A stretch of DNA of 64,000 nt from Tilletia caries (Eukaryota; Basidiomycota; Exobasidiomycetes; Tilletiales; Tilletiaceae). A program made the position numbers and the translations under genes. Location of the stretch: NCBI GenBank assembly GCA_032718865.1, contig JALUTQ010000045.1, forward strand, positions 1,878,792 to 1,942,791, read 5' to 3'. Every line of letters begins with the position of its first letter. Positions within the stretch are counted from its first letter, which is position 1. The notes beneath the pieces are model-generated. The model was given only the letters and a program-made list of their open reading frames with translations, ran no database searches and was not told where the DNA came from. Shown here piece after piece: positions 1 through 64,000 of this stretch.

Positions 1-495
1 TCTTTCACTTGATCCCTCCTCGCCCTTTCCCTCCATGTTGACTGCTTCGTCAAGTCACCCTTAGCGAGTCGGCATGGTGCTCCCGCTTGACGGATTCGAG
101 GGAGAGACAGATAAAGGCCTGAGCCTGGACGAGCAGCGTGCGATGGCTTGGTCGGAGTCGATGGAAGCTGTGAAGCGGGTTGGCGACGGCGTAGTCGCCC
201 TCTTTTCTATTCGGTCGATATGACTTGGGAGCCGGTAGGGTGTTCGCTGTTTGAGATATGAGCGATGAGGCAATGAGATGTGACTTGTATACGTTCTCTT
301 CAATTAGATAAGCCCCCCATCGAGCTCAATTAGTGTAGTGCACTTCAGCATTACCATTTAAGCATATGATCCATCAGCGCATCAGCGGTCTGAACGTAGT
401 TGTGCCCTTTGCAATATGCGATTGATGCTATTGATTGCAGGGTTGAATCTGAATATGTCCCTCCACATTCATCTTCGTTGTCAATGTCGGTATCT
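1..495. other. No recognisable gene
   Basis: Only short unconvincing open frames are present on either strand. The right part is the 3' flank of the minus-strand gene that ends at 496. No repeat, RNA gene or promoter motif could be identified. Confidence 0.4.
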
Positions 496-2685
496 TCACC
501 TTGTGAGCCACTCGTAGTACTCGCCACCTCTACTAATTGTTGGGTCGATGTATGCTTCGGCCATTTGCTGGAAGGTCCATGCGAACCTGAGGTCTGCCCA
601 GGGTACGCCGACGTTTGTTTTTTGCACGACCCAGGTTGTCAAGGACGTCGCGCCCCTCAATAATCGAATGGGAGGTAAAGTATGGTTGTCTGCGACAGCG
701 GACCACATCGTTAATGGGTAGATCGTCCATTCGCACAGCTCGAAGCTAATTCCAGCATCTTGCAGATCAGCCGCAAACCGTTTGGCGCGGAGGGAAATGC
801 GGCTAGAGGTCGATAACCGCTGTCGAAGGCCCACGGGAAGTATCTGGAAACGTCGAAGGCCAACGGGAAGTATTACTTTTGATCAGTACACAGCTCTTCC
901 CTTCTGTACGACCCGATCTCTGGAGTCTGGACTCACCACGCTGACACGCAAAGGCGTTTGGCAGGATCCACCGGTGGAAGAAATGATGTGGAACGGAATG
1001 CCGGCAAAATCATCCTCGCTTACGGTATTTGCCTCGAAGACCGCTCTCTCGACAACGTTCTGAGCCGCTGGCCAGTGGCCACTGTCAGCCATCGGCAATA
1101 ATTGAGGAGGGAAATGTGAAGCCAAAGTAGGGAATAACGCACCAATTTGACGAACGCGTCGCAGAACTCCGAGCGCTCTGCATCGGTGGCGTAGGAAGGA
1201 TATCTGCAGTGATAAGGAGCAAGAGTGCGTTAGGAGACGTGTGTGAACTGTAGCGGGTAGCCACCGAAACTTCTGACTCTCACTGTAGATGCAGATCATT
1301 CCAAGCATCAGAACGCCGGACCGCATCGATGAGGGCGGCTTCCCGTCTTACATGCCCGTGCGCCAAATCCCACATCGCTCGGAGTCGAAGGAGACCCGTC
1401 AAGGAGTATGTCCAGATCCTGTTTTCGTCACCCCGACAGTGCAACTCCAAAAGCCGAGTTTGCATAGCTGCGTCTTGACGGTAATCGATATGAGATCGCT
1501 CACTGCGGACACGCGTGGCCTGGACTGCAGCGTTATTGCGTATGGTGCTGGCAGAAACTGCTACCGTATCGGTGATCCGTACGCCGTAGCCGCGTTGCGC
1601 ATATCTGTGCAAAACGACAACACTTTCAGCATGCACAAAGATGTTAAAGCAAGTAGGTGAACGGACTCACTTCAGGATTGCCTCAGCCGAACAGCTGCGG
1701 ATGGCTCCGGTGACGAATGTATATCCGGTGAACAAAGCTCGCAGTGCCCGTGGAGTGATCCACACCTCGCGACCGTCGAACGCAACGGAAGTAACATCAA
1801 TGGGAGCCTGGACCATTACTTCAATCATGGTGCGATGCAGGGCGAGAGTAACGCAAATCGCGCGTAGATCCAACAATCTGCCGGCCGCTTTGGGTTGAAA
1901 GATAACGCGGGTCGTAGTGCGGATGACCTTGTATTTGGTTTCAAACTCCGTGACATTGCGTCGCATCGTCCGCTCAATTTCTCGGAGTCTCTCTGCAGCT
2001 TCTCGAAGGGTTGAGTTGTGAATGAACAAACTGTGCATCAAATCTTCTGTCAGATTCTGAAGAGCTTTAAGCCGAATACCAAAGAACTCACTTGACGTCC
2101 GCATGTCGATAATTGAAATATTCATTCTCGGTGGGCAGTAAGCAGGCAACGACTGCGCTGCCACCCGCATGAATGAGGCGGAAGTCGAGGCCTTTCAGGA
2201 CCCCAGCTGTGAAGTCTTCAAAGCGGGCCATGAACGAGGACAGCGTCGAGATGGTGCAGAAGGTGGACCGGTTTTTGGTCGAGGAACTTCAGCCCCGCCA
2301 GATTAGTTGGAAGTGCTCTCCTAATTCTATACGACCGAGGGTCGTGAGCGAGAAGGTGGTTGAAAGCCTGGGAAAGCTCATTGCCGAGCCTGTAGAGCTC
2401 AAACATTGAAGCTCCTCTCCTAATAAGCAAGGCGTTATGATGGGCGATGTAGAGGTCGATGTGTGCGTCTCCGGCGCCTGCAAGGTCATCCATAGCCGGA
2501 CGAGCCAATACGACTGAAGTAGACCGGGCGGCCTGATGACGATGTATGTCGTCTGATAGCGAGGCCATGATTCCGCTACCAAACCACTCTGTGGACGTCA
2601 TGCTGAACAGCTGAAGGTGAAACTGTAAGCAAAGGATATGAAGCCGAGCACCTGAGTATAAATGCACCGATAGGCACACAGGCAT
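496..2685 (-). CDS. Unrecognised multi-exon gene, possibly degenerate
   Basis: A chain of minus-strand open segments is joined by typical short fungal introns (for example 844-936, with GTGAGT...CCAG). The last exon runs 843-496 and ends in the motif EYYEWLTR and a stop. Readable blocks include DLYIAHHNALLIRRGASMF near the N-terminus, then AALRALFTGYTFV-type and LKYAQRGYGVRI-type segments. The organisation is reminiscent of an expanded basidiomycete-specific family whose members contain a GG-S/A motif and a GYTFV...YxxRG segment, but I cannot name the family with confidence. Two intron phases do not agree (near 2075 and near 1142), so the copy may carry small indels. It is divergent from the gene at 3272, and the TGACGTT hairpin array lies between them. 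No signal peptide or membrane segment is evident. The start is uncertain; an ATG at 2685 opens the first long segment. Confidence 0.45.
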
Positions 2686-2908
2686 GTCACATGTGCACGT
2701 TCAACATAGGACCAGAATCACGCATTTTCCCGAACGACGATGTTGGCTTACTATACAACCACGTACTGCGACGGTTTGAACAGATCATCAACTTGGGGTC
2801 TCGGAGATGACGTGAATGGTGATGAGCGTCAGCCGTCAACCCAAGTTTGACGCTCGATCGTGCCTGAAACCCAGAAGAGCGGATATCCGGAGCCTTTCAC
2901 ACGATAAA

Positions 2909-3032
2909 ATTTGACGCTTGACGCTTGACGTCTGACGTTTGACGTTTGACGTTTCTTTTAAAGGTGCAAAAAGAAGGTAAAAGAAACATCAAACGTCAAA
3001 CGCGTCAAACGTCAAACGTCAGACGTCAAACC
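2909..3032. promoter_or_regulatory. Inverted array of 7-bp TTGACGT units (hairpin-forming)
   Basis: Left arm (about 2910-2954) is six tandem 7-bp units of the type YTGACGT/CT. The right arm (about 2984-3031) is the reverse complement, six units of type TCAAACG, and a 29-bp purine-rich spacer separates them. The arms can pair into a long stem. TGACGT is the core bound by ATF/CREB bZIP factors, so this could be a multi-site operator between the two divergent genes (2685 minus, 3272 plus). It could equally be a short foldback element. The repeat and inversion are seen directly; the regulatory role is inference. Confidence 0.5.
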
Positions 3033-3271
3033 TCGACCTCGTCGAAATCTTCACCTCAAAGCAGAAAGCGAGGATCACGAAGCAGCGCCTCGGCTCAACG
3101 TCACTCTGTACAGTGAGTGAACAGCCGCTAGTATAACAGTACCTCTATAGTGTCCGAGAGATCCTCACCATAAATACAGTTGACTACTCTACTTGTTCAA
3201 GGCCTTTCGAGTATCTCTCATCCGCTTTGTCTCCTTTACCAGCAGAGCAAAGACTCGCCTACCTTTCAGTC

Positions 3272-4236
3272 ATGCCGCCTCCACCGAGCACTCCGACCAA
3301 CTTCTCCACGTCAAAGACCTCCAAGTGGACAACTCATTTGTCGATCACCACTGATCTTATCATCGGCACCGGAACTTCCATCAACTGTGTGCATACCCTC
3401 GAAGCGACACTGTACGACCTCGACAACAAAGGTCATTCAGGGATCGTGAACCTCTGGTCTCGGGACATCCCTGCACAAGGCGCATACATCATCACGAATG
3501 CCTCACTTGCCACGCACCCAATGCGCTGCTTTGTCTCTGATCCGCTGGCCATCCGCCATATCCCTGCTGAGGTCGATGGTGAGCATCAGTTGAAAAGATT
3601 CTGACCTGTTTTTGCGCCTTTCTTTTAGTCTCACTTCGTTGCTTCCCACTCATACTTTCTGCACTTCTAGGAAGCAACCCGACCGCTCCGTCATCTCTCA
3701 CCGAAGGAGTCCCGTTTGTCTCCGGAACTGGAGTCTTGACGGAGGTCGATCCGACGAGGAAGAAGGCATTTTTGATCGGACATGTGTATCTGAACAAAGT
3801 TCACGGATGGACTACCTTCAAGATTTTCCTCACCTTCGAAGACCACGTCCGATTCAACCCTTGGCTCATGCCTGCCGCAAATTCGCTTTGCAACATTGAA
3901 GGAGTCGTTTCCGGAAAGGCTGAAGACGGTACAATGGAAATCTACCTTCGGCGTATATCTGCACTGGGACAGGCCCCTTCCGATCTGCTCCAATCGCTGG
4001 GAATGGGCCAACAGGCGCAGACATCGCACCGAGCTTCAAGACTGAAGGAGCTTCGTGAAGCCGGAAGCAAACGCCACATCCCTGTCATTGACAAGGACGA
4101 AAGTCTGATGGCGGAGGCAGGCGTAACCAGTGAGCCGCCAAATGCGCCAAAGGCGGTAAAGCATGGCATAGTCACGCAGCCGCCAAACTCCCCTTCGCCA
4201 GCTCCGGGAACGCGCAAGCGTGGTCGTGCCGAGTAG
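3272..4236 (+). CDS. Unrecognised 290-aa protein, two exons
   Basis: Exons 3272-3578 and 3671-4236 are joined by a 92-bp intron (GTGAGC...TTCTAG). The joined frame is open for exactly 291 codons including the stop, so the gene looks intact. The start codon begins MPPPPSTP. The middle (about residues 30-180) is a globular, beta-rich stretch containing KAFLIGHVYLNKVHGW and an IEGVVSGKAEDGT segment. The last 60 residues are polar and proline-rich and end in the basic tail TRKRGRAE, compatible with a nuclear protein. The alternation of short hydrophobic strands could suggest an OB-like fold, but no family was recognised. It lies about 240 bp right of the TGACGT hairpin array. Confidence 0.6.
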
Positions 4237-5463
4237 TGGGTGCTGGAAGGCAAGGCTTTACGTAGGATAACGACACGATTGTTGCAGTGTTGATCACTTT
4301 CGCGGTCCAGTATCTCACTCGATCTTGCATCACCATTCCCTCATCCTTTAGCATCACGAATCATGATCTTGTAGTTCGTCTCTGATATGAATTAAATCCT
4401 TTCTCCGCTATCCATTGATTACTCGTTGCCAGAATCATAGTCGATTCCAATTATATATGGCGAGAAGCCAGATAGCCAGAAGGAATGGCGAAAAGCGAAA
4501 AAGGGTCAGAGAGGGATGGCAGGAGCTGGTGGAGGAGAACTGGGAAGCAGAGGAACGACAACAGCAGAAGCGGGTCAGCTCGCACAGTCGCACCGGTGGA
4601 TGGGATGAACGTGGGGGAGAAGACAATGACAGACTCACCGTCTGGCTGGTCCTGATGTCGCCGTCTCTGAGGGAAAGGGGGGAAAGAGAGAAAGGGAGAG
4701 GTCTGCAAAAAAAGAGGGAGAGAGAGAAAGAGAGGGTTCTGCAGAGAGAGGGAGAGGAAAGAAAGAGAGCGCACGCGCCGAGGTGAGGACGTAGACGTAC
4801 ACGCGAGCGCAGGGGCAGAGGCAGAGACAGAGGCAGACTGGCAGAGACAGAGGCAGAGGCGGAGATGGAGGTGGGAGGCAGAGGGGGGAAGGGGGCGGAA
4901 CTCACCTGGAGCAGTGGATGGTCTTGATGTGATGTGGAATGTGGCCGTGTGGCGAAGGTGAAGTGAAAGCGGTGGTGGTGATGGTGTGGCGAACACTTGG
5001 TATGTCACCCTTTCTGAGAGGGAATGAGAAGATGGTATGGGACGTTGTTGGCGAGGTAGCTGGCGAGAAAGACCGTTTCGCGCCCTTTTATTTTCATCTC
5101 AATGATACTGAATTGAAGGGAAAGGGGAAATCTCAGAAAGAAATGAGATATGAGAATGGATGCTCCTTCCGAGCTTTGCCCTTCTCACTTCTGTTCTCAT
5201 CTCAATTCTCAACGATCATGAAGAGAGGGAAAAAGCGGAAATTTCAGAAAGAAATAAGAATGAACGGATGCTGATCTACAGAGCGGACTGCGGAGAGCCT
5301 CGCCCTTCTGTTCTCAAATGTCCGGTGTCCCCTGCTAGCTAACTGCCTGCTTCACATCCGCAGCTTTGCCCTTCCTGCTCTCATCCTCGTTCTCGACCTT
5401 CGTCTTCATCAAACTTTCTACTCCGTTTCGCCTGAAACACTTCACACGGCAGGCCAAAGTCCA
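4237..5463. repeat. Purine-rich low-complexity tract and short duplicated segments
   Basis: No convincing gene. Around 4660-4770 the plus strand is dominated by GAGAGA/GGGAGA runs, and 4800-4880 by imperfect GGCAGAGACAGA repeats. Open frames on either strand here (Arg/Glu-rich or Ser/Leu-rich) are products of this composition. A diverged duplicated segment, recognisable by AGCTTTGCCCTTC next to TGTTCTCATC-like sequence, occurs near 5175 and again near 5360. The last 100 bp are the 5' flank of the repeat-protein gene at 5464. Confidence 0.5.
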
Positions 5464-7043
5464 ATGTCTGCTACCGAGCGAGGCAACCCTCCCTGGTATG
5501 CGTATCCTGCTCGTTACCTCTCAGCTCCCTTCTCGCAGCATCCGGTACAACAACAGTCCAGCCGTCACGATCTGACGTTTTACCGCCCTCAAGGACCTGG
5601 CACCCAGCCTGCTTCGCATCAAAACATGTTCGATACCTCGCTCGGCGGGCCTCAACCTCAAGCTCCTCTTTCCCTTCCAGCCTGGACGAAACCGCCTGCC
5701 AACAGTATGTTCGGGCCGCAAGGACCTCGGGCCCATCCTCCTTGGCATCAGAACATGTTCGATACCTCGCTCGGCGGGTCTCAACCTCAAGCTTCTCTTT
5801 CCCTCTCAGCCTGGACGGAACCGCCTGCCAACAGTATGTTCGGACCTCATGGACCTGGTGCCCAGCCTCCTTGTCATCAAAACATGTTCAATACCTCGCT
5901 CGGCGGGTCTCAACCTCAAGCTTCTCTTTCCCTCTCAGCCTGGACGGAACCGCCTGCCAACAGTATGTTCGGGCCGCAAGGACCTCGGGCCCATCCTCCT
6001 TGGCATCAGAACATGTTCGATACCTCGCTCGGCGGGTCTCAACCTCAAGCTTCTCTTTCCCTCTCAGCCTGGACGGAACCGCCTGCCAACAGTATGTTCG
6101 GGCCTCAAGGACCTGTTGCCCAGCCTCCTTGGCATCAAAACACGTTCGATACCTCGCTCGGCGGGCCCCAACCTCAAGCTCCTCTTTCCCTTTCAGCCTG
6201 GACGGACCCGCCTGCCAACAGTATGTTCGGGCTGCAAGCACTTTCGACTTTGGACGTCATGCCGGGATCGTCCCTTGCGGGTCACTTCGACGACGGTGAT
6301 CAGCTAGCGTACACCACGATCACAACTGGTGTCGGCCATGACACGCAGCTTCTGACATCTGGTGATGTCCTACAAAGTTGTGAGACGGTAAGCATTATGA
6401 TTCGTGATTCCTCGAGCTCTGCTCAGTGCTCTGCCTACATTGCTGATGTATTGACCAAACTCGCCTTTGCGCTATAGAATGACGACCAGGGTCATCTGGA
6501 CAGCGAAAGAGGCTGCTCTACTGGCATCTCCATTACGAAGGTTCAAGGCGCGACCATCAAGTCGCTGAAGAAACGTTTTCGGTTTCAACCTACATCTATC
6601 GCAACCAGTCAGCGCACGCGAGCTGGAGCTGGCACATGGGCGCGTCTTTATGCTCGGCACCGACGACCAGAACTATCAGCGAGCGTTCTGCCTCTGCCCG
6701 CCGGGTTTCCTGACGTTACCCTTGTCGTGTGGATGATACTGAACCCCCTAAGCAGCAAGGAATCCTCTACCGGCAGCTCTACAAGAGCACATTGCACTTG
6801 TCCAAGCACGCATCAGACGCAAGCATCAGGCAGCGGCTTCAAGCTTATCTGGTTCACTATGCGATCGGGCCCAACAAAGGGGAACGGATGCTTTCGGATG
6901 CGTCTCGGTATGTGCACTTCCAATTCAAGAAAGGTTTGACACCAAGAGCCAAAAGTCATCAAGAGATGATCATCCTGCCCGACAAAAATTGCCCATACCT
7001 CAAAAAAGCCAAGAAGCCGCGACGATTCGACGTGAAATTGTAA
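5464..7043 (+). CDS. Proline-rich tandem-repeat protein, 3' part frame-disrupted
   Basis: Exon 1 (5464-6387) starts MSATERGNPPW and is open for 308 codons. A 90-bp intron follows (6388-6477, GTAAGC...CTATAG), in phase 0. Residues about 40-255 are five tandem copies of a 43-residue unit with the core WHQNMFDTSLGG and AWTEPPANSMFG. Downstream, the readable protein hops through all three frames: it runs to about 6575 in the exon 2 frame, then ELELAHGRVFMLG, then a PGFPDVTLVV stretch, then KQQGILYRQLYK to the stop at 7041-7043. This implies two or more 1-nt indels, or very small introns that I cannot define. The repeats predict a disordered low-charge protein. No known domain was found. The 3' half may already be non-functional. 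Confidence 0.55.
5588..6232 (+). repeat. Five tandem 129-bp repeats
   Basis: The string AACAGTATGTTCGG recurs at 5701, 5830, 5959, 6088 and 6217, exactly 129 bp apart. Copies are highly similar; copies 2 and 4 are almost identical. Because 129 is divisible by three, all forward frames stay open through the array, which creates spurious overlapping frames. Confidence 0.9.
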
Positions 7044-7157
7044 CCAGTAGTGTGTAATTGTCAAACTGGGTGCTCTGTTCTCAAAATAAATAAAAATCAT
7101 TAGCTGTCACGCTGTCATTCCGCTGCTGACTCCTGACTGCTGAGTGTTGATGCGCTC

Positions 7158-8190
7158 CTAATACACGGGAGTCGAGGAGAATGAAGCGAGAGATGACAAG
7201 CCATGCGTTATCTGGATACCATCACCGGGGAAGAAAAGGTTATGCTGAACCGGGCGAAAAGGGATCAACGTACCACATAGCACCATTCTGGCGAGCAGAT
7301 AGTGCGCGCTACAGTTCGAGCAGGGAGCGCAGGATGTGGAGTAGGCGACGAGGAGCATGGCGACGCCGTAGAGAGCCATGATGATGCCGCAGTTGGGAGA
7401 AGCGGCACCACGCTTGAAGCTGGGACAGTTGGAGCGGGCGGCGGGGTAGATGCCGCGACTGTGGTGGGCAAGGGTTGGAGGGAAGTTCCGTCCGGAGCTG
7501 GTTCGACGGGCGCGTGGGGAGAAAGTAATGGCTTGCGGGTCTCATCTCGCACAGAAGCAACGACCTCACTGCTCATCGTGGACGGGGTAACACGCCTGCG
7601 ATCGCTGGTGGCGCCAATTGAACAGGGATGTGGTCTTCGGTCCAGTCTGGTGAAGGGTCGGCTCCGCAGAGTTTGCAAAATTCTCGCCCAAGCACCCACG
7701 ACGCTGTTGATTGCCGTATAGATGGACGCCGAGGTTCGAGAGCTTCCGGGGAGGGACATGAAGGTCCCTGAGGCAGATTCTACACCGCCATTGTTCGAGC
7801 TGTCGTCCGGACTCCTTGACCTTCGGACCTCGTCTTGAAGCATCCATAGAACGACCGACGTAGTGGTAATACTTCATGTATCCCACCCCATTGCGCGTTT
7901 GGCCTGATTGCTGACAGCGCTTTCCAACAAGACGAGAACGGTGCCTGCTGAAAGTGGGCCTCTGTAGCATGCTGCTATGGTTCTTTGAAGCTCCGGAATT
8001 GCTGTCCAGAAAGGCCGCTCTTGTGCTGGCGTCGCTGAAAGTGGGAAGGAAAGCAAGCGCGGCATCGTCCAAAGTCAGCAAGCGAGTCTGCGGTGGGGTC
8101 GTTGGGAAGCCATGGAGCAGCGTTATGATCTCGATGAAACTCACACGCGACCAGAGGTGTGCTCGTGTCGGAAGGTGACTCGGCGGTCAT
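7158..8190 (-). CDS. Putative minus-strand gene with a BED-like zinc-binding motif
   Basis: A minus-strand exon starting at ATG 8190 (MTAESPSDTSTPLV) is followed by a likely 112-bp intron (GTGAGT...TTTCAG), then a long open region. One frame contains QWRCRICLRDLHVPP followed by KLSNLGVHLYG, which resembles the W-x-CxxC...L..HL pattern of BED fingers found in hAT transposases and some regulators, although the last ligand is not evident. A competing frame over the same DNA (7843-7265) is rich in Ala, Pro and Ser. A third, at 7379-7158, has a hydrophobic stretch MALYGVAMLLVAYSTS. I cannot decide which is translated; exon phases are ambiguous. It could be a decayed hAT-type gene, which matters because hAT-type MITEs occur elsewhere in the window. 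Confidence 0.3.
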
Positions 8191-8758
8191 GCTTGTGTCT
8201 GTCTGTATGCTGCTGACCTCGGGGTGCGTGAGCGGTGAAAGTGCGGGCCGTGATGGAACTTATCGCGCTATGTAACTGTACTTACTAGTACTCCTTATTG
8301 CATATGGGACAGTGAAGGAGAAGGAGGGGATTTTGCGATGTACGGTGTCGCGAAAAATCCATTTTCCCCATTCAAATGAGAAGACTCGGCTGACAACGGC
8401 TGTATGTCGACAGGGACTGACTGGTCGCCCCAACAACGACAGCCAGCAACCCCTTCCCCGAGGTGCAGGGTCACCGTCACGATTCCCACCCGACGGCCGT
8501 CATCTTCTCAATGAGGCCGGATCTGAAATTACCTCTACTGGCGCCGTCTCAACCTCTCATACTGCTACCGCCATCGCCGTCGTCACCAACGTCGACCTGG
8601 ATCATCAAGCACGACCTCAACGCACCCCATGCTTCACGCGCAAGCTCACCGCAGACATGGACGCACAGAAGGCCCCCTCTCTATTCACAGCAAACCTCCT
8701 TTAGGAATTCTCCCCCTGCTCCTTCTCCCCATCTCCATCCCCAGAAAACACTCCACAA
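8191..8758. other. Intergenic, 5' flank of the PP2C relic
   Basis: Only composition-driven short frames are seen. No repeat or RNA gene was recognised. Confidence 0.4.
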
Positions 8759-10550
8759 TCAGCGGACAAACACTTTCCGAACCCGTCATCGAGAAGCATA
8801 CCTCCGTAGATGAGGACGCCACGCTTGCCTAGGGATGGCGAATCAGTGCGTATTCTTTTGCCTCCCACCGAGCGGTCCTGCTCCTCGGCTTCTTCTGACA
8901 TTGATTCTTTCTCTTTCCTACAGGCATGGAAGATGCGCACGCTATCATCCTCAAACTTACCGACGCCGACGATAAGGACAACATCACCTTTTTCGCAGTA
9001 TACGATGGCCACGGAGGTCAGTTGTTCGCTTCTCCTGTTCGGATAACACCTGCGCAATCTAGACATGTCACTGACCCAAAAATGGTGCTGACGCGTGTTG
9101 GATTTTATAGGCTCTGCCGTAGCCAAGTACGCAGGCAAGACGGTCCATGGCCGATTAGATCTGTCGATTCCCAAATCTCGACCAAGCTACGTTGTCTCCG
9201 CCGAAAAGCCAGGGACGGACGTGGTCGCCTCTGTTGCCGCCGCTTTCGCAGTTGGCTACCTTCTCTACTCCGGCACCGCCCTACCCCTGCGAGCGAACGG
9301 AGACAGCAAAGACGGAAGCGTCCCAAGCTCGCTCCAAAATGCTACGTACGCACAAACCCTCCTCACCCGCGCTCAATCCCTCTACGCCTTCGCCCGGACG
9401 GCCAATCGCATCAGGTCGCCCACCGCGTCGTCCCTGCCCTGGACGACTCCTACCCTTCTTCCGACTGGCGCGACAAGCTCGCCTATGCGGGCGCCATGCT
9501 CACCCTCGCTACCGGTGACGAAGTGGTGGCCAATCAGATACTGCAGTAGTATGCGGATATTTTGATGCCACCGATCGGCACTACGCTCAACTGGGATGCT
9601 CGAGCGCCCGTGATTTCGGTCCTCCTCGCACAGGCTGCGGTACTTCATCCGAACTCGGGACTCAACCTCACTCGCTTCCAATCGGACACAGAGGCATGGC
9701 TCGATCCCTTCGCGAAAGGGTCAGCGTCGAGGGGCTCCTCCGTCACCTTCACGCCCGGTGGACTGGCCTGGTGGCAAGGCTACAGCTCGAGTTCGTCTCT
9801 CAACCCTGCTATAAATGCCGCCGCGGTGGCCCTAGTCTACTCTGGATTTGCGACGGGAAACAAAGCGAGCACATATCTGTCCTTTGCGCACTCGCAGATC
9901 GACTACGTGCTGGGGAAGAACCCTATGAATGGGGTCTACATGGTCGGTCAGAGCCCCGACAGTGCCGAGAACCCGCATTCAGCCATGGCTTCGGGTGGAA
10001 CGGACATTGGCAATATCGGTACGTTTCCCCTCTTTCTCTTCTGCCCTTGATATCCCTATCTCAAATTTACACACCTCTTCTTTTTCATTCGCACCTCGCC
10101 TGCTATCAGACAACAACCATCCGGTGGAAGCACATGTCCTGTACGGCGCCCTCGTCGGCGGACCTAATCACAAAGACCGATACCACGACATCCGGTCGGA
10201 CTACACCCAAACCGAGCTCGCCCTGGACCTCCAAGCGGGCCTCGTTTTCCTCGCCGCGTCCCAATTGGCCAACTCGACGGCGACTCAACCCTTCTACGTA
10301 GGACTGACGACGCCGCGTAGCTATGACCACAAGCCCACCAATCAGAGTACGTCACATTTCCTCCTCCTATCCCTAACCATGTCGATGACCTTTACACTGA
10401 TTGTCCTCTTCTATTTTTCTCACACTTCTCTTTCCGCAGAGGAAACGGCTCGTATCACTGGTGCTGGTGGCTTCGTCGAGTTCGGTCGGGTAAACGGCAA
10501 CCTTGCCCTCTCCCGCGCCCTGGACACACCCGACGACATCGCGCCGGTCT
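8759..10550 (+). pseudogene. Protein phosphatase 2C relic interrupted by a GH9 fragment
   Basis: The 5' piece reads GQTLSEPVIEKHTSVDED, the usual N-terminus of Ptc2/Ptc3-like PP2C enzymes, which dephosphorylate Ser/Thr residues using two metal ions. The expected initiator Met is absent, and a short internal deletion leaves an in-frame TAG before GWRIS (about 8828). Exon 8924-9016 gives MEDAHAIILKL and FFAVYDGHGG, carrying the metal-binding Asp/Gly signature. After an intron (9017-9110) the next exon reads SAVAKYAGKTVHGRL. PP2C sequence then stops at about 9160 and resumes only at about 10316 with SYDHKPTN. After another intron (10347-10439) it gives GFVEFGRVNGNLALSRAL and ends near 10550. The catalytic middle is replaced by a GH9 fragment and the C-terminal part is missing. 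Introns are retained, so the copy arose at DNA level. Confidence 0.8.
9161..10312 (+). pseudogene. Glycoside hydrolase family 9 (endoglucanase) fragment
   Basis: The fragment starts with SRPSYVVSAEKPGTDVVASV (GH9 region after the catalytic core entry) and continues TYAQTLLTRAQSLYAFA. It includes YVLGKNPMNGVYMVGQSP and, after a 91-bp intron (10019-10109), a DNNHPVEAHVLYGALVGGP stretch. The segment RSDYTQTELALDLQAG contains the C-terminal D-Y...E motif typical of GH9 enzymes, which cleave beta-1,4-glucans by inversion. The N-terminal third, with the DAGD catalytic-base motif and any signal peptide, is missing. A frameshift near 9400 and an in-frame TAG at 9547-9549 break the rest. Both ends lie inside PP2C sequence. 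The piece cannot encode an active enzyme. Confidence 0.8.
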
Positions 10551-10594
10551 TCAACACGAACGCAGGCGGTGCAGCCGGTGGACTGGGCGCGAGC

Positions 10595-11002
10595 CTACAC
10601 GGTGCTCTGGCTGGCGGACCAAGACGTGGTGCAGGTGGCGCCGGCGCTGATTCGGAGGAAGGCGGTTCTGGACAGGCTGGCGTGGATATCCCGCGCATGC
10701 AGACCAGCAGCTTCATGGCTGGCGAGGAGATCACCAGGTTTGGTGATCAGAATGATCGGAACGTTGCCGTTGGCGTCGCGGCCAGCCAAACCCTCCTCGA
10801 AGTCGCGCGCATGGAGACCGATAGCTTCCTCGTGGGCAAGGAGCGCCTCGGGGCTGGCGAGGAGGAAGATCGAAGCCTTGCCACCGGCGTCGCCGGCTTT
10901 GGGAGCATCAGTACTGGGGGCGGCACGCGGGATGGGAGCAGCGAAAACCGAGGCGGCGGCGGCAGCGAGAGCAAGAGCGATGGTAGCGGCGACAGTCTTC
11001 AT
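10595..11002 (-). CDS. Small secreted protein with two internal repeats
   Basis: An intronless 135-residue frame starts at ATG 11002 with MKTVAATIALALAAAAASVF, a clear signal peptide with likely cleavage after the VFA/AP region. The mature part holds two imperfect repeats of about 30 residues, each with the pattern I-LL/I-T-x-P-x-x-LL-A-H/S-E-A followed by GLHARD. The protein is short, has few cysteines and has no recognised domain, so it could be a secreted effector-like or cell-wall protein. It lies convergent with, and just downstream of, the PP2C relic. It is GC-rich, and long frames also exist on the other strand, so expression evidence would be needed. Confidence 0.5.
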   Translation of the reverse strand: MKTVAATIALALAAAAASVFAAPIPRAAPSTDAPKAGDAGGKASIFLLASPEALLAHEEAIGLHARDFEEGLAGRDANGNVPIILITKPGDLLASHEAAGLHARDIHASLSRTAFLRISAGATCTTSWSASQSTV

Positions 11003-11816
11003 GGTGGTGGAAGGAAGACGAGGGTGAGTGTTCGCGGCTCCTGGCTCTGGTATGGGTCTGCCTATCACTCACTCTGTCTCTGGTGGGAACAGGGATGCGA
11101 GCGTCCATGCAGTGGGGGGCGGTGCGAGGACGGAGTCGGATGCCGTCGCTGTCGATACCGATGCTGCGTGTTTTGGCGTCTGTGGCGTGCGCGCGAAGAC
11201 GAGCGAGCGGATGGCCTCGATCGCGTTGAGGTGCTGGAAGATGCGGTGTCTGCTGCTGCTGCAGTTGCTGCTCCTCCCACCGACCCCCCCGCCGAAGCCG
11301 AAGTCGCCCATCCCGCCCAACGGCCCAAGCAGGACGCCGACGTCGATCCGGACGATATCGCCCCCATCATCACACGCTCGCTATTACCCTTCCTGCTGAT
11401 CGTCCGCTTCGACTGTCACTGCTGCTCCTGCGACGCCGACTCCGACGGTGATGGGTACGGGTCGGCGGAATCATCGGAGTCGTAGAGGGGGGCATCTGCA
11501 CATTGTGACATTTACGGCCGAGAATCTTCCGCCTTGAGATTTTCATCGACAGACGGAATTGAAAATTTCTGCTTCTCGACCACCACACGCACCCACCCCT
11601 CCCTACCCTTACCCAGCCCCCTACATCACCTGGATGTGGGAGAACATTCGCTGGCTGGCCAGCCCCCGACGTACCGCTCTATATGAGTCGGCGGTCGAAA
11701 GCTGCTGGGGTCAACTGCTCTCCGCGAGTCAGGGCCCCTGGCGCGTGTGTTGCTTCCGACAATGCCACTCGTGCACCTCGCCGGCAGCACACGCGCGCGA
11801 ATGGTTCTTCCACTGA
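11003..11816. other. Intergenic region before the Harbinger element
   Basis: GC-rich sequence with several overlapping Ala/Ser/Arg-rich frames that look like composition effects. No family was recognised. The last three bases (TGA, 11814-11816) are the left copy of the transposon target-site duplication. Confidence 0.4.
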
Positions 11817-11838
11817 GGCCCTGTCCAGTTGCGAGCGC
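11817..11838 (+). repeat. Left terminal inverted repeat of the Harbinger element
   Basis: This 22-bp sequence is perfectly inverted at the right end. Inside it, 11923-11933 carries GCAACTGGACA, an internal copy of part of the inverted repeat, and GCGCTCTGAAAATT near 11888 recurs near the right end. Confidence 0.95.
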
Positions 11839-12104
11839 GCGCCCTGATTTTGGCGCTCAACCCACTGGGCGCGAGCCCCTCGCGCCGCGCTCTGAAAATT
11901 TGCGCTCATAGGGCGCGCGCTGGCAACTGGACAACCCTCGCGCCGGGAAGTGGGCCCTGGTTCTCATTTTGTAACGATCCAGATTTGATCGCAATACAGG
12001 CAATTTTCACTGTGATCATCACTGGCCCTGTGCGCCTGTGCCTTTGCTCCTTGTTTGTTTATTTACTCTGCAGGCCTACCCACGTCTATTGGAGCAGATC
12101 GTGC

Positions 12105-13558
12105 ATGATGACCATTGCCGAGGGGTGCGTATACACTACTAGAGCACGATTGGCTGGCTATGCCGGCTTGTACTGACCGGATGCCTACTCCTTTCTTCTG
12201 GTTATTACAGCACAGCCGATCTCAGACGGAAGCAGCAGACAGCTCGCCGTCGACGCTTGTTGGCAGCTCTATCTGCGGCCGCGGCTACGATTTCAATCTA
12301 CACCCAGCGCCATTACTGTAAACAAAAGCGATCGTCAACAAATAGAGGTCGCGCTTTCGTTCAGAACCTGTTGAAGGGTGACGGTCTGGCCTGTCGCGAA
12401 GTGCTGGGCATGAACAAAGGAACTTTTCTCGCGCTCGTCAAGAAGCTTCGAACACGGACTCGGTTTGGAGACACCAAAAAGCTTTTGGCCCGTGAACATT
12501 TGGCCCTGTTCCTGTACACCTGTCGCTCGGGTGCTGCTTGCCGGCTGTTGTCCCACACTTTCGGTCACGCTAGAGGAACTGTCTCTCTGTGCGTATACAA
12601 TGAAGCTATCAATCTATGGCTACCTTTCGATGACTTAAATTGCATATTTCCAATTCCAACTACTACTACTGCCTGCAGATCGTTTCGGCGCACTGTGGGC
12701 TGTCTAGTAGACCCGGCAATGTACAACCTTTATGTGCGGATGCCCCCTGCGGATGCCCCAGTACCGGATCGAATTCAGGACGATCCCAAGGTGAAGGCCG
12801 CTTTCAAAGATGTCATCGGCGCGCTCGATGGGACCCATCTTCCCGCCCATCCTCCTGCCGCCGAACGAGCACGGTTTAGGGACAGGAAGGGGAACGTCTC
12901 CTTCAATGTCATGGCAGGCTGTTCATTCGATTTGCTCTTCCAGTTCGTGATTGCGGGATGGGAAGGCAGTGCTTCCGATAGCTATGTCCTCGGAAAAGCC
13001 CTGGCTACAACCCTGAAAATACCACAGGGACGAGCTTATCTGGGGGATGCAGGATTCGCACTCAGCAAGAGTGTGATGGTGCCTTACCGAGGGACTAGGT
13101 ATCACTTGAAAGAGTGGGCCACAGGAAATGCCAAGTGAGTTCAATTGTCCCGGTGCTTCCAATTTCCTTCCCTATTGTCTAACGTTCTCTATTGTGTTTG
13201 CCTCAGGCCTCGTACTGCCAAAGAGCTCTACAACAGGCGACATGCAGGTCTTCGCAGTGTAATCGAACGAATATTTGGCATCATGAAGGAGCGGTTCAAG
13301 CTTCTGGTGCTTGGGTCTGACTTTCCATTGAAGGTGCAGGTTTCTATCTTCCCAGCGTTGGCAGTGGTGCACAACTTCATCCGCACCGTGGACCCCGACG
13401 ACGTCATGTCGGACCCGGAGATCGACGCCTGGATTGCGGCTCACTGCGACAACAGCTCCGGGACCACGGAGGGGGAGCCAACTTTCAAGCACGACAAAGG
13501 GGCTGAGGAGAGTCGTACACTTAGGGCTCAGCTCATGTGGACCGCTTACAACAGTTAA
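12105..13558 (+). CDS. Harbinger DDE transposase (nuclease)
   Basis: Exons 12105-12124, 12211-12588, 12679-13134 and 13207-13558 splice to 402 codons including the stop (401 aa). All introns have GT...AG ends, and the tiny first exon supplies MMTIAEG. The N-terminus is strongly basic (RRKQQTARRRRLL). The DDE_4-type nuclease has the first Asp in GALDGTHLP, the second in GWEGSASDSYVL with GDAGF downstream, and the Glu in the helix HAGLRSVIERIFGIMKERF. This is the set of acidic residues that binds the catalytic metals. The enzyme cuts and rejoins the element ends. In this superfamily it needs the Myb-like partner encoded convergently at 15381. Length is normal and no lesion was seen. Confidence 0.93.
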
Positions 13559-13758
13559 CTGCAATATATCATGGTATGCACTTCTATGCTCTAGTCCCTA
13601 TTGTCCGCCAGCTGCTTGTGTATCAGTGTGTATTGGTCAAGTGAATGCGGAATTGTATTGCAGAGGGAGAAGAGAGAGAGGGAGTGCATGTGTTTGTTTG
13701 TTTGTTTGTCTGGAAAGAAAGGGGAGGGGAAGGGAAGGGCAGGATTGCACTAGGCCGG
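13559..13758. other. Spacer between the two convergent transposase genes
   Basis: This short non-coding segment contains GA-rich and (GTTT)n simple repeats around 13665-13710, inside the Harbinger element. Confidence 0.6.
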
Positions 13759-15381
13759 TCACTTGGGGGACGCCGCATTGGAGAGGATCTGTCGCAGGAA
13801 TCCGATGCGAGGCTCGGGGAGCTGGGAAAGGGCACTCCAGGTGGAGAGCAAGGCAGGCGTCTTAGTCACCTCGAAGGCGATGACGCCTAGCTCGGCTCCC
13901 GAAAAGGTATCCTGATCGATCTGCATCAATGCCGAGAGAGAGATCTTTACCGCGTCTGACGCGCTGCGAGAAGCTCTCGTCTCCTTCATCTCCATCTCCA
14001 TCCTCGTCTCCTCGAGCTTTACGAGTGCATTGACGGACCTGGCCACACTGGAGATCTCTTTGAGTGCGGAAGGCTTAGCCTTCTTTCCCCCTCCACCAGA
14101 GGGACTAGGCGCACTACGCTTGGACTTTGCACTCTGCATGAAATAAACAAATGATGGCAGCAATTAGTGTGAGAAAGGGACGCTCGGACGGATGTAGTGT
14201 AATCCCAAGCTTTAGATTGATTCCACAACTCACGGACTCTGTGTCAGACGTGCCCCATCCTTCATAATACACCTCCTCCTCACTGCTATCGTTCACAACG
14301 ATTGCTGCATCTGGAGCGGTGGCTGGGGTCGGAGGATCACGCGGATCAAGCGCATAGCTACCCGTCGCGGTACTTTCCGCCACGAGATCGTCCATCCGAT
14401 CGTAGTACCAGAGCGGCGTACGTTTCCACTTCTTGTACGAGGGCTTAGCCTGAAACATGGTAATCAAATTGTTTGTTAGCAAATGTGTGCAGCGCTAGCG
14501 CTGACGCCTGACGGCTAGCGGCGATGAGCGAGGTGCACGTCCCAGCTGCAGAACACGGCTCAACCCAAAGACATCGTTCTCCCCTGATCTCACCTTGATC
14601 AGAGCTGCCCACACGTCGTCTGCAGCAGTAGCCAGGTTCAAGTCGGTGTCCCAGCCGAACCCAGACTGACTGGCGAGGAATTTGACTTCCTTCCAGTTCG
14701 CTTTCAGCTGTAACAACAACCCAAGTTCAAAAAGGACATCAGTGTCAGCCTAGATTGTGACTTTATCACTACTGTGGCACCACGCCTTGCGCCTCTCCCA
14801 CCGCTCACCCCTCACAGGGAAAGGAAGCAGGGCGCGGTGCAGGCAGCATGGGTGCACTTCGGTAAGGCAGGGGCAATGTGTATTTGATGCTTACATTCTT
14901 AAAATGGTCCTGCACTCGCGGGGCTGTCTTCTCTCCTCCGACCTTTCTGATAGCTTCCAAGGCCGCTGCAGCTTTGTTCCAAGTTTGAAGCTAAAGATGC
15001 ACAAGGGATAAGGCTCGTGTCAGCATGCGCGTTCGTGCATATCTAGATGCTAGCTGTCTGCTATGTAGAATAGTGCTTGAGACTCACCTTAAACCCGCCT
15101 TCGCCCATCTCTCCACTAAGCTTGGCGTCCTCCAAGATGCGGAGCAGGCATTCATCGTCCTTATTATCCCAAACACAGGCTTCTTTCTTGACTTTGGGGG
15201 CTGGGGTGACAGGAGGAACTTGAGCAGTGGCATTGCCAGGGGGGACAGAAGCCGAGGGCACCGTAGCTGGAGTAGATTGCGTCGCCGCCGCAGTAGCCGC
15301 GTCCGGAGTGACAGGAACCGCCCGCGCGGGCGCAGGACGATGCGCGTTCGGAGTAGTGGGAATAATCATCTTCGCGGGCAT
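13759..15381 (-). CDS. Harbinger Myb/SANT-like DNA-binding protein
   Basis: Exons 15381-15088, 14990-14895, 14707-14594, 14449-14234 and 14133-13759 splice in frame to about 364 residues, starting MPAKMIIPTTP. The N-terminal 60 residues are Ala/Pro/Thr-rich and probably disordered. The Myb/SANT-like (trihelix-type) domain begins at VWDNKDDECLLRILEDAK and continues through TWNKAAAALEAIRKVGG and NLKANWKEVKFLASQSGFGW. It ends with KKWKRTPLWYYDRMDDLV, the conserved tryptophan-rich pattern of this family. An acidic linker (SSEEEVYYEGW) and a charged coiled-coil-like segment (KLEETRMEMEMKETR) follow. In PIF/Harbinger elements this protein binds the ends and recruits the nuclease to the nucleus. Confidence 0.9.
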
Positions 15382-15729
15382 AATGATCCGTAGCGCTGCT
15401 GAGTGCTGAGTACTGAGTGTGTGTATGGCGAGGCGAGGTGCATATGTATACACAAAGGGAAGGGCAGGCGATACTGGCAACATGCCCAAGGCAGAGAAAA
15501 AAAAGTTTTCCATGAATTACAAAAATTGGTGTAATGGTGTTGTATCTGGAGAGTGGGCGCGAGGGCGCGCGCTCTGTGGGCCGACCTCGGGAGGTGGGCC
15601 CAGAGAGCGCGAGAATTGTGAGTGAGCGCGCTCTGAAAATTCTGGGCCGCCGGCCCTGAAAATGCGCAACTGGACAGTCGCGCGCCTCATGTCGGCCCAC
15701 CGAGCGCGCGCTCATTTTTCAAAGTGGGG

Positions 15730-15751
15730 GCGCTCGCAACTGGACAGGGCC
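15730..15751 (-). repeat. Right terminal inverted repeat of the Harbinger element
   Basis: It is the exact reverse complement of 11817-11838 and is followed by the TGA duplication. The subterminal region 15555-15730 is rich in GCGCGCTC motifs and includes an extra GCAACTGGACA copy at about 15666, probably additional transposase-binding sites. Confidence 0.95.
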
Positions 15752-15903
15752 TGACAGTTTGATTACAGGCGGGCGGCGGGCATTGGAATGGGTCGTGTAC
15801 GTGCCAGTAAATACAATCTTTTGTAATCAGCGGTTGAGTGTTTTGATTCTGCTGTGGGAAGTTTTTTCAGCAGCAATGCCAGACCCAAACCACCATCTCC
15901 ATC

Positions 15904-16974
15904 ATGCCAAAGAAAGGCAAGCAAAAGAAGCAGTACGCAAGGGCCCGCGGGCATACGCCCATTGCTGCCGACGAGCACCACTCCAGAGACCTCTCCCATC
16001 CTTACCGGGGTGTTGACAGTCTCCGTCGCATGACCATCGATGGCGTTAGGGGTGTTCCGGTTGGTCGCGCCATCTGGCTTCCGAGCTGGGAGACTTTCGA
16101 CCATTTCGACAACCCCGCGAAGCGCGCGGAGCTCGAGAAAAGGCTTGCCCAGAAAGAAGCTGGGGCCTCGTCAGCAGGTCGCCAGCCGGACCAGGACGCC
16201 ATCCCTTCCCACCGTCGGTCGCGGAACACCAACGCGCGCAAGATTCGCGACCAGAGGATTAAGTGGGCCCTCACTACCACAATCCGGATTGGCCCTCAGC
16301 CGAGACTTATCGTTGCCGGCGTCAATCGATATAAGGACCTTTTTTCCCGCAGCATCACTCAGAAGATTTTTGACCTGCTCGACATCTGCGAGGGAAACCC
16401 TCCGCTTTTCCCGTCTCGCGAAGTTCGACCCACAGAACCACTTAGTAAGTTCGCCCTCAACATCGAGGCGTGCATCACCTTCGCGCCCGACACCGAAGAC
16501 GTCGGAACGCCCATGGATCACTGCGGGCCCATGCTCGGCGTGGAGCTCGAACAGGGCAGGGAGCTCTGGTTTGCGCCCCTAAACCATCGACCCATCGAAC
16601 TTCAGCCTCTCCAAAACCAACATGTCTTACTGCGGGTCATCGCCGGCCTCATGTACTTGGCAGTGCTCAGTCGGCAGCAGACTGTTTCACTATATCCTCC
16701 CCGAGTTCAAAACCGCGCCCTCAACCTCGGCCTCAAAATGTTAAGTTTTTTTGTGCGAGCGATGCACCGGGTGTATACACCCGACATTCATTACGACCCC
16801 GACGACGAGGACAGCCCCGACGACGAGGACGAACCCGACGAACCCGTGGTCGACCCCGACGAGGACGACGAGCAAGACGTCCTTGGCCAGCTGAGAGCTG
16901 GCCACGGCGGCGACGGTGGTGGTGGCGGCGGCGGCGGCGACGGTGGTGGTGACGGCGGCGGCGGTGGTGACTGA
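15904..16974 (+). CDS. Unrecognised 356-aa protein with acidic and Gly/Asp tail
   Basis: The single open frame starts MPKKGKQKKQYARARG, a basic N-terminus. A globular middle (about residues 115-290) contains QPRLIVAGVNRYKDLFSRSI and LSFFVRAMHRVYTPD. The C-terminus is strongly acidic (repeated DPDDEDSPDDEDEPDE-type motifs) and ends in a glycine/aspartate tail encoded by a GGTGGTGAC minisatellite that continues past the stop. No family was recognised. It begins 150 bp right of the Harbinger element, so the insertion probably separates it from its native promoter. Repeat slippage at the 3' end may have changed the true C-terminus. Confidence 0.5.
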   Translation: MPKKGKQKKQYARARGHTPIAADEHHSRDLSHPYRGVDSLRRMTIDGVRGVPVGRAIWLPSWETFDHFDNPAKRAELEKRLAQKEAGASSAGRQPDQDAIPSHRRSRNTNARKIRDQRIKWALTTTIRIGPQPRLIVAGVNRYKDLFSRSITQKIFDLLDICEGNPPLFPSREVRPTEPLSKFALNIEACITFAPDTEDVGTPMDHCGPMLGVELEQGRELWFAPLNHRPIELQPLQNQHVLLRVIAGLMYLAVLSRQQTVSLYPPRVQNRALNLGLKMLSFFVRAMHRVYTPDIHYDPDDEDSPDDEDEPDEPVVDPDEDDEQDVLGQLRAGHGGDGGGGGGGGDGGGDGGGGGD

Positions 16975-17185
16975 CGGCGGGTGATGACGGCGGCGGCGAC
17001 GGTGGTGGTGGTGACGGTGGCGGCGACGGTGGTGGTGACGGCGGCGGCGACGGCGACGGCGGTGGTGACGGTGGTGACGGTGGTGACGGCGGCGACGGCG
17101 CGTGACGGCGAGGGCGCGTGACGGCGACGGTGGTGACGGCGAAGGTGGAGGTGGTGACGGCAGCGACGGTGACGGTGGTGGTGTC
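16905..17185 (+). repeat. GGTGGTGACGGC minisatellite
   Basis: Imperfect tandem triplet-based repeats of GGT/GGC/GAC cover the end of the upstream gene and about 200 bp beyond it. The minus strand reads as a long Ser/Pro-rich frame, which is a composition artefact. Dense GG runs could form quadruplex structures. Confidence 0.85.
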
Positions 17186-17640
17186 AGAGATGCGGTTGGC
17201 GAGCCTGTATGGAACGCCGTTTCGGCCAGGAGAAATCACAACCATCAACCACGACCATGCAACACGAACCAACGACAAGCATATCAGCAGCTCTGCTCTG
17301 CTCTGACGTGCGCGCGCTGACTTCTTCTTGACTCTCTTGATGTTGTGCATGTCTCTTCCATTGCTGACGACTCCTTTCCATCCTGATATACTCTCTCTGC
17401 GAACAGCGACCCTGTCTTCCCAGTCCTCACTGCTGCTCCACTCTCTCTCGATGACCTCGAGCCTGCGCAAGTCGACACCGGCAGCAGCAGCAGCGATACA
17501 CAAAGCACACACTCGATGATCAGCTGCACGCAGTCGGCGCGCACATACTCACAGTGGGTCTTTCCGTACTTGCTCCCCTCTCCGACTCCGTGCGCTGACT
17601 TCCCTCTGCTCTCCCCTCTCCAGTGCGGCGTCTCCGAGTG
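17186..17640. other. Intergenic, 5' flank of the BTB gene relic
   Basis: No convincing frame. Short Ser/Thr-rich plus-strand frames may be an upstream exon of the BTB gene, but this could not be shown. Confidence 0.35.
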
Positions 17641-17644
17641 AGCA

Positions 17645-18298
17645 TTGCCCGCTGTGCACTTTGATCCCTCACCCATGCTCACCGGCTCGCTCCTCTCTCT
17701 TGCGCAGTTCACGATGGTCAGACACAACCCTGCTTGTCAACTCAGCATCAGGGTGGCAGGCACAGTTCAACCTGCACGCCCTCATCCTCTCCCGCTCTCC
17801 CTTCTTTGCACGCTGCATTCCAGACAGCAGACATCTCATAATAGGTATGCATCCCACACACACTACCTTCTGCTTGTTCAGCCAGGAAAGCTCACCATCA
17901 GTCTTCTCTTTGCTCAGAAATCTTCGTCCATGACCCCGTCATCAACCAAGACGCAATCCACATCGTATGTGTCACACTTCGCTCCCACCTGTGTCCAAAA
18001 GCTAAACAAGCACTCACGTCTCTCTCCCTCGCCGAAACCGCAGTGCCCCGCCCACATCTACGGCGCAGCACCACCACAACAGCAGCCTCTCCCAGCATCT
18101 ACAGCCCGCGCCCTCCTCGCAGCAGCATCCCTCCTCGAACTCGACGACCTCGCCGAATTGGCCCTCGCCCAAGCCAGATCATCCCTCGTCCTCGATGCCG
18201 AGCTGATCCCAACCACTCACTTCCTCTCCTCGTCTGTGGGCTGTGGCTGCAGCGGCGGCATCGACATCCCGAAGCGGGGCGGCGGCGGGAGGGAATGA
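17645..18298 (+). pseudogene. BTB/POZ-domain protein, probable disrupted 5' part
   Basis: The readable protein is SSRWSDTTLLVNSAS and AQFNLHALILSRSPFFARC, the start of a BTB fold. It then passes through introns near 17846-17917 (GTATGC...CTCAG) and 17970-18042 (GTATGT...CGCAG). It resumes with EIFVHDPVINQDAIHI, CPAHIYGAAPPQQQPLPA and ARALLAAASLLELDDLAEL. BTB domains mediate dimerisation and often link proteins to cullin-3 ligases. The order and spacing fit fungal BTB proteins in which a Y-L-Y-G-like strand precedes a helical repeat. Frames change between exons and no clean start was found. The protein probably continued into the 18300-20024 segment. Confidence 0.55.
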
Positions 18299-18299
18299 C

Positions 18300-20024
18300 T
18301 CTCCGTCGCAGCAACCGCAGCTTGACGGCGCATGTATGCTCGTTCATAATCGATGGGCGGCGATGTTACAGCAGCAGCAACAGAATGGCAGCAATGTCGG
18401 CTCTGTTACCACGTCTTCTTCATCATCAGCACCACCGCCAGGCCTTCCCGAGCCTCACTCGAACAACGTCAGTAGCAGCAGGAGCCAAAGACGCAGACGC
18501 GGACGCAAACGGCACACGAAGTCCTCCACCCCGTCCTCCTTCTGCGCAAACGAAAGCGGGCGGCCGAAGGTGCGCAGCGAGCTGCCCGAAGACGCAGGAC
18601 GGCCGATACGGTCCGCTTCATCGAATCGGCGTCCCTCAACTCGTCCTCCTCCACATCTACATCTGCATCCGCCCCAGCATTCTCCTCCGCTCCAGGATGA
18701 GATGGGGTAGTTGCCAAGAAACAGCGCCGACAACTCTGGCTATCGTCCCCCTACTGTCCGGCTTCATGACGTCGACGGGTCGGGAACAGCCAGGAGCAGC
18801 GACGCCGACGGTGACGACCTGCTTCGTAGCAAGGCGCTGGAAGCATACCTCGCTCGCGCACAGGTACATCCGATGTGGAAAGTGCCAAGACTCGCATCGC
18901 AGAACGCGTCGAACGCACTCGGTCAGGCGCTAGGTGCGGGAGCGCACAAGGAGGATCATCATTCCACAGCACCTCCCCCTCCTTCGTCGTCGAAAATTAC
19001 GCTTAGCGTATACGCTTCTGCGCTCTCTGCGTCCGCCTCGCGCTGGTCCTCCCTTCTGTACGCAGGAGAGGAGAGGGATACGACGCTGGATTCTTCCTCC
19101 TCGCCATCTTCTTCCGCTGCTATTCTTGTCCAGATCGAAGGGGTGCTACAGGCGCTTCTTACGCTCGGTCTGCGCAGAGATACACAGCGGGGAAACGACG
19201 GCCCGCCCGTCGTCGTCGTTGTACACGCCAACATCCGCAGTGCGCTCGAGATGGAGCCTCTCGTTGATGGCGTTACAAAGGGAGGAGCAGGGGCAGGTCA
19301 CAGCTCATTAGTAGGCTCGGCTCATCTTTCTTCGGCCTCGACACTCCATCGCTCTCTATCGTCCGACCTGATGGCGTTCCTTGCGCATGAACGGGCGCGT
19401 CCGTCTTCCAACCAGAAGAAGGAGGCGGAAGGGGAGGGGGAGGGGGACGAGGCAGAACCGACTTGGCGCGAAGTCGGAACGGCACTCATGTACATCCGAG
19501 GTTTACGCACGCTGGAGGATATCTCGGTACCTGCGCTCCCTCCCTCCCACGGCGCGCTGCAAGGAGAAGAAGCTGGCGCAGGAAATGCGCGGCAGGGGTC
19601 CGATCCTTCGTCCTCAGCATCGACGTCGCCGACCGCGGTGCTCGGCTTTGTCCACTTCCTTGACGCGGAGCAGACTGGAGGGGATGGGTATGGCAGCGGC
19701 AGTGGCAGTGGCAGTGGCGGGGTGGAAGATGGGGGCGGGAAGGACGCCACGGGACGATCTGTAGGCTTCCCCCTCGGGCAGGCTCCCGTCCGCTGGGCGT
19801 GGTGTGCTCCGAATGCACATGACAGGGTGCAGGAAGATGGAAAAAGGGGGGAAGGCGAATGGCTCGCGTTCAACTACGGCGCAGCGGCGACGGCACCCCT
19901 TAGTCTCATTGCGACAGGGAGTGGCCATGACTTGTTTGGGATGAGTGTGAATGGGATGGGGATGAATATGGGCATGGGAATGGGAATGGGAATGGGGAAC
20001 GATATGGGGATGGAGATGAGTTGA
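18300..20024 (+). CDS. Unrecognised Ser/Gly-rich frame, possibly the C-terminal part of the BTB gene
   Basis: The frame 18711-20024 encodes 437 residues. Ordered-looking stretches are ALEAYLARAQVHPMWKVPRL, VQIEGVLQALLTLGLRR and TWREVGTALMYIRGLRTLE, separated by Ser/Gly/Glu-rich linkers. It ends in a Met/Gly repeat tail (GMGMNMGMGMGMG). Upstream, 18243-18710 encodes a polar Gln/Ser/Arg-rich segment in another frame that carries an RFIESASLNSSSS motif in yet another frame. The most economical view is one large gene with the BTB exons, broken by indels near 18290 and 18700, but an independent gene is possible. No catalytic motif was seen. Confidence 0.4.
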
Positions 20025-20040
20025 GGAAAAGTCCCCCACC

Positions 20041-21750
20041 ATGCCCGTCATCGCCTTCGACTCATCAGCACTGCTCTACCGCCTGGCCCAGAGGGCAGCA
20101 TCAGCAGCCACAGCACTCGCCCCGGCCCCATTATCCTTCTCAAGAGTACCCTTCTCCGACCTCATCAGGCCAAAGGAGACGCCGACATCTGCCCCCGCCC
20201 TCTCCGTACCCGTAGCCATCGTGCTCGGCCTGATCGCATCGTTCTTCCAGTCCCTCGGCATCGCCCTCCAACGAGGGTCCCATCTTCAGAACGATGCTCC
20301 GCCCGCTGCTCAGCGCAGGGCCAAACTCAGACGGCCGCGGTGACTCCTTGGTTTTGCTATCTTCATGCTCGGCACGATCTCTACGGTTTTGCAGATTGGC
20401 GCGCTGCCTATAGTCATTCTTGCGCCTCTGGGGGCGGTCAGTATGTTGTACAATGCTGTTCTCGCGCGCTTCCTCCTCAATACGACGTTCTCCAAGTTCA
20501 TGGTCGCTGGTACGTTATCGCCTTGACTTTGTTGCCCTTCACCCGCACTTTCTTCGTTTCGGGGCTGATATCCCACCCCTGCCTTTACAGGCACCACACT
20601 CATCACCATGGGCACCATACTCATCGCTCTCTTCGGAGCCATCACTGAGTCCCCACATTCTCTCGACGGCTATTGCTTATGCCGATGAGGAGGTACGCAG
20701 GGCAGCGGGCCATAAGACGTATGCGGGTCATTCCAGTCACGTCGCTGGGAGGGTTCGAGTGAATCAGCAGACGTACGGCGCAACGGGTTCTTCGTTATTC
20801 GGGCCGCGAATGTCAGCGGTGGAACAGCGCCAGCGCGTGGAGCGTCAGACCCGTCGCGTCCTAACGGATCCGTGGCCAACGACAGCACACCCTCCGCAAA
20901 GGGAATGACTCCCAGCCCCAGCACGCTCAGTACAATCTCGACCTCCTCCTCTTCATCGTAAACAGCATCGGCAACGTCCGACGGGCAAGCCTCGCTCGCA
21001 CCCTCGCTGGCCGACCTCGACCCAGGGATCCGTCGCACCAAAACTCTCCTCGCTCTAGCGTACGCAGGCGCCAGTGGGACACTCTCCGGAGCCTGTCTCT
21101 TACTCGCCAAGAGTGGGATCGAGCTCGTCGTGCTCTCGCTCACAGGGAGCGATCATCAGTTCGGACGCTGGCAGAGCTGGGCTTTGCTTGGGATCATGTT
21201 GGCGGCGGCGGTGTTGCAGCTGTGGTATCTGAATAAGGCTTGGAGGTTTGAGTCGCCTGTGCTGGTGATGCCTCTTGCGTTCTGTTTTTACAACACCTCA
21301 TCGATTGCACTTGGTGAGTCATCACATTCTTGGCCTTTCTACCCAGCACGGTCTCTAACTGAACCCGTCGCTCGTTTTGACCCTGCTTCCTTCCCGCGGC
21401 TGCAGGACTGCTCTATTTCAACCAATTGGGATCATTGGCGTGGTGGAACATCCTGCTCGTAATTCTCGGCACCATCGTCCTGCTCATGGGCATGTGGGTG
21501 GTCTCGCTCCATACAGAAGAGGAGGTAGAAGCGGCACGGGAGGAGGAGCAGCAGCATCTTGCACTCGACGTCTGCACCAGTCCCTCGGCAGTGGGCGATA
21601 TGCCTCTTCCTGCGGGGGATGCAGTGATGGACGAGCGGCAGCCGTTGTTGGCGCTTGACGTGCATGCGCCGTCCACCCCAACCAAAGCGGATATAAAATC
21701 TCGGACAGGGACCGATGGTGATGTGTCGCCGGTCACGCCTAATCCTCCTC
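20041..21750 (+). pseudogene. NIPA-like magnesium transporter, disrupted
   Basis: The protein reads LSVPVAIVLGLIASFFQSLG (first membrane helix), GFAIFMLGTISTVLQIGALP, LAPLGAVSMLYNAVLARFLL and, after an intron (about 20509-20589), TTLITMGTILIALFGAI. Later come YAGASGTLSGACLLLAKSG, WALLGIMLAAAVLQLWYLN, LVMPLAFCFYNTSSIALG and, after another intron, GSLAWWNILLVILGTIVLL. This order of helices is that of NIPA transporters, multi-pass proteins that take up Mg2+. Lesions are a TGA at 20341-20343 where the family has Trp (RRPxW), a frame change at about 20685, and a TAA near 20960. The last readable residues (ADSIHK) run directly into PAT1 sequence at about 21750. Confidence 0.8.
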
Positions 21751-22760
21751 TCGCTGATAGTATTCACAAGCGTCGGATGCGGATGGCGAAGATTCACTCG
21801 ATGCCGTCGCACAATAAAATCGGGCCATGACCAACTCGGATAAGGACTTCATTACCCGCATTCAGGTCTCCCAGCTCGTCACCAACGACCAGTACTCCGA
21901 CTTCTACGCACACGTCTACTTTGCCATCCGCGAGAACCCGAACCGGCCCACTGCTGCTGCTGCTGCCGGGAACGGCATCGCCCCCGCACCCGCCCCGAAC
22001 GCCAAAGGTGGGAAACGTAAGACGCGTCAGCTCACAGGACGCGAAAACGCAATGCGGAAACGCCATGCTCCGCATGGCGCAACAAGTCCAGCGTCTCGTC
22101 GAAAACCGCAAAGACCGGATGGAGAAGCTCGCAGCCGGTCAACCCGAGTCGTCCGAGGTTGCCCCTGCCGGTGCCACGCCCTCGATCAAAAGAGACGAGT
22201 CCACCACGCCCACCTCCCCGACCGTCGCAGCAGCCGCTACCCAAACAGCCACCCTCGCCGGCGCCCTCGCCCGCAGATCCATCGGCACAGCAAAGACCCC
22301 CAAACCCATGCTTTCCCTATCCCCCGACGCCCTGCGCTCCTCGGCGGGCATGGCGACCAATGCTGTCCGTCGGGCGTTGGCCGAGGCCAGTCCGGACGGC
22401 AGTGCTAGTATCGTGTCCCAATCGGAGGTGGGCGCGGATGGGAAGAGGGCTCCCTTGGGCGGTACCAGGTCTTGAGTATTTTGGAGAGGTTGTACGACTT
22501 GGTCATGTCATTGGAGCGGCGACGGCGGGACGTCCCCGGTGCTGGTGACGAGGACACAGCCGCGGCCGCGGCCGCGGCCACGGCGAACTGGCAAGTCGGG
22601 CAGGACGCCCTCACCGCCACACTGTGGAAGGAACTCCGCGTACTGGAGCCGTTGGACATCTCGGACCCGCACCCGTCCGTCTCGATCCTCTCCACCGTCA
22701 AAGGCCAGCGGTTCCTACCCCGGGCACTGCGACACCTGAGCTCTTGGTCCATTGGGAACG
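21750..22760 (+). pseudogene. PAT1 mRNA-decay factor fragment
   Basis: Readable blocks are RRMRMAKIHSMPSHNKI, then in the next frame TNSDKDFITRIQVSQLVTND, GNAMLRMAQQVQRLVENRKD, ILERLYDLVMSLERRRR and WKELRVLEPLDISDPHPSVS, ending LPRALRHLSS. These belong to the conserved middle and C-terminal domains of Pat1, which links decapping activators to deadenylated mRNAs in the cytoplasm. The long N-terminal region is absent; the first PAT1 residues follow NIPA residues with no stop between them. Lesions are a 1-nt shift at the GPMTNSD junction and a short local duplication at about 22040-22065 (CGCGAAAACGCAATG next to GGAAACGCCATG). A stop after GGTRS and loss of the C-terminal end complete the damage. 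Confidence 0.8.
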
Positions 22761-23039
22761 AAGTCCAACGCCTCGGCACGCCTCCCTATTGTCGCTGCCC
22801 CACACTCGTCTCCATTCGGGACACAGGGAGCAGTCCAGCATCAGCCAGCAGCGCAGCAGCAGCCACAGCCAGTTCGACTCCCGTCCCTCGAAAGTTACGT
22901 CTTGTGAGCAATCTTTGAATCCAGTCAAGCGACAATGTTATCCGGCCCATACTGACTGTTCTGAGTTACTCCCCTCTTGATCTGTCTTTCACACTCGTTC
23001 AGTATGGGAGCACTGTAAGTTTGCCCGACCACGAACTAC

Positions 23040-23600
23040 GATCGTCCGTACTTCTGACGGACGCGTTTGTGTTTCCCCTCCCTGGCATCGGCGCTGGTGT
23101 CGCACCCGTCTGCGCTGCGCTCTGCTGGAAGAAGGCTAACAAGACTGCCTGTGGTAGGTGCTCGCGCACCTTCCCCAACGCGCTCAAGAATCATACAATT
23201 GACGCTGATCACTTCTGTACGCTCGCAACAGTGTACAGTTCCCTGGTTGGCCTCGCTCTTGCCATCATGGCATGGCTCGTTACTGCCCAGTCCTTGTACG
23301 GCGAGCTCACTGTCGACACCACAGGAGCCGACTACCCGGTCCTCGATGGCAACTTGGTTGCCATCATGGTGCCCATCCTCATCCTCGTCCCTGCCAGTCT
23401 GCTCTACCCCGACAACTACGATTGGGACGAGACCCGTGCCATCCAGGCTCCTGACGAAATCGACCTCGACATGCCTGCTGAAAAGGCCGAGCCCGGTACA
23501 CCGGACGATGTCGAGAAGGCCGGCAGTGATAAGGCCTCGCACGACGGTCAGGTCGTTGTGACGCTGGAGAACAACCAATCCGCCGCGCCCAAGCACAAGC
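23040..23600 (+). pseudogene. DUR3-type urea transporter C-terminal fragment
   Basis: The fragment reads FVFPLPGIGAGVAPVCAALC and WKKANKTAC. After an intron (about 23152-23230, GTAGGT...CAACAG) it continues SSLVGLALAIMAWLVTAQSL, YGELTVDTTGADYPVLDGNL and PASLLYPDNYDWDETRAIQA. It ends in an acidic cytosolic stretch. This is the helix 10-12 region of fungal urea/H+ symporters of the sodium:solute symporter family (DUR3). The N-terminal two thirds and the final helices are missing. The retained intron shows a DNA-level copy. It lies between the PAT1 and Stealth fragments, in the same orientation. Confidence 0.7.
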
Positions 23601-23619
23601 TAACACGTCGTCCATGTCA

Positions 23620-24400
23620 CGGATCTACTCAGATCGCTACGACCGAGTCTCATGCGGCGATGGCCGGAATAACAGCAGCAGCGACAGCGCCTATCATTCA
23701 TCCGTCTCCATTCTGCCTACGTCTCCCACGACTCGGTCTCTCTCCGACTGCTAGAAGAAGAGGAGGAAAGTCGGAATCCCCCTCCCATCTCGGCGCCATC
23801 TCCATCACAACCGGACGGCTTCGACGATCTGTACCAGCGCAGAAGACCATCATGCCTGGGCGGGGGCAGCAGCAGCACTACTACCACCAGCAACAGCGGC
23901 GTTGGCAGTAGACATCGGCATCACAGCAGCAATAGCAACGGGCCTCTGCTGGGAAACAGTAGCACCGCAGACACACGGGGTCGGTCCGGCGACGCCGGCA
24001 TGAGCGACTGTCGGCATCCTCTCCTTCTGCTCCCTTCTCCTCCTTGCCTGGCTCTCCCTCACCACTTCGGGATCAGATCGACTCGCTTCGGCTTCCCTCC
24101 AACTCGGGCCTGCGTGGCGGAAGTGGGGGCTGGATCAGTCGGTGGATGAGGCCAAGTGGAAGGGGTGGGAGTTTGCGAGGGATTCGAGCATCGTCTTCAC
24201 CTGGGTGAATGGGAGCGATGTCGAACAGCATGCGCTACGGGCCCAGTATGGTGAGTCTGCTGTACCCATCCCTTTCTGACTCCCTAGCCTTCATCCTGAT
24301 CGCTCATCGCATATCTTCACCCTCCCCACACGCGCGCTCTCTCTCGCTGGTAGGCTCAGAGAAACAGGTCGGCGGAGCTCGAGATCGCTACCATTAATCA
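23620..24400 (+). pseudogene. Stealth-family glycan phosphotransferase, N-terminal fragment
   Basis: A Ser-rich N-terminal region readable in alternating frames (SDRYDRVSCGDGRNNSSSD, then DGFDDLYQRRRPS) leads to one membrane anchor, TVGILSFCSLLLLAWLSL. This is followed by GPAWRKWGLDQSVDEAKWKG and SSIVFTWVNGSDVEQHALRA. The VFTWVNGSD motif is the CR1 signature of Stealth proteins (fungal CPS1/XPT1-like phosphotransferases in the Golgi). After a roughly 100-bp intron (GTGAGT...TGGTAG) only GGARDRYH remains before a stop. The conserved regions CR2-CR4 are absent. A stop and frame changes occur in the N-terminal half. Confidence 0.65.
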
Positions 24401-25773
24401 TTGCTCAATCAATCTCTCTTTCTTACTCTCGCCCAGATCAGATGGTCCATTCGAGCATGCCCTCGCCGGTAGCCATGGCAGCCGCAGAAGGAATAGCAGA
24501 CCGAATTTTCCTTCCCGCTACACACAAGAACCAGCAGTCAAAATCCAGCAAGCGACTCACCAGCAAGCAGTTCGCTGAGGTCTACATCGGCTACACGCAC
24601 GTAACTGTTGCTCAGCTTTCACGTATCTCTATGAGAAACATCTATGAGGACACTGACGATCACTTTTCAAACCAATCTCTCACAGAGCCAAGTACGTGAG
24701 TTATGCAGGAAGTGACAACCCTGTCTTCACCAGATATTGCGCATATGAACGCACGCGATTGACATTTAACACGGCCCTGTCATTTCTTACAGAACATGCT
24801 CCTGTGTATTGACTATTGAGAGCGAGGAGTCCACCAGCACTTATGCTGCCATCAATGCCTTCGTGAGTACTGAACCAAAGTGCCGGCGCTTCACTACACG
24901 CACTGTCGGGACGATCTACCATGCAGCTATCTGCGAGGACGAGGAAGCCGTCCCTTCCCTCCCTGACCCATGCTTATTTTTTTCCTCTTATGATGACACA
25001 AAGGCACCCTCGGCCTCCTCGACTACAACCGCATCCGCGCCGACATGTCCTCCATCAGAACTTCCTCTCCGCCAAGCACGCGACCCGTCTCGAGGAGAAG
25101 GCTCAGCGATGAATTACATCGTGCAGACCATGTGCAATGCTACCCAGTCCACATACTCGCCGAATACGAGTTTCTCATCCGCATCGTGTTACTAGCCCCA
25201 GATGCGCTACTACATGAAGCAAACATCGGCAGCAGCTACTGACCTGATTTACTGTCTTTCTGACTTTATCTTGCCTCTTGCAGTCCAGCCGTCCAGGTGA
25301 TTCCGCGCACGTCAATGACGGCAAGTAAAACATGGAACCGGGATCGTTCGCTCAGTGATCACTGATCCCACTCAACCAGCCCTCACGCAACTTTCTTTCC
25401 CCTTAACAGTATTTCTCCACCATGTGATTGACCTCGCTCTCGTCCTTGTTCATTCCGACTCTTCCACCTCTTTCCTCTCGTACTTCTCCTTCTTCACCCT
25501 TCGCCTCTCCCATGTTTCAAGTCACAACCTTCTTTGCTTTGGTGAGCAGATCATTCATCAAATATTCACTTCATCCTTTTTTCTCTCACGACATCAACAT
25601 TCGCTCCTCTCCCTCGACTATCGGCTCGTCTGCCGAAATCAGACCCGGCTACAAGCACAGCATTCGGTCCGGGCGAAGCCGCGAAGGGCATGCGGCCGGT
25701 GAATAGCAGATCTTCGGTCGACATTCTGATTGTGGGTCTCGTCTTCGGCGTGCTGGCTGTGTTGCTTTATGGT
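24401..25773 (+). pseudogene. Unrecognised broken gene segments
   Basis: Several short plus-strand blocks look protein-derived but sit in different frames: a Lys/Ser-rich piece SKSSKRLTSKQFAEVYIGYT, then TLGLLDYNRIRADMSSI, AKHATRLEEKAQR, MNYIVQTMCNATQ and HILAEYEFLIRIV within 25010-25200. Another is AEIRPGYKHSIRS with a hydrophobic helix SSVDILIVGLVFGVLAVLLY at 25640-25770. They may be the remains of one or two genes, one with a membrane anchor. I cannot name them. The pattern of indels resembles the relics to the left. Confidence 0.35.
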
Positions 25774-26170
25774 TGTGCTGGTATGGGTGTCATAAATGCT
25801 TGTACATGGTGATGAGTATTCTTCTGTCTCGACTCTCGCCGAGCGACAGACGCAGGCGAGAGGCCCACGACAGCGCCCAGCGGTCCCAGCATCGCCATCG
25901 GGTCCCAGTAACCCCTCGATCCCAAAGCCACCACCGACGGCCCCAATGCCTACGTCTGAGGTTTTCACTCTCAGCGTCCCAGGCCCCAACAGCAATCCCA
26001 CCTCCAGCTGCGCCATGACCGCCCCCAAGGGAAAAACCAAGCAGGGCTCGGCCAGTCCGACCCACCTTGGCTCTCAGCAGGTCCTTTCGGCTTCGAACAG
26101 CCTCCGGCTCTTTTGCTTACACCTCCTTTCGACTTCAAGCAGCTTTTTACCGTTCGTGGCCCACCAACTC
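25774..26170 (+). mobile_element. Degenerate copy of the 2.6-kb non-autonomous LTR element
   Basis: At 25774 the start of the LTR (TGTGCTGGTATGG) and its end (GCTTGTACA, to 25806) are fused with almost the whole LTR deleted. TGGTGATGAG follows, as in the copy at 40597-43154. The next 360 bp match the internal region of that copy in the opposite orientation (for example GAGCGACAGACGCAGGCGAG and ATGACCGCCCCCAAGGG), with many differences. It is an old remnant. Confidence 0.65.
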
Positions 26171-27389
26171 GTTGCTCGATCCTAGTCTCGATGCACCCCC
26201 TTCTTCACCGTCCACACTATCCACGTCTCGAGCGCCACCGACGAGAGCTTGTCTGCGCTGTCCCAGCCACGTTGTCCTTTGGATCGACACCGAGCGTTGA
26301 GGTTGAGTGATCCCTCCGCCTCGCGCCATGTTCTCTCGGTCGCGTATCAGCTCGCCACCCTTCCAACAGCGGCTGACCGTGCTCCACCTAGTAGCGGCCG
26401 ACAGTCTCAGACACGTTTCACCGGCAACAGTCAGATTCCCGGCTCTTCCTCGCCCGCCCAATTTGGGGATCAGGTGGTCGCACTACAGAGGAGCACGGTT
26501 CGGCTCACACAGCCGATGGCAACCTGGCGCTGCTGGCTCGTGGTCTTTTCCTTTCAACAGCATTGGAAGATCTTCCTGCCGGCCCGTCTGTCTCACACGT
26601 CAAGCATGTCCAGCGGAATCAAAACAGAAGAAGACCGACGGGTCACGGCAACATCGGTACTAACATCGATACTATTCTCCTCCGGACAGCACTGTACCGG
26701 AAACATCATATGCGTTCGTTGTTTCGTCGCCGTCGAATGCGGTTATTCTTTCGTCGCCAGAAAACGCGGCCACCCAATTTGCGTCGGCGGACGACATCAC
26801 CTCGACGTCGAAGATGATGAACGCTACCTCGCTGCTGTTCGCCAATCGTCACGACCCAAATACGGACGGCCGACGGCGTGCCCAACTGGCCGGCGTACGA
26901 TGCGAAGAGTAGATGCAGTTCATGGGCTCCAATACGACTGTCATTCCCGACACGTTCCGCAAGCTCCAAACAGATACGTTCCTGGCGAATCCCTTCACCT
27001 ACTGGATTTGATCAGACGCTTCCCTTCGTCTACCTTCTCCTCTTCGTCTTCTTCCTTCGCCTAGATTTGTTACACATGGAACGCCTCTTCTAATCTGGTT
27101 CATGCGACACCGCGCAGCTTCAACACATCCACCAACACCACGGGCATGTACTCTCATTCAGATCTTTCTATACTCGCTAAACAAGGGACATTCACACCAC
27201 TAACAAAGGACATGTATGTACAAACTCTGGCTGCATTGCAATCAATATTATGGAGCGCTTCTTCATCTTTTTGTGATTGTCCAACCGCGCTTCGAGATCG
27301 GCAGCTCATCCTGCATCAGGCTGGGCCAAACTGGCAGGGTGGGTACGAGAAGTGAGATTCTTCAGGTATTCATTCGAGAATCCGGGCCC
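26171..27389. other. No recognisable gene
   Basis: Overlapping plus-strand frames up to 271 codons lack any domain I recognise and may be residual retroelement-internal sequence or decayed coding DNA. 27150-27389 is probably the 3' flank of the minus-strand coiled-coil gene. Confidence 0.35.
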
Positions 27390-30215
27390 CTACTTGACTC
27401 CCAGTTTAGTCTTGAGTTCCCTCCCCGCATCCACCAGCGAGCTCTCCATCTTCCCCAGCAAGTTCTCAACGAACTCGCCGAGCAGGAGTGCCGTGCCTTC
27501 GTCCTTCTGGCCCTGTGATCTCGTTCCTGCTGTCCCACTGATCACGGACAACACCGAATCATTCTGCCTGATCCGGTCTCGGCTGGTCTTCGCGACATCA
27601 CCGATCCGCTTTGTGGCCGCCTGCAACGCCTCGACGCTCTGCTTGGGCTGAGGCCCTGCCGCGTCGAGGAGATTCTGTGTCCGCTTCCTGTTCTTCATAC
27701 GCCCGAAAGAGATTCAGCAAAAAAGGAAGAGACTATGCATGCCGAGGAAGGTCGCGATGGACGCCGCTGGTGGTCCAGCGACATCGAAGGCAACGGCGCC
27801 GGCCCTGGCCCCACGCTCATGCTCTCACTCATCTCTGCCACCGTCATCTCCCCCTCTTGGACCGCGCTCGTGCTCATGCTGCGGTTACTTTGGCCCATGC
27901 TGATACTGGACAGGCTGGTGCCGAGTGGACGGGCGTGCCGGGCGGCCACGATGGTCGAGCGCAAGGAAGTGGTGGAGCCTGAGGTGGCGGGCAAGGCGGA
28001 GGTGGAGGCGGAATAATGATCTGATCCCCTCACTACTGCGTCGAGGTCTTCGTCTGGTGTAGAGCGCTTGAGCGTGGTACGTGCAGCAGAAGCTGTCGTC
28101 GGCGCCGCACTCGAACTGCTGGTCCGACCCATTGCTCCGCTCTCCCTCGGTCGGCTTGCCACCCGATCCCCTGCCCAGGACATTGCCCCCATTCGTTCTA
28201 CCCGAAGCAGAGGCAGGCGTCGGCGTAGGTGCCGCACCACCACCGCCCGCATACCGACTAGCCTCGACGCCGGACTTGCGCGCAGTAGCCGCACTCCGCA
28301 ACACACCCGTCCGCGTAGAAGTCGAGGCAGCAGAAGACGCAAAGCTCTTTGTGGACGACACGGAGGCCATGCTGGGTGTCGGGCTCGGAGCGACGGACCG
28401 CGACGGGGGCGAAGGGCGAGGACGCTCGAGGCGGGATGCTGCAGTTGAGCTCGCGTTGCTGATCCCACCCAGACTGGCTCGGCTGGCAGGACGCGCGCCC
28501 AAGACGGAGGCACGAGTAGCCGCCGTCGCGCTGGAAAGGGCCGCAGCGCCTAGACTGCTCCTGGCCCTCTTGACTCCATTGATCTGGCTCGAGCCCGTCG
28601 CAGTCGCCGTCGCTATCGATGCTGACGACGATGCACGCGACACTGGTGGCACATTCTCGTCGTTCACCGCCACTCTGCTAGCCCTGCCAGCCACCGAGCC
28701 CAGACTCGCGCGCGACGACAGCCTCGGCTTGAGCGCGGCGCTCTGGTTGGCAGAGACACCGCGATCGCCCAGCGCCCGTCTGCTCGACTGCCCATCCTTC
28801 ACACGGAGCGCAGAAACTTCATCCCCAACCTCGCTCTCCTCCTCCTCTGTCTCCATCCCCGTCTCCGTGGCGGACTCCTTCCCGCTCGACTCCGGATGCA
28901 GAGCACCATTCTTGTACCGACTGGCAATCCGACTGCTCGGGAGCGGCGTCTCCGTGTTGAGGATCATCGATTGCAGGACGGCCGTCGGAGGTCGGCGGCG
29001 GACCGTCAAGGGGGTCTACCTGTTCGTCCCGATGTCTGTCACTCGCGCGCGGAGTCTTCATGCCCAGAGGCATCGCCGCCGTCGTCATATTAGCAGTAGA
29101 GGTACGCCCGCTATTCCGCTTCAACAAGCTTAGCTCCTGTTGTTTCGCCGCTCTGCGTAAAGTAGGAAAGAAGGGGTCAGTAAGCTGGCCCGGCCCATTC
29201 AAGGGGTCGGAAAAGGGCAGACCATAAGGGAGAAACTCACAAGGACATTGCATAATTCGTATTCTCCTGCTCCATCCGATCGCGCACTTTGAGCAACTTG
29301 GCAATCTCCAGATCCGCATTCGCACTCTCCTTCTCGAGCTCTTTGATCCGCGAAGCCTGTAGGCCCACTTTGACCTCCGTCTCGTGGAGTTTGGCGGCAA
29401 GTCGTGCCTCCTCTTATCGTCGGGAACCGGGATCGCCGCAATGAGCTGATTTCTCTCCTCCTCCAGGTCTGCTACGGCCTTGCGCTCCGTCTCCAGGTTG
29501 AACACAAGTCTCTCGATCTCTGCCTCGCGCTCACGCAAGCGCACCGCAAGCGCACCGCAAGCCCATGCACCTCCTCCCGTCCCCGTTCCTCCACCTCCCT
29601 CCGCTCCTCATCCAACCGGACATTCTCCCTCTGCGTCTCCTCAAGCTCCTTTCGCAGACCAGCAAGCTGCGCCTCAAAGCCTTCCTCCAGTCGTCGCCGG
29701 TACGCATCCGCCTGACTCCGGCCCGCGCTCTCCTCGGCAACTTGGACCTCGAGGACACTGACCCGTCGCTGTGGCAGAGAGAGCGTCTCGGCGAGTTCGT
29801 CCCGCTCCACCCGAAAGTCCTTGTGCTCAAAGACACCCGATGCCAAGCAGATGATCGCAGACCGCATTGGCTTTCCTCGGCGGGCGCTGGAAAGAGAGGT
29901 AGAAGCGGCGGCCCATGGCTTGTGATAGCTGTTCGGACTTGGATGGTGATACAAAATGGGAACTGATGGCAAGATAGGACGCACCTGATTCCTTCATCCT
30001 TGCTGTTGTTGACGCTGGTTCTGGCTGAAAAGGAGGGACATAGAAAGGAGAAAAGTGAAAGATTGTCCTTCGCGGCCTTGGAGGAAGAAGGAACTGGAAG
30101 GGTTAAGGAAGAGAGTGATAAGTATATAGGGTCAGGACAGAGGATGCGAGAAATTTCAGCATCATATTCATCAGGCGTGAGCGTGTGGAATCCAGTATCA
30201 ACCTTCAAAGCTTCA
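27390..30215 (-). pseudogene. Coiled-coil protein gene, frame-disrupted
   Basis: Minus-strand reading starts near 30210 with GFHTLTPDEYDAEISRIL. After an intron-like gap it gives a long coiled coil (VERDELAETLSLPQRRVSVL, RRRLEEGFEAQLAGLRKELE, RKAVADLEEERNQLIAAI). A basic Ser/Ala/Arg-rich tail follows (29009-28100, with ETPLPSSRIASRYKNG and DENVPPVSRASS). The end is NRKRTQNLLDAAGPQPKQS and ATKRIGDVAKTSRDRIRQND, stopping at 27390. Consecutive parts lie in different frames at about 29530, 29390 and 28100-27700, more often than introns can explain. Composition suggests a cytoskeletal or spindle-associated protein, but that is inference; no family was recognised. Confidence 0.45.
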
Positions 30216-30335
30216 GCACCGACGCAGGATGTTGTGAATTATATGCGTGTCGAGGTGTTTGGACTTTGAACTTTGGATGAATAAGCCCCGGAGGCAGAGA
30301 CTGGGGAATCCTCCGGCCCACAGCCGGGTCACTAT

Positions 30336-32716
30336 CCTTCACCCTCATTTGCTAGCAATACGACGACCATCAGAGATTCAGAACAAGTAAGCGTTACAAT
30401 TGGTAGCTCCGCACCTTCGTCAGTAGACAGGACCCATTCAGGCATCGCCTAGGAACTGCGGCTCGACCGCACACGAACCGGACGACGCGACGAAAGACGA
30501 GTGGCAAGCTCACGACAGCAAGACCTCACGAACGATCACGCAGCGCACCAACAGCGCACCACAATCTTTTCACGAGCCCCAACATGAGCAACCCGACCCC
30601 TTCATTTCAGCTAGGCTCAGGCGCCGGCAGCCGATGTGCGCCCTCCGCAAGATCTGGACTTCGCAGCGTCAGCGCCAGCAACAGGCCCCCGGTCTCCTCC
30701 TCACCCTTCGCCGCTATGGGATCCAGCACCACCAATCCGTCCGACTCGACCTCTGCGCGCAACTTTGCCGAGATCTCGACCGCGCAAGACAGCTCGACAG
30801 GAAATCTGCAGCGAGGCGCCAAGCGCAACGAGCCCGACGACGTCCAAGGCACCAACGAGACTCTCCGAGCCGGCCACGACTCGACGCAACAGCACCAGCT
30901 CGGTCACTCGAGTCCGGGGCGTCAAGGACGAGAAGACGATGGCCGAGATCGAACTCTGGACCAGATGGAGGAGAGCATGGAAGCCATTAGTCATTACCGC
31001 CCGTTTGGCCCGCCAGTCCCAGGAGAGCATCGCCGCCATGGCTCGTATGTTCCAAGATCAGATGCGGCTCACGCAGCAACAACATGAAGAGCGCATCCAG
31101 GCCATCTTGACTCAAGATCCTCTTCGCACGCCGGACGCTTCGACTCCGACTACTCACCCAGCTAACCGGCCGAGCCAGTCACGAAGATCGACGGCCGCAC
31201 GAGTGTTCCTCGGCGCGGAGGATCAAACAAGCCAGCAGCACCCCCGCCACGATCGGACAACGCTGCCTCCTCATCTGGCAACCAATTTCGACATACTGAA
31301 CCCGCTGGAGACGCCTGGTGCGGCTCGTGTCACGACAGGAATAGGCGGACCGGGCACCTCCGAAAGTCTCCGTCCACGAAGATTCACGCCCGCCAAGCCG
31401 AGCGATCTGGGACTCTACGAACCCGATAAAGGACGCGACATCTTCAGTTGGTGGAGGGGAGTAGTGCAGTATCAAGCATACTCGGGCGCTACGGAGGCAG
31501 AGATCTTCTCGGGTCTGCCTGGCTGTTTCTCCAAGTGGCCGCGACAGTGGCTCGACGAGCTTGTGCCCCGTCCCCCAAGGCCCCAACGCTCAAGGAATTT
31601 CGAAACCGCGCATTCCAGGCCTTCGTGCGCGATGCAACCCTGGTTCAAGACGATGTCGACCACCGGAAGTTCAAGCCGCACGAGGAATCGCTCGAAACCT
31701 ACCTGTCGGACAAGTACAAGCTGGTCTCCGAGCTGCAAGTGGCCAAGGCGATCGCCGCAGGCCACACAGACTTCGACAACCCGAAACCAGAGGCGGCACG
31801 GATTTTGATGACCGTCAAGGACGCCATTCAGACGGTTCACAATGGCCTACCTGCGGATTGGCGCACGCTACTCAACGTATACCGCCAAGAAGATTGGCCG
31901 ACGTATCGATCACAGCTGCTCGGCAATGAACGCCAGACGAGAGAGGCCATTGCAGTGTTCTCCGGAAACCAGCAGGCGAGCAAGGCCAAGGAAGAGGATA
32001 CACAGGCGAGCGTCAAATTTGACACGGCAAATCAGAGTAACGGATGGAAAGCGAATCAAGGCACTCGGATTTACGGACAGCCGACTCCCGCCAGCTCGGA
32101 CACCTCGGCTCGGAAGAAGGATAGAGAGGAGCATCTCTGCTATCATTGCCACGAACCGGGTCATTTCAAGTTCGAGTGCCCGCGTCGCGACGAGGACATC
32201 AAGCACGTGCGTGCAATATTGGCAACGATGGAGGACAACGATCACCGCAACATAGACGCCTCGGTGGTCAAGAAAGTGCGGGTGGCAATGGATCAATCGT
32301 CTCGTCCTGGAAGCTCGGGTGGCGACGGCCTGGTACGCGTCGCTCGAGGAACGCACATCACCAGAGACGACATCGACGAGCCCGCGCGCGTGGTGCACGC
32401 AAGGAAGGCTTACGTCTCGTCAGACGTCGACAACTCGCCACCCCTCTCGCCCATCCACTGGAAGTACGGTGGCCCCACCATAACAGCATCATACAATGCC
32501 GGCTACGAGAGCGACTCCGACTCGGACTAAGCACGAAGATACTGTGGTTTGCGCGGACGCTCAAGGATCTTTTTGTGGGGGATATTGTCACGATCACTTG
32601 TCTGCGCCCCCTCATTTCCCACCTTTGAGCCCCTATCACACATGTAGTCCCATCCTTCACCCTCATTTGCTAGCAATACGACGACCATCAGAGATTCAGA
32701 ACAAGTAAGCGTTACA
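30336..32716 (+). mobile_element. Degenerate gag-only LTR retrotransposon (Ty3-like)
   Basis: A 67-bp segment beginning CCTTCACCCTCATTTGCTAG and ending AAGCGTTACA is repeated at 30336-30402 and about 32650-32716. After the left copy comes TTGGTAGCTCCGC, a plausible tRNA primer-binding site. The right LTR can be extended leftward to TGTCACGATC at 32586, directly after a purine/T-rich tract (TTTTTGTGGGGGATAT), giving an LTR of about 131 bp with TG...CA ends. The left part of the 5' LTR does not match, so it is truncated or recombined. Only a gag gene lies between; there is no reverse transcriptase or integrase. Confidence 0.7.
30584..32530 (+). pseudogene. gag polyprotein with CCHC zinc knuckle, frameshifted
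   Basis: The start is MSNPTPSFQLGSG. The capsid-like region is readable as LARQSQESIAAMARMFQDQM and GLYEPDKGRDIFSWWRGVVQ in one frame, then LKEFRNRAFQAFVRDATLVQ and PHEESLETYLSDKYKLVSEL in another. A classical CCHC knuckle follows (CYHCHEPGHFKFECPR, about 32138-32185), and the end is ESDSDSD. The main frame change falls at a run of five C near 31572, and an earlier one near 30980. Gag packages element RNA into particles; this copy cannot make a full-length protein without frameshifting. Confidence 0.75.
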
Positions 32717-34040
32717 GTTGGCGACTTGGGCCACCACAGGAAAGATGCGAGATGAGCTGTGCGTCGTTGGATACAGGAACGAGGTCCGGGAGCCAGCGTA
32801 CGGCTCCAGGATGTAGATGACTGATGAGACTGTCTATACCGGACACTGGACTTCGACCGGAGGTACACGCCGGGCCTACATAGCTGCGCGACTCCGATGA
32901 CCGACTATTGACGATGTGTATCAAGAGGGGATGGGAAACGCAGGTGGGCAGGGAATAGGGAGAAAACAATGTCCGTCAGCGTGCAGCGTGTCAGCAAGTC
33001 AGGACGCACATTTTTGCAGGTTCTGCTATAAACAAGCAAATAATCGGTCGGCTAGCGAACAGAGAAGGGCAACGAATCAATACCACGCCGCCGTATGCAA
33101 GTATCATCATCACAGTCTGGACTCGCACCTGGTCGTCGCGCAGAAGGAGGATGCTGGAATAAGTCATCAGCGACATCTTATGAAACGCCCACCCCTGCGC
33201 GAACCCTGTGCGAGACCATATCTATCAGAGTCTGCGCGAGGCCTGCGCATTGCACAAACTTCCATATCTCGCGCAGGGGCGGGCGAGGGCTGGCTGCTTC
33301 GATCATAGCCTCGCCCTGGCCTGCGCGAGCCGCTTTCTCCCAGCTCCTCCCAGCCAGTTACCAGAATCTCGCACAGGGCTCGCGCTGACAGCGATCAGAC
33401 CTCGCACAGACCTCGCACACATGACACACCAGTGCGAGGCACCTAGTCACACAGTGAACCACATAGAAAAGAAAGCAGAGCGAAATGCATTGGGATGAAG
33501 TTGGAGTGTTGGACCATGAGCGCATGAGCACTGAGCAGGCGATGCAAGTATGCTGCATGCTGACAACCTGTGAGAGATGGTAGACGACGCAATGGAAGCA
33601 GCATTCACTGTGAGCTCGTGCGTTGTCGTTCCAGAACCAAGGGACCAAGGGTATCCGAAAGAGGAGAAGACGTGGCGGATCGAGCTGACTATGTCCCGTG
33701 GTCCGTGGATGCTGACGTTCTGAAAGAAATGAAGCGCTTGAAAACCACAGGGAAGCAGTCGTGTGTCTGGAGGGGTGGGTTTCCGAAGAATTGATGTTCT
33801 ACTAGTATCAAATGGAGAACCTGAGAATGATGAGCATTTAGAGAACCTGAGAATGATTAGCATTTAGCGAACGGCTGGACATCGCTGGTACTCGTAACTC
33901 GTTGCTGATTATCCTGACTCCTGTCGAGCGGGGGAAAAGCAAAGACGATGCCTGGTAGGAAAGGAGATGCTCAACTGTATGAAAACCAAGGAGAATGAGA
34001 AGATGGCTGTTCATCAAGGCTCGGCAAGCTACTAGAGTTA
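32717..34040. other. Non-coding region with repeated GCGAG motifs
   Basis: No convincing gene. Between about 33190 and 33450 the motif TGCGCGAG/CTCGCGCAG and variants such as TGTGCGAG recur at least ten times in both orientations (for example AGTCTGCGCGAGGCCTGCGC). The same motif family recurs at 44280-44700. The first base after the gag-element LTR is 32717. Confidence 0.45.
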
Positions 34041-34049
34041 CCACTTTTC

Positions 34050-34620
34050 TGCGAAATAGTATAGTCAAGTTATAGTGAGTGGTCACCTCGGCGGGAAATA
34101 GTATAGTCAAGTTAGATATAGCTACTATAAAAACTAATAGCTACTATTTCAGCCATGCGAAATTTTCGTTGGCTTTTTCGCTGAAATAGCCACTATAGTC
34201 ACTTCCAGTAGCTACATGTGACTAGTTCAGCACAAAATGAGATCGACATAGTCACTATATGTGGCTATACGTGACTGGAGCTACTATATAGTAACTATCC
34301 AGCAGCTGTCTCAGCCAGCCCCTGTCCAACACAAAAAGTTATATTTGGGTGAAATAGTCACTATATGTGGCTATGAGTAACTGAAATAGCGACTATATGT
34401 GACTAGGAGTAGCTGGAGCTACTACATAGTGACTATCTAGTGGCTATATCAGCCAAGTGCGATTTTTCATAACTATTTCAACTATTAGTTACTCCGCGCC
34501 GATCTGAAAAAGTTATAGCTACTATTTTTTCTAGCCGGCTTCGCCGCCCAAAGTATAGTCAAGTTATCACTATTAGTATAACTTTATAGTTATCATAGTT
34601 ACATAGTGAAGATAGTTGCC
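34050..34620. repeat. AT-rich self-complementary repeat block
   Basis: AGTATAGTCAAGTTA occurs near 34059, 34104 and 34553. Between these lie repeated segments of CACTATATGTGGCTAT, GGAGCTACTA(T/C)ATAGT and their near-complements (TAGCTACTATTT, ATAGTAACTATC), forming two imperfect copies of a unit of roughly 150 bp. Base composition is far more AT-rich than the flanks. It may be a foldback/MITE-like element or a small satellite. No coding potential. Confidence 0.6.
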
Positions 34621-34697
34621 GAGCCTTGCTGTTCATTGTCAATGGCTGATGGAAGGGAATGGTCAGCCAGCAGCTACTGTGAGGTTCAAGAGCAGAA

Positions 34698-35000
34698 ATG
34701 GGGACGCAGTCAGTAGTCACTAGCAACGAAGATGCTGTCGATGTCAAAGGCGAAAAGGAGCGCGCTGTTGAGCTCATAGAATCAGTTAGTACCAGAGGCG
34801 ACAGTCCAGCTGGTCAAGTCGCGTCAGTAGAAAAGGGAAAAAAAGTGAAGACTCCAAGCAAGCCGCGTCAATGTGAAATGTCAGCAAGCAGCGGCAGGAC
34901 AAACAAGTGCAGAGGAGGGAATGGAGGGAGGGGGAGGAGGGCTTACGGTGAATGGATAATTGATTCTCTGAATCGAAAGTCATGCAAGCATAAGAGCTAA
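34698..35000 (+). CDS. Small unrecognised open frame (100 aa)
   Basis: The ATG-initiated frame MGTQSVVTSNEDAVDVKG continues as a Lys/Glu/Ser-rich polar protein ending NRKSCKHKS. No domain, signal or membrane segment. It could be a real small gene or chance; neighbours give no support. Confidence 0.2.
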   Translation: MGTQSVVTSNEDAVDVKGEKERAVELIESVSTRGDSPAGQVASVEKGKKVKTPSKPRQCEMSASSGRTNKCRGGNGGRGRRAYGEWIIDSLNRKSCKHKS

Positions 35001-35276
35001 GAAGTCAAGAAGTTTGCGAGAAAGGTGAGCGACGTGCTTGTAGGCACAGAGGACCCCTTCGAGCTCACCATCTCCGCTGCTTGTAGGCTAAAAACGCGGT
35101 CTGCGATGGCCGAGGAGTGAAATTTTTTGATCGCAGTGGAACTGGAAGATGAAGGTGCTGGGCAAGAGGAATCAGCTATATAGTCAGTCCGAAAGGAGCT
35201 CTCTGTGCTACCCCTTTTCCGTTCCTCTCCAGCAGTCGATCTCATCTGCTCCCCGCTTCAAAGAAAGGTCGCAGCC

Positions 35277-38184
35277 ATGGCTCCAAAGAAAGGTGAGCCA
35301 AAGAAAGGTGAGTCCGATCGTCGACTTACAGTTGACCTTGGCATCAAGCTGAGCTCGTTGGCTGATCCGTGTTCCTTCCAGGTGAAAAGCCGACTCCGGC
35401 TCGCAAGCAAGCAGGGCGTAGATCTACAGCGGCTTCGGCTCAAGCTACTGCTCCCGGTGCTGGTTCGTCTGCTGCTCCCGTTGGTGGTTCTGCTGGTGCT
35501 CCCTCCGGTGCTCCTTCCTCTGCAACCGTCGGTGCTGCTGTCGGTGCCCATGGCCCCTCTGCTCCTACTCCTTCTGGTGCTCCTTCTAGTGCTCCCTCCG
35601 CTGCTTCCCCCGCTGCTCCGACCGCAGCACCTACGCCCCTTGGTGCTCCTGGTGCTACCTCTGCTGGTGCTCGTCCTACTGGTGTCGGTCCTACTGGTGC
35701 TGGTCCTAAGGAAGAGCACGGAGTGCCCCGGAATTTCCGCACTCCGGGGAGGACCTCCGCAGCAATTCCGGGGCCTCTCAGGGCATTCCGCATTCCGGTT
35801 AAATTACTCTTCTTTCGGGCGCAGAGCTCCGTATTCCGGGGAAAGATTCAAATTCGTACATCTGGAATTCCGGCTTCCGTCAAAATTTAGGCTTTGATCA
35901 ATTTTCGATTCCTCATTCCGCAGCTCCCGGAATGCGGAATTTCGCCGGATTCCGGGACTCTCCTCCGCAGTCGCAAGATCATATGAAAACGAGTCGACCC
36001 CTTTCTAAATCGGCTTTGTACTCGTCCACAGTCTACATTGAAGCTCTGCATTGGCCATTTGATGCCTCACTCGCGTCCATTTGCTCCTCTTCAAGCCTCA
36101 TGTGTCCTGTTGAGACCACAAGACTGGGTCTCCTCATATGTGAAACTCGCCGGAGAGTCTCATTGATAAATGAAACCCCGAATGAGACCCCACATCACGT
36201 GACCCCCCGGAATCTCCCGGAATCCGGCGGAATTTCGGGAGAATGAGCTTGTCTGACCACAGATTCCGCATTCCGCAAGAAAAGTTACGGCCAAAGCAAG
36301 ATCTATTCCGCATTCCGGCTGAGCGGTACCAGGAAATTCCGGCTTCCTGCTTAAAAGGACTAAACTGACAAAAATTGAAAATTAGCATTCCGGGTTCCGG
36401 GTACCGCCGGAACTCTGCCCGGAGTGCCCCGGAATTCCTGCAAACCCATTCCGGGGTCTACTCCGTGCTCTTCCTTAGCTGGTCCTACTGGTGCTCGTCC
36501 TACTGGTGCTGGTCCTACTGGTGCTGGTCCTACTGGTGCTGCTCCTACCGGTGCTGGTCCTACTGGAGGTCTTGCCGCTACACCTAATCGCAATGCTGCA
36601 GCGGCAGCTACCGCCAACGCCAACGCTGTTGCCCAAGCTGCACAGCAACGACTTAATCAAGTTATGTGGGCGAATTTGACGAAGGCCTTGGAGGACAAAG
36701 GCAAAGAAATTTCGGAGTCAACCACCGCGAAGATCGACCAAGCACTTCGGCACTATCATGACTCTGCCGAGTCCTTTCGAACGACTCACGAAGTCTGTGC
36801 CGACGTTCTTGAAGTGACGCCAAGCCAGGCTGTCAACAACAAGTTCATCCTCGTTCTGAACGAGGTGCAGCTGGACGAACTGCAAGAGGCTATGCGAGCC
36901 TACCGCAAAGCAGACGAGGTCTCGTCTCAACTCGAGATGGAATTCCGTCAGCTGCAAAAAGACTTCGCACAGCTGAAAACATCGACGAGAGCACGCACCG
37001 AATCGTCTTCGTCCAGTCTTACATCTTCAAACGATGACGAAGATCCGGAGGCAGCACTGGTTCGAGCCGCTACTTCTGGCGGATCGAAGAAGCGCAAGCG
37101 GCCCAGAAGGAAAAGGGCAAAGGTTGCTCGCGGTCAACCGGACAAAAAGATCCAGGTCGCCTTCGAAGAACTCCTTCGAGAAGATTTCGGGATTGAGAAA
37201 GGCGCTCTGTGGCCCGACTATCCCAACGTACCCAAGAGCTCACCTGAATGGCCACGACACCCGGTCCAAGCTGAGGGGGCGGAAGGAGAACAAGCGGTCG
37301 GAGAGCCGATGGATCGGTTGGACTGGGTGACAGGGAGAATGGATGATGTCAACTTCAAAACAATCTTGCTGAAGCACGCGCGAACGCTCACCGACGAGGC
37401 AGAGGCCTACGGACTGCCAAACGACGAAGGTCAGCGCGAGTTCGACTACATCTTGAATGCTTGTCGACGCACCTTGGACACTCTCAAGCGGACGTGTAGA
37501 GAGCGGCGGCAGATCGACGCAGACGTGCTGAAGAACAAGAAAGCAGCGAAAGACACAGCCGACCGGCGAAACGCTCGCCGCAAGAACCGTCAAAGAGCTC
37601 GTGCCAAAGCTGCACGGAAACACCCACAGCTCTTTGGCGATGCAGTTGCTGATATGCTTGGGCTCGAGTGTGTCGAGGGCGATGAGACTGATGCAGCACG
37701 AAGTGCTTCGGGCGAGGATGAGGCAATGGTCATCGAGGATCGTAAGATCGTTCGCTCGGTCATTCCGGAGTGGTGGTCGACGGAGAACTATGATCTGCAG
37801 AATCGACTGGAAAAGGCAACCTCCAAGTCAGCATCGGGCTATATTCGACGGTCAGCATTGGTCCTCAAAGCACACAGCGAGGTTCTTCCTCCGGCTATCC
37901 CTCGTATCGCCATCAGTTCAAAGTTTGCTGCCGACCATCCAGAGCTTGTGATCGCGGTCAAGAAGAACAAGCCACCTTACAAGCCGTCACCGGGCGCCAT
38001 CGCTGAGAACGCAGACGCGTTTGGCACCCCGATTGCAAACCTTGCTTTGCCAGTAGCTGCAGGAGACAGCGGCGGTGATGGCGCAGAGAACAGCGGCGGA
38101 CCTTCGAATGCAACGGCAACAGGAAATGGTGCAGGAGGCAGTAGCTCGGGCAACAATGGTGTAGACGTGATGATGGGCACATAG
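35277..38184 (+). pseudogene. Collagen-like/coiled-coil protein gene split by a MITE
   Basis: Exon 1 (35277-35307) encodes MAPKKGEPKK. A 74-bp intron (GTGAGT...TTCCAG) precedes exon 2 at 35382. The N-terminal part is basic, then Ala/Pro/Ser-rich, then a GPTGA/RPTGA repeat run. A 771-bp MITE sits in that run. Removing the MITE and one 8-bp target copy restores 685 in-frame codons, so the original protein was about 684 aa. After the repeats come coiled-coil segments (LQKDFAQLKTSTRARTESSS), a basic cluster KKRKRPRRKRAKVARG, and a C-terminal region with VIPEWWSTENYDLQNRLEKA. The last region resembles proteins found beside fungal DNA transposons. The gene converges on the Tnp2 transposase gene and may be that element's second gene (inference). 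Confidence 0.6.
35707..36477 (+). mobile_element. hAT-type MITE, copy 1
   Basis: This 771-bp element begins TAAGGAAGAGCACGGAGT and ends with the inverted copy ACTCCGTGCTCTTCCTTA. It is flanked by the 8-bp duplication GCTGGTCC (35699-35706 and 36478-36485), the length typical of hAT elements. It has no transposase gene. The interior is full of GGAATTCCGG-type palindromes and includes one AT-richer unique block (about 35970-36190). It interrupts the Gly-Pro repeat region of the host gene. Its right end plus the first duplicated G forms TTCCTTAG, a good 3' splice site, but the left junction (CC|TAAGG) lacks GT. Confidence 0.9.
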
Positions 38185-38474
38185 GAAGTGCTGTTGATTA
38201 CGAAGCTGTACAAGAGAGGAGATTCAGTCGACGATGACTCTACAACCACCGACGTGGCAATGAAACTCACCGAATCTTTGATCCTCACCGGGGGAGACAC
38301 CGAGCAAACCACTAGACGCGATCGTGGTTGCGTCTGAGATAATCCTGCAGGCGGGAAGCAACTCGATCGTGCCTCAGTCGTTGAAACACCAGAAAAGCTT
38401 CAGATACTTCCTGACGATACGATCCGTCAGAGCATGGTCAAATCCTGGCATGACGCTTTGACGTGCGCGTTGTC
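38185..38474. other. Spacer between two convergent genes
   Basis: No gene. It lies between the stop codons of the MITE-split gene and the Tnp2 transposase. If both belong to one transposon, this is its internal spacer. Confidence 0.5.
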
Positions 38475-40596
38475 CTACAACGTAGAGTCTTGTCTGGATG
38501 CCAGTCGCAGCAGAAAAGCGATGCGAAACGATGGACTCGATCTTGAACAAGTCTTGAGTGTGAGGTGATCCGGGCGATGCATCGACAACCGCCAGCGTCC
38601 GTGTGACATTGGCGTTGCTCGCGAGCCCGTGCTCAAGAAGGACATATGTCCATACTTGAGACTAGCGTGCTTCTCGAGCCGACGAATGACTTTGGTACCG
38701 CCTTCAGAGCGCGTAGGAACGGCATCGGGATTGGATAACTTGATATGGTTGACAAGAGCCACATACAGGTCGAGAGGAACGTCATAAGACTGTCCGGGCG
38801 AGACTTCAACCTCGACAAATCCGGTCTTGCTGAGGATCGAATGCGCGTCGAGCCTCAGGGGAATGGTGAACTTGATGGGAGGGACTCGATCCGAGAGAAG
38901 ATTCATGGGGTTCTGCGCCAAAAACATTTCAAAGCGCGCTCGGTTGCAGAAGGCTGTGGTGTAAGAGGACTCGATCTCCCCATTCCGATGGCGATTGGTG
39001 GATGTTTTGCCGAGTTGACCGTTCATCCTTTCGAAGTGGTATGCGGAGAAGTTCCAGGCGGGTCCAAATCGACGAACATGCTCGGAGAGGTGGAGGATGA
39101 GATGGGTATTATACACAATCCACTTCTCTCCGAAGATTGTTGCCTGCCCACGCCCAAAAGCTCGAACAAGATACTCCATGTCGGCTGCCTCCTGAGAGGT
39201 AATGTAGCGTCGTGAGCTCAAGGTGGCTGCCGCAGACAGATATGCCACGTTATGGAAGATTTGTCTCGCATGACACTCCTGGGAGGGGGAGGTGGTGGTC
39301 CGTTGTCTTGTTGACCTGCAGCACTAGTCGGAGCACGGGAACGAGCGCGGGTACTGGTAGACGAGTTCGGTTCTGTTGTCTCCTTGGTTGGAACCTCGAA
39401 CTTCAAGTCGGAGTTTTCGCCAATCTCCTTCTTCCATGCAACAAACAAGACCAAGACGAGCAGCCGCCGCCCGAGCGTGGACCAGTGCGCAGCGGTTGCG
39501 GAGACACCTCCAGGGTCTCCGAGTCGATGGTCCGGCGCCTGCTCTGACTGTGGTACCGAGCTTGACTTCAATGCTGCCTGAATAGCAAGGAGATGAGCTG
39601 GGGTGACAGTCTTGCCGAGAATCAGAGTCCGATGAAAGAGTCGTTTGACTAGGCCGAGTTCCAAGCTGTGCATCGAGTCTACCGGCGCACGTAATACCGA
39701 CTTCCAGTACGGCAACGAGGTCAAGGCAGACGGACGGGCACCGGTAGTCCTCTCATGCTCCTCCCGTGAAGCCTTGTTGCTGAAAGGACGATCAAAACGA
39801 ATCGAATCTTGACGATGCCCTTCAGGGTCGCGACTCGTAGCAGGAGCTTCGAATGCGGTGGTCTTGCTCGAGAATTCGACTTCGCAGAAGCCACAGAATT
39901 GTCCTTTTCGCACCGAATGAGAGGGGAAGCCACAGATCTTGTTTCTCTCGACAGAGTCGCCAACATAGAAAAGAACTCGCAGGCGAACCATTCGTCCAGT
40001 AGGGGCAGCATGAGTCCGAATGGTCTTGCCGTTGGAAAACTCTTTGAGCTCGTCCAGGAGAGGTTGCAGATAGCCACCGACTTTGGTGGCTGAGGGCTCC
40101 TTGGGACCGGGCGTACATCCGACAAGGTATGTTAACGCCTGTAGATGTCGAAGACGCGGTGGTAAGTTGAGAACCGTCATCATGATCGCTCCGGTAGAGT
40201 GCCATGAAGTATACTGGCTTCTGAATGGGGAGAACCAGTCGATCCCAAGGGCGCAAAGAAGGGAAAGAGAATGATTGGTATACCTCGTTCCGTGCTCGTC
40301 AACCTCCTCCGACCATGCAGATCCATCGTACACGTCGCGCATACCTTCAGCAGGACGACGATCCCTCCATTCCTGCAATGCGACCTCGATGCCTGGTTGG
40401 TTGAGTAGCCAAGATAGCCAGGTTGCGAGCGGCTGATACAAGAAAAGAACTTTTGGTTTACCGGGGCGCTCGTACAGCGCCTCTCCGCACAATTCGCAGT
40501 TGATGATGCCACTGGTTGTTGCCGAAAGTGTCTCGCAGGCAGGACACACCGCATATCGAACAAAAGATGGGCAAAGTCCGAGTTGTGTCCTGACCG

Positions 40597-40865
40597 TGTA
40601 CAAGTGTGACACTTGCAAGAGAAGAGGAGACTGTTGTTGAATGAGTGATGACTGAGGGAAGCTAAGTACAAGTGAGGAGTGAAAGAGAAGTGAAGTAATC
40701 GAGCGAGAAGCGTGGGAAATGTGGAGGAAGGGCTCTCGGCCGAGAGGAAGCGAGTGGTGAGAGAAAATGGAGAGAGAAAGTGAGGGAGATTAGATATGAT
40801 AAGGAAATAGGAATGGGGAAAGAACAATGAGGAGAATGACAGTGAGTCCAGTCCATACTAGCACA
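40597..40865 (-). repeat. 3' LTR of the non-autonomous element
   Basis: The pyrimidine-rich LTR (minus-strand reading) contains CTCTCGGCCGAG and CACTTGTACTTAG. It ends in a near-palindrome CAAGTGTCACACTTG. Confidence 0.92.
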
Positions 40866-42886
40866 TGCCCACCCTTTGAAGACGACTGTCCCGAGTCGGC
40901 ATGGGAACTGCAATGTGCGTTGGGCACGTAGTGAACGAGGACTAGAGCGCAGTGAAGAGTGGAATGGACTGATGAAGTGAGAGGAACTCTGGTAACCACC
41001 GCTGGCTTGAGTCGACGCCGGTGCGTCCTCGACCTTGTCCATCTCCGTCTGATCGTTTGTGGGAGGCGGCGAGGCGCCGCGGTAGCAGCCGACGCCGGCA
41101 TGACCGGCGGAAAGCCGTCCAGCAACCGATCGAGCTTGAGTATGAGACTCTTGCTCGAAGCTTCCGCCTCCGTCCTGACTCGTGAATGCGGTCCCGATCG
41201 CGGCCCGCGCACCGCCGATGACAGCGGGGTGGGAGACAACTGACAAGGTGTGTGGGAAGCCTTCGCCGGAGATCGGTATGGCCAGCTGATGTACGACGAC
41301 TGTAAGTCGGTCCGAAGCAGTCTGAGGAGTGAGGAGGCACTTCGAGCAGGTCGGACGATTGGGAGGTGGCCCCGGTGGTGGTAGTAGAAGGAGCTGTCGC
41401 ACACACAGTGGTATCTGCTGCTGCGGCCAAGCCGATGCGCTACTCGTCGCGGGACGCGGAAGACGGCGATGTAGCCCCACTTCTTGCCGAGCTGGACAAT
41501 GGTAGTGACGGCCTGGTGTAACGCGTCGGTGCTCCAAACGCTGACAATGAACTGCTTGACGCGTTCGACAGAGGCACTCTTGGCATCGTTGGACGTTGGG
41601 AGTCTTCCGGTCGACCCAGCTGCTAGCACGATCGGCGTAGTTGCTGGAGATCTGCTGGTGTACACCAGCGCGATAGCTCTTGTGAATCTGGTCAATGCGC
41701 TCCTTTCCCTTGTGGTGAGTCCGGATGTCCGGATGAATGTCCGGAAGTGATCGTAAAGCAACAACGAGACTCCGTAACCGATGCCGATGGCACCTCGAGC
41801 CGGGAAGCCGAAATGAGCAGTTGCTACGCGTACCACGGTCATTGCGATCCCCATCCGAAGTCCTTTCGAGACGCGCCGCGATCGAGAGCCACTGCGGAGA
41901 GGTTCGCGCCCGGGAAAAGATGGAGGTGCCAGATGCATAGCTGGTAGAGGCTCCCTTGAGCCCGTCAGCGATTCCTTCTTCTGTTTTGATTCCTGCCGAG
42001 TGCCGGGCTCGAATGCTGCTGCTGTTGCCGCTACCGATCATAGGGAAAAGTGAGACAAGAAAGGCGTCGCCCGCCACTCAATCTCAATGCGCATGCGGAG
42101 GGATTTCTCGACCTCGACGCGCGACAGAGATGGGTTGAAGTTGGCCGCCGGTCCGCGGTCGAAAAAAACGTGTAGACGGAGAAGTGGAAGCCAACGGTCT
42201 GCTGCTGAGTGGAGAACCGCCCGCTGCGTGTTGTTGTGGGACCGCCGCGCATGTTGTCGGAGCTGATGAGTTCGTGGTCTCCTGGGTGCTAAATGCTGAT
42301 CAGTGTGGTCTAACCGCTGAAAGGAGTTGAAGCCTGAAGGGAGGCCGCTCAAAGCCAAAAGGAGGCTGATCGGAGGCGAAGAAAGAGGTGCAAAGAGGAC
42401 GAGATGTGCGCATCGGAGCGAGGGGTGTTGGAAGCCAAGAAGGGCTGTTGAGAGCCGAAGCTGGGAGAGACTCTGCTGGGAGACGACAACCAGAAGGAGG
42501 CTGCTGAGAACTGGCGGAAAGCTGCTGAGAGCCGAAAGAAGGTGAAGGCATAAGAGTTGTAGGCTGCTTGAGGCCGAGAGGAGCTGCTGGGAGCCAAGGT
42601 GGTTCTGACTGGGCCGAGCCGTGCATGCTTTTGCCCTTGGGGGCGGTCATGGCGGTCATGGGGGTGGGGTCGCTGCTGGGGCCTGGTACTCTGGGAGTGG
42701 AACCCCAAGACGTAGGCACTGGGGCCGTCGAGGCGCTGGGGCCGTCGAGGCGCTGGGGCCGCTGATAGTGGCGTTGGAACCGGGAGGCTGCTGGGAGCCG
42801 ATGGCGGTGCTGGGACCGCTGAGCGCTGGCGTGGGCCTCTCGCCTGCGTCTGTCGCTCAGCGAGAGAGATACACTCTCATCACCAT

Positions 42887-43154
42887 GTACAAGTGTGACA
42901 CTTGCAGGAGAAGAGGAGACTGTTGTTGAATGAGTGATGACTGAGGGAAGCTAAGTACAAGTGAGGAGTGAAAGAGAAGTGAAGTAATCGAGCGAGAAGC
43001 GTGGGAAATGTGGAGGAAGGGCTCTCGGCCGAGAGGAAGCGAGTGGTGAGAGAAAATGGAGAGAGAAAGTGAGGGAGATTAGATATGATAAGGAAATAGG
43101 AATGGGGAAAGAACAATGAGGAGAATGACAGTGAGCCCAGTCCATACTAGCACA
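42887..43154 (-). repeat. 5' LTR of the non-autonomous element
   Basis: This LTR is almost identical to 40597-40865; both begin TGTGCTAG and end TTGTACA. Confidence 0.92.
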
Positions 43155-44018
43155 GACCGTCGACAGCTGTTTGGGAGGCTGATCTCGGGCGCCGGAGAGA
43201 AGAGGGAATACAACGACGGCAAAGAATATGAGCAGCAAGCCAGCTGCTTCTCGGCTGACGCCGTAGAACGCGCTCAGTGCGAGCACCAGGATCAAGAACG
43301 ACCTTGTGACCTCGTCGTAGGATGGTTCTGGAACGAGTGGGCCTTCCGATACCGATGCGGATGCTGATGATGCGGCTATGGCTTCTGATGGGATGCGAAC
43401 CTCGTCGATGTCGTCTTCGCCAAAAGCTTGTCGAGTCGCATCGAGGATGGCCTCCGGCTCGACGCCGTCTCCAAACTCTTCATTATCTTCATCTTCGCTC
43501 TCCTCTGGCGACGAGATCCCATTAAATGCAGATGCCGAGTTTTCAACGGTGGAAAATGCTGGGGCCGGGGGCTCGTAGTCGTCGAATATGCCGAAATCAG
43601 AGCTCCCTTCCTGCTCTTTATAGTGGCTGGAGAAGGTGTATTCTGAGGTGCTGTTGTTGCTTGGCCCGGCGACGTGTGAGGAAGATGAGGACTGGACCTG
43701 TGTCTGTTGAAGAACTGCGCTTCGAGAACGCCTCCTTGACTCTGATCCCAACCCACTCCGAGACTGATTCTGTAGGTTAAGCCGATCCCTTTCCTGTCTC
43801 TTGATGCGCTCCTCGTCTGCTGCTCGTTGCTCCTCCTGGTGATAATGCCATGTTCGTCTCGCAACTGCCTTCATCTTGCCGGGACCTTGAGCGCATTTTC
43901 GAACGGTGCAGTTGCACCACCATACGTCTTTCGCTGGGTCTTTGCCGGGCTTCGGCGGTCGTATCGAGCTAAGTAGCAGCGATGAAGCATTGCCATTGCG
44001 GGTGGGAGGCATCTGCAT

Positions 44019-44876
44019 GAGTGGATATGATAGGGGTCACCATCAGCGAAAGATAAGAGTCAGCGAGCAGTTATCGGTGATACGCGTAGCGACGTAGAGC
44101 ATAGAGCAGAACATGAGCGCGCTCTACTCACCGAGGTCAGAGGGTTGTATGCGCTTGAGGGATGCCGAGTGTGTGCGCTTGAGGGATGCCGAGTGTCTGC
44201 GCTTGCCTGGTTGGAGGGCGGAAGGTGGTGCAAGGTTGGAGGGTGAAGGTGGCCGCTCGCCGATGGATCGCCTAAGTACCAATTTGCCCGTCCATGGCAG
44301 CGCGAGCCCTGTGCGAGCCTGCGAGAAAGCACATGTAGATGATCGCTCGTCCAGCCCGGCGCGAGGTCTGCGCGAGCGTTTTGAAATCTCGAAATTCGCC
44401 TGAGTTGGGATTCGCCCGCCCGTGGTAGGGCGAGGTCTGTGCGAGCGTTCTGAAAAAATGAGTGCATCAGCGCGCGTTGAGCTCAGCGCGAGGGTTGCGC
44501 GAGGCCTGCGTGAGCTGTTCATGGGATCGAATCTGGAAAGGTGCTCGCCCGAGGCCAGTGCGAGTACTGTGCGAGGTGATGTTGCGCTGGATCTCAGAGC
44601 GAGTGACTTGCGCGAGACCCCCTCGCCCAGACTTGAGTGAGCGAGACCTGGGCGAAGGTGCGTCTCGCAGACCCGGCGAGCACTCAGCACATGCGCGAGA
44701 ACCCCCCAAATCCCTGATGAGTGATCTGTACGATATCTGTCTCGGCCGACAGAGTGCGCATTCGCCGAATCGCCGAGTGATGCGTGCCCGCCCACTGCCC
44801 AGCTCGCCAACCTTTCTTCTGGAGGTGCTCGACGTCGACACTCGCTCGCACAGTCACAACACACATCGGCAGCAAG
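44019..44876. repeat. Intergenic region with interspersed GCGAG-motif repeats
   Basis: Between about 44280 and 44690 a core GCGCGAGG(T/C)CTG(T/C)GCGAG and shortened variants recur roughly every 50-90 bp, mostly in one orientation. The segment GAGGGATGCCGAGTGTGTGC at about 44155 is also tandemly repeated (GATGCCGAGTGT...). The last 100 bp are the 5' flank of the PheRS gene. The same motif family occurs at 33190-33450. Confidence 0.6.
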
Positions 44877-46830
44877 ATGGCATCGAACTCTGCGACTGCA
44901 GGCGCTGGAGCAAGCGCAGGCTCAGGCTCAGGCTCGGCCGCCGCGCCCTTCTCGCTCACGACAACACCCACGCAAGAGCAAGTGCTCAAGCTCGTCGATG
45001 GCGCTCCCAACGGGAAGATCGAAGACAGCCGGACTCTCGTCGCAGCACCAACAGCAGATGCAGCAGCGCAGGATGCGGGTGCAGCCTTCAAGCTGCGCGC
45101 GCAATGGCAGCTCACTCTCCAGGGTGTCCTCAACTCGCTCTCCTCGCGCGAAATGATCACCTACAGTAACCACGACGAGCTCTCCTTTGCGCTCACATCG
45201 GAGGGGGCCCAGATCGTCGCCGAGGGCTCACACGAGGCGAGGCTGTGGGATGCGCTCCCCGCAGACCCGGCGCAGGGTCTCAGCATCGACGCACTCAAGG
45301 AGAAGCTCGGAGCAGCCAGCCTCAAGGTCGGACAGGGCAACGCCATGAAGAAAAAGTGGATCGTCAAGTTGGCCGATGGTACCTTTGCGCGCAACCCGGC
45401 GGTCAGCACCATCGTCGACGACACCCGCGCCGATCTCGAGCATGTCGCGCGCACGGGTCAGCCACCGGTAGGGGACGCGAAGAAGGTCGCAGAGCTCAAG
45501 AAGAGGACCCTGATCAGCCAACAGTGAGGCCTGGCCGCGCATACACCCAACATGGATCAAAGAACATTCACTGACAATGCCTCCTTTGTTCCAGAAAACT
45601 GCTCTACTTCTCCATCGCCAAGGGGCCTGCTTTCGCTCTCCACGTCGAGAAGCTCGAGACGGACTTGACGGCAGAGATGATCTCGTCCGGCGCATGGAAG
45701 AAGGCACCCTTCAAGAAATACAATTTTGATGCCGAGGGTGCCGTACCTGCGCACGGCGCCTTGCACCCTTTGCTCAAGGTTCGGGAAGAGTTCAGAAATA
45801 TCTTCTTCGAGATGGGGTAAGTCTGCGCATCACCTGCACATACTCGGCGCATGTATCTGCTTCTGTTTTGCTGATCTTGATGCTTTGCTGGCCGAAACTA
45901 GGTTCTCCGAGATGCCGACCAACCGCTTCGTAGAGTCCAGTTTCTGGTGCTTCGACTCTCTCTTCGTCCCGCAACAGCATGCCGCAAGAGATATGCAAGA
46001 CACTTTCTTCATTCGAGGTACGTTGTACAGATAAACCTACCTACATGCGCATCTAAGATCCCGTCCTGAACAGAAATCTGTTGATTGCAGATCCGCCCGC
46101 CGCCAAGCGCATTCCAGAGGACTACTTGGAACGCGTCTCGGCAGTACACAGCAAAGGCGCGTACGGCTCCACTGGCTACAAAGCCCCCTTCTCCCGGGAG
46201 GTCACCGAGAAGCTCGTCCTTCGCACCCACACCACGGCCGTGTCCGCCGCGATGCTCTACAAAATTGCCAACCAACCAGGCGGCTTTAAGCCTGCGAAGC
46301 TCTTCTCAATCGACCGTGTTTTCCGAAACGAAGCCGTGGACGCGACCCACTTGGCCGAGTTCCACCAAGTCGAAGGTGTGGTGGCCGACTACAACACAAC
46401 GCTAGGCGACCTGATCGGCTTCATGCAGATTTTCTTCTCGAAGATGGGCGTCACCGACTTACGATTCAAGCCGGCGTACAACCCTTACACGGAGCCGAGT
46501 CTGGAGATCTTCAGTTACCACAAGGGTTTGAAGAAGTGGGTCGAGATCGGCAACTCGGGCATGTTCAGACCTGAGATGTTGCGTCCAATGGGCCTGCCGG
46601 ATGGTGTGAATGTGTTGGGATGGGGTCTCAGTCTGGAACGGCCGACGATGATCCGGTATGGGATCAACAACATTCGGGACCTGGTCGGACACAAGGTTCC
46701 CATTGAGAGTGAGTGGACAGCCGACTTTCCTATGTGCCGGCCGCGTCTCGTCCTTGCTGAAGGCCTTCTCACATTTTTTTTCCCCTCTCCCCCAGGTGTG
46801 GTGGCTGCCTCAGCTGTACGCTTTTCCTGA
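44877..46830 (+). CDS. FRS2: Phenylalanyl-tRNA synthetase alpha subunit (cytosolic)
   Basis: Exons 44877-45523, 45595-45816, 45902-46017, 46091-46708 and 46796-46830 join to 546 codons (545 aa), a normal length. The protein charges tRNA-Phe as an alpha2-beta2 enzyme in the cytosol. The N-terminal winged-helix repeats ([18 protein letters not shown] onward) bind tRNA. The class II catalytic core shows motif 1-2 features: [59 protein letters not shown] (motif 2, FR-E) and [15 protein letters not shown]. Motif 3 is [20 protein letters not shown]. The short last exon gives [11 protein letters not shown]. No lesion was found, in contrast to the neighbouring relics. It starts the intact gene block that continues to 53.9 kb. 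Confidence 0.95.
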
Positions 46831-47474
46831 AGGTCGGTTCGCACTTCACATCTGTTTTCTTTCGTGCATGTTTGCTCTTCCGTTGGCAACAATTGCATCC
46901 TCTGACATCGCCTCTTGGACTGAGCGTGAGACTCGTGGAGGATGGCATGGCAGACCTTGGGGGGGATTGAAGCTGCGCAGACGCGATCTGCGATAGGGCT
47001 TTGGTGCAAGCTGACTTTCTTTTTCTTTTGGCCCTCTTTGCTTGTCCCTCCTGTTCTCCACAGACCCACAGCGCCAGAGCTGCTCTTCCCGCACGTCCCA
47101 CGGTGAAGCCAAAGCCCACAAAAGTCGGCACCGCACGAGAGCGTAGCCTCCTTCTACCCCGCGGATCTAGATCCGCCGGCGCCCCTCCTTCCCAAGCCAA
47201 CCAAGCGGACGTCTGCTTTCTGAGGTGCTGGGCGCGCAGCAGAACAGCAGCGGCTTAGCTCCGGCCGTGTTGCTGGTTCATCCGCTTTCCCACTCAAAAG
47301 TGTCACAGGACTCAACCGACAAAAACCAGGCTGATCAAACCAAGCAACAGCGGTCTCAAGCAAGCAGCGAGGGACTCATCAACACAGTCAAAGGAGCTCC
47401 AATTTTCCGACGACCACCGCCCGGAAGCCCATCGTGTCCACAAGTTCCACCCTCATCGGAAAGCAGATATTAGC
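46831..47474. other. Intergenic between PheRS and the forkhead gene
   Basis: No convincing gene. It holds the 3' flank of PheRS and the likely promoter and 5' leader of the forkhead gene. Long frames on the minus str and lack recognisable features. Confidence 0.45.
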
Positions 47475-50400
47475 ATGGCGGCGGACACCAACGACAATGA
47501 CCGCATCACGGTGGCCCACCTGGCGCAGTCGGCGCTGACGTCGGAATTCACATGGAGCGACGCCGTGTTGCTGTCGCCAGCCGAGGATCCTCGGCACCAA
47601 GAGACCCAGCGGCAAGCGCAGCCGGGAGAACAACACGGAATTGCTGTTCGGGCCGACGATCAGCACCAGTCCTTGCATTCGGCATTTGACTTGCAAGCTA
47701 CCTCTCCATTTCACAGATACGGGACAATAGCACACAATCAGATCGACGCGGGTCCGAGCGGTAGCACAACAGGCAGACGCCTTGACGGACATTCCTCGCC
47801 TCCGGTCCCATCTTCGTCGCCTTTATATGACCCACTCAGCTACGACTCCTTCCTCGAGCTCAGATTCCCGGAGAGCAACCCATTTGAGTCGGAACCGACA
47901 ACGCTCAGCATTCCCGTGGCACAACATCCAGCAAGAGCACTGGGTGCCACGACAACGATAACGACGCGAGAAGCAATCGAGTCGTTAAGGAGCCTAGCAG
48001 ACTTGGAAGCACCCTACTCGTCTCCGACGCCCACCGCCCCACAACAGCACGGCTCCGCGGCACCAGATTCACATTCGTGTCGAGGCCCGTCAACTTCCCG
48101 CCAGCATTGCTTCGCGCCTTCGCTTTGGGAGTGGACGGACATGGACAGCTCGTCCTCAGCAATGGAAAATCGGCAACCATTCGAAGGCGACGCGGATGAA
48201 GAGTGCATATCCCCCGCCAGCCAGCACCAGCCGCTGAACTTGGACATGGCGCTGTCTTCATCGCCGCCGAAGAGCCAAACGTACGCAGCCTCTGCTGAGA
48301 CTAGCGCAGTTCCGCAGTCAAGTGCTCAGGCGACTGCTCGAACCAATCGCTGCATTCCATCCATGGTGGCTTTGGCGCCGCGGGTGTACACCGGTGTGTC
48401 GCAAAACTTGCAGCGGCCTGTGACCATGAATCAAGCATCCACGAGCCTCGAGCGTTCGTCCTCTGGGAGCTCGTCGTCGTTGTCGGGACAGCAGACACAG
48501 GCACAATCGTCGTGGAATCTGTCTGCGATGCCGCCACCCCGCATGTATGCGTCTTCGGAGGCTGTGCAGCCAAAGGATGGATATGCTGCATGGCACATGG
48601 GCCAAGCTCGGCTCGCTGCTGGTGTCAGCGCTGCCAGCCCCACGGTGGAAAGCGCTCAAGGATCGCCAGACTCTGCTTCACTGTCATCGACAGCGCAAAG
48701 AGGCAGTGGCGGCGGCAGCGCTGTCCCAGAAACCAAAGTGTCGCCCTCTGGTCTAGTCGCGTCAGCTGCGATAACACCGTCTTCGACCATCCCACTGAAC
48801 GAGGGCACCCGGCCTTGGAATCCATCCGCGACAACCCTTGGACGTATGATGCCTTCCAGCTCGTCATCCTCGTCTCTGCTCGCTTTGACGCCCTTTGAAG
48901 TCATGGGCTCCCAGTTGAGAGACCTGGACGAAGAGTTTTCGCAATCGGACGCGGCAGCGACAGCGACAGCGACAGCGATGGCAGGTGGCGGTGAAAAGCC
49001 GTACATGCCCCCGTCACCGACGCACATCGGGGCCGGAGCGACGCTGCCAGGAGGTGAGGAGGGAATGACTCCGTCCGACGAGCAGATCCGATACATGGCG
49101 GCTGTCGGGACTGGTCGTGAGGAGCAGAGCACGGGTGAAGCTGTCGGGAAGATGCTGAGAAAGAGCAGCATGGTCAGTTCTCTTCCTCCTTCCTTTCACC
49201 GCTGCAGCATACACTGACTTACTCTGCTGCGCTTCCTCTACAGGTCGACGAAGCAAGAAGTTCAGCGCAGCACAAGTCGAGCAAGGGTATGTTGAGTAAG
49301 GTGGATCTCACAAAAGGGTCGGCAAACCACCATCCACGCGCCAAGGCAAGCACCAACAGGCCCGAGAGCATGTACGAGTCCGCCCAAGCTGCGTTGGAGG
49401 ATATGGTCGGATATCATCAACCCAAAGTGAAGCCGACGCAGCCATACCCGAATCTGATCCGACTTACCTTGCTCACGTCTGCCACGGGAAAGCTGTGCTT
49501 GAGCGAGCTGTACGAGGCCATGGCGGACAACTTCCCCTGGTTCAAGACGCAAGGGATGGGATGGAAGGTGAGTGCGTCGGCAAGGGAGTCACGCTGGTTT
49601 TGAGTGGCGTATGTTAAGCAAAAATGCACGGTCTATTCCATTATACGTATCTTCCTCCCTGTCTCTCAGAACTCGATCCGACACAACCTCAGCATCAACT
49701 CTTCGTTCCTGCGAATAGATCGGTCTGGAAAAGATGATAAGAGCAAAGGTTCGCTCTGGTTCGTCGACACACAAGTGGAACCGGCAAGCGTGCGCCCTTC
49801 GAAGACGACCCCATCGGGGCGGGGAGGGATTCGCGCACCGCGCAGCAAGCTCGTCTCTGCGGCTGAGGCGGAGTTGAAACGCGAGAATGAGGATGACGAC
49901 GAGGATCACAGCGAGCTGGATCAAGATGCGGAGGGTGAAACGGACTCGGAACAAGGAGGGGCTGGTGAGCCTACAGGTGGACACCGGATCACAGATGCTG
50001 GTCAAGACGATTCGCAGATGGCCGAAACAGCAACCGACGTCGCTGATAAAGTCGCAGTGAAACATGAGGATCCAGAGGCGGGCAACTTGGCGTCTTTTTC
50101 GTCTCAGCAAGCAGGCCCTTCCTCTATCAGAATGCAGGATACGGGCTCGACCGGTGCGCGCCGCACTTCATATTCTCTAATGGCAACACATCAGAAGAAG
50201 ACTCCGACTCGTGGTCAGCTAGGGATGTCGACCGCTGCCGCCACCGATCCCAAGCCGCGAACACGCTCAGGAGCGCAGAAGAGATGCAGGGAGGACAGCT
50301 CTCAAGGCTCATCCCAGGGACGGGGACACGGACACGAACATGCAAGACCTCCCATTCCACCGTCGCCGCACTTCATCGTCGTCCCTCACACTATTGCGAC

Positions 50401-51592
50401 AGGTCCGGCTACAGCACCAGTGATGGACAGTCGGTCATCGACGAGGGGTCACCAGGTCGAGATGCATTCGCCATTCATGCCTATGCAAATGGACTCTTCT
50501 CCGGCACCGTCGGGCTCTAGCCTTCCCCGACTAATTCCGTTCGGCATGATGGGCGCGCCTGTGACAGCTCCGATCGCAATGGGAGTAGCTTCCGAGTCCT
50601 CATATCTGTTCGGCTCAACGAGTCCCCTTCCGTTCATGACAGGCCCGTTCACCACGACGGCGACTCTGCCTCGGTTCTGGGAGGCGAGCCGATGCCCGGC
50701 TTGCGGTCGGTGGCGGGCTGAATGCATCTGCCATATGTCTGCTTTCCAACAAGGGGCGCTGATGGGGCAGCAGCAACAGCAACAACCGCAGCAGCAAGAG
50801 CTGCCGTCGCCGGCATTCTGTTCCTATCCCATGCCTCTGCAACACAGCCAGAGTGTCCCGCGAGGCATGGCTACGGCGTTTCCTGCGACGCCAGCTCGCA
50901 GACATCATCCCTATACGCACCCAGGGGCCGGTTTCGGTACGAGTGCAAACGGCAGCGCGAGCACGAGTTCGGGCAACAGTGGTCCTTTGCAGTACTCGTC
51001 GTCGTCGTCATCGTCGGCATCTCCGTATGGCAATCTTGCCGAAGGCTCTGCTCGATCGGTACCTCTTTCGATCGGGCAGCCTTACCGGACGGCGGAATCA
51101 CAAATGCCACCGCCGCCGCCTCTGCCGAGCCCGGAGAGAGGGGCGGTGCGAGATGGGAACCTAAGTCTCTCCAGCTCAGTAGCTGCTGGAAGTTCCCAGA
51201 GTGGAACGGGATACCCTGGATCATCTCTGACCAGCCTTTGGTATCCTTCCTCGAGTCCATGGGCGACGACGCCTCAGGACGGCGCCGGACAGATACCAGC
51301 AGGAGGCGTACCGGAGAGTCCGTCGGAGAATGCGAAGCGGTCCAAGATGGCGCGACAATCTGCTTCATCGTCGTCGTCCTCGTCGTCCTCCTTGCCGCCG
51401 CTCTCGATTGGGGCTCTGGTGGATACGGTATCTGCTGAAGACACGGCAGCGCGTGACCTGTTGGCGCTGCGGACGGGTAGCGGTGGAGCGGATCCCATGT
51501 CGGCTGGGAGTGTTGGGGTTGCTGATGACGATGCTGCTCCCGGCACAGGCACTGCGGTCGGCGAGGACGAGCAGGCGGAGATGTCCTCTTGA
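47475..51592 (+). CDS. Forkhead transcription factor
   Basis: Exons 47475-49172, 49244-49567 and 49670-51592 join to 1,314 residues. The first 600 residues are Ser/Thr/Gln-rich and disordered. The forkhead domain spans about residues 620-700: KPTQPYPNLIRLTLLTSATG, LCLSELYEAMADNFPWFKTQ and GMGWK, then across the second intron NSIRHNLSINSSFLRIDRSG and KGSLWFVD. The recognition helix signature NSIRHNLS is present. Splitting this motif with an intron is common for forkhead genes. The C-terminal half is disordered, with an acidic patch, Gln runs and a cysteine/tryptophan-rich short motif (RCPACGRWRAECICH) that could bind zinc. It is a nuclear regulator; target genes cannot be inferred. Confidence 0.93.
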
Positions 51593-52004
51593 CATTTCTC
51601 CTCATGACAAAGCAAATTGGCACGAGCGAGCTTACAAATCGATTTATCGGCTCTGTATGACGACCTACACGTCTTCAAACCCCCTTGGGCGGCAGGACCA
51701 CAGTCAAGTATTTCGCATGGATGGGCGGAATCCTTATAACGACGACATGCAGCATACGATCTACCATCTTCAGCTTACATATGTGATCAACGCATCTTTC
51801 TTCCTGTACTTCCTTGCACATTTTTGCTTCTCTCCCTCGCCCCCGCTTTGTAATGATGTCCATATTGATTTTGCCGGTTCAAAAGGGTGACGTGTCCTTT
51901 TGCCTGGTCTCACGTGAGCTCTACACACTTCACCGAACGAAGCCAGTCATTCATAATTCGCACTTCCATCACCATAACCGACAGCGACAGCGACAGCCAT
52001 AACA
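51593..52004. other. Intergenic between the forkhead and EMC10 genes
   Basis: No gene was recognised. It contains 3' flank and promoter sequence; TAACCGACAGCGACAGCGAC just before the EMC10 start is a short direct repeat. Confidence 0.45.
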
Positions 52005-53112
52005 ATGCAGACGGTATCAGCAGCAGCAGCGACGCGACGCGCTCTCGTTCTCGCGCTTGGGTCTCTCGCCGTGCTGGGCTCTGGCGGAGCAGCGCAGGAC
52101 GACAGCAGCAGCAGCAGCAGCAGCAGCACCGAGCTCACGTCCACCTTCACCCTGTTCCATCGCTCTCTGTCCGGCGCAGGGAGCAGCGCATGGGAGCCTC
52201 GGGCGCAGATCACGCTGACTGACCGCACGACCTCGCTCGAACCGTACCTGCCGCCGTCGGCCAGCTACGAGGATCTCCTGCTGTCGAGCGGAAGCAGTGG
52301 GTCCGTGCGGGATGGGCCCATCGGCAGGGCAGAGCAGGCGCAGGCGCTCTCGGACTACTACCAGCTCTTGCTCGTGCAAGGGACAGGTGCGGAAGCTATC
52401 GGGCGGTCGCAGGCAGAGGATGGCCCGCTCACCTCGGTGAAGAAGGTGAGTAAAGAGTCGCATGCCCAGATGGATGCATACATGCAGCTGAACCTTTCGT
52501 CACCCCCATCGTTGCGCGCAGTGTCATCTGGTCTCGTCAAGCGCAACATTACGCGACGAGCTTGTGCTTCAGCTGGCTTCGTCAATCAGCGGGCGCTCCC
52601 GGAGACCAACAGCCATCGCGTACTCGATCCCAGGTCTTATCCTCGGCTCAGACGCATGTCCCCTGCTGGAGAGTGGTCCCTATGCAAAAAGGTGGACAGA
52701 ATTGGAGGGAGTGAACACGACGCTCCGGGTCGGCTCGCCGGTCTTTGCTGCTGAGTGAGTGCTTTTACGTGCTGAGTTCACCTCAAGGAGAAATCGCTGA
52801 CCGTTGTTACCCTCTCCCATGCTCTGAAGGCCGCCTCTTCGAGCGCCTATCCCTGTCAAACAAGACGGCACACCAGACACACCGCCGCCAGAGAAGAGCT
52901 TCCTGCAAAAGTACTGGATGTGTGAGTAGGACTCCTCGCTCTGCTTTCTCGCTCTTAGGTACTGATAGATGATGTTTCTCCGCGCAGACCTGCTCCCGAT
53001 CCTGATCCTGATGTTTATCCCCTCCGAGGCCGAGCACTCTGGCAGCGCCGAACACGACTCGTCGTCGAACCGGGCGCCTCTTCGTGAGCTGACTGCGCAG
53101 CAAAAGAAGTGA
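52005..53112 (+). CDS. EMC10: ER membrane protein complex subunit 10
   Basis: Exons 52005-52445, 52522-52754, 52830-52921 and 52988-53112 join to 297 codons (296 aa) with all splice sites GT...AG. A signal peptide (RRALVLALGSLAVLGSGGAA) is followed by a poly-Ser run encoded by AGC repeats (52101-52127). A luminal beta-rich domain contains STFTLFHRSLSG. Near the end is the family signature PPEKSFLQKYWMYLLPILIL, the single C-terminal membrane helix, with a short polar tail. EMC10 is a luminal/membrane subunit of the insertase that places tail-anchored and multi-pass proteins in the ER membrane. No lesion was seen. Confidence 0.88.
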
Positions 53113-53533
53113 GGGCCACACTGTCAACTCAAGCGCCCCACATACCTAGCTTGCCTTCCGACGGCGCTTCGATGAACGGAAATACACATCCTTGTTCTAT
53201 CCGTGCTGTCGCTGGCTTACCGAACAGGACGCCATTGAGCCAGACGCTGTGTTCATGTCCTGACCATACTGCTCAACTCTTGACTTCCCACTTCAGACCC
53301 CTGACCTCCACTACACCTGATCTGCTGCAGCCTACAGGACTAGGAACGGGACAAATCTCCCCACAGACACTGTCATCTTCTTTGATTGAAGGACGGTCAG
53401 TGATGGATTAGGATTGAAGGAGACCGCATATCTTCTGACTTCTTCGTCTGGGCTTATTGTGGAAACATGGCACCACGCATGATGCAAGACGGGATGGCCC
53501 AAAACGTGGACGAGCAAGCTGGGCTCAGTGAAT
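53113..53533. other. Intergenic between two convergent genes
   Basis: No convincing coding potential and no repeat noticed. It is the shared 3' region of EMC10 and the minus-strand membrane protein gene. Confidence 0.45.
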
Positions 53534-53927
53534 TTACGAGCTGGCCAATCTTGGGCCTCCGGCATCCGTTTTCTTCGCTGTGTACACAGACAATCCCGCG
53601 GTCACAGGGATTGCGATGATGACCGATGTGCCTGCCAGGACCTTCCAAGCCCATGAAGGCAACGCACGCTGTTCCAGCGCCCGTCGTTGGAACGCAGCCG
53701 AATGTTGACTGTGCTGCTCCGGTGTGATCAGGTCATCTAGCTCTGGTGATATGGGCATCTACGAAACAGAATGGCGGTGGAACGTCAGGACGAGAGGGCA
53801 GCGACGAGGGAAAGAGAAGAAGTGAGTTGGGGACGTTTGGACTTACTGCGAGCTGGTAGGCGTTGCTGTAGGTCGCAAAACTGAGCCAGGCGAGAAGCGA
53901 GCAGACAAGCGAGCTTTTGGAAACCAT
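53534..53927 (-). CDS. Small membrane protein, two exons (about 101 aa)
   Basis: Exon 1 (53927-53847) encodes MVSKSSLVCSLLAWLSFATY, a signal peptide or signal anchor. An 88-bp intron (GTAAGT...TCGTAG) leads in phase 0 to exon 2 (53758-53534). Exon 2 encodes SPELDDLITPEQHSQHSAAF and a second hydrophobic helix, WAWKVLAGTSVIIAIPVTAG, ending GGPRLASS. If the first helix is cleaved, this is a short type I-like protein with a C-terminal anchor; an alternative start is the ATG at 53758. No family was recognised. Confidence 0.5.
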
Positions 53928-55216
53928 TTGGAGCGGAAGTAGGCGACCTGGTGCGAAGGTTGGGGCGGGAAGGCGCGTAGAGATGAGAGTGAGGGTGATG
54001 TTGAGTGTTGACCTGTTGGTTGAATACGGGAAGCAGAGCCAGCTGCCAGGAGAAAAAGAAGGGATGGTATGGACCTGATGAAGAGGGAGGACAGAAAAAG
54101 GTGAGGAGATTCTGCCTATCCTTTCTGAAATAACTGCGGCTGAAGTACTTCGAGGTTGATAGCCGGATGTCCTTACCGCAGCCTGTCATGCGATGCGAAA
54201 AAAACTCTGGCTCTTTCTTTCATCAGAAGTGAACGTCGCAACGGGGCGCGGAGGTACATACTCGTACATACGTAATATGCAGCAATACACCGGCTTTATA
54301 GCTGTAACATGAAACATCCGTAATGAGGCCAAAGGACTCGGTCTGCGGAAGATGGGTAGAACCGATCAACTATAAGTATATAGTTGTGGAAAGGGAAGCC
54401 ACGACTCTGGCATCGGAGCTACATATGCTCACCCAGTGATGGTTCCGGCCGGATCTTTCTTCTTTCCGTCTCGCAGGTCGGATCTGGTGAACATCCTATG
54501 AATCATCCTATGGGGGAGACGTTACTGTCATCGCGTTTTCCATCGTCGGTAAAAAAAAAAATGTTTCCGGCATGCATCCAGCACTCCGAGCCGGAGAGTC
54601 GGCTGAACTCGAAGAGACGAGCGATACCTGAGAGCGTGTGCAAATTTCTGAGTCGCATCGCAAATGATAAAGGGGTTGGGGTCGATGTCTTGCCGTTGCA
54701 GAGCACATCACACACCCGTCCATGTGCGACCTGTTGATATCAGGCACGTTGTCGTCTGCTGAGTTCTATGGTAGAAGTGTTTCAGTATCTTCCTTAGGTT
54801 GTTCGTTCCGTCAATCATGCAGACTGTGCTGTGCTCCCTCTGCAAGGCTCGTTATCGTAACGTTCTCGGTTGGGTTGCGAACTCAGAGGAGTCGTTAGAA
54901 GTCCTTGGTGGCGTTTACGTGCACACATTTACGCAACAAACAAACGAACAAACAAACAAAAAAATTGTGTAGTCCCCAGCGAGAGCGAGGGACAATCGGC
55001 CACGTGAGGTAGGAGAGACGCGACGTGTCCGTAAACATGACCTTTTCTCTTCCTTCATCTTCTCTTCCCAGCTGCCGTTCCGTATTCTCATCTCGCAGGG
55101 CAGACGTGGCAGCGAAGATGCGTTCCTTTTCCTTCTCCTCTTCAATCATAACCTCCTTCGTTCGCTACAGGCCTACAGCATCCCTCTGCAGCGGTATCGG
55201 TCTCTCAGTCGGCTCA
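53928..55216. other. No recognisable gene
   Basis: Upstream flank of the small membrane protein, then non-coding sequence. An A-run lies at 54550-54560 and an (AAAC)n-like stretch at about 54932-54963. No RNA gene or promoter element could be supported. Confidence 0.45.
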
Positions 55217-55491
55217 TGTGCTAGACGGGTCAGGCCTTTCTTTCTTTCTCTTTCTCTACTGCTCTCGCTTCCGGAGATAGTGGCTCCACGTGGCAACTCC
55301 ACGTGGACTCACTATCTTATCTCCCTTTCTCTCTTATCTTTCTTGCTCGCTCCCCTCACGTCGCTACCTTTCCCTTTGTCCTCTCTCGGCCGAGTGCCTT
55401 CCCTCTCTCGTACTCGTCACCTTCTCGCTGCTCCCTGCACTTGTACTTACTTGCTCTCGGCATCGAATCACAACTCTGAAGCACTTGTATA
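55217..55491 (+). mobile_element. Diverged solo LTR of the 2.6-kb element family
   Basis: It starts TGTGCTAGACGGGTCAGG and ends GAAGCACTTGTATA, about 275 bp, close to the 268-bp LTR at 40597. It shares its pyrimidine-rich make-up, CTCTCGGCCGAG and CACTTGTACTTA in the same order. Flanks GCTCA and GCTAG may be a decayed 5-bp duplication. No internal region follows. Confidence 0.55.
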
Positions 55492-56615
55492 GCTAGTCTA
55501 TTACAGCTCACGTCAACTTCTAAGTTTCCCACCTACCTCTCCGTGCGCTCTTCGTCCCCAAGCGCTGCTTCCCCGGTTCGCACGCGCGACCGGACAGCGT
55601 TCGAGCTCGCTAGGCTTGCTCATCCCACACGAGGCAGTCGGGCTGCCACCTGTTTTTCTTGCTCCTTCCCTCGCGATTCCATTACTCATTATCTCGTCTA
55701 CTCTCACTTACAGGGACTGGCCACACACACGACGAGTGACGACGCCCAGCGCAGAGAGTGGCCTGTTGTATAGCTGACAGAGTCGGCGCGAAACGGGTCG
55801 ACAGACGGCCGGCCGAGACTCGGCGCCGCTCTCCATATTTTTCTCATCTTTCATTGAGAACTGAGTACTGAGAAGTGAAATGAAATGAGGTTAGGCAGGC
55901 GCAGGCCGCAAGGCGGTGCCTGTGCAGTCTGAAGGAAAATTCTCTTCCTGAGCTCTCCTCTCTCTCTCTACGACGTTCTCCCTCGCTCTCGCCAGGCTCA
56001 GACCTCAGTCGAACGATCTCGTGTTCCTTTGCTGTCCCACCCTCCTCCCCGTGCGTTCCTCCCCTGTCAATAGCGCCGCTAGTTCCCCAGACCGCACGCA
56101 GCGGCGGAACACTGCGTTCGAGCTCGCGCTCAACCCCAAAGGCCCAAATCTCATCAGAGAAGTTCTGATTCTCTCTTGTACTGTCTACACTGAATCCTCC
56201 CGCACATAAAATGAGCACTACGCCCACTGCGCCGGAAGTCCCAGTACTACATTGAAGGCACGGAGAGTTGCATGTGTCTCTGCATGCCTGATGCGCAGTA
56301 GGCGGCAATCTCGCCCAAGGCCAAACGCCAAACCCTCATCTCGCCTACGAAAGGAAAAACAGGGTAGGAGGGAAGAAGAAGAGGGAGGAAGAGGAAGAGC
56401 AAACGTATAAATAGAGCCCTTCGTCGACCTGCTCGATCATGCTGAGGAATCGGAAGAAGAGTGTGAGTGGTGCCAAAAGCCGCAAATCAATTGCGACTCG
56501 AGTGCGAGACCAGGGCAACCATGCAAAAGCGCAGGAAGCTCGACGCGCCGCAGGTGCCAGTGAGGGAGGAACAGAGATGGACCGAGCGACACGCCATCTG
56601 CGCTTATGCTGTGGG
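55492..56615. other. Non-coding, with one diverged direct duplication
   Basis: Segments around 55540-55620 and 56035-56130 resemble each other (CCGTGCG...CTTCCCC...CGCACGC...GTTCGAGCTCGC). This suggests an old duplication or two decayed repeat copies. No gene was recognised. The right part is the 3' flank of the recombinase gene. Confidence 0.4.
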
Positions 56616-58509
56616 TCATCCAGGCGCACCAAGGGCAAGACGGGAGAACGAGGTCTCGATTGGAAGCGTTGATGTGTGGACCACGAGCGAGGCAGTTGTG
56701 GGTTGTGTGTCCATGAGGAGAGGGGCTAGCAATTCCACGTGTTGGCGCAAATAAAGACGCCAAGCATCACTCGACCATCGCCCATGAAGACGGACAGTGT
56801 CGATTGGAACACCTCGGAGGAGAAACTCTGTGCAACCACCAATGCGCAGCCCATGTCCCTTCATGTTGATCGTGATGACACCTACGCCACGAAGAATCTC
56901 GTTGACGCGGCGAAGGAACGCTGTGCGAGTGAGTGGAGTGATTCGATGACGGGCACGAAAACCAAACAGATGCGTGGAGGAGGTGGGCCGATTGACCTCG
57001 ATATGATTCCGTAGAGCGCGCACCGGACACGGAGACCCTGTTTGAGGGGCGAGGACGAGTTTTTCGCCGTTGGGTTGGGTTTTTGTCCAGGGCAAAGAAA
57101 TGACGGCGGCAACCACGTGTGGTGCCGATCGACTCACGGCTTCCCAAGCCAGACGGGACCCAGATGGATGTTTGCGTTCGGTATAACCGTCTTTGTCTTT
57201 GATGAGCAGCTCTCCAAGCCGTGCTAGGCCCCAGAAGGCGGTGAGGAGAGTGGCCCAAACAGCTGCGTCGAAGGGATCGCTGAGAACGAGATGGCTGTGG
57301 ACTGTCCAAAGGTGATGCACTCGGAACGGCGCACGTGGCGGTCGTATGGACGTTGCTGGCGTTAGTCGGTCTGCCCCACGTAGTGCAGTCGTCAGGCGAA
57401 CATGAGCCATGTCCAGTACGCCGCCGTGAACAATGTGCCAGGCGCGTATTCCTGAAACTAAGGAAGAGCACGGAGTGCCCCGGAATTTCCGTACTCCGGG
57501 GAGGACCTCCGCATCAATTCCGGGGCCTCTCAGGGCATTCCGCATTCCGGTAAAATTACTCTTCTTTCGGGCGCAGAGCTCCGTATTCCGGGGAAAGATT
57601 CAGATTCATACATTTGGAATTCCGGCTTCCGTCAAAATTTAGGTTTTGATCAATTTTCGATTCCTCATTCCGCAGCTCCCGGAATGCGGAATTTCGCCGG
57701 ATTCCGGGACTCTCCTCCGCAGTCACAAAATCATATGAAAACGAGTCGACCCCTTTCTAAATCGGCTTTGTACTCGTCCATAGTCTACATTGAAGCTCTG
57801 CATTGGCCATTTGATGCCTCACTCGCGTCAATTTGCTCCTCTTCAAGCCTCATATGTCCTGTTGAGACCACAAGACTGGGTCTCCTCATATGTGAAACTC
57901 GCCATAGAGTCTCATTTATAGATGAAACCCCAAATGAGACCCCACATCACGTGACCCCCCGGAATCTCCCGGAATCCGGCGGAATTTCGGGAGAATGAGC
58001 TTGTCTCGCCACAGATTCCGCATTCCGCAAGAAAAAGTCACGGCCAAAGCAAAAATCCATTCCGCATTCCGGTTGAGCGGTACCAGGAAATTCCTGCTTC
58101 CTGCTTAAAAGGACTAAATTGACAAAAATGGAAAATTAGCATTCCGGGTTCCGGGTACCGCCGGAACTCTGCCCGGAGCCCCCCGGAATTCCTGCAAACC
58201 CATTCCGGGGTATACTCCGTGCTCTTCCTTACCTGAAACCCAGTTTCTGATACTGCCACCCGCATAGGACCCTGCCACATACTCCACAAAGTCGATCACG
58301 TCATCGATCTTGGCTGAAAAACGAGCTGAATTGGGGAGACCGTGCTGATCACACCAGAGGAGCCAGCGAAGCACGCCTGTTCCATATGTACTCCTGGTGG
58401 AGGCGGCCCACGCCGCACCGAGAACACGCTGTCGCTGGGCAGGGTTCCCTGCTGTCAGGAGCGTTGATCCTGGCGGAATCCAGCCAATCAGGCGATCAGC
58501 GGCTGCCAC
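56616..58509 (-). CDS. Tyrosine recombinase (Crypton-like), with MITE-derived intron
   Basis: Exon 1 (58509-58233) encodes the core-binding domain: AAWAASTRSTYGTGVLRWLL and IDDVIDFVEYVAGSYAGGSI. Exon 2 (57457-56616) encodes the catalytic domain: the first Arg in LLTAFWGLARLGELL, the HxxR pair in MKGHGLRIGGCTEF, a GRW motif, and the nucleophile Tyr in DAWRLYLRQHVE. The two parts, separated by MITE copy 2, are in frame if 57458-58232 is spliced out (GTAAGG...CTTAG), giving 372 residues and SIRNWVS|VSGIRAWH at the junction. Catalytic residues are intact. Such enzymes mobilise Cryptons and related elements by site-specific recombination. There is no ATG: coding sequence abuts the telomeric array, so the natural N-terminus is lost or lies in repeats; GTG 58509 marks only the first non-repeat codon. 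Confidence 0.85.
57459..58231 (+). mobile_element. hAT-type MITE, copy 2 (acts as a candidate intron)
   Basis: This 773-bp element is nearly identical to 35707-36477 and has the same TAAGGAAGAGCACGGAGT...CTTCCTTA ends. It is flanked by the 8-bp duplication CCTGAAAC (57451-57458 and 58232-58239). On the host gene's strand the duplication reads GTTTCAGG. Its last G plus the element's TAAGG makes the donor CAG|GTAAGG, and the element's CCTTA plus the first G makes the acceptor TTAG. Both splice sites are thus created by the insertion. The splice removes 775 nt and leaves a 6-nt in-frame insertion. Confidence 0.92.
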
Positions 58510-58516
58510 TGCAGAG

Positions 58517-58570
58517 TTAGGGTTAGGGTTAGGGTTAGGGTTAGGGTTAGGGTTAGGGTTAGGGTTAGGG
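58517..58570 (+). repeat. Interstitial telomeric array 1, (TTAGGG)9
   Basis: Nine perfect TTAGGG units lie directly against the 5' end of the recombinase coding sequence (CACTGCAGAG|TTAGGG). The G-rich strand runs left to right, as it would at a right-hand chromosome end. Confidence 0.97.
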
Positions 58571-59410
58571 TTAAAGTAAGAAGTGAAGTGACAACTTGAG
58601 GGAGACTTGAAGAGGAGTCGAGGATGGCGAGTAAGACGTGGCTACAGGTGCGCTTACTGTTTCGTCCTCAAACTGGACTCTTCAGGCGTCGTCTTTATAC
58701 CTTTTTGGATCCCCTACGGGGACTTCTCTGATTTCTGTTGGGCATCCCTGTCAAGGTGCGCTTTCTACGGGGTTCTACGATGTTCCGAAGACGCATCGCG
58801 CCCCAGAAAACTAAGTGAACTTGTCCCAACAGAAGAAAGAAGGGTAACTAATTTGGGGGGGAGTCCCTCAAATTTCGATGTGGCGTTGTGGCTTTGGGGT
58901 GGTGCCCCAAATTAAGTGCCCTCGGCCTTTGGATCGAAGTACCCTTTTTTTCTCAGAATGATCCGTATGACCTTTCATCTCGGTGTCAGCCGATGGGTCC
59001 TAGCTCCCTTTTCAGGGGGGGTTCTCATTCGAGTACTGACGTGGCAGTGCTGGGTCTTAATCAGGAGACCGACGGATAGCCGATTACCACAGCCAAATTT
59101 GGGGGGGGGTGTGGGGACCTCAACCAAATTGGGGGGGTCTTTCGGGGCTAAGTCGGTGATCTGTCATAAGTCTCAGGTAGCCGAGATGTGGGGATATAGG
59201 TCTCAGAGAGGTTTGTTTCTTCTTTTTGTCTTTCTGTCTATGTCGATGGTCCCATATAGGATGGCGTCATCGTTCATTCTCCATTTGTAACTCTAAGTCA
59301 TAAATGGATTCACAGAAAGTACAAATCAGATTGTGTATGGCTTTCTAGTTACTAACCGGTGATCGCTCTTAGAGCTGTCTTTGTACTAGACTAGTTAATC
59401 GAGACGATAC
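58571..59410. other. Segment between two telomeric arrays
   Basis: This 840-bp segment has no convincing gene. Three G-runs follow similar contexts (TTTGGGGGG at about 58852, 59099 and 59126). It may be former subtelomeric DNA or an element inserted in a telomere. No terminal repeats or poly-A tail were found. Confidence 0.5.
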
Positions 59411-59557
59411 TTAGGGTTAGGGTTAGGGTTAGGGTTAGGGTTAGGGTTAGGGGGTTAGGGTTAGGTTAGGGTTAGGGTTAGGGTTAGGGGTTAGGGTTAG
59501 GGTTAGGGTTAGGGTTAGGGTTAGGGTTAGGGTTAGGGTTAGGGTTAGGGTTAGGGG
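59411..59557 (+). repeat. Interstitial telomeric array 2, about 24 TTAGGG units
   Basis: It has the same orientation as array 1, with a few variant units (TTAGGGGG, TTAGG, TTAGGGG). It directly abuts the broken 5' end of the SMC4 relic. Confidence 0.97.
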
Positions 59558-59579
59558 TTGTGGGGCGGACGCAGGCTAA

Positions 59580-62500
59580 AAGTTATTGCCGAAGAGCAAG
59601 CTGGTCGCGTCGCTCGTACGGCATTCAACAGCAACTCGTCCAGTACATGCTCAACAATCGCAAGTCGACCTTCACCAAATTCCACCAGCCTTTCTGCGCC
59701 GGGCGCGGCATCGATCTCGATCACAAGCGTTTTATATCCTTCAGGGTGAGGTAGAAAATATCGCGCAGATGCCTCGAAGGCAAGCAGAGCACGAAAGGCT
59801 ATCCGACCTACGCGAGGACATCATCGGTAACGACGAATACCGGAGCCGCTACATGATTGAGGAGGCAGTTTGTCGATGAGATCAGCGGGCGAGAAGAGAT
59901 GGGGTCGCCTCCAGATTGTACAGAAAGAGAAGGAGTCTTTGGGTACATTATTTTCAGTCCCATGTGTGACTTCGAATCCATGCTGAGCGTTCTTTCTCCT
60001 GCTAGAACAAGAAACGGGAAGCGGAACAGTTCTGCATGATCAAAATGATCTCAGTCACACCGGCAAATCCGCTCTGCGCTTGATCTGTGCCTGGAGCTGA
60101 GATCACATGTCCGTCGCCATAAGGCCATCGAGAAGTACCTGCAAGCAGGTCGAAGAAGAGACGTAAAGCACTACCTGGGTTGAGCGGAGATCAAACTCGG
60201 AGGCGCAGTACAAGGTCCTGGAAAAGGGTTCGCTGCCGTCGCCAAGGGCAGACAAGGTACAAAAAGAAATGAGCAAAGTCTGAGAAGGAGCGGCTGCAGG
60301 TTGTGAGGATGCAGAAGCATCTGGATGGCAAGAAGAAGAAGCTTGCCAAAAGCATCAAAGATGTGGTCCCTGCCTGTTCTTCTAGGATAACGGCCATACA
60401 GAGACTTACAATTGCTTCCCAGGCAGGATCAACTCGGATTGTCTACTGCGCGGACGACCGTCAAGGATAGTACGGAAGAGATGGATAAACTTCTGCGAAG
60501 TTGTCCAAGCTGGAAGCCTCGCTGGAATCGAGAGCGAAGCAGGTAGATCCGCGAAAGCTTGAAGGGACAAGACTTCGAGGCTTCCACGGTGCCGCCATCG
60601 AGCAGAAGCAGGAAGATGCAGCCGTGGATGTCCAAGATCGCAGACAAGGTTGCCGCCCGGGACGTTGCGCAGCAAGAGCGAGTTGCTTGCCAGTCGCGAG
60701 GACGAAGCCAAGGCCGAGCGGGACGCCGCAGTCGGTGCTAAGAAGACTTCTCTCAGAGATCGAGGACAAGGAAAGGAACAATTAAACGACTTGGTTCGGG
60801 AGAAGAGAATTTCCTTCAGACGGCTGAGCACGATGCGGACATTCGCGAGATGCGCGCGAAGGAGGCCCAGATTCGAAGTAAAGCTGAATGCCGCTCGTGC
60901 GAAGGCGGAGATGCCAAGTCGTCCGCTACCGCAGCCGGTCTCGTGGCGGGTCCTCAGCAGTCTGGCGCGACAGGCAGAGCTCAACGCTGATTCGCGGCTT
61001 TCACGGCAGGCGCGGGCGGCAGCAAGGTCATTGACGACAGGTACGACGTCGCTGTCAGCACGGCGTGTGGTCAGTTGGACAACATTGTCCAATCGACACC
61101 GTCACGGCCGGTCAGGCGTGCGTAGAGCGTCTGCAGGAAGAACAACCTCGGCCGGGCCAACTTTATCTGTCTCGACAGTGTCAAGAAGGAGCTTGGAGTC
61201 GGTCGGCTATTCAGACCGCCTGAGCAGTTGCCACGCTGTTCGACCTGATCCGCGTCAAGATGAGCGATTTGCGGCTGCGTTTCTCGCACTTTGCGCTCAG
61301 GGACGCCTCCGTCGCGCCGGACCTTGTCACTGCCAATCGGATCGCGTACAGCGCCAAGCGATGGCACGTGGTACTCTCGACGGACAGCAGTCGATAAGAG
61401 CGAGACGATGTCCGGTGGTAGCAGCAGGTCGCTCGTGGCGGCGTAGACTCATTGCGGACATTGAGATGACGCCTGAGCAAGTTGCCAGCTGAACAACGAT
61501 CGAATGGCCCTTGAGGAAGAGCTCAGGTCGCACCTGCATGCCGTTAGCCAGAATTCCGGAGCTCTGGGAAGCCCAAGGAAGGATCAACACCTTCAGATGG
61601 ACGTATCGTTCAGTGAAGCTGAAGATGGACCTTGGCATCGAACAAACGCATTCAGGAGGCTCAGAGGCGTATTTCGTCGGGCTTGAGCTTTCGTGAGTCG
61701 ACGTGTATGGCAAACCCGCATATATGCGAGAGCTGACACTTCTTTTCATTATTTACGGGTAAAGAAGGTCTTGACGCTGCAGATGCCTCCAGAATCAAGG
61801 AGCTCGACAAACAGCTAATGACAACATAAACATCCGACTCAAAAAGACGGCGGCATTCCGAGGAAGAGATCAAGCTCTTCGGGAGAAGATCCTGGAGGTC
61901 GGCGGTCTGGAGCTTCGCACCCAACGCGGCCAAGGTCACAAGCACGAGGAGATGATCGACCTCAGCAACGAGAGAATAACGAAGGCCGAGGTTTCCAAGT
62001 TGAAGGCAGAGAAGGACATCACCAAGCAGAGCTCAGTCTGAAGCAGAACGAAGGCGCATTGGAGTCATTAGGCGACGAGCACCGAGGTCTGGACAAATCA
62101 AGACGAAGGACGCAGCTATTCACGGAGGTTAAGGCCAGGTGGACGAGGCCAGAACAGGCATGGAACCAAACGGGACCAGCGAGATGAGATCAAGGCCAAC
62201 CTTGACGAAACTCCTGAGTCTGTAAACGCCTTCCGGTCTTTCGAGTAAGTTGTCAAGCTCTCGCTGCAAAGTAAACAGCCTTTAATGATCACTTTGATCT
62301 GAGAACGAACAGATGGAAGATCGACAAAAGATTGACGACCGCGAACGATCGTTTGCGGACAACGAAGCTCAAACACTGGCAGGACAAGCTCAGGGCTCTA
62401 TCGCTTCACGACATTGACGACGACGAAGAAGAGGTGATGGAGAAGGCAGCGAGCATGGCGACGCCGACACGAGGAAAAGCGAGCAAGATCTGGAGGTCGA

Positions 62501-63590
62501 CCTGCAAAGAGGAAGGCATCAGCGAGATGATGGCGCCGGAAGTATACCCGAAAGCCGCCTTCGGAGCTGCGCTGCAATACCCTGAAGACGAGTTATGAGT
62601 TCGATGAGAACAGCTGAAGTCGAAATTGTCGTCTACGAGAGTGAGTTTCTATAAGACAGCGTACCGTTCGATTTGCCGACTTCTGACTTGGTGCTGTTGG
62701 GATACCTGAAAGAGTTCGAAGAGGAGCGGGGCGAACATATCTGCTGGCTAAAGGTACGGAAACGACGAACGAGTTCCTCACGTGCAAGGATCTCGAGGAG
62801 ACGACGTCCCAACGTGATGCAGCCAAGCAAAGCACGATGACCTGCGCGAAGCGGTTGGAGCAGTTCATGGCCGGCTCGACCATCTCCTCGGCGATGTACC
62901 AGACCATCCGCGCTCTGGTGGCAATGCCGAGCGTCGACTGGTGGACGGCGGATCCGTTCAGCAGGGAATCACATCTTCGATGTTATGCCACCCAAGAAGA
63001 GTTGGAAAAACATCAGCAACCTGAGTGGTGGGGAGAAGACGCTGAGTAGTTTGGCGCTCGTGTTTGCGAAAACGCACGCGTTTAAGCTTCGCCGCTCTAT
63101 GTCATGTGAGTTTGCATTGTCGACTTGCCATTCGTGTGCTTGACCATTGTGATGCTGACTGTAATAATCTGACGTTTGCCTTGCAGAGACTGAGATTGAC
63201 GCTGCGCTAGACTTCCGAAACGTTTCGATTGTTGCCAGCATCGAGTGAGTTTTGCTCTTACCTGGCCGCGGTGTGGATCGATCTCATCGTTTTGACTTCT
63301 GCCAACGTCAAGGAAAGGACCAAGAATGCCCAGTTCGTTATCATTTCGCTTCAGGAATAACATGTTCGAGCTCTCTTCTGTAGTCTCACCCACTCGTCTG
63401 TGATGTCGAGGCTTTTACTGACCCGATTCCTTCCTCCAGCGTCTCGTCGGGATCTACGAACTGAACAACTGCACAAAGAGCAGTGAGTGTCACTGGTTCT
63501 CTTCAAAATTGCGTTGCCGTTTGCTGATCCGTGTGTTCTGTTCTCGCCTTTTCTAATTACTGCATCGGCAATGGAGACATCAACACCATA
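59580..63590 (+). pseudogene. SMC4 (condensin ATPase subunit) pseudogene
   Basis: Fragments in SMC4 order appear in changing frames. They are the segment LILQGEVENIAQM (59745-59780), coiled-coil pieces such as QPWMSKIADKVAARD, and hinge pieces (LFDLIRVK, APDLVTANRIAYSAKRWHVV at about 61240-61360). Then come HWQDKLRALSLHDIDDDE (62350), the C-terminal motif SWKNISNLSGGEKTLSSLAL with its ABC signature (62995-63055), and EIDAALDFRNVSIVA (Walker B/D-loop). The end is KERTKNAQF, NMFELSS and RLVGIYELNNCTKS. Introns near 63105-63185, 63247-63310 and 63480-63590 are kept. The N-terminal ATPase lobe with Walker A is missing because the gene begins at the telomeric array. Many stops and frameshifts make it non-functional; an intact SMC4 must exist elsewhere. 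Confidence 0.88.
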
Positions 63591-64000
63591 GGTACAAACA
63601 AAGCCGCTCTGGCGTCCGTCGCGGAAAAAGACGCCAGGATCATCCCCGCCTCAACACGCCCATGGCCAGTGTCGCGTCCAAAACGCCTCGTGTGGGCAGT
63701 ATGGCTCCTATGCCTGCGCGATCAAAACCTTGCTGGCCCCAGCTCACGTCCCATGCTCGCGTCGGCAGCAGGTAGTCAAGCTGAACAGGACTGTCGCAAA
63801 CTAACTCGGTTGCGTCAACAGGCAGCGATGCTGCGTCCCAGTCCCAGTCTCAGTTTAAATCACAGTCACAGGCAGGTGCGTCCTCTGCGACTGCGCGGAA
63901 GCGGTGACGAGAACAACGGCGTATGTTAAGGCTGCACGCTATCAACCTGGGCACAAGAGGTTCCAGCGCCCTGCGCGCGTATGCCAGTGTGACGAAGGAT
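63591..64000 (+). other. Possible continuation beyond the SMC4 relic
   Basis: After the last intron-like segment a Ser/Gln-rich reading (SQSQSQFKSQSQ, then ATARKR) may be the SMC4 C-terminal tail or the start of another gene cut by the window edge. Frames are interrupted by stops. Confidence 0.3.

Follow-up and report, generated by a model that had tools for sequence, protein, structure and literature searches.

A young hAT-like MITE in a probably truncated tyrosine-recombinase fragment of Tilletia caries: splice-site potential that is most likely incidental

Introduction

Could a transposable element that has landed in a reading frame serve there as its own spliceosomal intron? The question is raised by a 773-bp element of Tilletia caries that interrupts a tyrosine-recombinase (YR) frame and whose edges, together with the target site duplication, read like splice sites. 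The window analysed here is a stretch of 64,000 nucleotides, the final 64 kb of contig C39; the genome searched comprises 38.1 Mb in 40 contigs. Giroux et al. (1994) reportedly saw maize Ds, a hAT element, making a new intron. Ds resembles the element studied here in being a non-autonomous hAT element whose insertion, with an 8-bp duplication, creates splice sites; it differs in that an intron has been reported for Ds, whereas splicing of our element is predicted from sequence only.

Intron formation by maize Ds is also covered in the accessible part of PMC3443670. The accessible part of PMC9860276 treats intron formation by transposons with terminal inverted repeats (TIRs) and target site duplications (TSDs), including introners whose splice sites either come with the element itself or are supplied by the duplication; in some cases codons are added (12 bp in Aureococcus). 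Introners are defined there from annotated introns in many genes, and pezizomycotina, the fungal group named, are an outlier for DNA-transposon signatures. Fungal introner-like elements, repeated sequences proposed as sources of introns, are the subject of PMC4457414; the terms "inverted repeat" and "target site" are absent from the accessible part of that text. Among the titles and abstract openings of the papers listed, we met no fungal hAT MITE that forms introns in a like manner.

Results

The element and its relatives

The features at the insertion, and a second copy in the window, are as follows (a slash within a motif marks a candidate splice junction).

57459..58231, no strand assigned: hAT-like MITE copy, 773 bp, recognised by 18-bp inverted ends and genome matches
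57459..57476, + strand: left TIR, TAAGGAAGAGCACGGAGT, 18 bp, 100% complementary to the right end
58214..58231, - strand: right TIR, complement of the left 18 bp
57451..57458: TSD, downstream copy on the gene strand, GTTTCAGG; candidate acceptors TTAG (G at 57458) and TTTCAG (G at 57452)
58232..58239: TSD, upstream copy on the gene strand; candidate donor CAG/GTAAGG, its G at 58232
35707..36477, no strand assigned: second MITE copy, 771 bp, TSD GCTGGTCC, interrupting a long ORF and lacking a GT donor at the edge

On the plus strand the order is CCTGAAAC (57451-57458), TAAGGAAGAGCACGGAGT...ACTCCGTGCTCTTCCTTA (57459-58231) and CCTGAAAC (58232-58239); on the gene strand (-) the duplication reads GTTTCAGG, with junctions CAG/GTAAGG and CTTCCTTAG/TTTCAGG. 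When the edges were re-read from the sequence, the coordinates that the earlier note had given for a 773-bp element between 8-bp duplications in the recombinase frame turned out to be exact, and the splice-like junctions that it had described, CAG/GTAAGG and CTTCCTTAG/TTT, are present and frame-compatible. Compared with the copies at L017 and L019, the element has no mismatches and four gap positions (99.5% identity); judged by this similarity, the insertion is very young.

The exact 18-bp TIR occurs 51+54 times in the genome, against 0+0 for a reversed control, and these 105 ends give about 53 copies with intact ends. A DNA search yielded 40 full-length matches at 95-100% identity, the window copy among them (40 of 65 candidates scored). 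Extraction by ends produced 51 rows, one of which (L019:2957) was excluded as a sister element mis-paired with a MITE right end; the remaining 50 elements, along with six unused single ends (L012, L035, L075-L078), cover all but one of the 105 exact ends. An 8-bp duplication flanks 48 of the 50 (45 exact, three with one mismatch). The two without one, L027 and L069/070, were excluded, and removal of segmental and tandem duplicates from the 48 leaves 44 distinct target sites. Sister elements with TIRs of the form TAAGGATG[A/G]GCNCGGAGT contribute 90+85 exact occurrences (175 ends). Allowing two mismatches in the TIR pattern also picks up sister ends, and copy number is based on the exact TIR; likewise, the sister pattern with one mismatch (229+242) includes the own ends of the family at 57459-58231.

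The second copy in the window is 96% identical and interrupts an ORF of 679 aa across the empty site, for which a Pfam scan gave no match. Elsewhere, copies of the family are involved in nested or repeated structures. An element of about 869 bp at L011:3077-3945, with ends CAGTGATCAT and ATGATCACTG and 8-bp duplication CTCTCAGG, is nested in a MITE copy. At L019:2957-4501 a sister MITE (TIR TAAGGATGAGCACGG, TSD GACTATAG) itself contains a nested MITE copy, which gives the time order of the two insertions. At G000:C27:981283-984634 three tandem copies, repeating every 1290 bp or so, share the duplication GCAAGGTG, apparently the product of local tandem duplication.

Is this a hAT family? The hAT superfamily follows the rules YARNG for the TIR and a duplication like nTnnnnAn. 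Here the TIR begins TAAGG, which matches YARNG, and the duplication consensus is nYnnnnRn: a pyrimidine at position 2, and hence a purine at position 7, is found in 70 of 88 strands, so that the match to nTnnnnAn is a loose one (T alone in 35 of 88). The duplications are 8 bp long, as in hAT MITEs, in 48 of 50 elements. Taken together, the duplications and the TAAGG ends bear out the earlier hAT-type assignment in the form of a family that is probably hAT-like. P and Merlin-like superfamilies also make 8-bp duplications, and we consider it improbable that the family belongs to one of these other DNA transposon superfamilies instead: a different origin would sit well with the finding of no transposase linked to the TIR among the ends listed, but it is at odds with the position-2 pyrimidine, with the YARNG-type end and with the hAT dimerisation domains found at 74 places in the genome. 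By-eye comparison of these 74 places with the listed TIR ends revealed no autonomous hAT element carrying the MITE's TIR. The only near pair in this comparison, C9:91401, was rejected as an autonomous partner, as a separate 756-bp sister MITE lies beside rather than around the hAT ORF.

The interrupted frame

The host sequence consists of three parts.

58240..58513, - strand: upstream part of the YR fragment; paralog matches extend up to 58513
56616..57450, - strand: downstream part of the YR fragment, a 277-aa piece identified by YR residues and fold model
58517..58570, no strand assigned: interstitial TTAGGG array in the place expected for the YR's 5' part

In the 277-aa piece, the tyrosine-recombinase residues R77, K123, H199xxR202, W225 and Y233 show no variation among the family members aligned (11 of 11). 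The model of this piece (pLDDT 72) resembles Flp and Cre, with E down to 1.7e-5 and TM of about 0.4-0.55. Pfam Phage_integrase scores below cut-off (E 0.043), a threshold passed by one of three further family members (L089), and searches of PDB and NCBIfam with the sequence gave no match. A genome search with the YR found 141 matching stretches among the matches listed.

With C33 and C36, two paralogs that lack the insertion and have ATTTCCGG at the site, the window copy shares 92% identity over 1.2-1.3 kb. Homology of the window copy to both starts at 58513, four bases from the TTAGGG array, which argues that the 5' part of the YR has been lost. The paralogs' upstream ORF adjoins the YR at 10 or more other loci in a by-eye comparison; among the 94 of 262 candidates that were scored for it, none lies at the window copy. 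This ORF keeps WVDD and the RNase H residues in five of five aligned members. Of five members scanned, four have Pfam RVT_3 below cut-off, and a Pfam scan of L079 gave no match. AlphaFold prediction without an alignment was uninformative for the upstream ORF (pLDDT 33), and the motif alignment was used. Relatives of the window fragment thus unite reverse transcriptase (RT; recognised by WVDD, by eye) with RNase H and YR within a single element. Since these lie side by side in the relatives and the 5' part is lost here, the host "gene" most likely represents a piece of a DIRS/Ngaro-like RT-RNaseH-YR retrotransposon that has been cut short. As far as the accessible part of PMC3783388 goes, fungal DIRS/Ngaro elements likewise unite RT, RNase H and YR, as do the intact relatives of the host; the window copy differs in being truncated to the YR. 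The intact recombinase gene assumed in the earlier note must be given up as the host: with the 5' part absent and homology stopping at 58513 by the array, the 92%-identical paralogs point to a 5'-truncated retrotransposon fragment as the target.

Does the open frame tell us that this copy is in use? Most codon differences to C33 (27 of 36 and 34 of 48) affect third positions, which indicates that the YR family has been under coding constraint, and ten more distant paralogs have no stop across the stretch. However, YR divergence of about 8% far exceeds the 0.5% among MITE copies, so that an open frame is no proof that the interrupted copy is used. Nor does the open frame point to selection for splicing, since at 99.5% identity the MITE must have inserted very recently.

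The two closest YR paralogs, L079 and L080, show a one-base difference in the catalytic domain by which their frame is shifted relative to the window copy. Interstitial TTAGGG arrays lie near the contig end at 58517-58570 and 59411-59556, and sequence beside the first of these matches many places near other contig ends.

Splice sites at the element edges

Left unspliced, the recombinase frame runs into a stop at codon 175, counted from 58641. Two introns would remove it. With the acceptor at the element edge, a 775-nt intron leaves 416 codons open and inserts VS; with the acceptor TTTCAG/G in the 3' duplication, a 781-nt intron restores the empty-site sequence exactly and leaves 414 codons open. 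The claim that in-frame splicing adds two codons therefore holds as far as the open frame of 416 codons is concerned, but not as the only outcome, which is ruled out by the exact acceptor that had been overlooked. The two extra codons would sit in the linker W(V/L)(S/A)G(I/L)R(A/T), which has no break in L079 and L080 or in nine of ten further YR paralogs (these ten were chosen for side-by-side match of both halves; the tenth, L089, was not aligned at the site). Of the two acceptors, TTTCAG/G in the duplication is the better.

How special is this geometry? A duplication ending in G yields a GTAAGG donor, and an in-frame acceptor arises from G at position 1, AG at positions 3-4 or AG at positions 6-7, the last giving exact restoration. 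This splice-competent class makes up 13 of 88 strands (14.8%), compared with 10.0% of random 8-mers from the flanks, and G..G itself occurs in 7.7% of the latter. That the frame is kept is a matter of arithmetic, because any 8-bp G..G duplication yields it.

Might the MITE nonetheless act as an intron here, being spliced from a YR message at CAG/GTAAGG and either TTTCAG/G (exact) or CTTAG/TTT (two codons added)? We regard this as possible but rather unlikely. Four introns of a PheRS gene in the same window (Pfam domain at 46057-46830), read by eye, have donors GTGAGG, GTAAGT, GTACGT and GTGAGT and acceptors CAG, TAG, CAG and CAG. The MITE sites fit these and are plausible on that account, although the length is untypical: the PheRS introns count 71, 85, 73 and 87 nt, against 775-781 nt for the MITE. 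Frame retention after removal, a pyrimidine run before the acceptor furnished by the TIR's own complement, and a yUnAy match (TTGAT) 56 nt before the element end also speak for splicing. Against it, besides intron length, stand the missing 5' part of the host ORF and the predicted RNA fold, in which both 18-bp TIRs are fully paired (z -6.8, 20 shuffles); such pairing would cover the donor's TAAGG as well as the pyrimidine run.

Target choice across the family

If the family made introns as a matter of course, its insertions in genes might be expected to favour splice-competent targets. We considered nine insertions in ORFs to which a sense strand could be assigned; ORF calls rest on ORF spans and Pfam, and long ORFs without a Pfam match were left out (for example L015, L029, L010, L041/042, L043/044 and L055/056), except for the ORF at 35707. 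Their duplications on the sense strand are as follows.

YR (window): GTTTCAGG
Gypsy-like polymerase, L036: TCACCAAC, domains on both sides of the insertion
DUF6589, L018: CTGCAGAC, domain on one side
Helitron, L026: ACATGCAG, domains on both sides
DDE_Tnp_4, L017: ATTACTGT, domain on one side
MULE, L037: ACTTCAGG, domains on both sides
RNase H, L061/062: GGTTCACG, domain on one side
DDE_Tnp_4, L071/072: GCTCAGCA, domain on one side
ORF at 35707 (window): GCTGGTCC, no Pfam match

Splicing at the edges could keep the frame in three of the nine (YR, MULE L037 and RNase H L061/062); the family rate of 13 in 88 strands predicts about 1.3 (binomial, about 0.14). Among the 44 sites, six G..G and six C..C duplications (12) compare with 10.1 expected when end bases are shuffled (P 0.29), and the base before the 105 exact TIR ends is G in 40 cases and C in 33. 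The bias of genic copies towards G..G (GNNNNNNG) targets, whose absence the earlier note had named as one thing that would refute its reading, is not seen (two of nine sense-strand insertions; 12 of 44 sites against 10.1), and introner status by target preference is rejected for want of any such excess; with numbers this small, a weak G..G bias may still exist. At empty sites the longest ORF has a median of 247 aa at 31 sites versus 171 at control positions (P 0.08, joined flanks); an earlier control set, whose positions possibly lay inside the element, gave 247 versus 149. The three competent targets of nine, the 13 of 88 strands versus 10.0% and the ORF spans all lean weakly towards an intron-making reading, none of them significantly.

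Of the seven ORFs at insertion sites that have a Pfam match, six belong to mobile elements and one is DUF6589. Ten large ORFs near other copies were scanned as well, six having reverse transcriptase, integrase or MULE matches (one below cut-off) and four none. Among the ORFs scanned, many of which have no domain match, we found no MITE copy in a recognised host gene. The many genic copies with splice-compatible edges that characterise introners are therefore not in evidence: three of nine are compatible, and all nine lie in mobile-element or unassigned ORFs. It seems to us highly improbable that these MITEs are introners, with the formation of spliceable introns in genes having shaped where they insert or how they spread. 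It is true that the TIR supplies both splice signals, that ends are numerous (105 exact plus 175 of the sister pattern) and that the weak leans point this way. Yet there is no G..G excess, six of the nine sense-strand insertions, the copy at 35707-36477 included, are not spliceable in frame at the edges, and no copy was found in a recognised host gene among the ORFs scanned, many of which gave no match.

Discussion

Element, duplication, family copies, empty sites in paralogs, truncation of the host and lack of a detectable target bias are all directly observed. The reading that we consider probable is that a non-autonomous hAT-like MITE recently inserted, as a nested element, in a truncated YR fragment, with splice-site potential that is incidental. 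A hAT-like MITE would have moved by cut-and-paste into a 5'-truncated YR piece of a dispersed RT-RNaseH-YR retrotransposon near the contig end. Its TAAGG start turns any duplication ending in G into GTAAGG at one edge, and a duplication that also has G at position 1, AG at positions 3-4 or an AGG end provides an in-frame AG at the other. The window copy has both G..G and AGG, on this reading as a matter of chance. Any transcript of the fragment may lose the element to the spliceosome, and removal of 781 nt (exact, at TTTCAG/G) would then be more probable than removal of 775 nt. Any splicing would then presumably be incidental rather than an evolved property.

A related suggestion, which we think unlikely, is that the inverted ends constitute ready-made splice signals (GTAAGGAAGAG...CTCTTCCTTAG), such that about one in seven strands would be spliced in frame at once without any target preference; it concerns insertions whose duplication ends in G and also has G1, AG3-4 or AG6-7. 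Were it true, the harm of insertion would be blunted and new introns seeded with no preference for target. By comparison with the introners in the accessible part of PMC9860276, splice signals at the MITE likewise come from element ends and duplication; the difference is that this family sits in mobile-element or unassigned ORFs and displays no target bias. Should splicing occur, the locus would be a further, recent example of the known DNA-transposon routes to introns, one in which paralogs preserve the empty site, and the family of about 53 nearly identical copies, with targets that vary in splice competence, would amount to a natural experiment. The locus also carries a warning: geometry alone, an 8-bp duplication with G at both ends, arises in about 8% of random 8-mers and cannot identify introners.

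Elsewhere in the window, the ORF at 5275-6477 contains about five repeats that resemble one another, each roughly 43 residues long (SLSLSAWTEPPANSMFGPQGP...).
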